A stretch of 64,000 nucleotides of DNA, taken from assembly GCF_021129305.1 (NCBI RefSeq), contig NZ_JAJOMB010000001.1, forward strand, positions 1-64,000, read 5' to 3'. Of this stretch, positions 1 through 64,000 are shown piece by piece. Position numbers and translations under genes: made by a program. This stretch comes from Kineosporia babensis (GTDB lineage Bacteria > Actinomycetota > Actinomycetes > Actinomycetales > Kineosporiaceae). The number at the start of each line of letters is the position of its first letter. Within the stretch, counting starts at the first letter, position 1. Below the pieces are notes generated by a model, which worked only from the letters and a program-made list of their open reading frames with translations, was not told where the DNA came from and searched no databases.

Positions 1-43
1 CCGCGAGCGCGGCCCACAGGATCAGCACCAGCTTCCGAGACAT
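1..43 (-). CDS. 5' end of a secreted or membrane protein gene (partial)
   Basis: Only the first 14 codons are inside the window. Reading leftward from an ATG at 43 gives MSRKLVLILWAALA, a positively charged start followed by a hydrophobic run, which looks like the beginning of a signal peptide or membrane anchor. A GGAG ribosome-binding site lies about 9 bases upstream of the ATG (minus strand), which supports the start. The rest of the gene is beyond the left edge, so the product cannot be named. Confidence 0.55.
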   Translation of the reverse strand, partial: MSRKLVLILWAALA

Positions 44-404
44 CGCTGTCTTCTCCGGGTGAATTGGGCGGGTATTACCGGAGCATAACCGAAGCCCGAC
101 TTGCCGGTATTGCGCATTCCGGAATTGACGCCGGTCGGCATCTGAGCCGACACGAGCAAGTGGCAGTAATGCCGGACGATCGGCTCAAGATCACCACTGC
201 CGAGCAGGCTTTCGATCCGGAAACTGGACAGGCGTCCGGAATTGCCTGGCACTCAGAGACAGAAGTAGATGACTCTGCAATAACATTGCGCGCCCGTTCT
301 GCGTGCCGTGTTCCGAAAGTCCTTTTCCTTCTTATGACTTACCTCACTCCGGACCGCAAAAGGCCTAGCCGCCCCGGCTTTCGACTGGTGCATTAGCGAC
401 GCAA
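44..404. other. Intergenic region, about 360 bp, no gene seen
   Basis: This gap separates the leftward partial gene from the rightward reductase gene, so it must hold two divergent promoters. It is less GC-rich than its neighbours. The word TCCGGAATTG occurs twice (near 119 and 236). The short open frames here have no ribosome-binding sites and no recognisable protein, so I call no gene. Confidence 0.5.
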
Positions 405-1535
405 GTGTCTAGCTTTCGCCGTGTGACAGATGGAGCGCGCACAGTACTTCTCGGCGCCAACGGCTATCTGGGCCGGGTGACGGCCCGGGCCTTGGTGGAG
501 CGAGGCATTTTCCCGGTCCTGGCGGGCCGCAACGGCGGCGAGCTGTCGCAGCTGGCGACCGAGCTCGGAGGGCTCGACTTCCGGATCGCCGACGCCGCCG
601 ACCGCAGCTCGCTGGCCGCCCTGATCAGCCCGGGCGACGTGGTGATCAGCACGATCGCCCCGTTCCGGACCGCGGGCGAATCCGTGGTGCGGGCCGCTGT
701 CACCCGTCGCGCGCACTATCTGGACGTGGCCATCGAGCCGCCGTTCATCCAGCAGGTGTTCCAGAAGTGGGGCCGCCCCGCCCGGGAGGCCGGCGTGGTG
801 GTGATGCCCTCGGTCGGCTTCAGCTTCAGCCCGGGCAGCATCGCCGGGGCGGCCGCCCTGCAGGAGGCCGGGCCGCAGGCCACCAAGGTCCAGATCGGCT
901 ACTTCGTGCTGGGCGACTTCGAGCAGGGCTCGTTCAGCGCCGGGGTGCTGGACTCGATCACCGGGGCGCTCTTCCAGCCGGGCCTGGTGCGCCGCGGTGG
1001 CGTGGTGGAGTCCGAGATGCCCGGCCTGCGCGAGCGCAGCTACACGATCGACGGGGTGGAGCGGATCGCCACCAGCATCGGCGGGCCGGAACACTTCACC
1101 CTGGCCCAGTTCCAGCCCCGGGTGCGCGACGTGGACGTGTACATCGGCTGGCTGCGCCCCGACCCGAACGGCCAGTCGCTGCTGCCCAAGTCGGCCACCG
1201 GCGGCGCCCGGCTGTCGATCGGCCGGGCGCTGACCAAGCGCAAGCACCGGCAGATGGTGCGCGCCGCCGACGACGGCCCGGACTCGCTGGGCCGCACCGC
1301 GATGGTGAGCATGGTGATCGCCGAGGCGCAGGACGCCGGGGGCAACACCCTGGCCCGGGTTACCCTGACCGGCCCGAACCCCTACGACCTGACCGCGCGG
1401 CTGCTGGCCCACCACGCCGCGGCGGTGCCGAACTGCGAGCCCACCATCGCCGGGGCGATCGGTCCGGTCAGCGCCTTCGGCCTGAGCACCGCGATCGAGG
1501 CCGCCCGTCAGGCCGGCCTCGAACGCGTGGACTGA
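405..1535 (+). CDS. Saccharopine dehydrogenase-like NAD(P)-binding reductase
   Basis: The 376-residue product starts with a Rossmann fold: GANGYLGRVTARALV near residues 18-32 is the dinucleotide-binding loop, followed by LAGRNGGEL and the DVVISTIAPF strand typical of the saccharopine dehydrogenase / trans-acting enoyl reductase family. In mycobacteria relatives act as enoyl reductases in lipid synthesis, but many actinobacterial members have no known substrate. The start is uncertain: GTG at 405 or GTG at 423, neither with a clear ribosome-binding site. It converges on the MMPL exporter gene with a 5-base gap and no hairpin between. The fold is clear; the substrate is unknown. Confidence 0.75.
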   Translation: MSSFRRVTDGARTVLLGANGYLGRVTARALVERGIFPVLAGRNGGELSQLATELGGLDFRIADAADRSSLAALISPGDVVISTIAPFRTAGESVVRAAVTRRAHYLDVAIEPPFIQQVFQKWGRPAREAGVVVMPSVGFSFSPGSIAGAAALQEAGPQATKVQIGYFVLGDFEQGSFSAGVLDSITGALFQPGLVRRGGVVESEMPGLRERSYTIDGVERIATSIGGPEHFTLAQFQPRVRDVDVYIGWLRPDPNGQSLLPKSATGGARLSIGRALTKRKHRQMVRAADDGPDSLGRTAMVSMVIAEAQDAGGNTLARVTLTGPNPYDLTARLLAHHAAAVPNCEPTIAGAIGPVSAFGLSTAIEAARQAGLERVD

Positions 1536-1540
1536 TCTTC

Positions 1541-3697
1541 CTACTGGCCTACCCGGGCGGGCCGACGATCGTCCTCAGTTGTGCCCTGAAGCTTTTCGGG
1601 CCGCAACGGTGAGGGCTCGACCATGAGGATCCGGGCCAGCCCGGCCGGCAGCCACCAGTTGTACCTGCCGAACAGCGAGACCAGGGCCGGCACCAGCAGC
1701 ATGCGCACCACGGTGGCGTCGAGCAGGATGCCCACACCCAGGGCGGTGGCCGCCACCTTGATCGCCGTGTCGGGGGTGGCGGCCAGGGCGGCGAAGGCGA
1801 AGAACAGGATCAGCGCGGCCGAGGTGATCAGCCGCCCGGTGCGGCCCAGGCCCTCTTCGATGGCGCGGTCGGTGGATCCGGTGCGGTCGTACTCCTCTCG
1901 CATCCGGGCCAGCAGGAAGACCTCGTAGTCCATCGAAAGTCCGAACAGGAAGGCGAAAATCAGTACCGGTAACCAGAATTCCATGGCCCCGGTGGCGCCC
2001 ACCCCGAAGATCGCCTCGGACCCGTTGCCCTCCTGCCAGAACCAGGTGGCCAGCCCGAACACCGCGGCCAGACTGAACAGGTTGAGCAGCACCGCCTTCA
2101 ACGGCAGCAGCACCGACCGGAAGGTGCGCACCAGCAGCACGAAGGTGATCACCGCGATCAGCGCCAGTACGTACGGGAACCGGTCGAAAACCGCTGCCTG
2201 GTAGTCCTGAACGGTCGGTCCGGCCCCCGCCAGCCCCACGTAGCCCGGTAGTTCCGCAACCGCTTCACGCAGATCGTCCGCGATCGCCACCGAACTGTTG
2301 TCCACCGTCTCAAGTTCGGGCACCACAACCACCCCGGTCGCCCCGGACGGCGACGGCTCCAACGGGACCGCCATCCTTACCCCGTCGACCTTTTCGGCGG
2401 CGGCCACCAGGGCCGGGACATCCTGCGCGGAGTCCACCACGGCGGTGATCGGCGAGAGCACGCCGCTACCGACGCCCTGCTCCTCCAGGGTCACCAAGGT
2501 GTCGTGCGCCTGGCCGGAGTCCGACAACGACTCCGAGCTGGTCAGGCCGAACTGCAGACCGAAGACCGGGACGATGGCCAGGGCCAGGGCGGCCGACCCC
2601 ACTCCGGCGGCGATCCAGCGGTATCGGACCACCCCGCGGGCCCAGGCCGCCCAGCCCGAGGAGGCGTGGTTCTCCTTACGGATGCGCGGCCAGTCCACCC
2701 GGGGACCGGCCAGACTGAGCAGCGCGGGCAAAAGGGTGAGCACGACCAGGGTGCTGATCAGCGGAATCAGCATGCCGCCGAAACCCATGCTGCGCAGCAT
2801 CGGCACCGGCACCACGACCAGCGCGATCAGGCTGATCGCGACGGTGACGCCGGAGGCGAGCACGGCGTGCCCAGCCGTGCGAACCGCGGTGATCACCGCC
2901 TCGTCATTCCCCGCGCCGTGCGCCCGCTCCTCTCGCCAACGGGAGACCACCAGCAGCGAGTAGTCGATAGCCACGCCCAGCCCGATCAACGCGATCAGGA
3001 ACTGCACCACGAACGAGACGTCGGTGACGTAGGTCAGGCCGAGCACGACCAGGAAGGTGGACAGAATCGCCACGGCGGCCACCAGCAACGGCACGAAGGC
3101 CAGGAACGAGGCGAAGACGAACAGCAGCACGATCAGGGCACCGAAACCACCGATCAGGGTCTCGGCCAGCACGCTCGGGCCCTCGGAGTCCTGCGCCGAG
3201 TCGGCCGCAAGTTGCTGGTAGCCGGTGATTTCCACGCCCAGGCCGGTCTGCTCGGCGCTCCGGGTCAGGATCTGCTCCATCTGCGCGGCCAGCGGATCCT
3301 CGAAACCCTCTGGCGTGGGCCGGATCAGCAGACTGAAGGCGCTCCGGCCGTCGTCGGTCAGGAATCGCTCGTCCCCGGTGCCGGCGTAACCGACCACCTG
3401 AGCGCCCGGCAACTGTTCCAGCGCCCGATCGATCCCGGCCAGGTCGTCCCGGTGCTCGGCGATGCCCTCGCCCTCAGGTGCGGTGTAGACGGGGACGTAG
3501 CTCAGCTCGCCACTGATGCCGTACGCCTCCTGCAGTTCCAGCGACGTCTCCCAGCCTTCCTGACCGGGCAGCGAGAAGTCGTAGGTCAGCCGATCGGGCA
3601 CTGCGGAGGCGGCCGCTCCCCCGGCGACCAGGGCGACCAGCCAGAAGCCGATCACCCACCAGCGATGTCTCACGACGGACGTGGCGATGCTCTTCAT
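1541..3697 (-). CDS. MMPL-family RND transporter
   Basis: A 718-residue inner-membrane exporter. The layout is the MmpL/RND-like pattern: one N-terminal membrane helix (WWVIGFWLVALVAGG), a large extracytoplasmic domain, a helix bundle, then a second domain and bundle. Each bundle carries the proton-relay type motif, seen as GLGVAIDYSLLVV and FGLSMDYEVFLLA. Such proteins export lipids or drugs using the proton gradient; the cargo here is unknown. I chose ATG 3697 (MKSIATSVVRH) because GGAG lies 5 bases upstream; the frame is open to 3913 but that part has no family similarity. No accessory lipoprotein or TetR regulator is adjacent. Confidence 0.85.
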   Translation of the reverse strand: MKSIATSVVRHRWWVIGFWLVALVAGGAAASAVPDRLTYDFSLPGQEGWETSLELQEAYGISGELSYVPVYTAPEGEGIAEHRDDLAGIDRALEQLPGAQVVGYAGTGDERFLTDDGRSAFSLLIRPTPEGFEDPLAAQMEQILTRSAEQTGLGVEITGYQQLAADSAQDSEGPSVLAETLIGGFGALIVLLFVFASFLAFVPLLVAAVAILSTFLVVLGLTYVTDVSFVVQFLIALIGLGVAIDYSLLVVSRWREERAHGAGNDEAVITAVRTAGHAVLASGVTVAISLIALVVVPVPMLRSMGFGGMLIPLISTLVVLTLLPALLSLAGPRVDWPRIRKENHASSGWAAWARGVVRYRWIAAGVGSAALALAIVPVFGLQFGLTSSESLSDSGQAHDTLVTLEEQGVGSGVLSPITAVVDSAQDVPALVAAAEKVDGVRMAVPLEPSPSGATGVVVVPELETVDNSSVAIADDLREAVAELPGYVGLAGAGPTVQDYQAAVFDRFPYVLALIAVITFVLLVRTFRSVLLPLKAVLLNLFSLAAVFGLATWFWQEGNGSEAIFGVGATGAMEFWLPVLIFAFLFGLSMDYEVFLLARMREEYDRTGSTDRAIEEGLGRTGRLITSAALILFFAFAALAATPDTAIKVAATALGVGILLDATVVRMLLVPALVSLFGRYNWWLPAGLARILMVEPSPLRPEKLQGTTEDDRRPARVGQ

Positions 3698-4060
3698 CAC
3701 GGCTCCGATGTCCCCAGGTCGGCATGTCCCCCATGCCCCGACGCCTCCTGAGTATGCGCAGCACCCCGTCCCGAGGGATCCGGGAATCCCCTGGTCCGCA
3801 CCCCCATCCGAGCTAGGGGAAACGCCCAAGCCGGACCGGAACCACCGCTCAGGGATCAACCGGCCACTACCCGGGAACATGCTCCGGACAGGACTTTTGG
3901 CAACACCTGGCAAGGCCGGGGCGAAAGCATGACGAGGTAGACATCAGAAAGTGTCATCTCCTCGGACCCGGCCCGTGTCGCCCCTGAGGACGTGGGGTGA
4001 GGGTTCATACACTGCCGGTGAACCACGCCGGGCCCGCAGTTTGCGAGGCGGCGGGAGGCG
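3698..4060. other. Divergent promoter region, 363 bp
   Basis: This stretch lies between the leftward MMPL gene and the rightward GGDEF-EAL gene and must carry both promoters. I see no convincing paired -35/-10 boxes and no gene. The word TGGCAA occurs twice near 3897-3914 (TTGGCAACACCTGGCAA), a possible short direct-repeat operator. Confidence 0.45.
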
Positions 4061-6196
4061 ATGAGGAGAGACATGCCGCGAGGAGATGTTCGCCAGTCCC
4101 GGCGCGCCCGGCGCCATCCGGACGGCGTTTCCGTCGCCGAATCGCAGGCCCGTTACCGGGTCCTGCTCGGCGCGCTCCCGGACGGGGTCCTGCTCCAGGA
4201 CGCCGACGGCACCGTTCTGCTGGCCAACCCCCGGGCCGGGCAGCTGCTCGGCCTGACCCTGCCGGCGGACTCCCGCCCGAGCATCCCGGCCCCGCGGCGC
4301 ACCGACGAGACCGTCACGATCGACCTCACCCAGGCCCGCCCGGCCCTGGTCGCGGAGGTGGACCGGATCAGCGCGGCGGCGGTGCGGACCGGACAGATGC
4401 AGAGTGGCCTGACCGATCCGGTGCTGATCGACGGCCGGCCGCGCCGGCTTCAGGTCACCGCGATCCCGCTGCTCAGCGACGACGGCCGGGCCCGGGCGGT
4501 GGCCAGCTCGATCAGCCCGGCCCCGGTCCTCGACCCGCCGCCGCTACCCGCCGGGGGCGAGGACCTGTTCCGCCGGACCATGCAGCACAGCCCGATCGGG
4601 ATCGCGGTCACCGCGCTGAACGGCCGCTTCCTGCGGGTGAACCGGACGCTGTGCCGGATGCTCGGCTACCGCGCCGACGAGCTGCAGGCCCTGACCCTGG
4701 CCGACGTGGTGCACCCCAAGGACGTGGACGTGCTGCGGGCCCGGCTGGCCGGGCTGGTCAGCGGGGACGAGGACGCGCTGCGGCTGGAGCGACGTTTCGT
4801 CGGGCACGGCGGCATGCATCTGTGGGGCACGCTGGTGCTCACCCCGATCCGTGACTCCGCCTCGCACCCGGTGCAGCTGATCGTCCAGGTCGAGGACCGC
4901 AGCGACCTGTACCAGGCCCAGGGCCTGATGACCCACATGACGCTGCACGACCGGCTGACCGGGCTGCCGAGCCGGCCGCTGGTGCTCGACCGGATCCAGG
5001 CGGCGCTGGACCGGACCCGGCTCAGCGGGCTGCGGGTGGCCGTGCTGCAGTGCGACGTGGACCATTTCCGGGTGGTCAACGACAACGCCGGCTACGAGGA
5101 CGGTGACGAGGTCCTGGCCGAGATCGGCCGGCGGGTGGCCGCCGCGGTACGCCCCGGAGACACCGCCGGACGGCTGGGCGGCGACGAGTTCGTGGTGGTC
5201 TGCGACGACGTCGCCGACGAGGACGAGGCCGGCGTGGTGGCCGACCGGGTGCGCGCAGCCGTGAACGAGCCGCTTGTTCTCGGCGGTCGCACGCTGCGGC
5301 CTACGGTCAGCGTCGGCATCGCCCTGTCCGGCGATCCGATGGGCGATCCGCTCCTGCTCCTTCGGGACGCGGAAATGGCCACCTACCAAGCCAAGAGCCG
5401 GGGTAGGGATCGCTGGGACACGGTAGACAGCTTCCAGCGCAAGGCTGCCACCGAGCGCCTGGACCTGGAGCACCAGCTGCGCGCGGCGATCACCGACGGC
5501 GAGCTGGAACTGCACTTCCAGCCGATCGTGGGCCTGGACGGGCGCGACGTGATCGGCCGGGAGGCGCTGGTGCGCTGGCGGCATCCGGACCGGGGGCTGA
5601 TGCCGCCGATCACCTTCCTGCCGGTGGCCGAAGAGTCCGGGCTGATCGTCGAACTCGGCGCCTGGGTGCTGCGCGATGCCGTGCGGGCCGCCGCCTCCAG
5701 CGCCGATCCGGGGTACGTGGCGGTGAACGTCTCGCCGAACCAGATGATCCGGCCGGGCTTTTCCGACGAGGTGGAGAAGGTGCTGGCCGAATCCGGGCTG
5801 CCGGCCTCGCAGCTGGTGGTGGAGCTGACCGAGTCGGTGATGCTGAGCTCGGCCCCGGCGGCCCGGCAGGAGATCGAGCAGCTGCACAACCTGGGCGTGC
5901 GGATCGTGGTGGACGACTTCGGCACCGGCTTCTCGGCCCTGTCCTACCTGCGGGACCTGCCGGTCTCCGGTATCAAGGTGGACCGCAGCTTCACCTCCGG
6001 CCTGGGCGAGGACCAGCAGTGCGACCGGATCGTGGAGGCGCTGATCGGGCTGGGCAACGGGCTGGGCATCGACGTGATCGTCGAAGGGGTGGAGACCGAG
6101 CAGCAGAGCGCGTGGCTGGCCGGGATCGGGGTGCGGCACGCCCAGGGGTACCTGTTCGGCAAGCCCAGCCCGCGCTACGAACTTCAGCCGGTGTAA
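4061..6196 (+). CDS. PAS-GGDEF-EAL cyclic di-GMP signalling protein
   Basis: A 711-residue protein with no membrane helix. Two PAS-like regions (about residues 30-110 and 170-285) precede a GGDEF domain (GGDEF at 373-377) and an EAL domain (EAL at 501-503). The diguanylate cyclase active site is intact, and an RxxD inhibitory site (R364 to D367) stands five residues before it. The EAL part keeps REALVRWRHP and DDFGTGFSALSYL, so phosphodiesterase activity is also possible. Net direction of activity cannot be read from sequence. ATG 4061 follows GGGAGG closely; ATG 4073, preceded by AGGAG, is an alternative. Its product would be the ligand for the RsiG protein encoded at 27.1-27.7 kb. Confidence 0.92.
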   Translation: MRRDMPRGDVRQSRRARRHPDGVSVAESQARYRVLLGALPDGVLLQDADGTVLLANPRAGQLLGLTLPADSRPSIPAPRRTDETVTIDLTQARPALVAEVDRISAAAVRTGQMQSGLTDPVLIDGRPRRLQVTAIPLLSDDGRARAVASSISPAPVLDPPPLPAGGEDLFRRTMQHSPIGIAVTALNGRFLRVNRTLCRMLGYRADELQALTLADVVHPKDVDVLRARLAGLVSGDEDALRLERRFVGHGGMHLWGTLVLTPIRDSASHPVQLIVQVEDRSDLYQAQGLMTHMTLHDRLTGLPSRPLVLDRIQAALDRTRLSGLRVAVLQCDVDHFRVVNDNAGYEDGDEVLAEIGRRVAAAVRPGDTAGRLGGDEFVVVCDDVADEDEAGVVADRVRAAVNEPLVLGGRTLRPTVSVGIALSGDPMGDPLLLLRDAEMATYQAKSRGRDRWDTVDSFQRKAATERLDLEHQLRAAITDGELELHFQPIVGLDGRDVIGREALVRWRHPDRGLMPPITFLPVAEESGLIVELGAWVLRDAVRAAASSADPGYVAVNVSPNQMIRPGFSDEVEKVLAESGLPASQLVVELTESVMLSSAPAARQEIEQLHNLGVRIVVDDFGTGFSALSYLRDLPVSGIKVDRSFTSGLGEDQQCDRIVEALIGLGNGLGIDVIVEGVETEQQSAWLAGIGVRHAQGYLFGKPSPRYELQPV

Positions 6197-6202
6197 ACGA
6201 AA

Positions 6203-6232
6203 AACCCACCAGAGGACGTCCTCTGGTGGGTT
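6203..6232. terminator. Bidirectional intrinsic terminator
   Basis: A perfect 30-base palindrome (arms of 15) sits between the converging GGDEF-EAL and Ser/Thr kinase genes. It is preceded by AAAA on the plus side and followed by TT, so it can stop transcription from both directions. Confidence 0.85.
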
Positions 6233-6249
6233 CTTCGCAGTGGTCCGGC

Positions 6250-8307
6250 TCAGGTGGTGAGCTGGTTGACCAGGCGGCTGCCCTTCAGCGGGCCCCAGTC
6301 CGGATCGTGATCGGGGTTACGCAGGATCATGAAGCAGCTCAGCAGCAGCAGGACGAGCACCGCCCAGGCGACCAGCCGGATCTGCGCGTTGCTGGTGATC
6401 GAGGCGACCGCCTTCTCGGTACCGCGCCGCACCGGACCCCCGCCCGGGCCCCACCAACCGGTCAGGACCAGCGCCACCATGCCCGCGGCGAGCGGGATCG
6501 GAGCACCGGGGATGGCCGCCGACGGGGTGCCGCCGCTCTGCGCAGCGGCCGCGATGAAGGCCACGCTGACGCCGATCAGCAGCGGCAGGATCATCGAGAA
6601 CACGGTGGACATCACCGCGCCGAGAATCCGCCAGGGCATGGACAGCACGGTGACCATGCCGTCGCTGGCCCGGGGGCCGTGCACGTCGCGGCGCATCAGC
6701 AGCGCCGTGTTGGTGCGGTCGACCACGCGGGCGGCGACCATGCCGACCGCGGCGACCAGCACCGCGCCGTAGGGGGCGACCGCGGCCATCCCGGCCAGCG
6801 CCGCGAGCAGGCCGACCAGGAACAGCGGCATGGAGCCCAGCGGCAGCCGGTCGAGCACGCTCTCGCGGTGCTCGTCGTGGTCGTAGTGCTCCTGCGGGTG
6901 GTCCGGGTCGTCGCCGATCGGCCGGCCCTTGGCCAGGACCGGGCCGCGCTGCCCCGGACGGTTCTCGAAACCGTTCTGGGGCTGGTGCTGGTAACCGTGC
7001 CCGGGGCCCTGGTTCTGCTGCTGGTTCGGCTGGTTCGGTCCGTTCTGGCCCGGGTGGTCGAACCGCCGGGTGGCCTTGGGGCCGTCGGCCGGCGGGATCA
7101 CCGAGGTGGCCGCGTTGCTGCCGCCGCCCTGGTGGTACGGCGGGATCACCGAGGTCGGGTCGTTGTTACCGCCCGTCGCGTTGGGCTGGATCACCGAGGT
7201 ACGGGCATTGCCCCGGCCCGAGGGGGGCAGCACCGACGTGGGGTCGTTGCTGCCGCCGCCGGTCGGCGGGATCACCGAGGTCTGGGCGTCGGCGAAGCTC
7301 GGCGGAGGCGTGCGCATGGTCGCCATCTCGTCGGGCCCGGGGATCCGGATCTCGGTGGAGTCGGTCGGCTTGACCTGCTTGCGGATCTCCTCGCCGGGCC
7401 CCGGAGTACGCACCGTCTCCTCGTCCGGGCTGACGTAGACCCCACTGGTGCCCCAGGCCGGGATCTGCGGCTGCGGGCCGGTGGTCGGCCGGGCCGGAGC
7501 GGGCGCGGCCAGGCCGGCGATCAGCGCTTCCGGAGTAGGCCGGGTGCGCGGGTCGACCGACAGCGCCGAGGTCAGCGTGGCGCGCAGCCCCTCGTCCACC
7601 CCGTCCAGGTCGGTGGCGCCGCGCCGGACCCGGTCCAGGACGACCTCGATCGGGCCGGTGCCGAAGGGCGGGCGGCCGGTGGCGGCGTAGGCCAGGGTGG
7701 CGCCCCAGCCCCACCAGTCGGTGGCCGCGCTGACCGGGTCGCCGCCGATGATCTCCGGCGACAGGTAGCCGGGGGTGCCCATGACCAGGCCCGTATGGGT
7801 GATCCGGGACTCGTCGGCGGCGTGCGCGATGCCGAAGTCGATCAGCACCGGCTCGCCGTCCAGCAGCATCACGTTGGCCGGCTTGACGTCGCGGTGGACC
7901 ACCCCGGCGCTGTGCACGGTGCGCAGCGCGTCGGCCATCACCTTGCCGATCCGGGCCACGTGGCCGCGGGGCAGCGGCCCGTGGTCGCGCACGTGCTTCT
8001 CCAGGGTCTTGCCCGGCACGAAGCTGGTGACGATGTAGGGCACGTCCGACTCCACGTCGGCGTCCAGCACCCCGGCCACCCGGGGATGACGGACCCGCCG
8101 CAGGGTGGCGACCTCACGGGCCAGACGACGCCGGGCATCCGGGTCTCCGGCCACGTGCGGGCGCAGCACCTTGACGGCGACGGCCTTACCGTTGGCGTCG
8201 AGTCCGAGATGGACAACGCCCATCCCGCCTTCGCCCAGGCGCTGGACAAGGCGGTACTGACCGATCCGCCCCTCTCCAGCGGCACGGGCGGTTGCATCGC
8301 GCGGCAT
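6250..8307 (-). CDS. Membrane Ser/Thr protein kinase with repeated TSV(I/L)xP linker
   Basis: Start taken at ATG 8307 (MPRDATARAAG), giving 685 residues; the frame is open to 8337. Residues 17-270 form a Hanks-type kinase: glycine loop GEGGMG, catalytic lysine in VAVKV (K46), HRDVKPAN (138-145), DFG (157-159) and GTPGYLSPE. A ~220-residue polar linker follows, with five TSV(I/L)xP repeats whose threonines are near 343, 357, 370, 385 and 401. The C-terminal 200 residues hold about four to six membrane helices (492-528, 561-590, 604-619, 643-663) and no PASTA sensor. Unlike PknB, it lies away from cell-wall genes. The kinase call is firm; the signal sensed is unknown. Confidence 0.9.
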   Translation of the reverse strand: MPRDATARAAGEGRIGQYRLVQRLGEGGMGVVHLGLDANGKAVAVKVLRPHVAGDPDARRRLAREVATLRRVRHPRVAGVLDADVESDVPYIVTSFVPGKTLEKHVRDHGPLPRGHVARIGKVMADALRTVHSAGVVHRDVKPANVMLLDGEPVLIDFGIAHAADESRITHTGLVMGTPGYLSPEIIGGDPVSAATDWWGWGATLAYAATGRPPFGTGPIEVVLDRVRRGATDLDGVDEGLRATLTSALSVDPRTRPTPEALIAGLAAPAPARPTTGPQPQIPAWGTSGVYVSPDEETVRTPGPGEEIRKQVKPTDSTEIRIPGPDEMATMRTPPPSFADAQTSVIPPTGGGSNDPTSVLPPSGRGNARTSVIQPNATGGNNDPTSVIPPYHQGGGSNAATSVIPPADGPKATRRFDHPGQNGPNQPNQQQNQGPGHGYQHQPQNGFENRPGQRGPVLAKGRPIGDDPDHPQEHYDHDEHRESVLDRLPLGSMPLFLVGLLAALAGMAAVAPYGAVLVAAVGMVAARVVDRTNTALLMRRDVHGPRASDGMVTVLSMPWRILGAVMSTVFSMILPLLIGVSVAFIAAAAQSGGTPSAAIPGAPIPLAAGMVALVLTGWWGPGGGPVRRGTEKAVASITSNAQIRLVAWAVLVLLLLSCFMILRNPDHDPDWGPLKGSRLVNQLTT

Positions 8308-8385
8308 GATGACCACGGTAGGCCAAACGCACGACAACTCGTAGCCGTTGCACGAGGCCGGGAATCAGCTGGGCTCAGGTTGAGA

Positions 8386-8814
8386 TCAGCTTGTGATGTA
8401 GGCCTGCAGCTGATCGCGCTCGCCCTCGAGTTCGTCGATCCGGTGCTTGACCACGTCGCCGATGCTGACGATGCCGGTCAGCCGGTCTCCGTCGAGGACC
8501 GGGACGTGCCGGAACCGGCCCTTGGTCATCATCCGCATCAGCTCGTCCAGCTCGGTGTCCGGCCGGCAGGTGCGCACGTGCTTGCTCATGATCTCGCTGA
8601 CCGGCTCGGTGAGCAGGTCCGGACCGAAGCGCTGGAGTCTGCGCACCACGTCACGCTCACTGACGATGCCGTCGATGCGCTCGCCGTCGGCCGACACCAC
8701 CAGGGCGCCGACCCCGTTGGTGGCCAGTGCGTCGAGCAGTTCGGTGACGCTCTGGTCGGGCCTGATCGTGACGACCAGACTGCCTTTCCGGCGGAGAAGA
8801 TCACTGATCCGCAT
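8386..8814 (-). CDS. CBS domain pair protein
   Basis: A 142-residue protein made almost entirely of two CBS domains (about residues 8-63 and 72-128), seen in VGALVVSADGERIDGIVSERDVVR and the matching RHVPVLDGDRLTGIVSIGDVVK halves. A short charged helix ends the protein. Such stand-alone pairs bind adenosyl ligands (AMP, ATP, NADH) and are thought to regulate partners; no partner is obvious here. ATG 8814 has GGGAGG 8 bases upstream. It lies between the kinase and the LacI gene on the same strand, with an 80-base gap on each relevant side, so it may be its own unit. Confidence 0.88.
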   Translation of the reverse strand: MRISDLLRRKGSLVVTIRPDQSVTELLDALATNGVGALVVSADGERIDGIVSERDVVRRLQRFGPDLLTEPVSEIMSKHVRTCRPDTELDELMRMMTKGRFRHVPVLDGDRLTGIVSIGDVVKHRIDELEGERDQLQAYITS

Positions 8815-8946
8815 GCGCAGTACCTCCCGGATGTCGGGGGATGCCTCCGGGGCGGACGCGGCACACCCGAGGCAGCCGGAATCTTCACTCAGGGTAGGTG
8901 AGCACTGCCCGAAGGGGAACCCCCGGACGTGTCCGGGATCACACCC

Positions 8947-10008
8947 TCACTCCCCCGGAGCAGGCCTCTGGGCGACAGATCCGGTCGAACCGCGCACCAC
9001 CAGCTCGGGGCGGAACAGGTACTCGGTGCGCTGGGCGAACGTGGCGTGCGCACCGCGCGAGCCGCCGTGGATGTCGTCCAGCAGGGCCCGGACCGCGGCC
9101 GCCCCCATCGCCTGGACCGACTGCCGCACGGTGGTCAGCGGCGGATCGGTGAATGCGATGAGCGGCGAGTCGTCGTACCCGATCACCGAGACGTCGGCGG
9201 GCACGTCCAGACCGCGCTCGCGCACCGCCCGGATCGCCCCCAGTGCCATCAGGTCGCTGCCGCAGACCACCGCGGTGCACCCGGCGTCGATCAGCCGGTG
9301 CGCGGCCGCCGCCCCGCCCTCCACGCTGAACAGCGAGCACTCGATCGCCCCGTCGAGATCGGTCCGGCCGAGGTGGCGGCGCATCGCCTGGCGGAATCCG
9401 TCGATCTTGCGGATCACCGGCACGTACTGCGGCGGGCCCAGGGCCAGGCCGATCCGCCGGTGCCCCTGGGCCACCAGATGGTTCACCGCCAGGTCCATCG
9501 AGGTCACGTCGTCGTTGCTGACGAACGGCGCGTCCAGGCCCTCGACATAGCCGTTGACCAGCACGATCGGCAGGCCCCGGCGGCGCAGCGCGGCGTAGCG
9601 GCCCGGGTCGGCCGAGGTGTCGGCGTGCAGGCCGGAGACGAAGATGATCCCGGCCACCCCGCGTTCGGTGAGCATCTGGGTGTACTCGTCCTCGCGCACC
9701 CCGCCGGGGGTCTGCGTGCACAGCACCGGGGTGTAGCCGTGGTGCGCCAGGGCCGACTCGATCACCTGGGCGAAGGCCGGGAAGATCGGGTTGTCCAGCT
9801 CGGGCACGATCAGCCCGATCAGCCCGGCCGAGTGCTGGCGCAGCCGGACCGGGCGCTCGTAGCCGAGCACGTCCAGCGCGGTCAGCACGGCCTCCCGGGT
9901 GGCTTCGGCGACGCCGGAACGGCCGTTCAGCACCCGGCTGACGGTGGCCTCGCTGACCCCCGCCTGCACGGCGATGTCGGCGAGTCGGGCGCGGGGGGCT
10001 GTCGCCAT
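8947..10008 (-). CDS. LacI-family transcriptional regulator
   Basis: A 353-residue repressor. Residues 8-55 (RLADIAVQAGVSEATVSRVLNG) are the LacI helix-turn-helix and hinge, followed by a periplasmic-binding-protein-like sugar domain (GLIVPELDNPIFPAFAQVIE and later VIGYDDSPLIAFTDPPLTTVRQ). It would bind a sugar inducer and regulate carbohydrate genes. ATG 10008 follows AGGAG at 8 bases. It is divergent from msiK with a 347-bp shared region, so control of msiK or itself is a reasonable inference; its inducer cannot be predicted. Confidence 0.9.
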   Translation of the reverse strand: MATAPRARLADIAVQAGVSEATVSRVLNGRSGVAEATREAVLTALDVLGYERPVRLRQHSAGLIGLIVPELDNPIFPAFAQVIESALAHHGYTPVLCTQTPGGVREDEYTQMLTERGVAGIIFVSGLHADTSADPGRYAALRRRGLPIVLVNGYVEGLDAPFVSNDDVTSMDLAVNHLVAQGHRRIGLALGPPQYVPVIRKIDGFRQAMRRHLGRTDLDGAIECSLFSVEGGAAAAHRLIDAGCTAVVCGSDLMALGAIRAVRERGLDVPADVSVIGYDDSPLIAFTDPPLTTVRQSVQAMGAAAVRALLDDIHGGSRGAHATFAQRTEYLFRPELVVRGSTGSVAQRPAPGE

Positions 10009-10355
10009 AGGCCGGTCTCCTGCGGATCCGCGGTCGGGGTTACATGAGAACAGACATTTGTGTCATAACGCGCCCCGTTCCGGACGCTGACCCACTGTGC
10101 CGCAGTCGCCACCGTCCCCGCACGGACGACGGACCCCTGATCGAGTGGGATGCAGATGACACCAACTACCCCTATGCGCCGGGCCGTTCGACAGTCTTAG
10201 ATGTACTCCGTGGCCGACGGCGCCCCCGCGTCGCCTGGTCATAGCTCCATCCGGACCCATGCGGGTCCGGCACAACCGGTAAGACCTGCCGCCGGCAGGT
10301 CGACCCTCCACTCGGATCGTCCGGCACGTTCCTGCCGGTGAAGGGAAGTGGCAAA
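10009..10355. promoter_or_regulatory. Divergent lacI-msiK control region
   Basis: This 347-bp region separates divergent lacI and msiK. It contains a 17-base palindrome, ACCTGCCGCCGGCAGGT, at 10284-10300 (arms of 8 around one base), 56 bases before the msiK start. It could be a LacI-type operator or a leader hairpin. No gene is seen. Confidence 0.45.
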
Positions 10356-11429
10356 GTGGCCACCGTCACATTTGATCAGGCAACCCGCGTCTACCCGGGT
10401 GCCACCAAGCCGTCCGTGGACAAGCTCAACCTCCACATCGAGGACGGCGAGTTCCTGGTCCTGGTCGGACCTTCTGGTTGCGGTAAGTCGACCTCCCTGC
10501 GGATGCTCGCGGGTCTGGAAGACGTGAACGAGGGCCGCATCCTCATCGGTGACCGCGACGTCACGCAGATGCCGCCGAAGGACCGCGACATCGCGATGGT
10601 GTTCCAGAGCTACGCGCTCTACCCGCACATGACCGTCGGCGAGAACATGGGCTTCGCCCTGAAGATCGCGGGTGTCAGCAAGTCCGAGATCCAGCAGCGG
10701 GTGGCCGAGGCCGCCAAGATCCTCGACCTGACCGAATACCTCGACCGCAAGCCGAAGGCCCTCTCCGGTGGCCAGCGGCAGCGGGTCGCGATGGGCCGGG
10801 CGATCGTCCGCCAGCCCCAGGTCTTCCTGATGGACGAGCCGCTGTCCAACCTGGACGCCAAGCTGCGCGTCCAGACCCGTACCCAGATCGCGTCGCTGCA
10901 GCGCCGCCTGGGCGTCACCACGGTCTACGTCACCCACGACCAGACCGAGGCCATGACCATGGGTGACCGGGTCGCGGTGCTCAAGGACGGTCTGCTCCAG
11001 CAGGTCGGCTCGCCCCGTGAGCTGTACGACCACCCGAACAACGCGTTCGTGGCCGGCTTCATCGGCTCGCCCGCGATGAACCTGCTCAACCTGCCGGTCT
11101 CCGAGGGCGGCGTGGTCTTCGGTGACACCACCTACCCGATCTCCCGGGAGGCGCTGAGCACCGGCGGCAAGCAGGTCACCCTGGGCGTGCGCCCGGAGGA
11201 CCTCTCGCTGGCCGAGCACGGTCTGCCGGTCCAGGTCGAGCTGGTCGAGGTGCTGGGGGCCGACGCCTACCTGCACGGCACGCTCAAGAGCGAGGGCACC
11301 GACCTGCCGGTCATCGCCCGCGTCGACGGCCGCCGTCCCCCGGAGAAGGGCCAGACGGTCCACCTCAAGGCCAAGGAAGGCCACACGCACCTGTTCAACA
11401 CCGAGTCGGGCGAGCGCATCGAGGCCTGA
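10356..11429 (+). CDS. msiK: Multiple-sugar ABC transporter ATPase, MsiK type
   Basis: A 357-residue ATPase that closely follows the MsiK/MalK/UgpC pattern: Walker [11 protein letters not shown]-loop, signature LSGGQRQR, Walker B VFLMDEPLSNLD, switch histidine in YVTHDQTEAM, and a C-terminal TOBE regulatory region. MsiK in streptomycetes energises many different sugar importers whose operons lack their own ATPase; here too no permease or binding protein is adjacent. I place the start at GTG 10356 (VATVTFDQATRVYPG) because family members begin MATVTFDKATR and an AAGGGAAG site is 7 bases upstream. The upstream LacI gene is the likely regulator. Confidence 0.92.
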   Translation: MATVTFDQATRVYPGATKPSVDKLNLHIEDGEFLVLVGPSGCGKSTSLRMLAGLEDVNEGRILIGDRDVTQMPPKDRDIAMVFQSYALYPHMTVGENMGFALKIAGVSKSEIQQRVAEAAKILDLTEYLDRKPKALSGGQRQRVAMGRAIVRQPQVFLMDEPLSNLDAKLRVQTRTQIASLQRRLGVTTVYVTHDQTEAMTMGDRVAVLKDGLLQQVGSPRELYDHPNNAFVAGFIGSPAMNLLNLPVSEGGVVFGDTTYPISREALSTGGKQVTLGVRPEDLSLAEHGLPVQVELVEVLGADAYLHGTLKSEGTDLPVIARVDGRRPPEKGQTVHLKAKEGHTHLFNTESGERIEA

Positions 11430-11527
11430 TCTCGAGCACTGCTCAGCACGACTGAACCGGTTCGGCCGGGATCCACTGCGGTCCCGGCCGAACCGGCCGG
11501 ACGGCGCCCGAGCGGGGGTTGGGACTG

Positions 11528-12787
11528 ATGACTGTCACACGAACGCTCCAGATCACTTCCGCGGCACCGGATCCGGCTCTGCTGGATCTGCCCTGGGACG
11601 TACCGCTGGAGGACTGGCCGGCCAACCGGCTGGCCACCCTGCCGCGGGGTATATCGCGGCACGTCGTACGTTTCGTCCAGCTCTCCGGCAACGTGATCGC
11701 CGCCAAGGAGATCACCGAGGAGTTCGCCCGGCGCGAGTACGGGCTGCTGCGGCTGCTGCGCCGCCTGGGCCTGCCCGCGGTCGAGCCGCTGGGCATCATC
11801 ACCGGCCGCACCGACGCCGACGGCCAGGACCTGGACCCGGTGCTGCTCACCCGGCACCTGCAGTTCTCGCTGCCCTACCGCGCGGTGTTCTCGCAGACCA
11901 TGGGCCCCGAGCCGGCCATGCGGCTGATCGACGCGCTGGCCGTGCTGATGGTCCGGCTGCACCTGAGCGGCTTCTACTGGGGCGACGTCTCGCTGTCGAA
12001 CACCCTGTTCCGGCGGGACGCAGGCGCTTTCGCGGCCTACCTGGTGGACGCCGAGACCGGCGACCTGTACGACACCCTCTCGCGCGGCCAGCGTGAGCAC
12101 GACCTGGACCTGGCCCGCACCAACATCGCCGGTGAACTGATGGACCTGGAGGCCGGCGGCCTGCTCGACGAGAGCCTGGACCCGGTGCGCACCAGCGACG
12201 CGTTCATCGAGCGCTACCGCACCCTGTGGGCCGAGCTGACCGCCAAGGAGGCCTTCGGCACCGGAGACCGCTGGCGGGTGGACGCCCGGATCCGCCGGCT
12301 CAACGACCTGGGCTTCGACGTCGGCGAGCTGAACATCAACACCGACGTCACCGGCACCTCACTGGAGATCCAGCCCAAGGTGGTCGACGCCGGCCACCAC
12401 CGGCGCCGGCTGCTGCGGCTGACCGGGCTGGACGTGGAGGAGAACCAGGCCCGGCGGCTGCTGAACGACCTGGACACCTACCGGGCCGCGACCGACCGGC
12501 AGGGCGTGGACGAGGACGTGATCTCGCACGAGTGGCTGGCCCGCCGGTTCGAGCCGGTGGTCCGCGCGGTGCCGCTGGAGATGCGCGGAAAACTGGCCCC
12601 GGCCGAGATCTTCCACGAGGTGCTGGAGCACGGCTGGTACCTGTCCGAGAACAGCGGACGGGACGCCGGTCTGGACGAGGCGGTGGCCAGCTACATCCGC
12701 AACGTGCTGGTGCACCGGCCGGACGAGCAGGCGGTGCTGGGTGTGGACACCCAGGAGATGCCGGTCGTGGTGGACCCGCTGCCCTGA
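11528..12787 (+). CDS. DUF4032 kinase-like-fold protein
   Basis: A 419-residue soluble protein. The N-terminal half resembles lipopolysaccharide/small-molecule kinase folds: VIAAKEITEE contains a VAxK-type lysine, and LHLSGFYWGDVSLSNTLF corresponds to the catalytic HxxxxxxGDxxxxN loop, followed by LVDAETGD in the place of DFG. The C-terminal half matches the DUF4032 region. It is conserved in actinobacteria but has no established substrate. The start is ATG 11528 behind a G-rich ribosome-binding site. It lies 98 bases downstream of msiK on the same strand and may be co-transcribed. Whether it is an active phosphotransferase is not known. Confidence 0.75.
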   Translation: MTVTRTLQITSAAPDPALLDLPWDVPLEDWPANRLATLPRGISRHVVRFVQLSGNVIAAKEITEEFARREYGLLRLLRRLGLPAVEPLGIITGRTDADGQDLDPVLLTRHLQFSLPYRAVFSQTMGPEPAMRLIDALAVLMVRLHLSGFYWGDVSLSNTLFRRDAGAFAAYLVDAETGDLYDTLSRGQREHDLDLARTNIAGELMDLEAGGLLDESLDPVRTSDAFIERYRTLWAELTAKEAFGTGDRWRVDARIRRLNDLGFDVGELNINTDVTGTSLEIQPKVVDAGHHRRRLLRLTGLDVEENQARRLLNDLDTYRAATDRQGVDEDVISHEWLARRFEPVVRAVPLEMRGKLAPAEIFHEVLEHGWYLSENSGRDAGLDEAVASYIRNVLVHRPDEQAVLGVDTQEMPVVVDPLP

Positions 12788-12803
12788 GAACAGAATGAGG
12801 GAC

Positions 12804-12854
12804 GCCCGTGGTGACCACGGGCTGGGGGCACCCCCGGCCCTTTAGGGCCGGGGG
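12804..12854. terminator. Tandem hairpins after the DUF4032 gene
   Basis: Two strong stem-loops follow the stop codon: arms of 9 bases at 12804-12822 and a perfect 10-base stem with TTTA loop at 12831-12854 (CCCCCGGCCC / GGGCCGGGGG). They lie between converging DUF4032 and rlmB genes and can serve both. Confidence 0.7.
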
Positions 12855-12872
12855 ACTCTCATCAGTTTTGGT

Positions 12873-13850
12873 CTACTCGGCCCGCAGACGCGAGACCTCG
12901 TACAGCGAGACCCCCATCGCCACACTGGCGTTGAGCGACTCGGTGCCGCCGATCATCGGGATCGAGGCGATCGCGTCGCAGTTCTCCCGGACCAGCCGGG
13001 ACAGGCCCTTGCCCTCGGCCCCGGCGACCAGCACCAGCGGCCCGGTGGCCAGATCCAGCCCGGGCAGCTGGACGTCGCCGCCGGCGTCCAGGCCGACCAC
13101 GAAACAGCCTGCGGCCTTGAGCGACTCGATCGCCCGGTTGACGTTCGAGACCCGGGCCACCGGAGTCCGCGCCGCCGCACCGGCCGACGTCTTCCAGGCG
13201 GTTGCGGTCATCCCGGCCGCCCGACGCTCGGGCACGATCACGCCGTGACCACCGAACGCGGCCACCGAACGCACCACCGCACCGAGGTTGCGCGGGTCGG
13301 TCACCCCGTCGAGAACCACCAGCAGGGGCGGCCTTCCGCTCTGCGCGGCGAGCTCGAGCAGGTCGTCCGGGTGGGCGTACTCGTAGGCGTTGACCTGCAG
13401 CACCAGACCCTGGTGGACCGCGCCGTTGGTCAGCCGGTCCAGGTCGGTACGGGAGGCCTCGAGCAGCGGAAGACCAGCGTCCGCAGCCGTTTTGATCGCC
13501 TCGCGGACCCGCTCGTCGCTGTCGATCCGGGCCGCCACGTACAGCGCCTTGGCCGGCACCCCGGCCCGCAGCGCCTCGACCACCGGGTTACGCCCGGCGA
13601 CCATCTCGGCGGTGTTGGACGAGCGCTTGGCGTTGGAGCGGTTGCCTCCGGTCGAAGGCCGCGACGACCCGGTCTGCTTGGCCGCAGCCCGAGCCCGGCG
13701 CGCCGCCGGATGGTGGTCCCGGTCGACTGCCTTCGGCGTCGGCCCCTTGCCTTCCAAGCGCTTTCGGGACTGCCCGCCGGAGCCGACAACCGCGCCCTTC
13801 TTGGATCCGGGCCTTCGTGTGGCCCCCTTGCGCGATGAATTACCCGGCAC
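12873..13850 (-). CDS. rlmB: 23S rRNA guanosine-2251 2'-O-methyltransferase (SpoU/TrmH family)
   Basis: A 325-residue RlmB-type enzyme that methylates a ribose in the 23S rRNA P-loop. The first ~80 residues are a basic, low-complexity extension common in actinobacteria. Residues 83-155 form the L30e-like substrate domain ([13 protein letters not shown]), and the rest is the knotted SPOUT domain with its three motifs: [30 protein letters not shown] and [15 protein letters not shown]. Its ATG overlaps the end of cysS by 11 bases, the usual actinobacterial cysS-rlmB pair, so the two are translationally coupled. Confidence 0.93.
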
Positions 13851-15270
13851 TGCCGGCCTCCAGACTCCAGCGGGCGCCTTCCGGCGTGTCCTCGACTACC
13901 ACTCCAGCTTCGGTGAGCCGGTTGCGGATGGCATCCGCGGTGGCGAAATCTCTTTCTTTCCGGGCGGTCGCGCGGGCGTCCAGCTCGGCCCGCACCAGCA
14001 CGTCCAGTGCCTGCGACTCCCGGCTACCGGCCGCCCCCGCGCTCTTCCAGGCCTCGTCCAGCGGACTCAGGCCCAGCACGTCGGTCATCCCCAGGACCTC
14101 GGCCCAGGCCTGTTTCAGCCGCTCGGTGTCGCCGTCGGCCAGAGCCTTGTTGCCCTCGCGGACGGTCTCGTGCAGCACCGCCACGGCGGCCGGTACCCCC
14201 AGGTCGTCGTCCATCGCGGCGGCGAAGGCCGCCGGCACCTCGAGGCCGACCAGGAAGTTCGGCCCGAAGCGCTCGGCGGCCCGGTGCACGAAGTTCTCGA
14301 TCCGCTCGTAGGCGGCCGTGGCATCAGCCAGCGACTCCTCGCTGACCTCGATGTTCGAACGGTAGTGGGGGGTGGCCAGCACGTAGCGCAGCACCACCGG
14401 GCGCACCTTCTCGGTGAGCGCGGCGATGGTCATGGTGTTGCCCAGCGACTTGCTCATCTTCTCGCCGGACATGGTCACCCAGGCGTTGTGCAACCAGTAG
14501 CGGGCGAAGGGGTCACCGGCGGCCGCCGACTGCGCCAGCTCGTTCTCGTGGTGCGGGAAGCGCAGGTCCAGCCCACCGCCGTGGATGTCGAACTCGGCCC
14601 CCAGGTAGCGGGTGGCCATCGCCGAGCACTCCAGGTGCCAGCCCGGCCGGCCCCGGCCCCAGGGCGAGGGCCAGGACGCGGTGGCGGGCTCGGCCGGCTT
14701 GGTGCTCTTCCACAGGGCGAAGTCGCGCGGGTCCTTCTTGCGGGCGTTGGGGTCCGCGTCGGCCGCGGCCTCCATGTCGTCCACCTTCTGCCGGGTCAGC
14801 GAGCCGTACGCGGCGAACGAGCGCACGTCGAAGTACACGTCGCCGGAGCCGTCGGCCGCGGGGTAGGCGTGCCCGGCCGCGATCAGCCGCTCGATCAGCT
14901 CGAGCATCTCGGTGATGTGCCCGGTGGCCCGGGGCTCGATGGTCGGGCGCAGCACGTTCAGCGTGTCGTAGGCGGCGGTGAACTCCTGCTCGAAGCGGAA
15001 CGCGTGGGCCCACCACGGCTGCCCGGCCTCGGCCGACTTGGCCAGGATCTTGTCGTCGATGTCGGTGACGTTGCGCACATAGCTGACTTCCAGACCCTGG
15101 TGGATCAGCCAGCGGCGCAGGACGTCGAAATTCACCTGGGCCCGGACGTGCCCGATGTGGGGTGCGCTCTGCGGGGTGGGGCCGCAGACGTAGATGCCCG
15201 CCTTGCCGGGGACGACGGGGACGAAGTCCCGTACCTGCCGGGTTGCCGAGTCATACAGTCTGAGGCTCAC
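13840..15270 (-). CDS. cysS: Cysteinyl-tRNA synthetase
   Basis: A 476-residue class I synthetase charging tRNA-Cys. The HIGH motif appears as PHIGHVR near residue 37, and the KMSKS loop as [10 protein letters not shown] near 270. The zinc-site region and the C-terminal anticodon-binding helices ([17 protein letters not shown]) are present, and the length fits the bacterial family. The motifs distinguish it from the related mycothiol ligase MshC, which lies in a different context. It sits 20 bases downstream of ispF and overlaps rlmB, forming the leftward ispF-cysS-rlmB operon. Confidence 0.95.
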
Positions 15271-15290
15271 CTGTCAAGGTTACCGGGCTC

Positions 15291-15839
15291 TCAACCCCGC
15301 GGGACGACCAGTGCGGTTGCGATCGCCGCAACCCCTTCCCCACGCCCGGTCAGACCCAGGCCGTCGGTGGTCGTCGCCGAGACCGTGACCGGTGCCCCGC
15401 AGGCCTGGGAGAGCACCGCCTGGGCCTCCTGACGCCGCGGGCCGAGTTTGGGCCGGTTGCCCACCACCTGGATCGCCACGTTGCCGATCAGCCACCCGGC
15501 CTCGCCCAGCCGGCGCGCGGTCTCGGCCAGCAAAGTGGTTCCCGCCGCCCCGGCCCACTCCGGCTGTGACGTACCGAACTGCGAGCCCAGATCGCCCAGC
15601 CCGGCCGCGGACAGCAGCGCGTCGCAGGCGGCGTGGGCGGCCACGTCGGCGTCCGAGTGCCCGTCCAAAGCCCTTTCCCCAGGCCATTCCAGCCCGGCCA
15701 GCCACAGCACTCGCGGCGACTCCGGCGGCGCATAACCGTGTACGTCCACGCCCAGACCGGTACGCGGCAGCACCGCTGCAGGGGCGTTCGGCCCCGGTCC
15801 CGGGGGGCCGAACCGGTCGTTGGCTGAAGGTTCACTCAC
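15291..15839 (-). CDS. ispF: 2-C-methyl-D-erythritol 2,4-cyclodiphosphate synthase
   Basis: The enzyme cyclises CDP-ME-2-phosphate in the non-mevalonate isoprenoid pathway. The core is complete: GLGVDVHGY supplies the metal-binding Asp/His pair, [19 protein letters not shown] the third ligand and LGDLGSQF the fold signature; the end has [20 protein letters not shown]. The start is taken as GTG 15839 ([11 protein letters not shown]), giving 182 residues with a ~25-residue N-terminal tail; the open frame to 15986 would run into ispD. It is divergent from ispD by only 34 bp, unlike the tandem ispD-ispF order usual in actinobacteria. Confidence 0.93.
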
Positions 15840-15859
15840 GGGCGCAAGTGTGGACCATC

Positions 15860-15865
15860 TAGAAT
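15860..15865 (+). promoter_or_regulatory. Candidate -10 box of leaderless ispD
   Basis: TAGAAT lies 8 bases before the GTG start of ispD. The spacing puts the transcription start at or next to the start codon, and there is no ribosome-binding site, so a leaderless mRNA is likely. Confidence 0.5.
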
Positions 15866-15873
15866 CGAGAACC

Positions 15874-16617
15874 GTGACCGAGCCCGTAACCACCCTTCCC
15901 GCCGGGTCTGAGTGCCCCCCTGGCGCCGCGGCATTCGTGGTGCTGGCCGGAGGCAGTGGTACCCGGGTGGGCGCCGGCCAGAACAAGGTCTACCTGCCGC
16001 TCGGTGGCCGCCCGGTCGTCTCCTGGGCACTGTCCTGGGCCGATGCGGTGGCCGAGGTCGGCCGCGTGATCCTGGTGATCCGCCCGCAGGACGAGGCCCA
16101 GGCCAAGGAAGCAGTGGCCGCGGCCGGCATCCGGCTCCCCGTCGAGATCATCCACGGCGGCGTCACCCGTCACGCCTCCGAGCAGAACGCGCTCGACCAC
16201 CTGTCCTGGCCGATCTGCGCAGGCTCGCTCCAGGTGGTGGCCATCCACGACGGCGCTCGCCCCCTGGCCGGCCCCGATCTGCTGCGCACCGTCATCCAGG
16301 CCGCCGCGGTCAACGGTGGCGCCGTACCTACGCTGCCCGAGACCGACGCCTGGGCAGTCGACGAGGCCGGTCGCCTGAGCCCTCCCCCGGCCGGCGAAAC
16401 GCTGCACCGCGTCCAGACGCCCCAGGCCTTCCGCGCTACCCCGCTGCTCGAGGCCTACGCCCAGGCCCTGCGCGACGGCACCGAGGGCACCGACACCTCC
16501 GCCGCCATGGAGGGCCGTCCTGGCGTCCGCGTGGTGGCCGTGCCCGGCAGCCACGAGAACCTCAAGGTCACCTTCGCCGAGGACATGAGCCGCGCCGAAT
16601 CGCTCCTGCCGCGCTGA
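15874..16617 (+). CDS. ispD: 2-C-methyl-D-erythritol 4-phosphate cytidylyltransferase
   Basis: A 247-residue nucleotidyltransferase that joins MEP to CTP. The N-terminal loop [25 protein letters not shown] keeps the catalytic Arg and Lys, [13 protein letters not shown] and [10 protein letters not shown] form the CTP/substrate site, and [14 protein letters not shown] and [14 protein letters not shown] finish the family signature. The start is GTG 15874 (VTEPVTTLP), directly after a -10-like TAGAAT. It is transcribed away from ispF and toward the leftward carD/IspD-like block, so it looks displaced from the ancestral carD-ispD-ispF order. A second, degenerate IspD-like gene lies at 17.4-17.9 kb. 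Confidence 0.9.
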
Positions 16618-17418
16618 CTTTTAACTAGAGACGGGGTGCGCACCTCCCGCGCTCCCCTCACCCGTCGTGCGGTCCCCGACGTAGACGGGTCCACTTCGAC
16701 TGGGCTGATCGGGCAGACAAAGCACGCTATGACGTCGCTTTGTCTGCCCGATCAGCGTTGCTCCGAGGTGGCAAGCGTGGGCCTCGCACTTGGCTGATCG
16801 TCGGCAGCGACGCTCTGGGCGCTTGCTCGTCCGCGCACGGGCCGCGCTACTGATTCGACTCGGTCAGGTCCGCCGCCGCTAGCCGTACCTCGATTATGTG
16901 TACACACGGGCCCTCATGTACCGGATGCACACACTTCGGCACTCCTCGGCCGGGCGCCTGGGACTGTAGCGGCCGATGCGGCCACAAGCCGGCGGGAAGG
17001 AGACGCGGCCGGCAGCGATGGGGCGGCGGCAGACAGTCGAGCGATGCGACAGCGGTGCTCAAAGGTGCCCTCGCACGCCGTGGGCGCAGAGGCGTGAGAC
17101 GAGTGAACAGCCAGCATGGGTGGGCAGGCAGTCGGCTTGGGCGGCCATCTGGACCGCGCCTACCAACTGTTCATCCGCCCGCCCGGCCGCCTGCCCAACT
17201 GATCTTCTGCCCTCGTTGGCGCCTAGTCGTCTCACCGCCTGAGTGACTGGCTGCCGTTGGGGAGCGTTCTGGGAGTCGCAGCCGTAACGAGGAAGTGCCC
17301 GATGGTCACCTGGCGAGCCGTCGGAACGCCCATGTAGCGGTGTTCTGCGTGGCCGTTCCAACGGCGCGGTCCAGGCCCCCCGGGTGCCCAGCAGTAGGCA
17401 CGACGCCTGAAAAGCGGC
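16618..17418. other. Gene-poor 800-bp region downstream of ispD
   Basis: Apart from the large hairpin at 16704-16756 I see no supported gene. Short open frames on both strands lack ribosome-binding sites and have irregular codon use. The composition is less regular than in the flanking coding DNA, which fits a decayed region at a rearrangement junction. Confidence 0.5.
16704..16756. terminator. Long perfect stem-loop downstream of ispD
   Basis: Perfect 19-base arms (GCTGATCGGGCAGACAAAG at 16704-16722 and its complement at 16738-16756) flank a 15-base loop, 87 bases after the ispD stop. There is no U-tract, so it may be a terminator or a remnant of a mobile sequence. Confidence 0.6.
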
Positions 17419-17868
17419 CTAGGCGCCCTTGGTCACCACGGTCGCGCCGACGGCGACCAGGGACGCGAGGATCTCGCCGGCGGTGCTGGCCTGGGGTTGC
17501 CGTTCCACAGCGGCGCGCAGCAGCCCGAGGCGGGTGGCGATCGGGGCGGTGACGAAGCGGTGGTTCTCGCGGTCGGCCGTACCGGCGAGGGCGCCGCCTG
17601 CTCCTACTCGCTTCAGGGTGTCGGTGACCGGGCGCACGCTGGTGACTACCAGTCCGCCCGCCGCATCACCCGCGTCTACCGTTTCCAGGGTCTGTAGCAG
17701 CGCTGTGACCTGGGCGGACTGGTCGGAGGCGGGGTCCAGCAGCACAGCCGGGGCGTCGTCGGGCTGGGGGCAGGCGGCCAGGTCGCGCAGGGTGTGCACG
17801 GCCGTCGCGCCGGAAAGATCGTCGGGAATCCGGCCGGTTTGGATCACTGCGACAAATGCCGTGGGCAT
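17419..17868 (-). CDS. Short, degenerate IspD-like protein
   Basis: A 149-residue protein. The middle, GGLVVTSVRPVTDTLKRVGAGGALAGT followed by DRENHRFVTAPIATRLGLL, lines up with the IspD segment that normally reads PVTDT(V/I)K and then VQTPQ. The N-terminal CTP-binding loop (GxGxR and its lysine) and the DGARP motif are missing and TPQ is replaced by TAP, so cytidylyltransferase activity is unlikely. It lies directly downstream of carD, where actinobacterial ispD is usually found. ATG 17868 has an AGAGG about 9 bases upstream. I read it as a relic or repurposed ispD copy; homology is inferred by eye, not computed. Confidence 0.6.
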   Translation of the reverse strand: MPTAFVAVIQTGRIPDDLSGATAVHTLRDLAACPQPDDAPAVLLDPASDQSAQVTALLQTLETVDAGDAAGGLVVTSVRPVTDTLKRVGAGGALAGTADRENHRFVTAPIATRLGLLRAAVERQPQASTAGEILASLVAVGATVVTKGA

Positions 17869-18195
17869 CGGACGGGCACCTCTGCGGGAAGGGGGAAAAT
17901 TCTGCGGGCGATGATCTTCGAAATCACGGCGGAGGGGATTCGGTGGGAGTTTCGGCGGTTATTCACCCGGACGGGTCCACGATCTTCCCGATCCGAATGC
18001 CGGATCAATTCGCAGCGCACCTTACCGGATCGTGAAATGGGCAAAACAAATCCGGCGCTCTCGTCGAAGACCGGATCCGGTTCCACGCAGAACCAAGGAG
18101 ATCCGATTTCGGCGAGGACGCCGGATTCAATGCCTTACCAAGATCTGCCGGGCCGGCCGGCCCGTCGGCCGCCGGAGTGCAGCGGCCTAGGTGTT
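17869..18195. other. Intergenic region between carD and the IspD-like gene
   Basis: No gene is seen in these 327 bases. The word CCGGAT or its complement ATCCGG recurs about seven times between 17990 and 18135. A 16-base palindrome CGGGCCGGCCGGCCCG at 18149-18164 lies just after the carD stop and may act as its terminator. Confidence 0.45.
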
Positions 18196-18678
18196 TCAGG
18201 AGGCGAGGACCTCGTTGAGCAGGGCCTCGGCCTTGTCCTCGTTGGTGTGCTCGGCCAGCGCCAGTTCCGACACCAGGATCTGCCGCGCCTTGGCCAGCAT
18301 GCGCTTCTCACCTGCGGAAAGGCCACGATCCTGGTCTCGGCGCCAGAGGTCGCGGACGACCTCGGCGACCCGGACGACGTCGCCCGAGGCGAGCTTCTCC
18401 AGGTTGGCCTTGTACCGCCGGGACCAGTTGGTGGGCTCTTCGGCGTAGGGGGCGCGCAGCACCTCGAACACCCGGTCGAGGCCTTCCTGGCCCACGACGT
18501 CCCGGACACCGACGAGGTCGACATTCATCGCCGGCACCTCGATGGTCAGATCTCCCTGAGCAACCTTCAGGACGAGGTACTGACGCTCCTCGCCTTTAAT
18601 CGTGCGGGTCTTGATCTCCTCGATGAGCGCCGCCCCGTGATGGGGGTAAACGACAGTCTCGCCGACCGTGAAAGCCAT
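18196..18678 (-). CDS. carD: CarD-type RNA polymerase-binding regulator
   Basis: A 160-residue transcription factor that stabilises open complexes, notably at rRNA promoters. Residues 1-70 ([22 protein letters not shown]) are the Tudor-like RNA polymerase beta-binding domain; residues 80-160 are the helical DNA-binding part with the conserved tryptophan in [17 protein letters not shown]. The start is ATG 18678 with GGGG 10 bases upstream; the frame is open further to 18768 but that extension has no family similarity. The gene opens the block that continues to the IspD-like gene. Confidence 0.95.
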
Positions 18679-19000
18679 GTGTAAGTATCCCCTTTCCCAA
18701 CTACAGACTACCACGTCCAGCCAGGCAGGGACCAGAGGAACTTCAGTATTTTCGCAGGTCAGAGGCATAGCAATGATACGACAGGAGGAAAGGAAGCAAC
18801 ACAGCGTGGTTTCGTCCGATCACTCTGAGTTGCCTTCGCGGGTCTCCGCACGGGTCAGGACCACCGGTCGGCGGGCTCCGGGCCGGGCCCGCTCCGGCCG
18901 AAGAAGTATCCGGACGCCGGTTGGCGTGGGGTGCCTCAGACGGCTCACCGGCGCCCGATAGGCTTCGACCGCACTTACGAATCCGCAGGAGGCCAGCGCC
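18679..19000. promoter_or_regulatory. Divergent carD / lipoprotein promoter region
   Basis: These 322 bases separate leftward carD from a rightward lipoprotein gene and must contain both promoters. The part near 18680-18800 is AT-richer. I cannot assign -10 or -35 boxes with confidence and see no gene. Confidence 0.45.
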
Positions 19001-19699
19001 GTGAAGCGCACCCGTGTTGTCGCCGCCAAGACCGCCCTTGCCGCCGGCGTCGTCGCCCTCGGCCTGACCGGCTGCTCGGTGACCAACCCAGCCGTGATCA
19101 AGGACCCGTACCCGGCGTCCGACGGCATCGACGCCGATCTTCCCGGCACCCAGGTGCTGCTGCGCAACCTGATCGTGATCGGTGCTGAGCAGGGCGCCGA
19201 GGCCGAACTGATCGGCTCCGTGATCAACAACGGCACCGAGGACGCCCGGGTGAGCATCCAGGCCGCCGTCGGGGAGACCGGCCAGCCCAGCCAGACCACC
19301 GTGGCCGTGGCCGCCGGCCAGGCCGTGCAGTTCGGACCGGGCAGCAACCAGACCCCGGTCTCGATCAGCGCGCTGGCCGTGCCCCCGGGCAACATCACCG
19401 GCCTGACCGCCTCCACCTCCAGCGGGGGCCGCATCGACCTCAATGTTCCGGTGCTGCCGCCCGAGGGCGACTACGCCTCGGTCACGCCGGCCGCCAGCCC
19501 GACCGGCAGCGCAGGCGCCACCGAGGACGCCACCGCCGGCCAGGGCGAGACGGCCACCGAGGACGAGGCGGCCACCGGCGACGAGACGGCCACCGAGGAG
19601 GCCGGCGAGGAGTCCACGCCGACGTCCACCAACAACAGCAAGCGCAAGCAGAACCAGTCTGAGGACGAGACTGCGGCCGAGGAAGAGTCGGCCAACTAG
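19001..19699 (+). CDS. Putative lipoprotein with acidic C-terminal tail
   Basis: A 232-residue exported protein. The signal peptide ends in a lipobox, LGLTGC, with the lipidated cysteine at about residue 25. Residues 45-155 look like a beta-sandwich (LLRNLIVIGAEQ, AELIGSVINNGTEDARVSIQAAV), of the kind found in small copper-chaperone-like or DUF-type actinobacterial lipoproteins, but no metal-binding Met/His cluster is visible. The last 70 residues are Glu/Ala/Thr-rich and probably disordered. GTG 19001 has AGGAGG 8 bases upstream. The function is not known. Confidence 0.8.
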   Translation: MKRTRVVAAKTALAAGVVALGLTGCSVTNPAVIKDPYPASDGIDADLPGTQVLLRNLIVIGAEQGAEAELIGSVINNGTEDARVSIQAAVGETGQPSQTTVAVAAGQAVQFGPGSNQTPVSISALAVPPGNITGLTASTSSGGRIDLNVPVLPPEGDYASVTPAASPTGSAGATEDATAGQGETATEDEAATGDETATEEAGEESTPTSTNNSKRKQNQSEDETAAEEESAN

Positions 19700-19711
19700 G
19701 ACCACAACACA

Positions 19712-19750
19712 GTAGAGGGCGGCTTCCCCACCGGGGAAGCCGCCCTCTAC
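19712..19750. terminator. Bidirectional terminator between lipoprotein gene and regX3
   Basis: Perfect 18-base arms (GTAGAGGGCGGCTTCCCC and its complement) flank a 3-base loop between converging genes. It can serve both strands. Confidence 0.88.
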
Positions 19751-19766
19751 GTCGTTTGCGTCGTTC

Positions 19767-20447
19767 TCAGGCCTCGAACTTGTAGCCCAGGCCGCGCACC
19801 GTCACCAGGTAGCGGGGGCTGGCCGGGTCGGGCTCCAGCTTGCCGCGCAGGCGCTTGACGTGGACGTCGAGGGTCTTGGTGTCACCCACGTAGTCCGAGC
19901 CCCAGACCCGGTCGATCAGCTGCATCCGGGTGAGCACCCGCCCGGCGTTGCGCAGCAGCAGCTCCAGCAGCTCGAACTCCTTCAGCGGCATCGGCACGGC
20001 GTCGCCGTTGACCGTGACCACGTGCCGCTCCACGTCCATCCGGACCGGGCCGGCCTCGACCGTGGCGCCCTCGACCGCTTCCGGCTCGGTGCCCCGGCGC
20101 AGCACCGCGCGGATCCGGGCGACCAGCTCGCGGGAGGAGTACGGCTTGGTGACGTAGTCGTCGGCGCCCAGCTCCAGGCCGACCACCTTGTCGATCTCGC
20201 TGTCCTTGGCGGTCAGCATGATCACCGGCACCTTGCTGCGGGTGCGCAGCTGGCGGCAGACCTCGGTGCCGGGCAGGTCGGGAAGCATCAGGTCGAGCAG
20301 GACCAGGTCGGCGCCGTTGCGGTCGAACTCGTCCAGGGCCGCCGGCCCGTCGCCGGCGACCGCGACCTCGTAGCCCTCTCGGCGCAGCAGATAGGACAGC
20401 GGGTCGCTGATCGACTCCTCGTCCTCCACCACCAGGATGCGGGTCAC
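19767..20447 (-). CDS. regX3: Phosphate-responsive response regulator
   Basis: A 226-residue OmpR-type regulator. The receiver has the acidic pocket (VVEDEES), the phospho-acceptor in LVLLDLMLP, T/S in MLTAKD and K in TKPYSSREL; the C-terminal winged helix ends RLRGKLEPDPASPRYLVTVRGLGYKFE. It overlaps senX3 by 4 bases (ATGA) and is divergent from phoU, which is the diagnostic actinobacterial senX3-regX3/phoU arrangement. RegX3 activates pst and other phosphate-starvation genes, which here lie 31-35 kb to the right. Confidence 0.93.
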   Translation of the reverse strand: MTRILVVEDEESISDPLSYLLRREGYEVAVAGDGPAALDEFDRNGADLVLLDLMLPDLPGTEVCRQLRTRSKVPVIMLTAKDSEIDKVVGLELGADDYVTKPYSSRELVARIRAVLRRGTEPEAVEGATVEAGPVRMDVERHVVTVNGDAVPMPLKEFELLELLLRNAGRVLTRMQLIDRVWGSDYVGDTKTLDVHVKRLRGKLEPDPASPRYLVTVRGLGYKFEA

Positions 20448-21793
20448 GGGGTTGCTCCTTTCAGCTCGGACCCCGCGTCCTGCGGGAGTCCTGTGTCAGC
20501 AGGCCCGGTAGCCGGGCCGTGCGGCTCGGCGGCCCCAGGGGCGGCCGAGCCGGGTGGTGCGGTCGGGGGCGAGGCCGGCGGCAGTTCGCCGGTCCTCGGG
20601 TGGGTCGGGTTCTCGACCCAGGTCTCGGCCGCCGCGTGCTCGGCGTGCGAACCGGCCGGCTGCACCGACTCGGGCAGGCGCAGGGTGAAGGTGGAGCCCT
20701 GGCCCTGGCGGCTCCAGAGCATCACCTCGCCGCCGTGGTTGGCGGCCACGTGCTTGACGATGCTCAGGCCCAGGCCGGTGCCCCCGGTGACCCGGGAACG
20801 GGCCGGGTCGACCCGGTAGAAGCGCTCGAAGATCCGGTCCTGGTCGGCCCCGGAGATGCCGATCCCCTGGTCGCTGACCACGATCTCGACGATCCCGCCG
20901 ACCCGGCGCACCCCGACCCCGACCCGGGTGTTCTCGGGCGAGTAGGAGATCGCGTTGTCGACCAGGTTGCGGATGGCGGTGACCAGCAGGTTGTGGTCGC
21001 CGTAGACCACCGCACCGTGGTCGCCGCCGACCACCACCTCGATGTTCTTCGCCCGGGAGGCCATGGCGCAGCGGTCCACCGCGTCGGAGACCGCGTCGTC
21101 GATCCCGACCGGCTCGGGCGGGTGCAGGGCGTCGGCCACCTGCAGCCGGGACAGGTCGATGATCTCCTGCACCAGCTTGGTCAGCCGGACCGACTCCCGC
21201 TGCATCTGGCCGGAGAAGTGGCGCACCGCGTCGGCGTCGTCGGCGGCGTCGGCCACCGCCTCGGCCAGCAGGCTGAGCGCACCGATCGGGGTCTTCAGCT
21301 CGTGACTGACGTTGGCCACGAAGTCGCGCCGGACCTCGTCCACCCGTTTGGCCTCGGTCCGGTCCTCGACCAGGACCAGGACCAGGTCGGGCCGCAACGG
21401 GGCGACCCGGGCGTAGACGATCAGCCGACCCCGGCCGAGCGGGCCCCGGGGCAGCTCCAGCTCACGCTCGCGGACCAGGCCCAGGGTGCCGGCCTCGGCG
21501 GCCATCTCGCGCAGCTCGGCGTGCACCAGCTCACGGCCGCGGACCAGGCCGAAGGCGTGCGCGGCGGGGCTGGACTTGATCAGCCGGCCGTCGGTGCCGA
21601 GCACGACCGAGGCGGAGGCCAGCACGTTCAGCACGTCGGCGGCGCCCTCGGGCAGCGGGCCGGCCAGGACGGGGGTGGTGAGCGGCTGGGGGGCCCGGCG
21701 ACCGCGCCCGGCCGCACTCAGCACACCGAGGACCAACCCGACGACCAGGCCGATCCCGATGGCGATGGCAAAGGCCAGGGGCGTGCTCACCAT
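20444..21793 (-). CDS. senX3: Phosphate-sensing histidine kinase
   Basis: A 450-residue membrane kinase. One N-terminal hairpin of helices (PLAFAIAIGIGLVVGLVLGVL) anchors it with almost no periplasmic loop, as in other SenX3/PhoR proteins; a PAS domain follows (about 70-180). The phospho-acceptor histidine is in FVANVSHELKTPIGAL, and N-, G1- and G2-boxes are present (NLLVTAIRNLVDNAISYS, DQGIGI, GTGLGLSIVKH). The C-terminal 70 residues are Pro/Ala-rich. The start is ATG 21793. Because it lacks a sensor domain outside the membrane, the family is thought to read phosphate through PstSCAB and PhoU. Confidence 0.93.
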   Translation of the reverse strand: MVSTPLAFAIAIGIGLVVGLVLGVLSAAGRGRRAPQPLTTPVLAGPLPEGAADVLNVLASASVVLGTDGRLIKSSPAAHAFGLVRGRELVHAELREMAAEAGTLGLVRERELELPRGPLGRGRLIVYARVAPLRPDLVLVLVEDRTEAKRVDEVRRDFVANVSHELKTPIGALSLLAEAVADAADDADAVRHFSGQMQRESVRLTKLVQEIIDLSRLQVADALHPPEPVGIDDAVSDAVDRCAMASRAKNIEVVVGGDHGAVVYGDHNLLVTAIRNLVDNAISYSPENTRVGVGVRRVGGIVEIVVSDQGIGISGADQDRIFERFYRVDPARSRVTGGTGLGLSIVKHVAANHGGEVMLWSRQGQGSTFTLRLPESVQPAGSHAEHAAAETWVENPTHPRTGELPPASPPTAPPGSAAPGAAEPHGPATGPADTGLPQDAGSELKGATP

Positions 21794-21851
21794 GTCAGCG
21801 TAAGCTGCCTCCCGGGCAGTTATGCGCCGGAGGGTACTCACCGGGCCAACC

Positions 21852-21895
21852 CTTCGGCGCGTGTTCACCTTCAGATCGGCATCTATTCATGGGTC
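21852..21895 (+). promoter_or_regulatory. Candidate PHO-box repeats in the senX3-phoU region
   Basis: GTTCACC at 21863 is preceded 11 bases earlier by CTTCGGC and followed 22 bases later by ATTCATG. The 11-base phasing and GTTCAC core fit the direct-repeat sites bound by PhoP/RegX3 regulators in actinobacteria. The match is partial. Confidence 0.4.
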
Positions 21896-22008
21896 ACTGC
21901 GACGGTGGGCCACGATTCGCCGTTGATCAGTCACTTGCGGTGAAGAAGTATGCCGTTCGAGGTGAAGTCAGCCCGGCCCGATACAGGCCTCAGCCCCCAG
22001 GAGTGACC

Positions 22009-22695
22009 GTGAGCGGCGGAATCCGCGAGCAATTCGAGATCGACCTGCAGTCGATCGACGACCAGCTGGTCGAGATGACCCGTCTGGTCGGATCGGCCAT
22101 GGCCCGTTCCACCACCGCCCTGCTCGACGCCGACCTTCCCCTGGCCGAGAGTGTGATCGCGGCCGACGAGCAGGTCGACGCGCTGCACCACGACCTGGAG
22201 GAGCGGGCGCTGGTGCTGATCGCCCGCCAGTCCCCGGTCGCCACCGACCTGCGCACCCTGATCGCCGCGCTGCGGATGAGCGCCGACCTGGAGCGGATGG
22301 GCGACCTGGCCCGGCACGTGTCCAAGCTGGCCCGGCTGCGCTACCCGAACTCGGCGGTGCCGGCCGAGCTGCGCTCGTACATCGTCGAGATGGGGCACAT
22401 CGCCGAGCGGCTGGTGCTCAAGACCGGCACGATCATCGCCAACCGGGATCTGAAGGCGGCCGAGGAACTCGAGGCCGACGACGACGAGATGGACCGGATC
22501 CATCGCGAGATGTTCGCCAAGCTGCTCGCCCCGGACTGGAAGCACGGGGTGGAGACGGCGGTCGACATCACCCTGCTGAGCCGGTACTACGAGCGCTACG
22601 GCGACCACGCCGTGGGGGTCTGCCGCCGGGTGGTCTTCCTGGTCACCGGCGACCACGCGGCCGCCCACGGTGAGCCGGTGAGCGACCAGCTCTGA
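22009..22695 (+). CDS. phoU: Phosphate-signalling protein PhoU
   Basis: A 228-residue all-helical protein of two PhoU repeats (about residues 10-100 and 115-215). The metal-binding patterns are visible: DLERMGDLARHVSKLA in the first repeat and YYERYGDHAVGVCRRV in the second. It restrains Pst uptake and SenX3 signalling when phosphate is plentiful. The start is GTG 22009, five bases after AGGAG; the open frame upstream to 21889 runs through the promoter. It is divergent from senX3, and the shared region carries a candidate PHO box. Confidence 0.93.
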   Translation: MSGGIREQFEIDLQSIDDQLVEMTRLVGSAMARSTTALLDADLPLAESVIAADEQVDALHHDLEERALVLIARQSPVATDLRTLIAALRMSADLERMGDLARHVSKLARLRYPNSAVPAELRSYIVEMGHIAERLVLKTGTIIANRDLKAAEELEADDDEMDRIHREMFAKLLAPDWKHGVETAVDITLLSRYYERYGDHAVGVCRRVVFLVTGDHAAAHGEPVSDQL

Positions 22696-22709
22696 AAGCC
22701 CCAAACAAG

Positions 22710-22747
22710 GGACGGTGTGGTCACCAGCGCTGGTGACCACACCGTCC
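22710..22747. terminator. Bidirectional terminator between phoU and gpmA
   Basis: A perfect 38-base palindrome (arms of 19, starting GGACGGTGTGGTCACCAGC) with flanking CAAACAA/TTGTTTG tails lies between the converging genes. Confidence 0.88.
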
Positions 22748-22764
22748 GTTGTTTGTAGGAAGAC

Positions 22765-23508
22765 TCAGCGGCCCTGGTTGGCGACCGCTGCCACCGCGGC
22801 CGCGGCAGCGTCCGGGTCGAGGTACTTGCCGCCCTTGACGACCGGCTTGAACTCGTCGTCGAGCTCGTAGACCAGCGGGATGCCGGTCGGGATGTTCAGC
22901 CCGGCGATGTCGTCGTCGGAGATCCCGTCCAGGTGCTTGACCAGGGCGCGGATCGAGTTGCCGTGCGCGGCCAGGAGAACCGTCTTACCGGCCACCAGGT
23001 CGGGCTTCACGTCGCTCTCCCAGTACGGGAGCATCCGGGCCACGACGTCCTGCAGGCACTCGGTGGCCGGCATGTCGTCGCCCAGGTCCGCGTAGCGCGC
23101 GTCGCCGGCCTGGGAGAACTCGTTCTTCTCCTCGATCGGCGGCGGGGGCGTGGCGTAGGAGCGACGCCAGAGCATGAACTGCTCCTCGCCGAACTCGGCC
23201 AGCGTCTGCTTCTTGTCCTTGCCCTGCAGAGCGCCGTAGTGACGCTCGTTCAGCCGCCAGTTGCGCTTGACCGGGATCCAGTGCCGGTTCGCCGCGTCCA
23301 GCGCCAGGTGGGCCGTGGTGATCGCGCGGCGCAGCAGCGACGTGTGCACCACGTCGGGCAGCACGCCGGCGTCGACGAGCAGCTGCCCGCCCTTCGCGGC
23401 CTCCTCGCGGCCCTTCTCCGAGAGGGCCACGTCGACCCAGCCGGTGAAGAGGTTCTTCGCGTTCCATTCGCTCTCGCCGTGGCGGAGCAGCACGAGGGTG
23501 TACGCCAT
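22765..23508 (-). CDS. gpmA: 2,3-bisphosphoglycerate-dependent phosphoglycerate mutase
   Basis: A 247-residue glycolytic enzyme that interconverts 3- and 2-phosphoglycerate. The phosphohistidine motif is [10 protein letters not shown] at residues 8-17, the family segment [19 protein letters not shown] follows, and the second histidine is in [16 protein letters not shown]. Length and motifs fit the dPGM family. The start is ATG 23508, where the family consensus begins; the frame is open to 23604 without similarity. The downstream end is marked by the palindromic terminator shared with phoU. Confidence 0.95.
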
Positions 23509-23539
23509 ACCTCGCAGACTAGTGGACTCTTGTTCCTGG

Positions 23540-24049
23540 TCACCCGGCCCGTTCGTCATCCAGGAGGTGACGAAAGGCCTCCAGGTTGCGGGTGGACTCG
23601 CCACGATCGGTACGCCACGCCCATTCCCGGCGCATCGAGCTGAGAAATCCGAGCGCGAGCAGCTCGTTGAACGAGCCGTCGGAGGCGGACAGCACCGCGC
23701 CCAGCAGGTCGTCGATGGTGTCGGTGTTCACACCGGCCAGCGGCATCCGGCCGGTGAGGTAGACGTCGCCGAGCGAGTCCAGGGCGAAGGCGATGCCCGG
23801 CAGGCGGGTGTTGCGCTGCAGGAGCCAGCGGTAGAACGCCTCGTGGTTCTCGTCCGGGCGGCGCACCACGAACGCGGAGACGCTGAGCGCGCGGTCGGTG
23901 ACCAGGATCGAGACCCCGGTACGGAGTTTCGCCTCCCCTGGCAGTTCGACCACGTACTCGCCGGCCCGGGTTCCCGGTACCGACTCGACCCCTGCCTCGG
24001 CGAGCCAACTACGGACGGCGAGTTCCGCGTCCTTACGTTCTTGCTTCAA
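23540..24049 (-). CDS. YbjN-domain protein
   Basis: A 169-residue soluble protein with the YbjN / type III-chaperone-like fold pattern: a short N-terminal helix, [16 protein letters not shown], alternating strands ([20 protein letters not shown]), FYRWLLQRN, and [20 protein letters not shown]. Actinobacterial members are often found between mshA and gpm, exactly as here, but their role is not established. It starts 15 bases after the mshA stop, so the two are probably co-transcribed; gpmA follows after 31 bases. Confidence 0.82.
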
Positions 24050-24064
24050 AGCCCCTACCCCTGA

Positions 24065-25354
24065 TCAGCCTGCGGCAACCACCAATTTGGGACGTGCGTG
24101 AGCGGCACAGGCGGCCGCGTACGTCTCGAGGGTGGCATCTACGGTGTGGTCCCAGCTGAACATGTTCGCGTGCCGCACCGCCGCCCGGCTCATCCGCGCC
24201 CGTACGTGCGGCGCGCGCAACAGGTCGTCCAGTGCCTGGGCCCAGGTGCTCGGCTCGTGCCCGGTGACCAGGAGCCCGGTACGACCGTCGCGCACCGCCG
24301 TGGCCAGGCCGCCCACCCGTGCCGCGATCACCGGGGTACCGCAGGCCTGAGCCTCTACTGCGACCAGCCCGAAGGACTCGCTGTAGGACGGCACCGCCAC
24401 CAGATCGGCGGCGCGGTACCAGTCGGCCAGCACCGGGCGCTCGACCGGCGGGTGGAACTGCACCAGGTCGCCGATACCCTCCTCCACCGCCAGCTTCTGC
24501 AGCTCCTCCGGCCGTTCCAGCCCGGACCCGCTGGGCCCGCCCAGCACGGCCACGACCAGGTTCTCCCGTCGGCCGGGGTTCTGGCGGATCAGCTCGGCGA
24601 CCGCCCGGAGCAGAACATCCGGGGCCTTCAGCGGCTGGATCCGGCCGACGAACAGAATGATCTCGGCGTCCTGGGACAACCCCAGCCGCTGCCTCGCCCC
24701 CGCTTTCTCGTCCGGAGTGAAGGTGTCGAGGTCTACCCCCGGCGGGATCACCGTGACCAGCTCCGGGTCGGCGTCGTACAGGCCGATCAGGTCGCGCGCC
24801 TCCAGGTCGGTGTTCGCGATCAGCCGGTCGGCCGCGGCCACCACCTGTTCCTCGCCGATCACCCGGCCGGCCGGCTCGGGCTTGTCGTCCGCCGCCAGCG
24901 ACAGATTCTTCACCTTGGCCATGGTGTGCATGGTGTGCAGCAGGGGCACGTTCCAGCGCTCCGCGGCCAGGTAACCGACCTGCCCGGAGAGCCAGTAGTG
25001 CGAGTGGATCAGGTCGTACCAGCCGGCCGCCAGGCGAGCCTCGGTGCGCAGCACGCCGGCGCTGAAGGCACACAGCTGACCGGGCAGATCGTGCTTGGAC
25101 AGACCGTCGTAGGGGCCGGCGACGATGTTGCGGACCAGGACGCCGGGCAGCATCTCGGTCACCGGGGGCAGGTCTCCGGCCGTGGCCCGGGTGAAGATCT
25201 CCACCTCGGTGCCGGCGCGGGCCAGCCGCTTGGCGGTCTCCACCACGTACACGTTGAGACCCCCGGCATCACCGGTGCCCGGCTGCTCCAGCGGCGAGGT
25301 GTGCACGGAGACCATCGCGACTCGTCCGGGCGTTCCGTCCGGCCTCAGCCCCAT
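24065..25354 (-). CDS. mshA: D-inositol-3-phosphate glycosyltransferase (mycothiol synthesis)
   Basis: A 429-residue GT4 glycosyltransferase that joins N-acetylglucosamine to inositol 3-phosphate, the first step of mycothiol synthesis. The N-terminal half has [19 protein letters not shown] and [18 protein letters not shown]; the C-terminal nucleotide-sugar site has [16 protein letters not shown] and the E-x7-E segment [21 protein letters not shown]. Length and motifs match MshA rather than generic GT4 enzymes. The final mycothiol enzyme, MshD, is encoded at 35.2 kb. Upstream is a repeat-rich 400-bp region. Confidence 0.94.
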
Positions 25355-25759
25355 GCGTCCTCCTTGCTCGGTTCCGGCAGGGTCCTGAAAAACCCCCGAA
25401 AGAAGCTAACTCACCGACCCAGGCCGCTCTTCCCGACTTTGGCCGGGGTGATCGTCACCACGCGGTCACGTCGACGTACGGTCCTGTCACGCTGCCCGGC
25501 CCGGCCTGGGTTCACGCCCGTCTCTGGCGCCTCGCCCGGTGTCACAACTGGCGGCGGTAAGTCGCGGTTGGCGGCGGGGTTCAGGCGTGGGTTCACGCCC
25601 AGCCCGGGCAGCCTCGCCCGATGTCGCAGTTGGCGGCCGTAAGTCGCAGAAAAGGGGGCTTGCAGCGCTGCAATTTGCTACCAGCGGCCGCCAACTGCGA
25701 CAACCAGCCGCCAGGTGCGACAACCAGCAGCGCGGGAACGGCTGGCTAGGCTGCAGCCC
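25355..25759. promoter_or_regulatory. Repeat-rich control region between mshA and a methyltransferase gene
   Basis: No gene is seen. The region holds two imperfect direct repeats (25508-25565 and 25589-25647, each starting GGGTTCACGCCC and ending GTAAGTCGC), an 18-base inverted repeat (25622-25639 with 25685-25702), the palindrome TTGCAGCGCTGCAA (25660-25673), and several copies of TGTCGCAnnTGGCGGC in both directions. Confidence 0.7.
25747..25752 (+). promoter_or_regulatory. Candidate -10 box of a leaderless methyltransferase gene
   Basis: TAGGCT ends 7 bases before GTG 25760. No ribosome-binding site precedes the start, so transcription probably begins at the start codon. Confidence 0.45.
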
Positions 25760-26569
25760 GTGACTCCGCCCCGCCGCGGTGCCGTGCAGGGCACCATCAC
25801 CCGGGGCACGACCAACCCCAATCGTCTGCGCAGGGTCGACCGCTGGCTCGCCGGGCCGGCCGCCGCCCGGCTGCGGCAGGCGGCCGATCCGCTGGTGGTG
25901 GACCTGGGGTACGGGGCCAGCCCGATCACGGCGGTGGAGCTGCATCATCGGCTGAGCGTGGTCCGGGCCGACGTCGAGGTGGTCGGCATCGAGATCGACC
26001 CGGCCCGGGTGGCGGTGGCCAAGCCCCTGGAGAAGCCGGGTCTGAGCTTTCGGGTGGGCGGGTTCGAGCTGCCGCTGGACGGACGTCGGCCGGTGATCGT
26101 CCGGGCGTTCAACGTGCTTCGGCAGTACGCGGAGGACGAGGTACCCCCGGCCTGGCAGTTGGTGCAACAGCGGCTGGCCCCGCAGGGGTTGCTGGTCGAC
26201 GGCACGTGCGACGAGATCGGCCGGCGCTCGACGTGGGTGGCGGTCGGCGCGCAAGAAGGGCCGGTCAGCCTGAGCATCTCGCTGCGGCTGGGCGGGATGG
26301 ACAAGCCCTCAGACGTGGCGGAGCGACTGCCGAAGGCCCTGATCCACCGCAACGTGCCTGGTGAGCGGGTGCACGACTACCTGAACGCGCTCGATGCGGC
26401 CTGGGCCCGGAACTCGCCGCTGAGCTCGTTCGGGGCTCGGCAGCGCTGGCTGGCCACGGTGGCGGCGCTGAAGCAGGAGGGCTGGCCGGTGCTGGACACC
26501 TCGGCCCGCTGGCGGCTGGGCGAGATCACCGTGGCCTGGGAGAGCGTCAGGCCTCGAGCAGGATCGTGA
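25760..26569 (+). CDS. Class I SAM-dependent methyltransferase-like protein
   Basis: A 269-residue protein. The SAM-binding glycine loop is [16 protein letters not shown] near residue 47, followed by an acidic residue in [14 protein letters not shown] that would contact the ribose, then [12 protein letters not shown] and [14 protein letters not shown]. The fold is convincing but the substrate is not; similar actinobacterial proteins are annotated only as methyltransferases. The start is GTG 25760, directly after a -10-like box. Its last 23 bases overlap the 3' end of dtd on the other strand. Confidence 0.78.
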
Positions 26570-26972
26570 CCGGCCCGTCGTTGACCAGCTCGACCTGCAT
26601 GTTCGCGCCGAACCGGCCGGTCTCGACCTTCAGCCCGTGACCGCGCACCGCCTCGGCGAGCGCCTCCATCAGCGGTTCGGCCACCGGGCCGGGGGCGGCC
26701 TGGTTCCAGGACGGGCGACGGCCCTTGGCGGTATCCGCGTAGAGGGTGAACTGGCTGATCAGCAGCACTCCGGCGGCGACGTCGACCGCGGCCTTCTCGT
26801 CGTGCAGGATGCGCAGGGTCGCGATCTTCTTGGCGATCGTGGCGACCTGATCCGGCCCGTCGGTGTGGGTGATCCCGACCAGCACGACCAGGCCGGGCCC
26901 GTCGAGCGCGCCGACCACCTCGCCGTCCACGCTGACCCGGCCGGAGGACGCTCGCTGCACCACTGCTCTCAC
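26547..26972 (-). CDS. dtd: D-aminoacyl-tRNA deacylase
   Basis: A 141-residue proofreading enzyme that removes D-amino acids (and glycine from tRNA-Ala) from mischarged tRNA. Family signatures are intact: [15 protein letters not shown] at the start, [20 protein letters not shown] with the active-site SQFTLY, and [11 protein letters not shown] at the end, which contains the Gly-cisPro-type loop region. Length is typical. It is a single gene, convergent with the methyltransferase. Confidence 0.95.
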
Positions 26973-26984
26973 GGCGCCCGATCC

Positions 26985-27069
26985 TAGGGCCTGTCCTGTG
27001 GATCAGGGCCGTAGCGAGGAGGTGCCCCGGGGGCCCCGCACTAGGCAAAGATCCACAGGACAGGCCCTA
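26985..27069. mobile_element. MITE-like element with 18-base inverted ends and TA flanks
   Basis: GGGCCTGTCCTGTGGATC at 26987-27004 is repeated as its perfect complement at 27050-27067, separated by 45 bases with no coding capacity. A TA dinucleotide flanks each end, the target duplication used by IS630/Tc1-type transposases. It lies just upstream of dtd. No transposase is present in the window. Confidence 0.5.
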
Positions 27070-27086
27070 CGTGCCAAGCCAACCAA

Positions 27087-27133
27087 CTAGGGACGGGGAC
27101 CTCACCTTTCAAAGGTGAGGTCCCCGTCCCTAG
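27087..27133. terminator. Terminator downstream of rsiG
   Basis: Perfect 23-base arms around a single base (27087-27109 and 27111-27133; the arm begins CTAGGGACGGGGACC) lie 13 bases after the end of the leftward rsiG gene. Confidence 0.85.
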
Positions 27134-27145
27134 GTGTAGGGCTTT

Positions 27146-27709
27146 TCAGAAGCGGTCGGCCAGGCTCACCTGATCGAGCTGGTAGCGCCGGGCCACCTCG
27201 GCGGTCAGGGTGTCGACCACCTGCTGCACCTGCTTGCGCGAGCGAGAGACCTTGCTCTCGATCCCGACCAGCTTCTCGATCGCCGCGCTCAGCTCGGCGT
27301 CGGGCATGTCCAGGTCGGAGACGCCCACGTCGGAGACTGCACGCTCGGCCTCGCGGCGGTGTTCGCCGACCCGGCTCGGGGTGGCCGCCATGTGCCGGCC
27401 CAGCCCCCGGTCGGTGCGCTTCTCGGCGCCGAGAATGCGCTTGAGCGTCTCGGCGATCGCCTCGTCGGTGCGGTTGCCGAAGACCGGCTGGTCGGAGCCC
27501 TCGCCGCTGCGCCGGTTCTGCTCGGCGCGCAGCAGGTCGATCCGGCCCTGCAGCAGCCGGCGAGCGTAGGAGAGGTCGACCTCTTCCTGGTCGGCCTCGG
27601 CGCGGCGCACCCGGATCTCCTCGAGATCCAGGACGTCGATGCCCTCCAGATAACCGGGAGCGAGCACCCGGTCGATCCGGCGGCGCCCTCCGGGCATGTA
27701 CTCGGCCAT
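27146..27709 (-). CDS. rsiG: RsiG-type cyclic di-GMP-dependent anti-sigma factor
   Basis: A 187-residue helical protein. It contains two exact copies of the motif E(x3)S(x2)R(x3)Q(x3)D, at residues 43-58 (E43, S47, R50, Q54, D58) and 151-166 (E151, S155, R158, Q162, D166). In Streptomyces RsiG this motif, once on each helix of an antiparallel coiled coil, binds a c-di-GMP dimer and lets the protein hold the sigma factor WhiG. Both copies are complete here, so ligand binding is expected. The start is ATG 27709, 4 bases after AGGGAGG. No whiG/fliA is in the window; in a motile-spore genus the partner could control flagella or sporulation (inference). Confidence 0.88.
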   Translation of the reverse strand: MAEYMPGGRRRIDRVLAPGYLEGIDVLDLEEIRVRRAEADQEEVDLSYARRLLQGRIDLLRAEQNRRSGEGSDQPVFGNRTDEAIAETLKRILGAEKRTDRGLGRHMAATPSRVGEHRREAERAVSDVGVSDLDMPDAELSAAIEKLVGIESKVSRSRKQVQQVVDTLTAEVARRYQLDQVSLADRF

Positions 27710-27887
27710 CGGCCCTCCCTGTCCCGCCGGCATTCAGCGGCGCTGCTCAGGCACCATCTGCGTGGATGCGCACCGCCGGGCGAGCGCGGTGACTACTGCG
27801 AGCCTAGCGGCTCGATGATGCCTTTGCGTGACCACGCGACCGCGTTCCGCAACGAGTCGCGCTTTCAGGTCGCGCTGTCAGAGAGCC

Positions 27888-28205
27888 TTACCAGCGGCCG
27901 TAGGGCCCGCTGTTGCCGCCGCCGGTGATCGACTTGATCGCCGGGCGCACGTCGGCCAGGTAGACACCGGCGGCCACGAAGGCGATCAGGTTGAACACGT
28001 TGAACGGGTAGCCGACGAAGATCACGCCGATCGCCGTGGCGACACCGAGGATGGCCAGCCAGATCGGCTTGGTCAGCTTGCCCGCCGCGGTGAAGGCGTC
28101 GGTGCGCTGCCGCAACGCGTCGACCAGGGCGAAGGCCATCACGCCGAGAGCCAGGACGCCGATGGTCAGCGACAGCAGGTTCTGAAAACTACCCAGCGCG
28201 CTCAT
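27888..28205 (-). CDS. DUF2516 small membrane protein
   Basis: A 105-residue protein with three hydrophobic helices (LLSLTIGVLALGVMAFALVDAL, IWLAILGVATAIGVIFVGY, VFNLIAFVAAGVYLADV), a pattern matching the DUF2516 family. The last residues are Gly-rich. In mycobacteria a member lies next to hbhA and its HTH gene, as here. No activity is known. The stop at 27888 is followed by 178 bases before rsiG. Confidence 0.85.
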   Translation of the reverse strand: MSALGSFQNLLSLTIGVLALGVMAFALVDALRQRTDAFTAAGKLTKPIWLAILGVATAIGVIFVGYPFNVFNLIAFVAAGVYLADVRPAIKSITGGGNSGPYGRW

Positions 28206-28430
28206 ACGTCTACCTTAGGGCCTCGAGGTTGCCCCCGGTCCCCCCGGAGGATGGTCTGAGATGACAACGATTGGGACGCGAGTAGGTTCCCCTGTCGCCC
28301 TGGCCAGGCACAAGAGGCGGTTCAGGATCAGGGCCACCGGGCGGACGCGGCTTCGCCCGCCCGGCCCAGCTCCTCGTGACCAGCCCCTCGTGACCAGGCG
28401 AACCGGGCAGCCTGATCACGAGCCGGGTCG

Positions 28431-29117
28431 CTACTCGCCGACCTTCTTGGCCGCCGACCGGGCCGCCCGGGTACCGGCCGCGGTGGTCTTGCGGGCGCTG
28501 GTGCGGGTGCCCTTGGCCGCGGTCTTGGTGGCGGCGGCATTCTTGCGGGCCGTAGTAGCGGTCTTGCGGGCCGAGGTACGGGTGCGGGCGACTGCCTGAT
28601 CGGTGGGCTCGCCGGGAACCTGGTTACCCCCGTCGCCGACCTCCACCGCCTTCTGCACGGCTTCCTGGTCGAGCCGGAGCTCCTCTTCGGCGGCCTTGCC
28701 GGCCTCGGCGCGGCCCAGGGAAAGGGTGCCGCGGATCGCCGAGGCAGTGTCGTCGGCGGCCCGGCGGGCGACCGTGACAGCGGCCTTGCCCTTGTTCAGG
28801 GTGTTGCCGGCCTGGCTGACGAAGGCCTGACTGTCGGGCTGGGTGTAGACCCGGTCGAACAGGTCCTTGCCGCGGCGGGCCAGCTCCTCGTAGGCGGCCT
28901 CGGCCTGGCTGCGCAGCGTCTTCGGGTCGAACTCGCCGATCCGCTTCTCCACACCGGCCAGCCGGGCCTCGATGTCGGACTGGAAACGCTGCTGCACCTG
29001 CGAGGCCCCGGCCGCGGCGGCGCGCACCTGCTGCACGGCCAGGTCGGTGGCGCCGACCACCGCGAACAGCGGGGTGGTGGGCAGTGAGGGACGCTTTTCC
29101 TGATCGGTGGTGGTCAT
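28431..29117 (-). CDS. HbhA-like protein with Lys/Ala-rich tail
   Basis: A 228-residue protein. Residues 15-130 form a helical, coiled-coil-like segment (FAVVGATDLAVQQVRAAAAGASQVQQRFQSD begins it), and the last ~55 residues are a cationic tail built of KTA/KTT, RTSARKT and AAK units. This is the layout of mycobacterial heparin-binding hemagglutinin, where the tail binds sulfated sugars and is methylated; membrane-curvature or nucleoid roles are also possible. ATG 29117 follows AGGAGG. The HTH gene upstream and DUF2516 gene downstream repeat the mycobacterial order Rv0474-hbhA-Rv0476. Confidence 0.82.
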   Translation of the reverse strand: MTTTDQEKRPSLPTTPLFAVVGATDLAVQQVRAAAAGASQVQQRFQSDIEARLAGVEKRIGEFDPKTLRSQAEAAYEELARRGKDLFDRVYTQPDSQAFVSQAGNTLNKGKAAVTVARRAADDTASAIRGTLSLGRAEAGKAAEEELRLDQEAVQKAVEVGDGGNQVPGEPTDQAVARTRTSARKTATTARKNAAATKTAAKGTRTSARKTTAAGTRAARSAAKKVGE

Positions 29118-29193
29118 CGTGTCCTCCTGATGCGGGCCGGTTCGTTCGTGCTTCCTGGCGAACCCCCGGCGGCGCTGCCGGACGGCTGGAATG

Positions 29194-29835
29194 TCAGTCG
29201 GTGCTCTGGTCCTCGGTCCGGACCTGGCGTAGCGACGCCGAACGCTGGCCGCCGACCCGCTTACGGGCGTTGCGCCGGGCTGCCCCCGGGCGCCCGGTGC
29301 CGGCCGGGTGCGCATCCACCGACTCGGCCTGCGCCGCCGGTGAAGCCGACGCGGTTGACGACTCGGTGCTGCGCCGGCGGGACTTGAGGCCGTTCTTGGC
29401 CTTGCTCTTGGCGATCAGCGGGACCACGGTGCCCTCCACCGCGGCGGCCACGGCATCGGCCTGGGCCTCGCTGTCCGCGTCGTCGCGGGCGTTCTCGGCG
29501 CGGAAGGTGGAGTAGATGTCGAGCAGGACCCGCTTCTGCCGGGCGGTCAGGCGCACGTCGCTCTGGATCGCCACCTCGACCTCGACCCCGACCGACTCCT
29601 CCAGCAGGCCGGCCCGCTGGAACAGCGCCTCGGCGGAGATCTGCAGGCCCTTGGCGATCTGGGTGAGCACTTCGGCCGAGGGTTTGCGCAGCCCCCGCTC
29701 GATCTGGCTGAGGTAGGGATTGCTCACCCCGGCGACGTTGGCGAGCTGGCGCAGCGACAGCTTCGCGTTCTCGCGCTGCTCCTTGACGTACGCCCCGAGG
29801 TCGGTCACCCGGTCGGGCACTTTGAGGGTTGCCAC
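29194..29835 (-). CDS. XRE-family regulator next to hbhA
   Basis: The start is taken as GTG 29835 (VATLKVPDRVTDLGAYV), giving 213 residues; TTG 29871 is possible. Residues 14-70 are a classic Cro/CI helix-turn-helix (LRQLANVAGVSNPYLSQIERGLRKPS), followed by a helical segment and a C-terminal 80-residue Ser/Arg/Ala-rich tail. The mycobacterial counterpart Rv0474 lies in the same position. It probably regulates itself and the hbhA-like gene 76 bases downstream. A dyad TTGC(N15)GCAA overlaps its presumed promoter. Confidence 0.82.
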   Translation of the reverse strand: MATLKVPDRVTDLGAYVKEQRENAKLSLRQLANVAGVSNPYLSQIERGLRKPSAEVLTQIAKGLQISAEALFQRAGLLEESVGVEVEVAIQSDVRLTARQKRVLLDIYSTFRAENARDDADSEAQADAVAAAVEGTVVPLIAKSKAKNGLKSRRRSTESSTASASPAAQAESVDAHPAGTGRPGAARRNARKRVGGQRSASLRQVRTEDQSTD

Positions 29836-29848
29836 CCGCCCACTGTGC

Positions 29849-29871
29849 TTGCTCCAGTTAGCACTTTGCAA
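29849..29871. promoter_or_regulatory. Candidate operator upstream of the XRE gene
   Basis: TTGC and GCAA half-sites 15 bases apart frame AGTTAGCACT, itself near-palindromic (AGT-n4-ACT). The site ends 14 bases before the chosen GTG start and could be an autoregulatory operator. Confidence 0.4.
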
Positions 29872-29913
29872 GCTGCCGTAGGTCCTGTTCCGGCGAGTTC
29901 CCGATGAGTCAGG

Positions 29914-30732
29914 TCACAGGCCGATGAGTTCCCGGGCCTGGGCCGGGCTCATTGCCGGGCGCTGCAGATGGTTGGCCAGCGCGGCGGCGCGGGCCACCAG
30001 CTCGGCGTTCGCGGTGGCTGGCCGGCGCGGGGCGAAGAACAGGTTGTCCTCCAGGCCGACCCGCACGTGGCCGCCCATCGCCAGGCTGGCGGCGAGGATC
30101 GGCAGATGGCCGCGCCCGATCCCGGTGGCGGACCAGGAGGTGACCGCCTCGGGCAGCGCCTGCACGGCGTTGACCAGGGCCGGGACGGTTGCCGGGAGGC
30201 CGCCGGGCACGCCCAGAACCAGGTCGGCGTGGACCTTTCCGCCGGCGGGCAGGCCGTATTTGTCCAGCAGGCGTTCCAGGGTGGCCACGTGCCCGAGGTC
30301 GAACAGCTCGAACTCCGGCACCACCTTCTCGAACTGGGTGCGGCGGTACAGCTCGGTGATGAACGGCCAGGGGTTGCTGAACACGTCGTCCCCGAAATTG
30401 ACCGTGCCGCAGGTCAGTGAGCAGGAGTCGGGCGCGGCGTCGAGCACCGCCAGCCGGGCGTCCAGCGGATCGTGCACGCTGCCGCCGGTGGACAGCTGCA
30501 CGATCAGCCCGGTGTTCTCCCGCAGCGCGGCAACGGTCTCGCGCAGTCGGCCCAGGTCCAGCGTGGGGCGGTGTTCGTCGTCCCGGATGTGCACATGGAT
30601 CATCGCCGCGCCCGCCGACTCGCAGGCCTTGGCCTCGGCCACCAGTTCGGTCAGGGTGGTCGGCAGCTGTGGCCAGCTCGCCTTGTCGACCTCGGCGCCG
30701 GTGGGAGCGACGGTGATCAGCGTCCGGCTCAT
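29914..30732 (-). CDS. Beta-keto acid cleavage enzyme (BKACE, DUF849)
   Basis: A 272-residue TIM-barrel enzyme. The zinc site is visible as MIHVHIRDD near residues 44-52 and GLEDNLF near 230, and LSTGG and ATGIGRGHLPI are family segments. BKACE enzymes condense a beta-keto acid with acetyl-CoA to give acetoacetate and a new CoA ester; the substrate varies by subgroup and cannot be assigned here. The start is ATG 30732 with GGCGGG upstream. No catabolic partner genes are adjacent. Confidence 0.88.
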   Translation of the reverse strand: MSRTLITVAPTGAEVDKASWPQLPTTLTELVAEAKACESAGAAMIHVHIRDDEHRPTLDLGRLRETVAALRENTGLIVQLSTGGSVHDPLDARLAVLDAAPDSCSLTCGTVNFGDDVFSNPWPFITELYRRTQFEKVVPEFELFDLGHVATLERLLDKYGLPAGGKVHADLVLGVPGGLPATVPALVNAVQALPEAVTSWSATGIGRGHLPILAASLAMGGHVRVGLEDNLFFAPRRPATANAELVARAAALANHLQRPAMSPAQARELIGL

Positions 30733-30799
30733 CCCGCCATCGTGACTGGTGGCCGGAGAATCGGCCACCGACACCCGTCCTCTGCTGGAAAGTTTGCGG

Positions 30800-31909
30800 C
30801 TAACTCTGCGGAAGGCGACGCATTTTGGGGACGTCCGCGGCCGGGCCCGCAGCCGCGTCCACCACGATCTCCTGCGCCGCCTCGACCCCTCCGGCCAGCA
30901 ACTGCACATCCACCGGGGTGGAACGCTTGAGCACGGCCAGAGCGATCGGGCCGAGTTCGTGGTGGCGGGCGGCGGTGGTGACCCGGCCGACCTCACGCGA
31001 GCCGTTCAGCACCGGGGCGCCGGACTCGGGCAGCTCGCTCATCGAGCCGTCCAGGTGCAGCATCACCAGCCGGCGGGGCGGGCGACCGAGGTTGTGCACC
31101 CGGGCGATGGTCTCCTGCCCGCGGTAGCAGCCCTTGTTCAGGTGGACGGCGGTGCGCAGCCAGTCGAGCTCGTGCGGGATGGTGCGGTGGTCGGTCTCGA
31201 ACCCCTGCCGCGGACGCCAGGCGGCCACCCGCAGCGCGTCCACCGCCCAGGTGCCCGCCGCGTCGTCGAACTCGCCCTCGGCCACCCGCTTCTCGAACTC
31301 CGCGCGCGGGATCAGCACCTCGCGCCAGGCCCACCGCGGATGCCCGGCCACCTCGATCTCGGCCGCCGTGTAGAGCGCGCCGCCGCTGGCCACCTCGGGC
31401 CACGGGTCGCGCCAGGCCAGCCCTTCCTCGGCCGAGCCCTCGCGGTCGGCCGGCTCACCGATCACTGCCCACTCGGCGCTCACGTCGGTGACCTCGACCC
31501 GCAGCATGAACTGCATCTTCTTGAGGAACGCAGTCAACTGCGGGGCGCCGCCCGGCTCCAGCGTGATCCAGGTGGCGGTGCCGTCGTCCACCAGGTGCAG
31601 GTCGTGCTCGACGTGCCCGTTCGGGGTGAGCAGCAGCGCCTCGGTGGAGGTGTACGGGGCCAGGCCGGACAGGTGCTGCGTGGTCATCGAGTGCAGCCAG
31701 GTGAGCCGGTCCGGGCCCTCGATCCGGACCACCCCGCGGTTGGACAGGTCGGCCTTGGCGGTACCGGCCTCCAGCCGCCGCTGCTCCGCCACCGGGTTGC
31801 CGAAGTGCCAGGCCAGGCCCTCGTCGATGCCTTCGGCGGGGACCGCGCCCGGGCGCTGCAGCAGGGGGCTGCGGTATTCGCTCATGCTGGTCTGCAGCGG
31901 TTCGCTCAC
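30800..31909 (-). CDS. ygfZ: YgfZ/GcvT-like folate-binding protein
   Basis: A 369-residue protein of the folate-dependent iron-sulfur repair family. The diagnostic motif KGCYRGQE, with its reactive cysteine, lies in HLNKGCYRGQETIARVHNLG; the N-terminal part resembles the GcvT tetrahydrofolate domain (LSNRGVVRIEGPDRLTWLHSM). YgfZ helps maintain certain Fe-S enzymes and tRNA modification. The start is GTG 31909, with GAGGGG 10 bases upstream; this GTG overlaps the stop of the Fur gene (GTGA), so the genes are coupled. Confidence 0.9.
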   Translation of the reverse strand: MSEPLQTSMSEYRSPLLQRPGAVPAEGIDEGLAWHFGNPVAEQRRLEAGTAKADLSNRGVVRIEGPDRLTWLHSMTTQHLSGLAPYTSTEALLLTPNGHVEHDLHLVDDGTATWITLEPGGAPQLTAFLKKMQFMLRVEVTDVSAEWAVIGEPADREGSAEEGLAWRDPWPEVASGGALYTAAEIEVAGHPRWAWREVLIPRAEFEKRVAEGEFDDAAGTWAVDALRVAAWRPRQGFETDHRTIPHELDWLRTAVHLNKGCYRGQETIARVHNLGRPPRRLVMLHLDGSMSELPESGAPVLNGSREVGRVTTAARHHELGPIALAVLKRSTPVDVQLLAGGVEAAQEIVVDAAAGPAADVPKMRRLPQS

Positions 31910-32358
31910 GGTTGTTGTTCCCCTCGGGCCAGGCAGTCGGCGCACCGGCCGTGCAGCGAGAGGTGGGCCAGGTCGGTGTCGAAACCGGACCGGGCGCGCA
32001 CCGCCTCGGCCAGCGGCCGGGCCAGCTCCAGGTCGGCCTCGGTGATCGCTCCGCAGTCCCGGCAGACCAGGTGCAGATGATTGACGTGGTCGGCGACCTG
32101 GTAGGTCGGCGAACCGTGGGTCAGATGGGTGTGGCTGACCACGCCGATCTTCTCCATCAGCTCCAGGGCCCGGTAGACCGTGGAGAGGTTGACCGCGCCG
32201 GCCTCGGAGCCCGACTGCTGGACGAAGTCGCAGACCTGCTCCGGGGTGGCGTGGCCGAGTTCGGTGACCGCCCGGAGCACGGAGCGGCGCTGCGGAGTGG
32301 CCCGTAGGCCACGCTCGCGCAGGGCCGCGTCCAGTGCTTCGGCGCTCACCTGCCCCAT
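31906..32358 (-). CDS. Fur-family metalloregulator
   Basis: A 150-residue repressor. The winged helix covers residues 8-85 (LRATPQRRSVLRAVTELGHATPEQV, NLSTVYRALELMEKIGVV), followed by the histidine-rich metal site region (HLTHGSPTYQVADHVNHLHLVCRDCG). Two CxxC pairs, CRDC and CADC, form the structural zinc site. Whether it senses iron, zinc or peroxide cannot be decided; the neighbours, a heme-binding nitrobindin and a YgfZ Fe-S protein, favour iron or oxidative stress. The start is ATG 32358 or GTG 32349. A long open frame upstream to 33111 is a shadow. Confidence 0.88.
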   Translation of the reverse strand: MGQVSAEALDAALRERGLRATPQRRSVLRAVTELGHATPEQVCDFVQQSGSEAGAVNLSTVYRALELMEKIGVVSHTHLTHGSPTYQVADHVNHLHLVCRDCGAITEADLELARPLAEAVRARSGFDTDLAHLSLHGRCADCLARGEQQP

Positions 32359-32363
32359 CCGGC

Positions 32364-32900
32364 TCAGACCCGCTTGAGCCGGGCCGAGGCGTGCGACTGC
32401 AGCGGGTGCCCCTCGGCGGCCATGTCCAGGGCCCAGAGCAGGTCGGACTCCACCAGGCCGTACAGCCGGGTGGCGGCCGTGTACTCCTTGGCCGTGACCG
32501 TGCGGGCGACCAGGTCGGTCTGCAGGTCGATCCGAGGGCCCTTGGCCCGGCCCAGGTAGATCTCCGAGATGCCGGTCGGGTGCACGATCAGCACCTCGAG
32601 GTCGGTGGAGGGGGTGTTGTCCTCCGGCTCGTCCTCGGCGTCGGCCGGCGGGGGCACCGGGCGCCAGAAGCCGCTCTCGGTGGCCAGCGGCTCGACCTGG
32701 TTGCCCTCGTCGTCCAGCCGCCACATCCGCGAGGTGTAGGTCAGGAAGGGCCGGCCGTCGTGGGAGAACTCGATCTCCTGGCCGAACTGCGCCTCGTCCA
32801 TGGTCGGGTAGCCGATCACGCCCGCACCCTCCCAGCGGCCGATCAGCCAGGCCACAGGGGCGAGCGCGGGGGGCAGGTCGATGTCTAGTTGGAACGCCAC
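32364..32900 (-). CDS. Nitrobindin-like heme protein (FABP/THAP4 type)
   Basis: A 178-residue beta-barrel protein. The family hallmark GxWxGxG is seen as IGRWEGAGVIGYPT near residues 20-33, and a histidine near the C terminus (GHPLQSHASARL) is the expected heme ligand. Nitrobindins bind ferric heme and isomerise peroxynitrite or react with NO. A 15-residue acidic/proline loop (PPADAEDEPEDN) is inserted mid-barrel. The start is GTG 32900, directly after a TACGAT -10 box. It is followed after 5 bases by the Fur gene, then ygfZ, forming an operon. Confidence 0.88.
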   Translation of the reverse strand: MAFQLDIDLPPALAPVAWLIGRWEGAGVIGYPTMDEAQFGQEIEFSHDGRPFLTYTSRMWRLDDEGNQVEPLATESGFWRPVPPPADAEDEPEDNTPSTDLEVLIVHPTGISEIYLGRAKGPRIDLQTDLVARTVTAKEYTAATRLYGLVESDLLWALDMAAEGHPLQSHASARLKRV

Positions 32901-32906
32901 GACACG

Positions 32907-32912
32907 ATCGTA
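32907..32912 (-). promoter_or_regulatory. -10 box of leaderless nitrobindin-fur-ygfZ operon
   Basis: TACGAT on the minus strand is followed by 6 bases and then the GTG start at 32900. No ribosome-binding site is present. Confidence 0.6.
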
Positions 32913-32928
32913 TGCGCTCGCCGGACGG

Positions 32929-32934
32929 TAGCGT
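32929..32934 (+). promoter_or_regulatory. -10 box of leaderless DsrE gene
   Basis: TAGCGT is followed by 7 bases and then ATG 32942, without a ribosome-binding site. It lies only 17 bases from the opposite-facing TACGAT box, so two leaderless promoters share about 40 bp. Confidence 0.6.
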
Positions 32935-32941
32935 CCCGGGC

Positions 32942-33304
32942 ATGGCCGACTCGCTCGTCATCGAGGTCACCGTCGGGGCGGACGCTCCGGAACGCTGCAA
33001 CCAGGCCTTCACCGTGGCGGCCGCCGCCTGCGCCGGTGGGGTGCCGGTCGAGGTGTGGCTGAGCGGTGAGGCCGCCTGGCTGGGTCTGCCCGGGCGGGCC
33101 GGCGAACTCACCCTCGATCACACCACCCCGCTGAGCGAGCTGCTCGAGATCGTGCTGGAGGTGGGCCGGGTCCGGGTGTGCACGCAGGCGGCCACCCGGC
33201 GCGGGATCTCGCTGGACGACCTGATCGAGCCGATCACCATCGGCGGGGCGGCCAGCTACGTGGAGCGGATCCTGCGGGACGGTACCCAGGTCGTCGTGTA
33301 CTGA
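32942..33304 (+). CDS. DsrE-family protein
   Basis: A 120-residue small alpha/beta protein: LVIEVTVGADAPERCNQAF at the start, VEVWLSGEAAWLG, and VRVCTQAATRRGI carrying the conserved cysteine of DsrE/DsrF/TusD-like sulfur-relay proteins. The partner subunits of a Tus or Dsr complex are not present, so it is one of the stand-alone actinobacterial members with unknown function. The start is ATG 32942 behind a -10 box. It is divergent from the nitrobindin operon. Confidence 0.8.
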   Translation: MADSLVIEVTVGADAPERCNQAFTVAAAACAGGVPVEVWLSGEAAWLGLPGRAGELTLDHTTPLSELLEIVLEVGRVRVCTQAATRRGISLDDLIEPITIGGAASYVERILRDGTQVVVY

Positions 33305-33321
33305 GGCCTCAGTAGACGACG

Positions 33322-34074
33322 TCAGCCGATGCCGATGCGCAGGATGGCGTAGGCCGCGGTCCCGGCGGCGGCGACCGGGGCGGCCGCCCGGGCCAGGGTG
33401 GCCGGTTGCAGGCCGGCCGAGGCACCTTCCGCATCCACCAGCCGATCCACCGCGATGCCGACGCCCGAGACCGCGAGCCCGACCGCGGCCGCAGTACCCA
33501 GCGGCACCTCGCCCACCACCACGGCCGCGACCACCGAGGCGACCAGGCCGGCGCCCATCCCCACCCAGGTGAGCATCGAGGCGGCGAGCGGAAGGGTCAG
33601 GACCAGGCGGCCCACCGCGGTCCCGGCCGCTGCCACCACCACCGCAGCCGATCCGGCCTGGGTGTCGCCGACCAGGATCCAGCCGGCCGCCAGCACGGCC
33701 ACGAACTGGCCGGCCAGGGTGCCGGTGACGGACTCGACCAGGTTGTGCCGGCCGTCGCGGCGGAACAGCTCGTGGGCGAAGGTGCTGAGCACTGCCCCGG
33801 CCATCACCCCGGAGAACACCGACAGCGGCTGGTCCACGTCGACCTCGGGCGAGATCGCCACGACGCCGGCCACCAACCCGGTTACTCCGAGTACCAGAAC
33901 GAGTACGGTGGTGCCGGCCCGGTGCGGCAGCCGCAGCAGCTCGCCCCAGCCGATCGCCAGGCCCAGAACCGTCAGGCCGGCAGCGGCCGCGAGCACCGTT
34001 CCTCCGGCGTAACCGGCCACGGCGAGGACGGCGGCGGCCACGAGGGCCAGGCCGGCGGGAAGCGGGGCGGTCAC
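33322..34074 (-). CDS. Integral membrane protein of unknown function
   Basis: About 250 residues with eight or more hydrophobic helices rich in Ala, Val and Gly and very short loops. One loop, FAHELFRRDGRHNLVESVTG, is polar and probably cytoplasmic. No transporter or enzyme motif is recognised. The start is GTG 34074 (VTAPLPAGLAL) after AGGATGCGGGC; the frame upstream to 34170 is poor. It converges on the DsrE gene with a 17-base gap. Confidence 0.65.
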   Translation of the reverse strand: MTAPLPAGLALVAAAVLAVAGYAGGTVLAAAAGLTVLGLAIGWGELLRLPHRAGTTVLVLVLGVTGLVAGVVAISPEVDVDQPLSVFSGVMAGAVLSTFAHELFRRDGRHNLVESVTGTLAGQFVAVLAAGWILVGDTQAGSAAVVVAAAGTAVGRLVLTLPLAASMLTWVGMGAGLVASVVAAVVVGEVPLGTAAAVGLAVSGVGIAVDRLVDAEGASAGLQPATLARAAAPVAAAGTAAYAILRIGIG

Positions 34075-34422
34075 GCCCGCATCCTGACAGATCCCCGGCC
34101 AGAGCCCGCCTCCGAGCGCCTCTTCTGCCCGCCCGAGCAGGGCGAAGATGCCGTGAGAGTCACATCTCACCCCTCTTGGCGGGACCCGGCCGAACCGGAT
34201 TCACTGCAGACACCGCCCGGAAACGTCCCGGTGAGGCCGCGTTCACGTTCGGATTCGGGCGCACGTCGCTGAACTGTGACGTTGCGTGGTGACAAATTCC
34301 GGATGACCCCTGTGACAACAACGCCTCGTCACATACCCTGAGCGGGTTGCACTCCGCAAAGACGCGGCAACACGGGGGCTCGCCACCTGCACGGTCGGTC
34401 GGACGACGCGGAGGTTCAACAG
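34075..34422. promoter_or_regulatory. Control region upstream of glnR
   Basis: No gene is seen. GTGAC or GTCAC occurs at 34276, 34289, 34312 and 34328, with ATGAC at 34303, all within 57 bases. Such clusters suggest binding by an OmpR-type regulator, perhaps GlnR itself or MtrA. Confidence 0.45.
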
Positions 34423-35139
34423 ATGGCATCACTCCTTCTCCTGACGAATGCCCTGGCCCCGTCCGCAGAAGTACTTCCCGCGCTCGGCCTGCTGCCGCAC
34501 CAGATCCGGGTGCTGCCCGCCGAGGCCGCTGTCCTGGTCGACGCGCCCCCCGCCGATGCCGTGATCGTGGACGGCCGCCGTGACCTGGCCGGCGCTCGCT
34601 CGCTGTGCCGCCTCCTGCGCACCACCGGCCTGTCCTCCCCGCTGCTGCTCGTGCTCACCGAGGGCGGGATGGCCGCGGTGGTGGCCGACTGGGGCGCCGA
34701 CGACGTGCTGCTCGACTCCGCCGGCCCGGCCGAGGTCGAGGCCCGGTTGCGGCTGGCTGCCGGTCGCAGTCGCCTGGCCGAGGCGCAGCAGTCCGAGGAG
34801 ACGCCGGAGATCCGGGCCGGCGACCTGATCGTGGACGAGGTCACCTACAGCGCCCGGGTCCGTGGGCGCGCGCTCGACCTCACCTACAAGGAGTTCGAGC
34901 TGCTGAAGTTCCTGGCCCAGCACCCGGGCCGGGTCTTCACCCGCGCCCAGCTGCTGCAGGAGGTCTGGGGCTACGACTACTTCGGCGGTACCCGCACGGT
35001 GGACGTGCACGTGCGGCGGCTACGGGCCAAGCTCGGCCCGGAGCACGACGCGCTGATCGGCACGGTCCGCAACGTCGGTTACCGGTTCGTCCCGCCCGGC
35101 CGCGAGCGGGTCGGGGTCGAGGAGACCGTCGACGCCTGA
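34423..35139 (+). CDS. glnR: GlnR-type nitrogen response regulator
   Basis: A 238-residue OmpR-family regulator with the GlnR signature start [24 protein letters not shown]. The receiver is atypical: only DGRRDL marks the place of the phospho-acceptor, the acidic pocket is absent and [20 protein letters not shown] replaces the usual loop. The winged helix is nearly canonical ([51 protein letters not shown] covers it). GlnR controls ammonium assimilation and often phosphate and carbon genes in actinobacteria. No kinase is adjacent, as expected for this orphan regulator. mshD follows 52 bases later. Confidence 0.9.
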
Positions 35140-35178
35140 GCGGCCTGATCGCCCGGGTGCTGTCTCAGGGCCAGCGCC

Positions 35179-35184
35179 TATGCT
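35179..35184 (+). promoter_or_regulatory. -10 box of leaderless mshD
   Basis: TATGCT is followed by 7 bases and the GTG at 35192, with no ribosome-binding site. The same bases contain an in-frame ATG at 35180 that would otherwise be chosen as the start. Confidence 0.5.
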
Positions 35185-35191
35185 GCGAACG

Positions 35192-36118
35192 GTGACCTCC
35201 CGCGTGAAGATCGACGTCCTCGACCAGCTTTCCGAGACCGACGCCCAGGCGGTGCACGCCGTGCTGGATGCGGCCACCGCCGCCGACGCCGTCGCCCCGG
35301 TCTCCGAGCAGGTGCTGCTGGCGATGGGCGCAGCCGTCCCGGGCGGGCGGCATCTGGTGGTGCGCGAGGAGTCCGGCGCGGTGATCGGGTACGCCCACAC
35401 CGAGGATGCAGAGCCCGAGGAGCAGAGGACGGTTGTCGGCGCCGAAGCGGTGATCGCACCGGAACATCGGGGTCAGGGCATCGGACGCGAACTGCTCGAG
35501 AAGATCACCGAGGGCAGCACGCTGGCCCGGATCTGGTCGCACGGAGACCACCCCGCGGCCCGTGCGCTCGGCGCCCAGCTGGGTTACCGGGTGGTGCGGG
35601 AACTGCTGCAGCTGCGCCGGCCGACCAACGGGCTCGACGGTCTGCCCGACCCGGTCCTGCCCGAGGGCGTGCAGCTGCGCACCTTCCGGCCCGGCGCGGA
35701 CGACGCGGCCTGGCTGCGGGTGAACTCCCGGGCCTTCAGCTGGCACCCGGAGCAGGGCCGGATGACCCAGGCCGACCTGGACGCCCGCAAGGCCGAGCCC
35801 TGGTTCGACCCGGCCGGGTTCTTCCTGGCCGAGGCCGACGGCGAGGTGATCGGCTTCCACTGGACCAAGGTGCATCCCGAAGGGCACGGCGAGGTCTACG
35901 TGGTGGGCGTGGATCCGGACCGGCACGGCGGCGGGCTGGGCACCGCGCTGACCCTGGCCGGGCTGCGGCACCTGGCCGGGCTGGGGCTGCCGGCGGTGAC
36001 GCTGTACGTCGAGGCCGACAACGCGGCGGCGCTGAAGGTTTACCACCGGCTCGGATTCGGGCAGTTCGCCATCGACGTGGTGCACGAGGGCCCCTACCCG
36101 GCGAGCGCCCAGCACTGA
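35192..36118 (+). CDS. mshD: Mycothiol synthase
   Basis: A 308-residue tandem GNAT acetyltransferase that acetylates Cys-GlcN-Ins, the last step of mycothiol synthesis. The first GNAT repeat (about 45-150) has [16 protein letters not shown], the second (about 160-308) has [21 protein letters not shown] and the acetyl-CoA loop; [19 protein letters not shown] closes the fold. I prefer GTG 35192 because a -10 box overlaps ATG 35180. It follows glnR on the same strand and complements mshA at 24-25 kb. Confidence 0.93.
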
Positions 36119-36270
36119 AGTTACCGGCCCGCAACGCCGAATCAAGGCAGGCGGGTGGACTTTCGCTCAGCACCACCGTTTCATCGCACCACCTGACCAG
36201 TACCGGCGGCCGTTCGCCAGCAAACTGGCCGAGACCGGGACACCGAGCGCGAGACCAGGACAGTGAGAGC

Positions 36271-39200
36271 ATGGCGGACATGACCAGCTCGGCGGGCCCT
36301 TCCTCCTCACCGGCGGCCACCCGGAAGACCAGCGCGGCCAGTTCGCGCACCCGGAAATCCGCCTCGTCCCCCTCGTCCACCTCGTCCCCGGCCACCGCAA
36401 GCACCCGTGACAAACCAGAATTGGAGACGCGTGCGGTCGCCGACGCCGGGTCCGAGGGCTCGGGTGTTTCGGTGGACTCGGGTGTTTCGGTGGACTCAGG
36501 CGCTTCGGCGGATCTGAGTTCCCAGGTACCGGCCGGCGGCTCGGAGCCGGAGCGAGCTCCGGTCAAGCGGGTGGCTGCGGCCAAGGGTGACCGTAAGGCG
36601 ACGGCCACGGTGTCCACCGGGTCGGGCAAGACGTCGGGGAAGGCTTCTGGAAAGGCTTCCGGCAAGAAGGACGCCAAGAAGTCCGACGCGGGTGCGGCGT
36701 CGGCCGGACCAGGTGGACGAGATGGTCAGGCCAGTCAGAGCCGGGCCGGTCAGAACCGGGCTGGTCGGAACGCCGACCTGGCGAGCTCGGCCGAGGCCAC
36801 CCTGCGCAAGCCGGTGACGGCCAAGGATGCTGCGGCTCCCGAGAAGGGAGCCGGCAAGAGCACGGGCACGAGGGCTGCTTCGGCGGTCCGGGCGAACGCG
36901 GCGGCCGGTGCTCCGGTGCAGAAGGCTGCGGCACCGCGAAAAGCTGCGGTGAAGAAGGTTGCCGGACCAGGCACCGCGACGAAGAAGACTGCGACTTCAG
37001 GCGCTGCCGGTCAACGGGCAGCCACCGGTCCCGCGGCGAAGAAGGCCGCGGTGAAGAAGGCGACTGCCTCGAGCCCCGCGGTCAAGGGTTCAGCCTCAGG
37101 TCCCGCGGTCAAGGGTTCAGCCTCACGCCCTGCGGTCAAGGGCTCAGCCTCACGTCCCGCGATCAAAGGCTCAGCCTCACGCCCTGCGGCCAAGGATTCA
37201 GCCTCACGCCCTGCGGTCAAAGGCTCAGCCTCACGTCCCGCGATCAAAGGCTCAACCTCACGCCCTGCGGTCAAAGGCTCAGCCTCACGCCCTGCGGTCA
37301 AGGATTCAGCCTCACGCCCTGCGGTCAAAGGCTCAGCCTCACGTCCCACGGTCAAAGGTCCGGCCTCACGTCCTGCGATCAAGGGTTCGGCCTCGAGTCC
37401 CGCTGTGAAGCGCGCGGCGAGTGCTCCGGTGAAGCGGGCGACCGGCGCTGCGGCGAAACCGGTCACGGGCACGCCGGTGAAACGGGCGGCGGCCAAGAAG
37501 GCCGCGTCGGCTCGCGGGGGTGCTGTGGGCGGTCCGGCGTCGGTCGAGACGTCGGCGACCGAGAGCAGTCGGGCGGACAGCGGCCAGGCTGAGAACAACT
37601 CGGTTGGAATCGGTCTGGTTGAGATCGGCTCCGTCGAGAACAGCTCAGTCGGGAATGGCTCGGTTGAGAACGGCTCGGTCGAGAACACCTCAGTCAGGAA
37701 CGGCTCCGTCGAGAACAGCTCGGTCGCGAACGGCTCCGTCGAGAACACCTCAGTCGCGAACGGCTCCGTCGAGAACATCTCAGTCGCGAACGGCTCCGTC
37801 GGGAATGGCTCCGTCGGGAACAGCTCGGTTGAGGACAGCTCCGCCGGAAACAACTCGGTCGAGAACGGCCCGGTCGAGGACAGCTCCGCCGGAAACAACT
37901 CAGTCGGGAACGGTCTGGTCGAGAACGGTCTGGTCGAGAACGGCTCCGTCGCGGGCAGCAGTCAGCCGCGCAAGGCCACACCGTCCCGAGCCACACCGAT
38001 CAAGACCGCACAGTCCGGGACCACCCCGGTCAAGGCCTCCCCCACGAAGACCGCCACCACAAACACGGCCACCACGAGCACCGCGGCCAAGAAGACAGCA
38101 CCGGCCGGCCGCCCCACCGCGAAGAAGGCCACGGCCAAAAAGGCTCTGCCAGTGAAGAAGTCTCCGCCGGCAAAGAAGGCTCTACCGGCGAAGAAAGCTC
38201 TGCCGGTGAAGAAGACACCCCTGGCCAGGAAGAGTCTCGCGGCGCAGGAACCACTCCCGACAGAGGAAACCCTGCCGCCGCAGAGCGCTCTCCCGACCGA
38301 GGGGGCCGACTCGACCGCGGCGACCCTTCACGGCGAAACGGACGCTGCGGGAAAGATTTACACCAGCGACGAGACCGCACCACCGACTCCGAGGTTCGCC
38401 GGAACCAACGTGACCGGCGAGCTTTCCGGGCCGCAAACGTCCATAATTGTTGATCTTCCCGATGCTCTGGTGACCCCCGACGAACCCATCGCCCCCGCCG
38501 AGGTGGTGGCCAGTAAGGACGACGTGACTCCCCCAGATCTCACCGCCACCGCCGAACAGAACCGCTCCGCCTCGGCGAACGCCCTGGTGGCGGCCGCGCA
38601 GGACACCCAGGACCGGCTGGCCTCACTGATCCGCGAGGCCGACCAGCCGCAGGTGCGCCGCTTCCTGGACCGCGAGCTGAGCTGGCTGGCGTTCAACGAG
38701 CGGGTGCTGGAACTCGCCCAGGACCCGGACCTGCCGCTGCTCGAACGAGCCCGTTTCCTGGCCATTTTCGCCAGCAACCTGGACGAGTTCTTCATGGTCC
38801 GGGTGGCCGGGCTGAAGCGCCGGATCGCCACCGGGCTGGCCGTGCGCGCGGCCAGCGGGCTGGAGCCTCGCGACCTGCTGGGCCGGATCCGCACCCGGGC
38901 GCACGAGCTGCAGGCCATGCACGCCAAGGTGTTCGCCGCCGAGATCGCCCCGGCGCTGGCCGAGGCCAACATCACCATCGTGCGCTGGGAACAGCTGGCC
39001 GAGCCCGAACAGGCCCGGCTGCACACGTTCTTCCGCGAGCAGGTGTTCCCGGTACTGACCCCGCTGGCGGTCGACCCGGCCCACCCGTTCCCCTACATCT
39101 CCGGGCTCTCGCTGAACCTGGCCGTGGTGCTGCGCAACCCGGTCAGCGAGAAGGAGATGTTCGCCCGGGTAAAGGTGCCGCAGCTGCTGCCGCGCCTGGT

Positions 39201-40746
39201 CAACGTGGACGCCGACTCCGAGCCGAACGGTGAGGAGTTCCCGCGGGCCCGGTTCGTGCCGCTGGAAGACATCATCGCCTCGCACCTGGACCAGCTGTTC
39301 CCGGGCATGGAGGTGCTGGAGCACCACACCTTCCGGGTGACCCGCCAGGAGGATCTCGAGGTCGAGGAGGACGACGTCGAGAACCTGCTCAAGGCGCTGG
39401 AGAAGGAGCTGCTGCGGCGCAAGTTCGGCCCGCCGGTCCGGCTCGAGGTGGCCGAGGACATCGGACCTCACATGCGTGACCTGCTGGTGCGCGAGATGGG
39501 GGTCAGCGAGTCCGAGGTGTTCCCGCTGCCGGAGCCGCTGGACCTGCGCGGGCTGAACCTGGTCGCCGACCTGGACCGCCCCGAACTGCGCTACCCCAAG
39601 TACGTGGCCGCCACCCCGCGCCAGCTCTCCGAGGTCGAGAGCTCCAAGCCGACCAACATCTTCGACGCGATCAAGCGCCGCGACGTGCTGCTGCACCACC
39701 CGTACGACTCGTTCTCCACCACCGTGCAGGCGTTCCTGGAACAGGCCGCCGACGACCCGGGGGTGCTGGCGATCAAGCAGACGCTGTACCGCACCTCGGG
39801 TGACTCGCCGATCGTGGACGCGCTGATCGACGCGGCCCAGGCGGGCAAGCAGGTGCTGGCCGTGGTCGAGATCAAGGCCCGGTTCGACGAGGAGGCCAAC
39901 ATCTCCTGGGCGCGCAAGCTGGAGCGCGCCGGGGTGCACGTGGTCTACGGGATCGTCGGGCTGAAGACGCACGCCAAGCTCAGCCTGGTGGTCCGGCAGG
40001 AGTCCGACGGCCTGCACCGTTACTGCCACGTGGGCACGGGCAACTACAACCCGAAGACCGCCCGGCTGTACGAGGACCTGGGCATGCTGACCTGTGATCC
40101 GCAGGTCGGCGAGGACCTCAGCCGGCTGTTCAACCAGCTCTCCGGCTACGCCCCGAAGACCGCCTACCGGCGGCTGCTGGTGGCACCGCGCTCGCTGCGC
40201 ACCGGTCTGGTCGACCGGATCGAGCGGGAGATCGCCAACCACGAGGCCGGGCGCCCGGCCGGGGTGAAGGTCAAGGTCAACTCGATCGTCGACGAGGTGA
40301 TCATCGACGCGCTCTACCGGGCCTCGCAGGCCGGGGTGGACGTGGACGTGGTGGTCCGGGGCATCTGCGCGATCCGGCCGGGGGTTCCCGGGCTGAGCGA
40401 GAACATCCGGGTGCGCAGCATCCTGGGCCGGTTCCTGGAGCACTCCCGGGTGTTCTGGTTCGCCGGCGGCGGGGAGCCGGTGGTCTACATCGGCAGCGCG
40501 GACATGATGCACCGCAACCTGGATCGCCGGGTCGAGGCGATGCTGCGGCTGCGCGACCCGCGCGACATCGCCGAGCTGGACGAGCTGCTCATCCTCTCGA
40601 TGGACCCGGGGACGGCCTCCTGGCACCTGGACGCCGAGGGCGTGTGGACCCGGCATCACCACGACGCCGAGGGCAAGCCGCTGCGCGACCTGCAGTCGTA
40701 CATCATCGCCAGCCGTCCGCCCAAGCGTTCCGGGCGCCGCCGCTGA
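36271..40746 (+). CDS. ppk: Polyphosphate kinase 1 with a ~790-residue repeat-rich N-terminal extension
   Basis: A 1491-residue protein; ordinary Ppk1 has about 700. The catalytic part starts near residue 793 ([21 protein letters not shown] region) and is complete: [41 protein letters not shown], the phosphohistidine motif [19 protein letters not shown] and [11 protein letters not shown]. It makes polyphosphate from ATP. The first ~790 residues are low-complexity: a Lys/Ala/Ser-rich zone, twelve 9-residue repeats (271-378), 25 five-residue repeats (440-564) and an H1-like KKALPVKK zone (about 600-660). The frame is open throughout. ATG 36271 has only GAGAG upstream, so a later start cannot be excluded. 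mutT1 follows two genes later. Confidence 0.9.
37081..37404 (+). repeat. Twelve 27-bp tandem repeats inside ppk
   Basis: Twelve head-to-tail units of 27 bp, consensus beginning GTCAAGGGTTCAGCCTCACG, encode the nonapeptide [10 protein letters not shown]. Third-base changes between units keep the peptide almost constant, which argues for selection on the protein. Confidence 0.95.
37588..37962 (+). repeat. Twenty-five 15-bp tandem repeats inside ppk
   Basis: Units of 15 bp, for example GTCGAGAACGGCTCC, encode the pentapeptide V-x-N-x-S (mostly [20 protein letters not shown]). The stretch is acidic/polar, in contrast with the cationic repeats before and after it. Confidence 0.93.
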
Positions 40747-40806
40747 GGTCACGTCAAGGGCCAACTGGGGACGTTTGAACCGTCGCCTATGTCTGTCTTG
40801 ACCGGG

Positions 40807-40844
40807 GTGCCCCCGACGCAGGCTCACGCCTGCGTTGGGGGCAC
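40807..40844. terminator. Terminator after ppk
   Basis: A 17-base stem with one G-U pair and a 4-base loop (left arm GTGCCCCCGACGCAGGC) lies 60 bases after the ppk stop and just before the next gene. Confidence 0.75.
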
Positions 40845-40853
40845 ACTTAGGGC

Positions 40854-42146
40854 ATGACTGACCAGCTGCCGACGTCCACCGATCTGCTCGTCGTCGGGGC
40901 CGGCCCGGCTGGTTCGGCCGCAGCGGCCTGGGCCGCCCGCTCAGGGCTCAACGTGGTGCTGGCCGACAAGGAGACGTTCCCCCGCGACAAGACCTGTGGG
41001 GACGGCCTGACCCCCCGCGCGATCGCCGAGCTGGACCGGCTCGGGCTGTCCGAATGGCTGGCCGATTTCCCGGTGAACCGCGGCCTGCGCGCCTGCGGTT
41101 TCGGCCAGGAGCTGCAGCTGCCCTGGCCGGGCGGATCGCTGCCGGGCCGGGGCTCGGCGGTGCCGCGCACCGTTCTGGACAACCGGATCCGCGAAGAGGC
41201 CCTGGCCTCCGGCGCCCGCGGGGTGGAGAACGCCCGCGCGATCGACGTGCTGCGCGACGGAAACCGGGTGATCGGCGTGGTCTTCGCCGGCGGGAAGGAC
41301 AAGCCCAACTTCACCATCGGCTGCCGCCGCCTGGTGGTGGCCGACGGCGTGCGTTCCCAGCTGGGCCGGGTGCTGGGCCGGGAATGGCACCAGAACACCG
41401 CTTTCGGGGTGGCCGCCCGGGCGTACATCAAGTCCGGCCGCAGCGAGGACGAGTGGATCACCTCGCACCTGGAACTGCGGGGGGCGCAGAACGAGCTCCT
41501 GCCCGGCTACGGCTGGGTGTTCCCGCTGGGCGACGGCGAGGTCAACATCGGAGTGGGTGCGCTGGCCACCGAAAAGCGGCCCGCCGACGTGCATCTCAAG
41601 GACCTGATCGGCGTCTACGCCGGACTGCGCCGCGACGACTGGGAACTCGAGGGCGAGCCGCGGGCGGTGCGCTCGGCGATGCTGCCGATGGGTGGCGCGG
41701 TGAGTGGTGTGGCCGGGTCCAACTGGGCGCTGATCGGCGATGCCGCGGGCTGCGTGAACCCGCTGAACGGTGAGGGTATCGACTACGGCCTGGAGACCGG
41801 CCGGCTGGTGGCCGAGCTGTTCGCGGCCGGGGCCGGCACCGGGCGGGGTACGGGGCGCAGCTACGCCGACCTGAACAAGGCCTGGCCGGCCACGCTGCAG
41901 GAGCACTACGGCACCTCGTTCTCGATCGCCCGCCGGCTGGCCACGCTGCTCACCGTGCCCGGGGTGCTGAAGTTCGGCGGGCCGGTCGGGATGCGCTCGA
42001 ACTACCTGATGACGATCGCGCTGCGGGTGATGGGCAACCTGGTCCTGGAAGAGGACAAGGACTACGTGGCCCGGCTGTGGCGCAACGCCGGACGGCTTTC
42101 CCAGCGTTTCGACGACCGGGTGCCGTTCGGCCAGATCCAGTACTGA
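40854..42146 (+). CDS. Geranylgeranyl reductase-family flavoprotein
   Basis: A 430-residue FAD-dependent oxidoreductase. The N-terminal GxGxxG loop is LLVVGAGPAGSAAAAWAA, followed by KTCGDGLTPRAIAELDRLG, the signature of the geranylgeranyl reductase / MenJ family, GDAAGCVNPLNGEGIDYGLETG is the second FAD-contact motif. Such enzymes saturate prenyl chains of menaquinone or lipids; the substrate here is not certain. The stop overlaps the next gene (TGATG), so the two are coupled. It follows the ppk terminator. Confidence 0.88.
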   Translation: MTDQLPTSTDLLVVGAGPAGSAAAAWAARSGLNVVLADKETFPRDKTCGDGLTPRAIAELDRLGLSEWLADFPVNRGLRACGFGQELQLPWPGGSLPGRGSAVPRTVLDNRIREEALASGARGVENARAIDVLRDGNRVIGVVFAGGKDKPNFTIGCRRLVVADGVRSQLGRVLGREWHQNTAFGVAARAYIKSGRSEDEWITSHLELRGAQNELLPGYGWVFPLGDGEVNIGVGALATEKRPADVHLKDLIGVYAGLRRDDWELEGEPRAVRSAMLPMGGAVSGVAGSNWALIGDAAGCVNPLNGEGIDYGLETGRLVAELFAAGAGTGRGTGRSYADLNKAWPATLQEHYGTSFSIARRLATLLTVPGVLKFGGPVGMRSNYLMTIALRVMGNLVLEEDKDYVARLWRNAGRLSQRFDDRVPFGQIQY

Positions 42147-42574
42147 TGACCGGGATCAGGGCCGAGTTCCGCTACACCGCCGACCGGCAGTACCAGGTGG
42201 TGGTGAGTGCGCGGGGGCGGACGCTGGTCAGCGAGCCGTTCGCCAAGATGGAAGAGACCGGGCGCACCGCTGATTCGCTGGCCACGTTGCTGACCGGCAA
42301 GACCGCGGCGGAGATCTCCTGGGCGCGCAACCCGGCACCGCCTTGGCTGAGGCCGGGGCAGTTCGTCCGGACGAGCGGGATCCCGGAGGACGAGCAGCCC
42401 CCGGAAGCCGCTGTCGTTCTGGAGTTCCTGCCGTACGACGGCGTGATCGTCAACGCGGTCGAGAGCGGGATCGGGATCTATGCGCCCGACGAGCTGGACG
42501 ATGCGGCGCGGTTCTCGGCCGAAGAGCTGCAGCTGCTCGAGCAGAGGAAATCGGGCCTGCGGCTTCAGGACTGA
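42146..42574 (+). CDS. Small hypothetical protein coupled to the flavoprotein gene
   Basis: A 142-residue soluble protein of unknown function. It begins MTGIRAEFRYTADRQYQVVV and contains VVLEFLPYDGVIVNAVESGIGIYAPDELDDA, suggesting an alpha/beta fold. The ATG shares its A with the TGA of the flavoprotein gene, which strongly supports translation from this start. I recognise no family. Its last 10 bases overlap the 3' end of the SGNH hydrolase gene on the other strand. Confidence 0.65.
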   Translation: MTGIRAEFRYTADRQYQVVVSARGRTLVSEPFAKMEETGRTADSLATLLTGKTAAEISWARNPAPPWLRPGQFVRTSGIPEDEQPPEAAVVLEFLPYDGVIVNAVESGIGIYAPDELDDAARFSAEELQLLEQRKSGLRLQD

Positions 42575-43545
42575 GCGGCCAGCAGTTTCGGCAGGCGGGC
42601 CTCGGCGTAGGTGGCCATCGCGGCCATGCCGGCAGCGTTGGGGTGCACGCCGTCCTTGGTCAGGCCCTTCTTGAAGCGGCCCTGGGCGGTGCCGAGCACG
42701 GTGTAGGTGTCCAGCAGGGGCACGCGGTGGGCCTTGGCGTACTTGCGGATCGCGGTGTTCAGCGCCAGGGCCTGCTTCGGAGTCCGGTGCCGGGGCGCGA
42801 CCGTGCACAGCACCACCTGGGCGCCGCTGTCGGCGATCCGAGTGACCAGCTGGTCGAGGTTGCTCATGGTCTCGGCCGTGCTGGTGCCGTAGTTCATGTC
42901 GTTGGTGCCCGCCATCACGGTGACCACCTGCGGCTTCAGCGCCAGCACGTCGGTGTCTAGGCGTTCCAGCATGCCGGCCGTGGTGTCGCCGCGGATGCCC
43001 GCGTCGCGGCAGGTGTGCAGCACACCGGCGCCGCAGACCCGGCGGAACCAGGAACCGGCCCGGTAGGTGATCGAGTCGCCGAGGCCCACGGTGAGCCGGA
43101 GCGGGCCGTCGGTGCGCTCCGGTGGGGCGACGATCAGGTCGGGCAGGCTCTGCCCGCCGAAGGTGATGACACCGCTGTCGGTGGAGGCCGCGCGCTCGGC
43201 CGCCTGGCGGGCCTTCTCGCCGATGGCGGCAGTGGTGCCTTCCAGCGTCTCGCCAGGGGTGGCTTCGGCGGGGATGGTGCCTGTCCCGGTCTGAGTGGGC
43301 GCGGCTTCAGCCGATGAGAAGCCGGGCTCGCTCGCGGCGGGCGTGGCCGGTGCGGGTGAGGTGATGGTGACGGCGGGTGGCGCTGCCACTGCAGCGGAGC
43401 CGTTCCCCGCGGGGAATCCACCGCTGACCACGACACCGACTGCTACACCGGCCGACAGCAGAACTGCCCCGGAACCTAACCTGCGCACGATCCGCCACCA
43501 TAGCCATCTGCGCAACTTTTTGTGCCGATGCGCGACTTTGAACAA
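42565..43545 (-). CDS. Secreted SGNH/GDSL-type esterase
   Basis: A membrane-anchored or secreted hydrolase of up to 326 residues. After a hydrophobic N-terminal segment (GAVLLSAGVAVGVVVSGG) and a ~100-residue Ala/Pro/Thr-rich linker come the SGNH blocks: VGLGDSITYRAG (nucleophile Ser), MAGTNDMNYG (block III Asn) and KDGVHPNAAG (Asp-His). The substrate, possibly an acylated polysaccharide or lipid, is unknown. The start is uncertain: TTG 43545 without a clear ribosome-binding site, or GTG 43488. Codon 23 counted from TTG 43545 is TTA, a rare leucine codon in high-GC actinobacteria. Confidence 0.85.
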   Translation of the reverse strand: MFKVAHRHKKLRRWLWWRIVRRLGSGAVLLSAGVAVGVVVSGGFPAGNGSAAVAAPPAVTITSPAPATPAASEPGFSSAEAAPTQTGTGTIPAEATPGETLEGTTAAIGEKARQAAERAASTDSGVITFGGQSLPDLIVAPPERTDGPLRLTVGLGDSITYRAGSWFRRVCGAGVLHTCRDAGIRGDTTAGMLERLDTDVLALKPQVVTVMAGTNDMNYGTSTAETMSNLDQLVTRIADSGAQVVLCTVAPRHRTPKQALALNTAIRKYAKAHRVPLLDTYTVLGTAQGRFKKGLTKDGVHPNAAGMAAMATYAEARLPKLLAAQS

Positions 43546-43681
43546 GGTTTGCCCAATGTGAGCCTGCCCGCACAGGTTCCGGTCTCCTTCCGTTCAGACC
43601 CCTCCGTATAGGTCCGAAACGCTCTGCGCCCCCGTGATCTTCGGCCTCCGGGGCCGACGCGCCCCGCCCGGGATGATCTGC

Positions 43682-43687
43682 CATAGT
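43682..43687 (+). promoter_or_regulatory. Candidate -10 box of leaderless mutT1
   Basis: CATAGT ends 6 bases before GTG 43694. AGGG precedes the GTG but is too close for a normal ribosome-binding site. Confidence 0.4.
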
Positions 43688-43693
43688 CACAGG

Positions 43694-44764
43694 GTGAGTC
43701 GCCGCCCCACCCGCTCGTCACCCCGCTCGGCGAAGGGCAAGAGGAAGGCGCACAAGCCGGCCCATGCCCCCCGCCGCAGCCGCCGCCCGTCCTCTCCGGC
43801 TCCCCCGGCCCCCGCGGCGGTGGTCTCGGCCGGCGCCCTGTGCTGGCGCCGCCGGGAGGGGGTCCTCGAGGTGCTCGTGGTCCGCAGCGCCCGCTGGGGC
43901 GACTGGTCGTGGCCGAAGGGCAAGATCGAGCCCGGCGAGACGCTGCCCGAGTGTGCCGTGCGGGAGGTCGAGGAGGAGACCGGCGTGCGTCCGTTGCTCG
44001 GACGTCCTTTGCCCTCGGTCGGCTACGTCCTGCCGGACGGGCGGGACAAGACGGTGGCGTACTGGGCCGCGCAGGTGCTGCACACCTCGGTGCGGACGGC
44101 CGACGCCGACGAGATCGCCGAGGTCGCCTGGCTGCCGGTGGCCGATGCCCGCAAACGACTGACCCGGCCGAGTGACCTGCCCCCGCTGGAATCGCTGCTG
44201 CAGTACTCGGTGGCCGGGGAGCTGGACACCCGGGCGCTGATCATCCTGCGCCACGCCAAGGCCCGGTCGAGGGCGAACTGGCCCGGTACCGAAGGAGACC
44301 GGCCGCTGACCTCGGTCGGCCGGTCCCAGGCGAACGCTCTGCCCGGGCTGCTGGCCGCCTGGAACGCGGACAACGTGCTGAGCTCGCCCTGGGCGCGATG
44401 CATGATGACGCTGCTGCCCTACCTGCGCGTGCGAAATCCCGCGGCGGATCCCTACCAGGGGGTGGAGGTGCTGCCGCTGCTGTCCGAGCAGGGCCTGCGC
44501 AACGATCCGGAGCGGGTGCCGGAACTGCTGCGGGACATCATCTTCCGGCAGGCCGGGAGCTGGCTGATCTGCACCCACCGGCCGGTGCTGGAGTCGGTGG
44601 TCGGGACGCTGGCCGAGGCCTGCAGCCCGGCCGCCCGGGAGGACCTGCCCGCGGCCAACCCCTGGCTCGGCACCGGCGAGGCGCTGATCGCGCACATCGC
44701 CGGGGCCGAGGAGGGGACGGCCGAGATCGTCGCGGTGGAGCGACTGCGGGCCGAGACCGGTTAG
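43694..44764 (+). CDS. mutT1: MutT1-like Nudix hydrolase fused to a histidine phosphatase domain
   Basis: A 356-residue two-domain enzyme. A basic N-terminal tail precedes the Nudix domain, whose box is intact: GKIEPGETLPECAVREVEEETGV. The second half (about 175-350) is a SixA/RHG-type phosphatase with LRHAKA at the active site and a second histidine in ICTHRPVLES. The mycobacterial counterpart MutT1 uses both domains to degrade 8-oxo-dGTP and diadenosine polyphosphates, and also lies next to ppk. The start is GTG 43694. It converges on the sugar-binding protein gene with a 4-base overlap. Confidence 0.9.
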   Translation: MSRRPTRSSPRSAKGKRKAHKPAHAPRRSRRPSSPAPPAPAAVVSAGALCWRRREGVLEVLVVRSARWGDWSWPKGKIEPGETLPECAVREVEEETGVRPLLGRPLPSVGYVLPDGRDKTVAYWAAQVLHTSVRTADADEIAEVAWLPVADARKRLTRPSDLPPLESLLQYSVAGELDTRALIILRHAKARSRANWPGTEGDRPLTSVGRSQANALPGLLAAWNADNVLSSPWARCMMTLLPYLRVRNPAADPYQGVEVLPLLSEQGLRNDPERVPELLRDIIFRQAGSWLICTHRPVLESVVGTLAEACSPAAREDLPAANPWLGTGEALIAHIAGAEEGTAEIVAVERLRAETG

Positions 44765-45855
44765 GACATCAGGGCTTCGGCCTCGTAGTAGCCGCTGTCG
44801 ACCAGCAGCGTCTTGTAGTTCGAGGCCTCGATCGCGACCGGGTACAGCAGGTACGTGGGTACCTTGCCCAGCTCGTTCTCGAAGAACTCTTCCTCGTTGA
44901 CGATCGGCTTGGTGCCGGTCAGCATCGCGTTGCCCTGCTCCACCGCCACCTTGGCGAGCTCACGGGTGTCCTTGAAGATCGTCCCGGCCTGCTCACCGGC
45001 GATGATCGACTTCACCGAGTCGAGCTCGGCGTCCTGGCCGGAGACCACCGGCAGCGGCTTGTCGTCGGTGCCGTAGCCGGCTTCCTTCAGGGCGTCGATG
45101 ATGCCCAGCGACATACCGTCGTAGGGCGACAGGACCGCGTCGACCTGCTGGTTCTGGTAGTTCTCGTCGAGGAGCCGGGTCATCCGCTCCTGCGCGACCT
45201 CCCGCAGGTAGTCCTTGGTCGTCATCTGGTTGAACCTGCGCTCACCACTGACGATCTTGATCTTGCCGGACCTCAGGTACGGCTGCAGGATCGCCTTGTT
45301 GCCGTCGTAGAAGTCCTGGGCGTTGTTGTCGGTCGACGAACCGGCGAACCACTCGATGTTGTACGTCTTGTCGTCGTCCGCGTCCAGATCCAGCCGGTCC
45401 ACCAGCAACTGGGCCTGCATCTGGCCGACCCGGACGTTGTCGAAGGTGGCCTGGTAGTCCACTTCCGACTCACCGGTGAGCAGCCGGTCGTAGGCGATCA
45501 CCTGGATGCCCTTGGCCTCGGCGGCCTTCAGCTGCTCGGTCAGCGCCGAACCGTCGACCGCGGCGATCACCAGCAGCTTGTCGCCCCGGTCGATCATCCC
45601 CTGGATCTGTTTGGCCTGGTCCTCGGGCTTGTTCTCGGCGTACTCCCGCTCGGTGTTGTAGCCCATCGCCTCGAACTGCTCGATCATCGCGTCGCTGTCG
45701 GCGACCCAGCGCGGCGAGGTGGTGGTCGGCATCGAGATGCCGATGGTGGCGCCCTGGTTGGCGTACACGCTGTCGGCCGGGATCTCGTCCGAGCCGCAGG
45801 CGGTGAGGGCGAGCGCCAGACCGGCGCTCACCATGCCCGCGAGAATCTTCCGCAC
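44761..45855 (-). CDS. Sugar-binding lipoprotein (periplasmic-binding-protein type) at the end of a conservon
   Basis: A 364-residue lipoprotein: the signal peptide ends LALTAC, and the mature protein is a type I periplasmic-binding fold of the ChvE/xylose kind (IGISMPTTTSPRWVADSDAM, VIAYDRLLTGESEVDYQATFDNVRVGQMQAQ, VVSGQDAELDSVKSIIAG). It should bind a monosaccharide outside the membrane. No ABC permease or ATPase lies nearby. Instead it starts 17 bases after the conservon GTPase gene on the same strand, so it may present a sugar signal to the conservon kinase, or use MsiK-like transporters elsewhere. The coupling is inference. Confidence 0.88.
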   Translation of the reverse strand: MRKILAGMVSAGLALALTACGSDEIPADSVYANQGATIGISMPTTTSPRWVADSDAMIEQFEAMGYNTEREYAENKPEDQAKQIQGMIDRGDKLLVIAAVDGSALTEQLKAAEAKGIQVIAYDRLLTGESEVDYQATFDNVRVGQMQAQLLVDRLDLDADDDKTYNIEWFAGSSTDNNAQDFYDGNKAILQPYLRSGKIKIVSGERRFNQMTTKDYLREVAQERMTRLLDENYQNQQVDAVLSPYDGMSLGIIDALKEAGYGTDDKPLPVVSGQDAELDSVKSIIAGEQAGTIFKDTRELAKVAVEQGNAMLTGTKPIVNEEEFFENELGKVPTYLLYPVAIEASNYKTLLVDSGYYEAEALMS

Positions 45856-45872
45856 TGCTTCGTCTCCTGGTC

Positions 45873-46481
45873 TCAGCGCTGGCTACGGGCCTTGGCCCGG
45901 GCCAGGATCCGGCGCAGCAGGGTCAGGACCACGGCCTTGACCTGCTCGCGGTCACGCGCGTCGACGGCCACGACCGGGACGTCGGGATCGACGTTGACCG
46001 CGTGCCGCACCTGGTCGAGGGTCATCGTGGGGCGGCCCGCGAACGAGTTCACCGCCACCACGTACGGGAGCTTGATGCTCTCGAAGTAGTCGAGCGCGAC
46101 GAAGCAGTCCTCCAGCCGGCTCGGGTCGACCAGGACCACGCCGCCCAGGGCACCGTCGGCCAGGTCGTTCCACATGAAGCCGAAGCGGTCCTGCCCGGGC
46201 GTGCCGAACATGTAGAGGATGATGCTCTCGTCGATCGTCACCCGGCCGAAGTCCATGGCCACCGTGGTGGTGGTCTTCTGGCTGGCCACGCCCGCGTCGT
46301 CGATCCCGACCGAGGCCGAGGTCATCGGCGCCTCGGTGCTCAGCGGGTCGATCTCGGACAGCGCACCGACCGTGGTGGTCTTACCCACGCCGAAGCCGCC
46401 GGAGATCAGGATCTTGACCGGGATCGGCGGCCGCTTGGCCGGGGGCTGGCCCATCGGCCTGGCGTCAGAGTGCAGAGACAC
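45873..46481 (-). CDS. Conservon Ras-like GTPase (CvnD type)
   Basis: A 202-residue GTPase related to MglA. The P-loop is GGFGVGKTTTVGA, the switch II region contains FGTPGQDRFGFMW in place of DxxG, and VVLVDPSRLEDC is followed by the AVNSF (NKxD-like) site. In streptomycete conservons this GTPase is controlled by the Roadblock protein and relays the kinase's state to unknown outputs. Its start overlaps the DUF742 gene by 17 bases. Confidence 0.92.
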   Translation of the reverse strand: MSLHSDARPMGQPPAKRPPIPVKILISGGFGVGKTTTVGALSEIDPLSTEAPMTSASVGIDDAGVASQKTTTTVAMDFGRVTIDESIILYMFGTPGQDRFGFMWNDLADGALGGVVLVDPSRLEDCFVALDYFESIKLPYVVAVNSFAGRPTMTLDQVRHAVNVDPDVPVVAVDARDREQVKAVVLTLLRRILARAKARSQR

Positions 46482-46914
46482 CGTGAATCAACCTCTCGAT
46501 GAAGGCCACGTCGTCGGCCAGCGAGGCCGAGGACGCCGACTGCTGAAGAACCCCCGCGGCGACCAGGTCACCGGCCAGAACCTGGACGACCCCGATCGGC
46601 AGCCCGATCCGGGCCGCCACCTCGGCGCAGGCGACCGGGCGGTCGCAGGCGCGCACGATCATCATCATCTCGGTGGACCAGGTGCGGTCCGGCTGAACCT
46701 GACGTTCGTAGATCAGCAGGGTCTCGATGCCGATGTTGGCGGCGCCGCCCCCGGTCCGGCCGCCGGTGATCAGGTACGGCCGGTTGTGCCCGCCCGGGGT
46801 GTCGTCAGCGGTGTTGTGGAACCGCTCCTCGCTCTCGAGGCGGATCTCCCGGCCGAGGAAGGGACGGCCGAAACTCTCCTGCGGCTCGTCCTCGTAGTCG
46901 TCGTAACCGCTCAC
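46465..46914 (-). CDS. Conservon DUF742 protein (CvnC type)
   Basis: A 149-residue protein. After a ~45-residue acidic N-terminal part, RPYLITGGRTGGG opens the DUF742 domain, continued by LLIYERQVQPDRTWSTEMMMIVRACDRPVACAEVAARIGLPIGVVQVLAGDL covering a winged-helix-like core. It is thought to bridge the kinase or Roadblock protein and the GTPase. The start is GTG 46914, which overlaps the Roadblock stop (GTGA). Confidence 0.92.
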   Translation of the reverse strand: MSGYDDYEDEPQESFGRPFLGREIRLESEERFHNTADDTPGGHNRPYLITGGRTGGGAANIGIETLLIYERQVQPDRTWSTEMMMIVRACDRPVACAEVAARIGLPIGVVQVLAGDLVAAGVLQQSASSASLADDVAFIERLIHGVSAL

Positions 46915-47357
46915 AGCGCCAGGTTCGCCTTGAGCTCGGTGATCAGCTCCGGGGTCAGCAGCACGCCGACCCGCTCGACCAGCATCGCGGTCTCGTAGCC
47001 GACCAGGCCCAGGTCGCACTGCTGGGCGGTGACCACGCCCAGGCAGGCCCGGCCGTTGATCATCGAGCAGAGCAGGTAACCGCCGGAGAACTCGATGATG
47101 ACCTGGGTCAGGCCGCCCTTGTTCAGCAGCCGGCTGGCGCTCTGGGCCAGCGTGGTCAGGCCGGAGACGGTGGCGCCCAGCTTGTCGGCGTCACCCCGCT
47201 CCATCCGGACCGACATCGCCATCAGCAGACCGTCGGAGGAGACCCCGATGATCTGCTCGACGCCCGCGGTCTCGCGGACGAAGTTGTCGAGCATCCAGCT
47301 CACGTTCTGCGCGGCAGGACTCAGCATCGTCGTGGCCCCGTATCCGTTCGGGCTCAT
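46911..47357 (-). CDS. Conservon Roadblock/LC7 protein (CvnB type)
   Basis: A 148-residue Roadblock/LC7-fold protein: MLDNFVRETAGVEQIIGVSSDGLLMAMS, then LGATVSGLTTLAQSASRLL and a strand pair GGYLLCSMINGRACLGVV. This family acts as GTPase-activating or scaffold protein for MglA-like GTPases. Its ATG shares one base with the kinase stop (TGATG), which indicates translational coupling. Confidence 0.93.
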   Translation of the reverse strand: MSPNGYGATTMLSPAAQNVSWMLDNFVRETAGVEQIIGVSSDGLLMAMSVRMERGDADKLGATVSGLTTLAQSASRLLNKGGLTQVIIEFSGGYLLCSMINGRACLGVVTAQQCDLGLVGYETAMLVERVGVLLTPELITELKANLAL

Positions 47358-49831
47358 CAGTAGCTCCCAGTGGTGTCTTCGTCAGTGGCGTGGATCCGGC
47401 CGGTCTCCTGCGTGGCCCGGTTGGTGGCGGCCTGCAGGTTGGACAGCTGGCGGCCGATGCCCTGGGCGTCGCGGGGAAGACCCCGGAAGGCCCCGCCGGT
47501 GTCGGTCTCGATCTCGTGGAGCTGTGCGCCGCGCACCCGGCGGACCGGCGCCGGGGCGGACGGGTTCTGCGGTTGTGCCTGTGGTGCGTGCTGCTGCTGG
47601 TGCTGCGGCGCGACCTCAGCCTCGGTGGCGGGCCCCCGGCGGGCGGCTTCCACTCCGGACTGAAGAGAAGACATCTGTGACCTCACGCGATTCGGATCGA
47701 CGGACTGAGCACCCTGGTCCGCCGAGGCGGGACCGAGGTCTCCGAGCTGCGCCCCACGGACCCGGCGGACCGGACCCGGGTTCTGCTGCCCCGTCGGCTT
47801 CATCGGCGACACGGACTGGGACACGGACGAGGGCCGGGCCGGCAGCTCGGGCATCTGCATCGGGCCGGTGGCCGGAGCGGGGCTGCGGCGGGCGGCGGCC
47901 TGGCCGGACTGCAGCGAGGACATCTGCGAGCGCACCAGGTTCGGGTCGACCGGGCGCGGGGCCTGGTCGGCCGCGTTCGGGGCCAGGTCGCCGAGCTGGG
48001 CGCCGCGCACCCGCCGGCTCGGGCCGGCCGCCGGGCTTACGGGCGGCATTCCCGGACTGTGCGCTGATCCGGCTGCAGCAGCGGCGGGAAAGGGCGCAAC
48101 CACCCCAGCCGCAGGCTGCTCGGGGTAGGAGTTGCCGGAGCCGGGCAGGCTCGGCACCGCGGGAAGGTTCTGCCCGGAGCGGCTGCCGGCGGCCGGCGCG
48201 TTACGCCGCGGCGTGGGCGCCATCGAGGCCGGGGCGGCGGAGGCGGGGCTGGCGGCCGGGGCGGGCGCCGAGGTGAGCATCGGCACCTCGGTCACGTCGT
48301 GGAACGTGGCCGGCAGCTTGGCGTCGCTGATCACCGCGGCCGGCACCAGCACCTGCGCGGTCAGGCCGACCTGGTCGGAGGGCAGCAGCCGGACCACCAT
48401 CTCGCGGCGGCCGGCGATCCGGCCGACCACGTGCAGGCCCAGGACCTTGGCGTCCGGACGGCGCTGACCGGCCTGCGAGATCCGGTCGTTGGCCTCCTGC
48501 AGGTCCTCGTCGTTCATCCCCAGGCCGGCGTCGATCACGTCGAACTGGTAGCCGCCCGGGATCAGCCGGCCGACCACCTGGACCTGGCGCTCGCGCGGGG
48601 AGAAGCGGGTGGCGTTCTCCAGCAGCTCGGCCAGCATGTGGGTGAGGTCGGCCGCGACCGAGCCGGAGACCTTGGCGTGGTCCATGTGGTGCACGGTGAC
48701 CCGGTTGTACTCCTCGATCTCGGAGAGCGAGGCGCGCAGCACGTCCTGCATGGCGATCGGGTGCGACCAGGTACGGGTCTGCTTGGCACCGGCCAGAACC
48801 AGCAGCGACTCGGCGTTACGCCGGATACGGGTGGTCAGGTGGTCCAGGCGGAACAGCTTGTCCAGGGCGTTCGGGTTGGACTCGTCACGCTCCAGCTCGG
48901 TCACGTAGCCGAGCATGCGGGTCATCAGGCTCTGGTTCCGGCGGCCCAGGTTGACCAGGGTCTCGGCGTTGGCCTGCTCGTTACGCCGCTGCTCCAGGGC
49001 CAGGTCGACGGCGCTGTCCTGCAGCGTGTTCAGGGCGCTGGCCAGGGTGGCCAGCTCGTCGCGGGTGGTGACCTTGAACTTGGGCAGCTCGGGGGCCGGG
49101 GAGTCGGCGGGCATGCTGCCGATCTCGGCCACGGCCTGCGGCAGACGTTCGTTGGCGGCGCCCAGGGCGGCCTCGGTCAGGTAGCGGACCGGGCGGGTGA
49201 TGCCCCGCACCATCAGGAAGGCGGTGACGGTGGCGAGCAGGAAGACCAGGACCCCACCGATGTAGATCTGGGTCAGCCGGGCGTCGGTGGAGGCGTTCTG
49301 GTCGGCGATCAGCTCGGCGGCGGAACGGGTCCGGTAGTCGGCGATGACGTTGACCAGGTCGTTGGGGAACTGGTCCAGGCCCTCGACCGAGGTGCTGATC
49401 TGCTCGCTGCGCTGGTAGTCGGACTGCACGAAGGCGTCCAAGGCGGCCCGGTACTGGGTGTTGACGGCGTCGTGGGTGCTCTGGAACTGCACCAGCATGG
49501 TGCGCAGACGCGGGTCCTCGGCCTCGACGTTGGCCAGCAGCTCGTCGTTGAGGCGGGAGACCTCCTCGACCTGCTCGTCGTAGGTGGCCCGCAGCCGGTC
49601 GTAGTCGGCCTTGGTACGCGCCTGCAGCAGGATCTGCTGGAAGGCCGACACCTGCTTGCCGAACTCGACCAGCATGGTGCGGGAGGCCTCACGCTGTTCG
49701 ATGTTGCCGTCGATCAGGTCCTGGTACTCCTTGGAGGTCGACGCCAGCTGGGCCGACAGTACGAGGATCGTGACCAGAACCGCCGCCAGGAGCGCACCGA
49801 CCAGTAGGCCGAGCTTCTGTGCGATCTTCAT
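47357..49831 (-). CDS. Conservon sensor histidine kinase (CvnA type) with nitrate-sensor-like domain
   Basis: An 824-residue membrane protein. A first helix (8-30), an extracytoplasmic helical bundle (about 31-185, nitrate/MCP-sensor type), a second helix (about 186-208) and a HAMP domain precede the DHp-like region and an HATPase_c domain with the N-box ELLENATRFSPRERQVQ. No standard HExxxP phospho-acceptor is obvious, as in other CvnA proteins. The C-terminal 240 residues are disordered with three copies of RRVRGAQL, two followed by RSQMSSLQSG-AARR. ATG 49831 follows AGGAG. It heads the kinase-Roadblock-DUF742-GTPase-lipoprotein operon, behind one unrecognised gene. Confidence 0.9.
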   Translation of the reverse strand: MKIAQKLGLLVGALLAAVLVTILVLSAQLASTSKEYQDLIDGNIEQREASRTMLVEFGKQVSAFQQILLQARTKADYDRLRATYDEQVEEVSRLNDELLANVEAEDPRLRTMLVQFQSTHDAVNTQYRAALDAFVQSDYQRSEQISTSVEGLDQFPNDLVNVIADYRTRSAAELIADQNASTDARLTQIYIGGVLVFLLATVTAFLMVRGITRPVRYLTEAALGAANERLPQAVAEIGSMPADSPAPELPKFKVTTRDELATLASALNTLQDSAVDLALEQRRNEQANAETLVNLGRRNQSLMTRMLGYVTELERDESNPNALDKLFRLDHLTTRIRRNAESLLVLAGAKQTRTWSHPIAMQDVLRASLSEIEEYNRVTVHHMDHAKVSGSVAADLTHMLAELLENATRFSPRERQVQVVGRLIPGGYQFDVIDAGLGMNDEDLQEANDRISQAGQRRPDAKVLGLHVVGRIAGRREMVVRLLPSDQVGLTAQVLVPAAVISDAKLPATFHDVTEVPMLTSAPAPAASPASAAPASMAPTPRRNAPAAGSRSGQNLPAVPSLPGSGNSYPEQPAAGVVAPFPAAAAAGSAHSPGMPPVSPAAGPSRRVRGAQLGDLAPNAADQAPRPVDPNLVRSQMSSLQSGQAAARRSPAPATGPMQMPELPARPSSVSQSVSPMKPTGQQNPGPVRRVRGAQLGDLGPASADQGAQSVDPNRVRSQMSSLQSGVEAARRGPATEAEVAPQHQQQHAPQAQPQNPSAPAPVRRVRGAQLHEIETDTGGAFRGLPRDAQGIGRQLSNLQAATNRATQETGRIHATDEDTTGSY

Positions 49832-49937
49832 CGATGAACTCCTGTTGCGCCGGTAGGCGCCGGGATCGGGCGTTGCATGGGTGCCCGGGCGGGGGTGGAC
49901 CCGGGCAGGGGACGGGGAGGTGCGGGAGCGGGGTGGA

Positions 49938-50516
49938 TCAGACCCGTTCGTCGTACGGCGGGTCGGAGAAGCCTTCCCAGAGCAGGGCCGCCAGGTCGGA
50001 CGCCACCAGGTCCTCCTCTTCCGGTTCACCGGCAGGAGAGGGCGGCAGCGTCGTCGCGGCCGCGATCTGGGTGATCGAGACCGGGGCGGTGTCGAACAGA
50101 CCGGGAGCGCCGGGGGCGGGCGGCACCGGTGTGCCGTTGACCGGTGAGACCGGGTTCTGCGGGGCCGGCATCGTCATCGACACCGGGGGCTGGGGCGGGG
50201 CCTCGGCAGGCCGGTAGGGGCCGTCCTCGTGCGCGATGACCTGGACCCGGACCTGGTTGTGCAGCTGCTGGATCCGTACGCCGGCCGGAGCGGTGGGCAG
50301 CGCGAGGACGACGTCGAACGTGGGCCGTCGCGCCGCCAGGGAGGCGAGCGAGGCCAGTGAGGCGCGGAAGGACCCGTCGAAATCGAGCTGCTCGACCGTC
50401 ATCCCGGCACTGTCGGCAATGATCGCGACCTGCTCGCGGATGGCCAGCTCGAGATCCCGGACCCGGTCCAGCCGCTGCTGCATGATCTGACGGCGGCCCA
50501 TGATGTCGCTAGCCAC
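49938..50516 (-). CDS. Unrecognised protein at the head of the conservon
   Basis: A 192-residue cytoplasmic protein. Residues 8-40 form a charged amphipathic helix (QQRLDRVRDLELAIREQVAI), residues 55-105 look like an alpha/beta segment with FDVVLALPTAPAGVRIQQL, and the last 85 residues are Pro/Ala-rich and end acidic (EEEDLVASDLAALLWEGF). I recognise no family. GTG 50516 has GAGGG 9 bases upstream. It lies 106 bases before the kinase gene on the same strand and after a long AT-richer promoter region, so it is probably the first gene of the conservon transcript. Confidence 0.65.
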   Translation of the reverse strand: MASDIMGRRQIMQQRLDRVRDLELAIREQVAIIADSAGMTVEQLDFDGSFRASLASLASLAARRPTFDVVLALPTAPAGVRIQQLHNQVRVQVIAHEDGPYRPAEAPPQPPVSMTMPAPQNPVSPVNGTPVPPAPGAPGLFDTAPVSITQIAAATTLPPSPAGEPEEEDLVASDLAALLWEGFSDPPYDERV

Positions 50517-51076
50517 CGAACTGCCCTCGCATCTTCGCTACTCCCTGATCGGAACGGCGTCACCTGAACTGTCCGAAGCAAGCATTTGCGGCCGGGCACG
50601 GGATTCGGCGGGCGCGGGGCAGAGCTCAAGCTTCAGATGGATAAATACCACCGAAAGGGTCGCAGCAGGCCGCGAATGGAGTATTTGTTGTAGCACGGTA
50701 AAGGCGCGCCCACCTTGCTCGCAAGTGCCCAAATGGAGCAACACAAGGTCAACTGTGCAATACGTTCTGTCATACCCAAAGGCAAAGGCGACATTTCATC
50801 GATCTTCACGGGAATTTCGATGTCTATACGCGGTCGACGAATTACTAACGGTCACGGGAGTCGATGCAGCCGGGTGTTAGCGGCTGTTTAGAATGGAGTC
50901 TTTTGGCATTTCCTGCTGCACCGCCACTGCCCCGGATCCTCCACCCCCTGGACAGGACTTTGGACGACACCCGTCGCCTAAACCGCAAACGACGGACGGT
51001 GCCGTCCCCTCCCGAGGGGCCGGCACCGTCCGTTGCTGGTGATCTTTCCTGACGAGCAGCGCGCCAGGGACGCCGA
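50517..51076. promoter_or_regulatory. AT-richer control region upstream of the conservon
   Basis: The 560 bases between pstB and the conservon hold no supported gene. About 50620-50930 is clearly less GC-rich than the rest of the window, with words such as TAAATACC, TATTTGTTGTAG, AATTACTAACGG and TTTAGAATGG. It probably carries the conservon promoter and may bind a silencing protein such as Lsr2. The pst terminator is at its right end. Confidence 0.55.
50992..51033. terminator. Terminator of the pst operon
   Basis: Perfect 13-base outer arms (ACGGACGGTGCCG and its complement) enclose a second stem CCCCTC/GAGGGG, 44 bases after the pstB stop. Confidence 0.8.
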
Positions 51077-51853
<777 letters not shown>

Positions 51854-51890
51854 CAGATGCACTTCCTAACTCGTGGAGGGGGCGGTGGCC

Positions 51891-52799
51891 CTAGCGGGAG
51901 ACCTTGTTGAAGCGGGAGATCAGGCGACCGGCGATGTTGAGCGCCATCACCAGGATGATCAGCGTCAGCGCAGCGCCCCAGTAACGGTCGTAGGCGGCCT
52001 GGACCACCTGGTCGCGCTCACCGTTGATCATCGTGGGCAGCGCCGCCATGAACCCCTCGAACGGGTTCATGTTGATCGCCTTGGACGGCGGGCCGAGGAT
52101 CAGCAGCGGGGCGGTCTCACCCATGACCCGGGCCAGGCCGAGCAGGACGCCGGTGACGATGCCGCTGAAGGCGGTCGGCAGGACCACCTTCATGATCGTC
52201 TTCCACTTCGGCACACCGAGCGCGTAGGAGGCCTCACGCAGCTCGTTCGGCACCAGCTTGAGCATCTCCTCGGTGGAGCGGACGACCACCGGGATCATCA
52301 GCAGCACCAGGGCCAGGCAGACCGCGAAGGCGACCCGCTCGAAGCCGAAGGTGGTCACCCACAGCGTGTAGATGAACAGCGCGGCCACGATCGAGGGCAC
52401 ACCGGTCAGGATGTCGACCATGAAGCTGACCGCGCGGGCCAGTTTGCCCCGGCCGTACTCGACCAGGTAGATCGCGGTGAAGACCCCGATCGGCACCGCG
52501 ATCACCGCGGTGATGGCGGCCTGGATCAGCGTGCCGATGATCGCGTGGTATGCACCCCCACCCACGGTGCGGGCGGTGATCCCCCGCTGGGAGTTGGTCC
52601 ACCACTCGGGGTTCAGCAGCGCCCCGGCGCCCTTGCTGATCACGGTGTAGAGGATCCAGACCAGCGGGATGACCGCGATCAGGAACGCGGTGTAGACCGC
52701 GACGGTGGCGAGCTTGTCCTTGACCGCCCGCATCGTGTTCGGCTTGTCGATCGGCGAAGCCGGGGCGGGGGACACGGTGTCCTGCGTCAGCGTGCTCAC
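51891..52799 (-). CDS. pstA: Phosphate ABC transporter permease A
   Basis: A 302-residue permease with six membrane helices. The transporter loop [32 protein letters not shown] region (near 170-200) is the EAA motif that contacts PstB, and [40 protein letters not shown] is characteristic of PstA. The GTG start overlaps the pstC stop by 4 bases, so both permease subunits are made together. Confidence 0.95.
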   Translation of the reverse strand: [302 protein letters not shown]

Positions 52800-53770
52800 T
52801 CGGAGAAGGCCTTCCTGCGCTCGATGATGACCCGGGCCGCGGCGTTGACCAGGAAGGTGAGGATGAACAGCATCAGACCGGCCGCGATGAAGGCCCCCAC
52901 CTTGGACGAGGACCCGAACTCGGCCGAGTTGTTCGCGATCTTCGAGGCGAAGGTCTCGCCACCGGCGAAGAGCGAGAACCGGAAGATGCCCGGGTTGGTA
53001 CCGACGATGATCATCACCGCGACGGTCTCACCCAGGGCCCGGCCCAGGCCGAGCATGGAGGCGGAGATCACGCCGGGGGTCCCGAACGGGATCACCGCGG
53101 TGCGGATCATCTCCCAGCGGGTGGCGCCGAGGGCCAGCGCACCTTCCTTGTGGGTGGAAGGGGTCTGGGCGAAGACCTCACGGGAGATCGCCGTGATGAT
53201 CGGCAGGATCATGATGGCCAGCACGATCGAGGCCAGGAACACGGTTCCGAGCGAGACCGGTCCCTCCAGCAGGACGGTCCAGCCGAAGTGCTCGGCGAGC
53301 CAGTCCTGGAAGCCCGTGGTGTACGGCCGGAACACGTAGAAGCCCCAGATGCCGTACACGATCGAGGGCACTGCGGCCAGCAGGTCGACCAGGTAGGCGG
53401 CCGGCGAGGCCAGACGCTTCGGTGCGTACTGGGTCAGGAACAGCGCCACCAGGACCGCGATCGGGACGGCGATGATCATCGCCATCAGTGAGGAGACGAC
53501 GGTGACGTAGAGCAGGTCGGGGATACCGAAGCGCATGCCGCTGTCGTTGACCTCCCAGACCCGGTCGAACAGGAAGTTCGCATCGTTCTTGAGCAGGGCG
53601 GGGACGGCCTGGCTGAGCAGGAAGCCACCGACCGCGATGACCAGGACGACGACGAAGATGCCGGAACCGGTGGCGAGACCGCCGAAGATGCGGTCGCCCC
53701 GCCTACCGGTGGAGGCCTTGTCGCCGGAAGGTTCGGCGTCTAGCTCGGAATGGCCGGTGATGGTGGACAT
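52796..53770 (-). CDS. pstC: Phosphate ABC transporter permease C
   Basis: A 324-residue permease with six helices after a ~25-residue polar N terminus. PstC features are IAVPIAVLVALFLTQYAPKRLASPAAYLVDLLAAVPSIVYGIWGF and the EAA loop STHKEGALALGATRWEMIRTAVIP. ATG 53770 follows GAGGA. It is separated from pstS by a 188-base gap holding a large hairpin, which may lower pstCAB expression relative to pstS. Confidence 0.95.
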   Translation of the reverse strand: MSTITGHSELDAEPSGDKASTGRRGDRIFGGLATGSGIFVVVLVIAVGGFLLSQAVPALLKNDANFLFDRVWEVNDSGMRFGIPDLLYVTVVSSLMAMIIAVPIAVLVALFLTQYAPKRLASPAAYLVDLLAAVPSIVYGIWGFYVFRPYTTGFQDWLAEHFGWTVLLEGPVSLGTVFLASIVLAIMILPIITAISREVFAQTPSTHKEGALALGATRWEMIRTAVIPFGTPGVISASMLGLGRALGETVAVMIIVGTNPGIFRFSLFAGGETFASKIANNSAEFGSSSKVGAFIAAGLMLFILTFLVNAAARVIIERRKAFSE

Positions 53771-53864
53771 CCGCGGATCCTCGGGGGTTTAGGGGGCTTA
53801 CGAACGGGGGACGGTACCAAGCCGTTTCCACCGGCTCTGAGGTGCCCGATCCGAACGAACGTCA

Positions 53865-53915
53865 GCCCCACGTCCCCGGTCCACCCACGAATGGGCGGAA
53901 CCGGAGGCGTGGGGC
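53865..53915. terminator. Attenuating hairpin between pstS and pstC
   Basis: Outer arms GCCCCACG/CGTGGGGC and inner CCGG and CCCA/TGGG pairs form a long imperfect stem in the pstS-pstC gap. It may act as a partial terminator or protect the pstS mRNA 3' end. Confidence 0.55.
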
Positions 53916-53958
53916 GTCAGTCCTTACTGTGGTGCTACGTGACGCTGGGAGCTCAGGT

Positions 53959-55068
53959 TCAGGAGATCGCGTCGATCGCCGTGTTGACCTTGGTGGCGAT
54001 CTCGGCCGGGATCGGCGCGAAGCCGGCCTCCTCCAGGGTGCCCTGGGTCTCGTCGCTGGCGAAGTGCTTCAGGAACGACTTGACCAGCGTGGTCTTGTCG
54101 GCGTCGAGGCCCTTGGAGCAGACGATTTCGTACGTCACCATGACGATCGGGTAGGTGCCCGCTTCCTTGGTGGCGTAGTCCAGCGACAGCTTGAGGTCGT
54201 TGCCCTCACCGGCGACCTCGGCGGCGGCCAGCGCCTTACCCGCGGACTCACCGGTCAGCTCGACGGCACCGGCGCCGTTGTCGATCTGGGCGACACCCAG
54301 TTGGTTGTCGGTGGCGTAGCTCCACTCGACGTAGGTGATGCCACCCTCGACGTTCTTCACGCCCTGGGCGACACCGTCGGACTTGGTCCGGCCCTCACCG
54401 GCGGTACCCGGCCACACCTTCGACGGCTCGGCGGTCCAGGCCTCCGGGGCGGAACCGGACAGGTACTTCTGGAAGTTGTCGGTGGTGCCCGACTCGTCCG
54501 AACGGAAGAACACCGAGATGGCGGTGCTGGGCAGCTCGACACCCTCGTTGAGGGCGGCGATCTTCGGGTCGTTCCAGTTCTTGATCTTGCCGAGCATGAC
54601 CTCGGACAGCACGGTCGGGTCGAGGGTGAGGCCCTCGACGCCCGGCAGGTTGTAGGCGATCGCGATCGGGCCGGCCACCAGCGGGAGGTTCCAGGCCGGG
54701 TTGCCGGCGCAACGCTCGGCGGCCTGGTCGGTCTCGACGACGCCGTCGACGGCCTCGTCCTTGAGCGCGGAGTCGGAACCGGCGAAGTCGACCTGCTTGG
54801 CGATGAAGTTCTTCACGCCGTCGCCGGAGCCGGTGGCGTTGTAGTTGACCGTCGCGTCCGGGTTGTTCGCGCTGAAGCTGGCGATGGCCTCGTCGATGGC
54901 GTTCTTCTGGGCCGAGGAGCCCTCGCCGTTCAGGGTGCCGCTGACCGAGCTGCCCGTGTCAGAGCCGGTGTCACCCTCGCCGCTGTTGTTGTCCGAGCCA
55001 CAGGCGGTCAGCGCCAGGGCGCCGGCCAGCGCCACGCTGGTCAGTGCAACGTGCTTGGGGAGCTTCAA
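53959..55068 (-). CDS. pstS: Phosphate-binding lipoprotein
   Basis: A 369-residue high-affinity phosphate receptor. The signal peptide ends in the lipobox LALTAC with the lipid-anchored cysteine near residue 23, followed by a disordered Gly/Ser/Asp linker. Phosphate-site segments are visible: GEGSSAQKNAIDEAI, NYNATGSGDGVKNF, DFAGSDSAL and RSDESGTTDNFQKYL. TTG 55068 is preceded by AAGGGAA. It opens the pstSCAB operon, and a candidate PHO box lies about 110 bases upstream. Confidence 0.95.
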   Translation of the reverse strand: MKLPKHVALTSVALAGALALTACGSDNNSGEGDTGSDTGSSVSGTLNGEGSSAQKNAIDEAIASFSANNPDATVNYNATGSGDGVKNFIAKQVDFAGSDSALKDEAVDGVVETDQAAERCAGNPAWNLPLVAGPIAIAYNLPGVEGLTLDPTVLSEVMLGKIKNWNDPKIAALNEGVELPSTAISVFFRSDESGTTDNFQKYLSGSAPEAWTAEPSKVWPGTAGEGRTKSDGVAQGVKNVEGGITYVEWSYATDNQLGVAQIDNGAGAVELTGESAGKALAAAEVAGEGNDLKLSLDYATKEAGTYPIVMVTYEIVCSKGLDADKTTLVKSFLKHFASDETQGTLEEAGFAPIPAEIATKVNTAIDAIS

Positions 55069-55748
55069 GAGGATTCCCTTTCATGGAGCCGGGATCGAAG
55101 CCCAGCCAGTTCTGCAGGCGCTGCGATCGGCGCGGCGCCGGGGCACGGTTGGATGCCCGCCACAGACCGTAGGCAGGCGAGGTGAAGCGATCTGCGGACG
55201 ATGGTTAACGCGCGCCAAACGAACCTTCGACATCAGGCAAAGGCACCTCGACCGGCGAACGACTTCCAAGTGAACGCCACCCGGGGAGAGCAAAAGCAAA
55301 CCACGCTCCGTGAGCCATCCTGACCGACTCGACCGGATTCGGGACCTTTCACGGCCTCATGGAACGACTTCTTGGCAACGGAGAGTAGACGTCACGGACT
55401 GGGGGCTATGCGTGACCGGATCGTAATGATTCCGGCCGCGGAGCGCGAGGTCAGGAGCCCGGCAGGAGCCCGGTGTCGGATGTGATCCACTGCGCTGCAG
55501 AGCTTTTGGATCAAATGAGAAAAATCGAGGGTGATGCCGTAGTGGCACCACCCTCGACCTGCGGTTCTTGAGGCGCCGGACCGGGAGCACCTCTCGGTGC
55601 AACGGCCGCTCGAGGCGGCTTCAAGTGGGACCCGGGGCTACCGCGGCCCGACGCCCGGTGAGACCCCGAAGGGCGTCACCAAGGTCTATTAACTCATGTT
55701 TGCCGGACAGGTGTTCCCTGACCCGTCCCGGGGGCGTGTTGGCTTGCC
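55069..55748. promoter_or_regulatory. pstS upstream region
   Basis: These 680 bases carry no supported gene. They hold the candidate PHO box at 55181-55209 and an imperfect hairpin at 55526-55556 (CGAGGGTG...CACCCTCG) that may terminate transcription from the leftward hypothetical gene before the pst promoter. The region is AT-richer than coding DNA. Confidence 0.55.
55181..55209 (-). promoter_or_regulatory. Candidate PHO box upstream of pstS
   Basis: On the minus strand GTTAACC (from 55209) and CTTCACC (from 55187) lie 22 bases apart, twice the 11-base unit of actinobacterial PhoP/RegX3 sites. The unit between them does not match. Confidence 0.45.
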
Positions 55749-56336
55749 CTAGCTCAGTTCGCCGTTGCGCCACATCTTGGCCGCGAGCTCCAGTTCCGTG
55801 CCGGTACGGGCCAGTCCCCCGGCCCTGCGGGTCAGCTCGCTCCCGGGGGTGGCGTCGGCGTCCAGGGAGGGCTCCAGGTCGGCGTGGAGGGCCCAGCCCG
55901 TGGCCACCACGTGGCAGAACGCGGCCGCCCGCTCCAGTGCGTCGGCCAGGTCGCCGGTGAAGGCGCCGCCGAGGATCGCGTCCGACATGTCCTGCACCTC
56001 GGCCGGCCCCGGCGGATCTGCTACCCCCGCTACGGCCTCGTGCACCGGCGCGCGGTGCCGCCCGATGTCGAAGGCCCGGGCCATGCCTACTGCGTCGCGC
56101 CGGATGCCGGCCTGGAGGGCGTAGATGCGCCAGAGCGCCCCGGGCAGGGTTTCGGCGGGGCGGGCCGACCAGAGCTCCGCGATCTCGTCCAGGCCGTAGA
56201 TGTCGGCCAGGGCCACGATCCGGGCGGTGGCTTCCGGGTCTCCCCCGCCGCGAGCGTGGTCGACCAGGGCGGCTGCGGTGCGATGGGCCGCCTCGATGCG
56301 CTGGATCGGGTCAGGGTCTCCAGGGAAGGTGTCCAT
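55749..56336 (-). CDS. Conserved-looking hypothetical protein
   Basis: A 195-residue, mostly helical, cytoplasmic protein with segments IQRIEAAHRTAAALVDHAR, LADIYGLDEIAELWSARPAETLPGALWRIYALQAGIRRD and LERAAAFCHVVATGWALHADLEP. I do not recognise a family. Codon use is normal for the window and the start ATG 56336 has GGGGG upstream, so the gene looks real. It stands alone between pstS and the H1-like gene on the same strand. Confidence 0.65.
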   Translation of the reverse strand: MDTFPGDPDPIQRIEAAHRTAAALVDHARGGGDPEATARIVALADIYGLDEIAELWSARPAETLPGALWRIYALQAGIRRDAVGMARAFDIGRHRAPVHEAVAGVADPPGPAEVQDMSDAILGGAFTGDLADALERAAAFCHVVATGWALHADLEPSLDADATPGSELTRRAGGLARTGTELELAAKMWRNGELS

Positions 56337-56531
56337 CACCCCCGGACTGAAAAAGGCCGGGCGCCGGGGACGGGGGTGCGCACCAGATCGATCCGAGGTC
56401 ATTCGGACCATGCTTCCATCGCCGGGGCTGCGGCGCAGCTCACCGCCTGGGCAACGAAGTTCACACCAGAGGACGGGGTGGTTGCCTGCTGTGGTGGGAA
56501 TAGGCCGTCCGGGGTGGCTGGGTCAGCGGAA

Positions 56532-56562
56532 GGGGCCGTTACCCGGCGTGGGTAACGGCCCC
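56532..56562. terminator. Terminator of the H1-like gene
   Basis: Perfect 13-base arms (GGGGCCGTTACCC and its complement) around a 5-base loop lie 7 bases after the stop of the leftward H1-like gene. Confidence 0.82.
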
Positions 56563-56568
56563 TTATGT

Positions 56569-58878
56569 TCAGTCTTCTTCGTCTTGCGGTTGGGAGGGAG
56601 TGGCCCCTACCGCGGCCAGAGCGGGGACGTGGTGGGTGGTTGTGCTCTCCCCTGCGGACCGGATGACCGCCCGGGACACGGGACTGGGCGCCGGTGAGGC
56701 TGTCGCGGATGGGGTGGTCTGCGCGGTGGCCGGGGTTGGTTTGGTCTCCGGGGTGGGGGCTGTGGCGCTGGGTCCAGTTACGTCTGGGGACGCCGGCGGT
56801 TCGGCACTCGGGTTGCTCGCCGACGTGGTGGTCTCCTCGGCGATGGATGCCTCATCGGACGCCTGGGCCGGGTTCAGGCCGTCCAGGTAGGAGCTCTTCG
56901 CCCCGGGCTTCTGGGCCTTGGGTTGCTGGGCCTTGGGTTGCCTGGCTGCGGGCTTCTGGGCTGCGGGCTTCTCTGTTCCGGGCCTTCGGGCTGTGTGCTC
57001 TTGGGTGCTGGTGCTCTGGGCCTTGCTCTTGGGCGTGCCGGTGCTGCGCCGGGTCGGCCTGGACTCCGTGCGCTGCGACGGGATCACCGCGCTCGACGCC
57101 ATCGTGGCGGTACCCGGTGTGGCCGTAGCCCGCCTGGTCGTGGTGGTGGCCGACTTGGTCTTGGTTGCTGCCGAGGTGGTCCGGGCCGGGCTGGCGCTCT
57201 TGGCCGGGTCCTTGGTTCCGGATCGGGTTGATGTGGTGCGGCGGGTGCTCTGCTTTGAGGCCGGCCGGGTCGAGGCGCTCTTCTTGGCTGCGCCGCGAGT
57301 GGCGGGACGCGTGGTTGTCGCCTTCTTCGTGACTGACGCAGCACTGCGCGTCCGTTGGGACGCCGAGCCGGAAGAGGCGGTCTTCGCCGAGGCCACTCTG
57401 GCCGGTGGGCTCGTACCCGCGGCTGTCTTCGTGGCCGTGCGTGAAGATGCGGTCTTCTTGGCCGCCGGGCGCGAACCGGACGCCTTCTTCGCGGCGGTGC
57501 GCGAGGACGCGGTCTTCTTGGCCGCCGGGCGTGAGCTGGGCGCCTTCTTCGTGGCCGGGCGCGTGCTGGTGGTCTTCTTCGCGGCTGTGCGGGGCGAACT
57601 GGTCTTCTTGGCCGCCGTTTTCTTGGTGGTGGTCTTCGCTGCCGAGCGGACGCCGGAGGCGGTCCTGCTCGCCGTGGTCTTAGCGGCCGACGAGGACGTC
57701 TTTCGCGCCGCAGTTTTCGCTGCCGGACGAGAGCCGGCGGTCTTCTTAGCGGCCGGACGCGTGGTGACGCTCTTTCGGGCTGTGGTCTTCTTCGCAGCCG
57801 TGGTGGTGCGGGCGGTGGTCGTCCTGGCCGCTGTCTTCTTGGCCGCCGCTCGAGTGGCAGTCTTCTTTGCGGTGGCGGTGCGCGTGGTCGTCTTCGCGGC
57901 CGAGCGAGCCGAAGTCTTCTTGGCGGCCGCACGGGTGGAGGCAGACTTCGTCGCCGGACGCGTCGAAGCCGCCTTCTTGGCCGCCGGGCGGGTGGCAGTC
58001 TTCTTCGCTGTAGCGGCGCGCGTGGTCGTCTTCGCAGCGGTCTTGGTCGCCGGACGCGTTGTCGCCTTCTTCGCGGTGGCAGTACGCGTGGTCGCCTTGG
58101 CAGCAGTCTTGGTCGCCGAACGCGTTGCCGCCTTCTTCGCGGTGGCAGTACGCGTGGTCGTCTTCGCGGCAGTCTTGGTCGCCGAACCCGTCGTCGCCTT
58201 CTTCGCGGTGGCGCCCTTCTTCGCAGCCGTAACCTTCTGAGCAACAGCGGCCTTCCGGACCGCGGGCGCCTTCTTGGCCGCGGCCGTCTTCCGCGTGGTC
58301 GTGCTCTTCTGCGCAGTAGCAGCGCTCGCCGGGGACGCAGTCCTGCCCGCCCGGGTAGAGGCAGTCTTGGCCGCAGCAGAAGCAGACTTGTTGGCCGAAG
58401 CCACGCTTCGCTTGGCCGCAGCAGTCCCAGCCGCCCGAGTACCAACCCGTGCAGCCGCAGTCTTCCCCGCGCGGGCCGAAGCCGTCTTCGCAGCGCCCGA
58501 GGCCGACCGGTTCGCCGAAGCCACGCTGCGCTCAACGGTAGTGGCCCCGGCAACACCCGAAGCCGCGCGCCGGGAAGCAGTCTTGGCCGCGGTCGTGGCG
58601 GACTTGTTGGCCGAAGCCACCTTCCGCGCCGTGGCCGCGCTCGCGGCCGGCTTGGTGGTGGACCGGGTGGTCGCGGTCTTGCGGGCCCGCGTGGTGGCGG
58701 TCTTGGCCGCGGCCGAGGCACTGCGGTTCGCCGAGGCGATGCTGCGCGCGGATCCGGTCTTGGTGGCCGCCGCCGAGGTGGACTTACGGGCAGGGCGAGC
58801 AGCAGTTGCCGTCGCAACCGGCCGGGCGACCCGGTCGCCGGCCGGCTGCGTCGCCGCGGTGGTGTTGTTCGAGGGCAC
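56569..58878 (-). CDS. Giant histone H1-like Lys/Ala/Thr-rich protein
   Basis: A 769-residue protein. The first ~190 residues repeat a ~45-residue pattern (SVASANKSASAAAKTAS and close variants). Residues about 190-560 are hundreds of AAKK, TTTRTATAKK and RPAAKKTA units, like the tails of eukaryotic H1 and of actinobacterial HupS/Hbs2. The last ~150 residues switch to acidic, Pro/Ser/Thr-rich sequence. No folded domain is recognised. It would bind DNA, polyphosphate or other polyanions (inference). GTG 58878 has AGGAGG 5 bases upstream. It is a single gene with its own terminator. Confidence 0.75.
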   Translation of the reverse strand: MPSNNTTAATQPAGDRVARPVATATAARPARKSTSAAATKTGSARSIASANRSASAAAKTATTRARKTATTRSTTKPAASAATARKVASANKSATTAAKTASRRAASGVAGATTVERSVASANRSASGAAKTASARAGKTAAARVGTRAAGTAAAKRSVASANKSASAAAKTASTRAGRTASPASAATAQKSTTTRKTAAAKKAPAVRKAAVAQKVTAAKKGATAKKATTGSATKTAAKTTTRTATAKKAATRSATKTAAKATTRTATAKKATTRPATKTAAKTTTRAATAKKTATRPAAKKAASTRPATKSASTRAAAKKTSARSAAKTTTRTATAKKTATRAAAKKTAARTTTARTTTAAKKTTARKSVTTRPAAKKTAGSRPAAKTAARKTSSSAAKTTASRTASGVRSAAKTTTKKTAAKKTSSPRTAAKKTTSTRPATKKAPSSRPAAKKTASSRTAAKKASGSRPAAKKTASSRTATKTAAGTSPPARVASAKTASSGSASQRTRSAASVTKKATTTRPATRGAAKKSASTRPASKQSTRRTTSTRSGTKDPAKSASPARTTSAATKTKSATTTTRRATATPGTATMASSAVIPSQRTESRPTRRSTGTPKSKAQSTSTQEHTARRPGTEKPAAQKPAARQPKAQQPKAQKPGAKSSYLDGLNPAQASDEASIAEETTTSASNPSAEPPASPDVTGPSATAPTPETKPTPATAQTTPSATASPAPSPVSRAVIRSAGESTTTHHVPALAAVGATPSQPQDEED

Positions 58879-59019
58879 TGTCGCCTCCTGGGTGAGATCC
58901 GGAATACGTCCGGATTCTGTGTGGCTTTCGCGACAACAGGTCGCGCCACTACATCGGCGGCTTGACAACCGACTTGACCCGTTCGGCCGAGGTTTCCTGG
59001 CCAGTGACCGGTAGACCGG

Positions 59020-59925
59020 TCAGCTGGTGACGTCCTTGCCCTCGAAATGCCACCAGGCCCAGGCCAGCAGCACCACGCTGTACCCGATCGACCACAGCGC
59101 CCCGCGCACCATCGAGTCCCAGACCAGCTCCGCGCCGAGCACGTCGGTCCAGGCCAGCGAGTAGTGGGTGGGCAGGAACCGGCGCCAGTCGCCCAGCGCG
59201 GTGATGGTGTCCAGGATGTTGCAGACGATCACCAGCATCACCGCGCTGCCGACCGCACCGAGCGGGGCGTCGGTGTACACCCCCACCAGAAAGGCCAGGG
59301 CGGCGACGAAGAGCAGTGAGATGCTGATGTAGCCGACCGCCACGGCCAGGCGGAAGGCCAGTTCCCAGCCCGAGATCGAGCCGCCCAGCGGAGTTCTCAG
59401 CGGGGCCCAGCCGTAGAAGGCGCCGCCGACCAGGTAGGACATCAGCGGCAGCAGGGCCATGGCGAAGAGGCAGTAGCCCAGCGCCACGCCGAGTTTCCGG
59501 CGTAGCAGCACCGAACGTGGCACCGGGACGGCCAGAAGGTAGCGCAGACTGGACCAGCTCGCTTCGCTGGCCACCGTGTCGCCGGCGAACAGCGCCACGA
59601 CCACCACCAGCAGGAAGCCGGAGCTGACGAAGAGCGTGAACACGGTGAAGTTGGCCGCGCCGCTGGTGGCCAGGTCGACCAGCGCGGTCTGCGGGTTGCC
59701 GCGACCGGGCTCACCGAAGCTGAAGGCGGCGACCAGAATGAACGGCAGCAGCGCCAGGAAGCCGAGCGAGATCTGGGTGCGGCGGCGGGTGAGTTGCCGC
59801 CGGGCCTCCACCCCCAGCCGCAGCGTCCGGCGGGCCCGGTAGCCGGGGGCCGAGCCGTCCGGGCCGCTTTCCCCGGTGAAGGCGGGAATCCCTTCCAGCC
59901 CTTCGGAATGTCCGGTCGCGGGCAT
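59020..59925 (-). CDS. ABC-2 type transporter permease
   Basis: A 301-residue membrane protein with six helices (for example ISLGFLALLPFILVAAFSF, FTLFVSSGFLLVVVVALFAGDTVASEASWSSLRYLLAVPV and LLFVAALAFLVGVYTD regions). The segment after helix 2, SEASWSSLRYLLAVPVPR, is typical of ABC-2/NosY-like permeases. The start is ATG 59925 after AAGGGG, one base from the stop of the upstream fusion gene, whose ATPase domain is the obvious partner. The substrate is unknown. Confidence 0.88.
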   Translation of the reverse strand: MPATGHSEGLEGIPAFTGESGPDGSAPGYRARRTLRLGVEARRQLTRRRTQISLGFLALLPFILVAAFSFGEPGRGNPQTALVDLATSGAANFTVFTLFVSSGFLLVVVVALFAGDTVASEASWSSLRYLLAVPVPRSVLLRRKLGVALGYCLFAMALLPLMSYLVGGAFYGWAPLRTPLGGSISGWELAFRLAVAVGYISISLLFVAALAFLVGVYTDAPLGAVGSAVMLVIVCNILDTITALGDWRRFLPTHYSLAWTDVLGAELVWDSMVRGALWSIGYSVVLLAWAWWHFEGKDVTS

Positions 59926-59926
59926 C

Positions 59927-62656
59927 TCAGTTCCCCTTTCCGACCAGCGCCAGGAAGGTCTCTTCCAGGCCCCTCTGCGGCGCGATCCGGCTGACCCGCA
60001 GGTCGGCCAGCACCAGTTGCCGCACCAGCTCCGCCCGGGTCTCCACATCCGCCCGGACCACCAAAGAACCGTCGGCGACCCGCACGTCCTCAATTCCGGC
60101 AACGTTCTTGGCCACCTCGGCGGCCCGGGCCACGTCGTCCACCTCGACCGCCACCGAGGCGCCGTGGCCGACCAGCTCGGCCACCGGCCCCTGCGCGACC
60201 AGCCGCCCTGCCGCCATCACCACCACATGGCTGCAGGTCTGCTCCACCTCGGCCAGCAGATGACTCGAGACCACCACGGTGCGCCCGGTGGCCGCGTAAC
60301 GCGCCAGCACCTCACGCATTTCGCGAATCTGCGGCGGATCCAGGCCGTTCGCCGGTTCGTCCAGCACCAGCAGATCCGGCAGGCCGAGCATGGCCTGCGC
60401 AATCGCCAGCCGCTGCCGCATTCCCTGACTGTAGGTACGGACCTTGCGCTCGACGTCCTTACCCAGACCGGCGATCTCGAGCGCCACGTCAAGGTGCGGG
60501 TCGGCGTCCCGGCCGGTGGAACGCCAGTACAGGTTCAGGTTGTCGCGGCCCGAAAGGTGCGGCAGGAAGCCCGGTCCCTCGATGAACGAGCCGAGCCTCG
60601 AAAGCACCGGAGCCCCCGGCCGGACCTCGTGCCCGAAGATCCGGATGCGTCCTTCGGAGGGCAGAATCAGGCCCATCAGCATCCGTAGCGTGGTGGTCTT
60701 ACCGGCACCGTTGGGGCCGAGCAGCCCCAGCACCTGCCCGGCCTCGACCCGGAAGCTCACGTCCGAAACCGCACGAAAACCGTCACCGTAGGCCTTCCCC
60801 AGACCTTCGATCGACAAGGGGACGTTCGCCAGCGAGTCATCGGGGTGGGTGGGACGTTTCCGGGCGGCCCGTAGAGCGAAAAGCAGCAGGATCAGCGCGA
60901 TTCCGATGATCAGCCCGATCATTGCCGCCCAGGGAACGACGTCTCCCGCATCCTCCGTCGCCAGCTCGACCTCCGGCACGGTCAGCATCTCGTCTCCGGC
61001 CAGCTGCACCCGGTAGAGCCGGGCCTCCTGCGGCATCGCGTAGGCCTGGTCGGTGCTGCTCAGCACCACCCGCAGCCGGTGCCCGGCCGGGATGTCGCGC
61101 ACCACCGAGGGCAGCGCGATCGTCACCTCGCTCGCCTCGGAAGCCTTCACCCGGATCGGCGTGACCAGTTGGGCCGGCAGCGTGGTGCGGCCCTCCGGGT
61201 CCACATCCACGACCGAGGCGAACAGCGTGGCGTCCGCGGCGGAGGAGTCGATCGAGACGGTGATCTGCGAGGAGCCGGTGATGGTGAGCGGTTCCTTCAG
61301 CGGCGCGGTCTGGAAGTTGACGGTCTCACCGGGCAGGGCGCTGAGGTTCAGGCCGGAGCTCGCGATCGCGCCCGAGGAACCCAGCGCCCCCAGCAACGCG
61401 CTCGCACCGGGCAGCGAGGTGATGGCGGCGGGAGTGGCGCCGGGCGGAGCGAGGGCGAACTGCGAGCCACCGACCAGAGGCAGCCGGACCATCGGCGTGG
61501 CATCCGTGCCAGGCGCCTGATCGGCCGAACGTAGCTGAGCGATCCGGGCGGTGGTGGCGGTCGAGATCGCACCGTCCGAGACCTCGACGCGGAACTCGGG
61601 AATCTGTTCCAGGGCCTCGGATCCGGCCGGGTCGAGGGTGGCGGCGAGAAACTCGGCGACGACCGGCCTGAGTTCTTCGGTGTCGGTGCCCACGTCGTGG
61701 CCGTCCGAAGTCCAGTACTGCTTGACCGATTCGATGCCCTTGGCGTTCGCGTCGGCCTCGGAGAGCGGGAACAGGGAATCCTGCTGCCCCTGGATCAGGA
61801 GCGTGTCGGCGGTGATCCGGTCCAGGGACCGGGCCGGGCTGGACTCGGCGAGCAGCTCGATCAGCTCGGCGGAAGGGCGTCCCTTCGTTGCGGTGTCCAC
61901 GTAACCCAGGCACAGATCCTTGGCGAGGCGCCCACAGACGGCCTGCTCCGCGTCCCCTTGTGCGAAGCTCTTGAGCTGTTGGGCGGTCGGGGTGCCCGAG
62001 AGCGAGCCGTCGCTGCCGGTGAGCGTGGAGCCCAGCAGCAACGCCGTCCACTGCTTCTTGAAAACCCCGGTCTCCGGCCCGGCCGCGAACTGCGGAAACA
62101 GCGCCTGGGGCAGGTCGTTCCAGGTGATCATCGGGACGATGCTGTCGACCCGCGGATCGGCGGCGGCCAGCATCAACGCGAGCGCCCCGCCGTACGAGGC
62201 ACCGACCACACCCATCCAAGGGTCGCCGTCCGCGTCCTTACGCACTTCTGGTCTGGCCGCCAGCTCGTCGAGCAGGCGCCGGCCGTCCTCGATCTCGAAA
62301 TCCGGGTGGTCCAGGTGGATCAGGCCGCCCGAGGCCCCGAATCCGCGGGCGCTGTAGGTGAGCACGACGTAACCGCGACCGGCCAGCTCCTCGGCGTCTG
62401 CGGCCACGCTCCGTTTGCTGCCGCCGAACCCGTGGGCCAGCAGGACTGCCGGGGCGGGCGTGCGTTCGGGCAGGTAGAGCGTGGCGTCGAGATCGACCTC
62501 GGCCCCGTCGGCCTCGGGCGTGCCGCCGACCGTGAGCTCCTGCTCGGTGAAAACGGCCTCGGAGTCACCGGAGCGGGTTGCGGTGAGCCAGAAGGCGACG
62601 ACCACCAGAACCAGCAAAAGGACGATGGGGGCCAGGAACCTGCGTCGAGCCAGCAA
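59927..62656 (-). CDS. Fusion of an extracytoplasmic alpha/beta hydrolase and an ABC ATPase
   Basis: A 909-residue protein. A signal-anchor (residues 8-25) leads to an alpha/beta hydrolase of the X-Pro dipeptidyl-peptidase/CocE type, with nucleophile S154 in GASYGG, Asp near 293 (GQQDSLF) and H320 (SDGHDVG). A jelly-roll domain (about 355-560) follows, then a membrane helix (576-595), then a complete ABC ATPase with Walker A GPNGAGKTTT (647-656), YSQGMRQRLAIAQA signature and LLVLDEPANGLDP. The hydrolase would face outward and the ATPase inward. TTG 62656 follows GGGGAG. The permease gene follows directly; together they form one transporter-hydrolase unit. Confidence 0.88.
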   Translation of the reverse strand: MLARRRFLAPIVLLLVLVVVAFWLTATRSGDSEAVFTEQELTVGGTPEADGAEVDLDATLYLPERTPAPAVLLAHGFGGSKRSVAADAEELAGRGYVVLTYSARGFGASGGLIHLDHPDFEIEDGRRLLDELAARPEVRKDADGDPWMGVVGASYGGALALMLAAADPRVDSIVPMITWNDLPQALFPQFAAGPETGVFKKQWTALLLGSTLTGSDGSLSGTPTAQQLKSFAQGDAEQAVCGRLAKDLCLGYVDTATKGRPSAELIELLAESSPARSLDRITADTLLIQGQQDSLFPLSEADANAKGIESVKQYWTSDGHDVGTDTEELRPVVAEFLAATLDPAGSEALEQIPEFRVEVSDGAISTATTARIAQLRSADQAPGTDATPMVRLPLVGGSQFALAPPGATPAAITSLPGASALLGALGSSGAIASSGLNLSALPGETVNFQTAPLKEPLTITGSSQITVSIDSSAADATLFASVVDVDPEGRTTLPAQLVTPIRVKASEASEVTIALPSVVRDIPAGHRLRVVLSSTDQAYAMPQEARLYRVQLAGDEMLTVPEVELATEDAGDVVPWAAMIGLIIGIALILLLFALRAARKRPTHPDDSLANVPLSIEGLGKAYGDGFRAVSDVSFRVEAGQVLGLLGPNGAGKTTTLRMLMGLILPSEGRIRIFGHEVRPGAPVLSRLGSFIEGPGFLPHLSGRDNLNLYWRSTGRDADPHLDVALEIAGLGKDVERKVRTYSQGMRQRLAIAQAMLGLPDLLVLDEPANGLDPPQIREMREVLARYAATGRTVVVSSHLLAEVEQTCSHVVVMAAGRLVAQGPVAELVGHGASVAVEVDDVARAAEVAKNVAGIEDVRVADGSLVVRADVETRAELVRQLVLADLRVSRIAPQRGLEETFLALVGKGN

Positions 62657-62706
62657 TCGCTACTCCCCTTGATCAGCGGTGAGCTCACTCCCCGGACGGC
62701 CAAACT

Positions 62707-62748
62707 ACGGCACGGGCCGTCTGCCCGAAGGCTGACGGCCCGTGCCGT
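62707..62748. terminator. Terminator of the C-terminal membrane protein gene
   Basis: Perfect 15-base arms (ACGGCACGGGCCGTC and its complement) around a 12-base loop lie 39 bases after the stop of the leftward gene at 62787. Confidence 0.82.
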
Positions 62749-62786
62749 GGGTACTGCAGTTGACCTGTGCTGTTCTCAGCGGCCGA

Positions 62787-63914
62787 TCAGGGGTTGACCT
62801 GCTCCTGCATCTGGCCTTCGGTGCCGCTGCCGTCGTCCTGCAGCGTGCTGTCGCCCTCGGTGGCGGCGTCGGTGCTCTGCTGCGTGGACTGCGTGTCCGA
62901 ACCGGTGGACGGGTCGGTGGCGCTGTCGGTGGCGGTCGGGGCGGTGGTGGCGTTCGCGTCCGGCGTGGCCGACTCGCTCGGCACCGTGCCCTCGTCGGCC
63001 GTGGCGGTCGGCGTGGCGGAGTCGGTCGGGGTGGCCTCGTCGGTCGGGGTGGCGGACTCGGTGGGAGTGCTGGTGCTCTCCTCCTCGTCGCTGCCGTCCT
63101 CGTCCTCGCCGGTGCTGCTGGTGTTGTTGCTGACCAGCTTGGACAGCGTGGTGCCCTCACCGCCCGAGATCGTCTTGCCGGTGGTGCCCTCGATCCCGGT
63201 GATGAAGAACATCGCGATCAGGAAGCCGGCCATCGAGATGCCCGCCATCATGAAACTCGGCTTCTTCCACCAGATCTGCTCGGCCTGCTCGGCCTGCTTG
63301 CGCTGGCTGCGGCTGGCCGGCGGCAGCCCGCCGGAGCGGTACTGGCTGGTCTGCTCGTTCAGGTGGAACGACTCAGGCCCGCCCGGTCCGTTGCCCCGGG
63401 CCGGTGGCATGACCTGGGTGGAGTCGTCGTAGCCGTTCATCACCTGGGTGGCGTCGGCGATCGGCACCTCGACGTGCTCGACGTCGAGCCGGCGGGTGTC
63501 CTCGGCGCCGACCCGGTTGAGCGAGTCGGCCACCGGCACCCCGGCCGGGCCGCTCATCCGGCGGATGTTGTCCGCCTGGGACAGATCGTTCGGGTAGCGG
63601 GTGACCACCACGGCGGCGGTGGTCTGGATCGTCTTGTGCGCCTTGTTCAGCGACTCGGTGTAGAAAGCACCCGCCACCGACGAGACCACGGAACCGAAGG
63701 CCGCACCCGCGAGCGTGCCGCCGACCCCGAAGTACGACGCCGCCACGGCTGAGGTCACTGCGGCACCGGCGCTCGCACTGATCTGAACCACGTTGACGGG
63801 GAGCTTGAACTTCTTCTCTTCCTCGATCTCGCCGACCGGCTCGGGATCGGGCGACGGGTAACTCGTCGGTCCCGGTGAGCCGGCTCTTCGCGGCGGATGT
63901 TGTCTGTCGGTCAT
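62787..63914 (-). CDS. Membrane protein with long Thr/Ser/Asp-rich tail
   Basis: A 375-residue protein. Residues 38-85 contain a Gly/Ala-rich segment (SAGAAVTSAVAASYFGVGGTLAGAAFGSVVSSVAGAFY) that could be a membrane-inserted hairpin; residues 225-243 (FMMAGISMAGFLIAMFFITG) are a clear membrane helix. Two TQVM segments (DATQVMNGYDDSTQVMPP) lie between. The last ~110 residues are Thr/Ser/Asp/Glu-rich, with SATPTD-like units, and are probably outside the cell. The family is not recognised. ATG 63914 follows GGAGA. Confidence 0.75.
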   Translation of the reverse strand: MTDRQHPPRRAGSPGPTSYPSPDPEPVGEIEEEKKFKLPVNVVQISASAGAAVTSAVAASYFGVGGTLAGAAFGSVVSSVAGAFYTESLNKAHKTIQTTAAVVVTRYPNDLSQADNIRRMSGPAGVPVADSLNRVGAEDTRRLDVEHVEVPIADATQVMNGYDDSTQVMPPARGNGPGGPESFHLNEQTSQYRSGGLPPASRSQRKQAEQAEQIWWKKPSFMMAGISMAGFLIAMFFITGIEGTTGKTISGGEGTTLSKLVSNNTSSTGEDEDGSDEEESTSTPTESATPTDEATPTDSATPTATADEGTVPSESATPDANATTAPTATDSATDPSTGSDTQSTQQSTDAATEGDSTLQDDGSGTEGQMQEQVNP

Positions 63915-64000
63915 TGATCTCCGGTCGTACGTTTCTCGGCCAGCAATCAGTTTCGCCCATCCTCCCGCCGGTGCGCGAACTGACCATGCACATGTCGGCA

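Follow-up and report, generated by a model that had tools for sequence, protein, structure and literature searches.

A twin-motif RsiG anti-sigma factor and its predicted partner WhiG in the zoospore former Kineosporia

The window analysed here is a stretch of 64,000 nucleotides of Kineosporia babensis (contig NZ_JAJOMB010000001.1, positions 1 to 64,000). Its minus strand carries rsiG at 27146..27709, a gene encoding a twin-motif RsiG anti-sigma factor of 187 amino acid residues. The ATG start codon at 27709 is backed by comparison with relatives, the stop codon is at 27146, and the plus-strand reading of these positions is not the gene. A preliminary description of this DNA had placed an RsiG with two exact motifs here; the coordinates hold and the strand is minus. 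The protein matched the Pfam family PF22802 in two stretches with E=6e-26 and 90 bits (cut-off 27). The nearest solved sequence was the RsiG of Streptomyces venezuelae (6pfj, E=2e-22). The fold was modelled with AlphaFold2 from 18 sequences, giving a pLDDT of 71, which corresponds to moderate confidence. When the model was compared to the PDB with Foldseek, the RsiG chains of 6pfv were the best and sole matches below 0.001 (E=3e-6), and the modelled protein would have the RsiG-type coiled-coil fold.

Both c-di-GMP motifs are exact instances of E(X)3S(X)2R(X)3Q(X)3D. Motif 1 (EVDLSYARRLLQGRID, residues 43-58, 27536..27583, minus strand) lies in a predicted helix of residues 29-68, and motif 2 (ESKVSRSRKQVQQVVD, residues 151-166, 27212..27259, minus strand) in a predicted helix of residues 137-177, so that each long predicted helix bears one exact motif and a single chain bears two. 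A single-motif, homodimeric RsiG of the Rubrobacter type was ruled out because both motifs are present. Shuffling the composition of RsiG 200,000 times gave at least one motif in 136 cases and two motifs in none, and a chance origin of the twin motifs was therefore rejected. In all 12 Kineosporiaceae genomes that bear rsiG, neither motif departs from its five defining residues, while the positions between them vary. One RsiG was found when the Kineosporia genome was searched, 88% identical to the RsiG of Kineosporia rhizophila and K. mesophila. Judged by its sequence, the Kineosporia gene is a genuine, intact and ordinary twin-motif rsiG in an informative host. Elsewhere, in RsiG proteins of the Quadrisphaera type (loci L017-L020), the final Asp of motif 2 is changed to Ser or Gly, and the WhiG there reads K/G/R where readable at the positions described below. 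One of these records (L020) is titled Streptomyces sp. NP160, but its RsiG and neighbourhood are Quadrisphaera-like and the name looks wrong.

Upstream of rsiG lies a conserved DUF2516 gene (27888..28205, minus strand; PF10724, E=2e-30), and downstream dtd for D-aminoacyl-tRNA deacylase (26547..26972, minus strand; PF02580, E=2e-46). Synteny identifies both as conserved neighbours, and rsiG is found between them in most Kineosporiaceae loci. The preliminary description had named DUF2516 correctly, whereas its hbhA-like neighbour had no Pfam or NCBIfam match. A stretch of this neighbourhood with Fur, YgfZ and rsiG also occurs in Sciscionella, and horizontal transfer of rsiG was for this reason judged unlikely. 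The gene would have been inherited vertically and would be functional. RsiG was present in 12 of the 13 Kineosporiaceae genomes; in the remaining one, an 88%-complete assembly, WhiG was not seen either.

The window also contains a gene for a PAS-GGDEF-EAL enzyme of 711 residues on the plus strand (4061..6196; PF00990, PF00563, PF00989) with intact GGDEF and EALVR motifs. Its presence in the same window had been pointed out before and is correct, but as a link to rsiG it is weak evidence, since the two genes are 21 kb apart among different neighbours and such enzymes are numerous in zoospore formers, as the surplus in a 2023 survey of actinobacterial flagella indicates (PMC10746217). Beyond the common window, a link to rsiG was not evident. 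RmdB, a GGDEF-EAL protein of S. venezuelae, and RsiG compete for WhiG (PMC13232838). RmdB has eight membrane helices before its GGDEF-EAL part, whereas the Kineosporia protein carries PAS domains and is predicted to lack membrane helices (no 19-residue window above a hydropathy of 1.6). An RmdB-type WhiG antagonist was ruled out for this enzyme on these grounds.

Kineosporia forms zoospores, according to work cited in PMC10746217, and flagellin, FlhA, FliN, CheA, FliS and FliW are encoded in a large flagellar cluster of its genome. The motile-spore actinobacterium of the preliminary description is thus borne out. In the 5' leader of fliC, 12 of the 13 family genomes conserve a hairpin CCGGTCCACGGATGGATCGG whose loop contains or adjoins GGA (L003, 2425-2444 in the own genome). 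Since fliW (PF02623) and a CsrA-like reading frame are located about 4-5 kb from this hairpin, CsrA-FliW control of flagellin translation is possible.

A single clear WhiG is encoded in the Kineosporia genome, on contig C5. It scored 283 bits with TIGR02479 and 431 bits with the NCBIfam WhiG equivalog NF004935 (cut-off 343), and aligned to the WhiG of the solved RsiG complex with 2.7e-117. The proposal that c-di-GMP gates a sigma factor here had been made dependent on a WhiG/FliA homologue in the genome, and it stands on this point because WhiG is present. A second sigma factor of the WhiG/FliA family is encoded on contig C1, adjoining flagellin, and is FliA. In the S. venezuelae complex, WhiG contacts c-di-GMP via K57, G61 and R62 (PMC8325347). 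These residues are kept in all 12 Kineosporiaceae WhiGs, including that of Kineosporia. At the same positions FliA reads G/R/E in 13 of 13 Kineosporiaceae and G/x/E in the genomes sampled from other families, and the K/G/R contact residues were found in none of the flagellar-cluster FliA proteins of the 13 family members. Since WhiG keeps the contact residues and FliA has lost all three, the predicted partner of RsiG is WhiG rather than the flagellar sigma factor.

Across the order, the WhiG proteins sampled from families f1, f8, f14 and f17 read K/G/R where readable, those from f9 A/N-G-R and those from f10 T/S/N-T/S-R. The distant genome G137 of f10 has a WhiG with S/S/R, so that K57 and G61 are lost. 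Its THAP4, YgfZ, DUF2516 and dtd genes follow the same order as in the window, the gap between DUF2516 and dtd is 33 bp, and rsiG was found neither in this gap nor elsewhere in the 62% of the sequence that was read. This pattern, from one genome read to 62%, fits a joint loss of RsiG and the WhiG contact residues.

The exact Streptomyces WhiG promoter TAAA-N14-16-GCCGATAA occurred in none of the 13 Kineosporiaceae genomes. A related sigma-28-type signature, TCAA-N15/16-GCCGAT, was found before flagellar, chemotaxis and pilus genes. Among the 13 family genomes, such a site stands before fliC in 12 (with TCAT in three) and before pilA in all 13, there with 0-2 mismatches; the −10 element of the pilA site is degenerate in genome G000 (TTCGATAT). 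In three Kineosporia species, sites with at most one mismatch lie ahead of flgN, fliN, flhA, cheA, pilB and pilM, the flhA site falling within a mis-called reading frame in one of these species. A site was also found before pilT. No clean site was found at the flgB operon. Just 3' of the pilA promoter (L129-L134), a block GTCATCGAGTCGCGCCAG is near-invariant in the genus, and GTCATC is kept in most of the family.

Genome-wide, the own genome contains 27 occurrences of TCAA-N15/16-GCCGATR and 13 of the reversed control, and the excess was larger in most relatives; 2 of 104 background genes had a site within 150 bp. The enrichment is partly circular, since the consensus was learned from the genomes and then searched in them, and a binomial P was set aside because the operon heads had been picked after the hits were known. 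These promoters are better supported by their conservation from species to species. The relaxed pattern TNAA-N14-16-GCCGATAW gave few sites, of which the one shared by several members of the genus lies ahead of an S9-type peptidase gene. Sites within coding sequence, for example on contigs C11 and C19, were discounted, their conservation being probably that of the codons, and a site on contig C9, whose spacer is almost identical among genomes, was dropped for want of a clear target gene (a nearby tRNA does not overlap). TCAA-N15-GCCGATAT is conserved in five genus members about 130 bp before a gene for an S9-type peptidase (L125 at 41063-41089 of contig C28 in G000; also L087, L099, L102 and L106), possibly another sigma-28 target. 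Upstream of rsiG, whiG, fliA and the GGDEF-EAL gene no good sigma-28 site was found, and we therefore do not claim a feedback loop. Taken together, the identity of RsiG, the presence of WhiG with its contact residues, their loss in FliA and the promoters are supported by sequence comparison.

A further candidate lies in the window itself. The gene at 56569..58878 on the minus strand encodes a Lys/Ala/Thr-rich basic protein of 769 residues with a histone-H1-like composition (20% K+R, 2% D+E) and no Pfam match; orthologues were recognised by position in five relatives. The genome pattern search placed a sigma-28-type promoter candidate TCAA-N15-GCCGATG before it (58952..58977, minus strand), and at the same place the five relatives have TAAA or TTAA with GCCGAT or GTCGAT. 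The gene may be a sporulation-type target of WhiG, or of WhiG and FliA. An inverted repeat GGCTTGTCAAGCC was observed within the spacer in most of the five relatives.

From these data we infer a switch in which a c-di-GMP dimer would be held by an antiparallel coiled coil of the two RsiG helices. At high c-di-GMP, RsiG would sequester the single WhiG. When c-di-GMP falls, WhiG would be freed to read sigma-28-type promoters with TCAA or TAAA, a spacer of 15 or 16 and GCCGAT. Its likeliest targets would be the type IV pilus genes; those for flagella and chemotaxis would probably be shared with, or taken over by, the dedicated RsiG-blind FliA. We regard this scheme as a whole as fairly probable. 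The pili are named as the likeliest output because WhiG is present in pilA-bearing genomes that have no visible FliA, because one of these (G136) retains a site TCAA-N16-GACGAT before pilA, and because the RsiG-WhiG switch was co-opted for type IV pili in Rubrobacter (PMC8325347). Among 20 sampled pilA-bearing genomes of the order, WhiG was found in all 20, and FliA was not seen in five. The WhiG-only genomes G137 and G072 have no sigma-28 site before pilA, and WhiG control of pili is therefore not universal. Any flagellar control must run via WhiG, since FliA is devoid of the c-di-GMP contact residues. In Kineosporia, RsiG thus probably gates spore pilus genes and possibly flagellar genes, flagella being a possible output that WhiG has in common with FliA. 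The earlier suggestion that RsiG could govern flagella rather than sporulation is very improbable as direct gating; gating via WhiG is possible, with the pilus genes as an at least equal target.

Other explanations were weighed against this scheme. RsiG and WhiG could act as in Streptomyces on sporulation genes only, with flagella and pili read by FliA alone. The Kineosporia WhiG is very close to that of Streptomyces, the reference list of PMC10746217 includes work on spore formation by Kineosporia, and the site before the H1-like gene has in five relatives the Streptomyces-type TAAA (or TTAA) −35 element, unlike the TCAA of flagellar and pilus genes. However, pilA-bearing genomes without FliA still have WhiG, the pilA site is kept in G136, and the Rubrobacter switch has been linked with type IV pili (PMC8325347), which makes a restriction to sporulation genes unlikely. 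Direct control of the flagellar FliA by RsiG, with c-di-GMP gating flagella, would agree with FliA being of the same sigma family and with the resemblance of the fliC promoter to the pilus promoters, but the replacement of all three contact residues throughout the family and in other families sampled makes it very improbable. That RsiG is a relic, or keeps its motifs for a different c-di-GMP function, is hardly to be expected, for although the loss of the last Asp of motif 2 in Quadrisphaera indicates that RsiG can drift, no motif residue is changed in Kineosporiaceae and rsiG occurs alongside a contact-competent WhiG.

The proposed RsiG-WhiG switch resembles that of S. venezuelae (6pfj, 6pfv) in the twin motifs, the length, the fold and the conserved WhiG partner. 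It differs in that Kineosporia possesses a second sigma factor, of the FliA type, as well as flagella and type IV pili, and lacks an exact Streptomyces-type WhiG promoter. With the (RsiG)2-(c-di-GMP)2-WhiG complex of Rubrobacter radiotolerans (7lq4) it has the motif and the probable type IV pilus link in common, but the Rubrobacter RsiG is a single-motif homodimer, whereas Kineosporia has both motifs in one chain. Actinoplanes missouriensis is likewise a zoospore former, in which sigma-28-type control extends to the genes for flagella and type IV pili, according to PMC8325347; there WhiG is present and RsiG absent (PMC8325347), whereas Kineosporia has both. The GGDEF-EAL protein in the window recalls the RmdB-WhiG antagonism of S. 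venezuelae (PMC13232838), with the difference in architecture given above.

The preliminary description had suggested that c-di-GMP gating of WhiG/FliA sigma factors is widespread. The scattered distribution of RsiG through the Actinobacteria agrees with this, but it was published in PNAS in 2021 (PMC8325347) and is not new. Published work ties RsiG-WhiG to spores in the non-motile Streptomyces and to pili in the unicellular Rubrobacter. New is a zoospore former that carries RsiG, WhiG and FliA together, to which we add the split of WhiG and FliA by their contact residues, the rsiG gap in the conserved locus of G137 and the common sigma-28 signature over pilus, flagellar and chemotaxis genes. 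Since RsiG, WhiG, a separate FliA, flagella and pili are all present, Kineosporia could show which output is gated by c-di-GMP. For the zoospore family we tentatively put forward that c-di-GMP, through RsiG-WhiG, may be a master switch for the motility and attachment apparatus of the spore: type IV pili, and flagella via common sigma-28 promoters, would stay silent as long as c-di-GMP is high, and the RsiG-blind FliA would form a second tier. The 2023 flagella survey reports the surplus of c-di-GMP enzymes and mentions neither RsiG nor WhiG (PMC10746217). If the master-switch reading is true, the surplus c-di-GMP enzymes of zoospore formers would be tied to a defined receptor.
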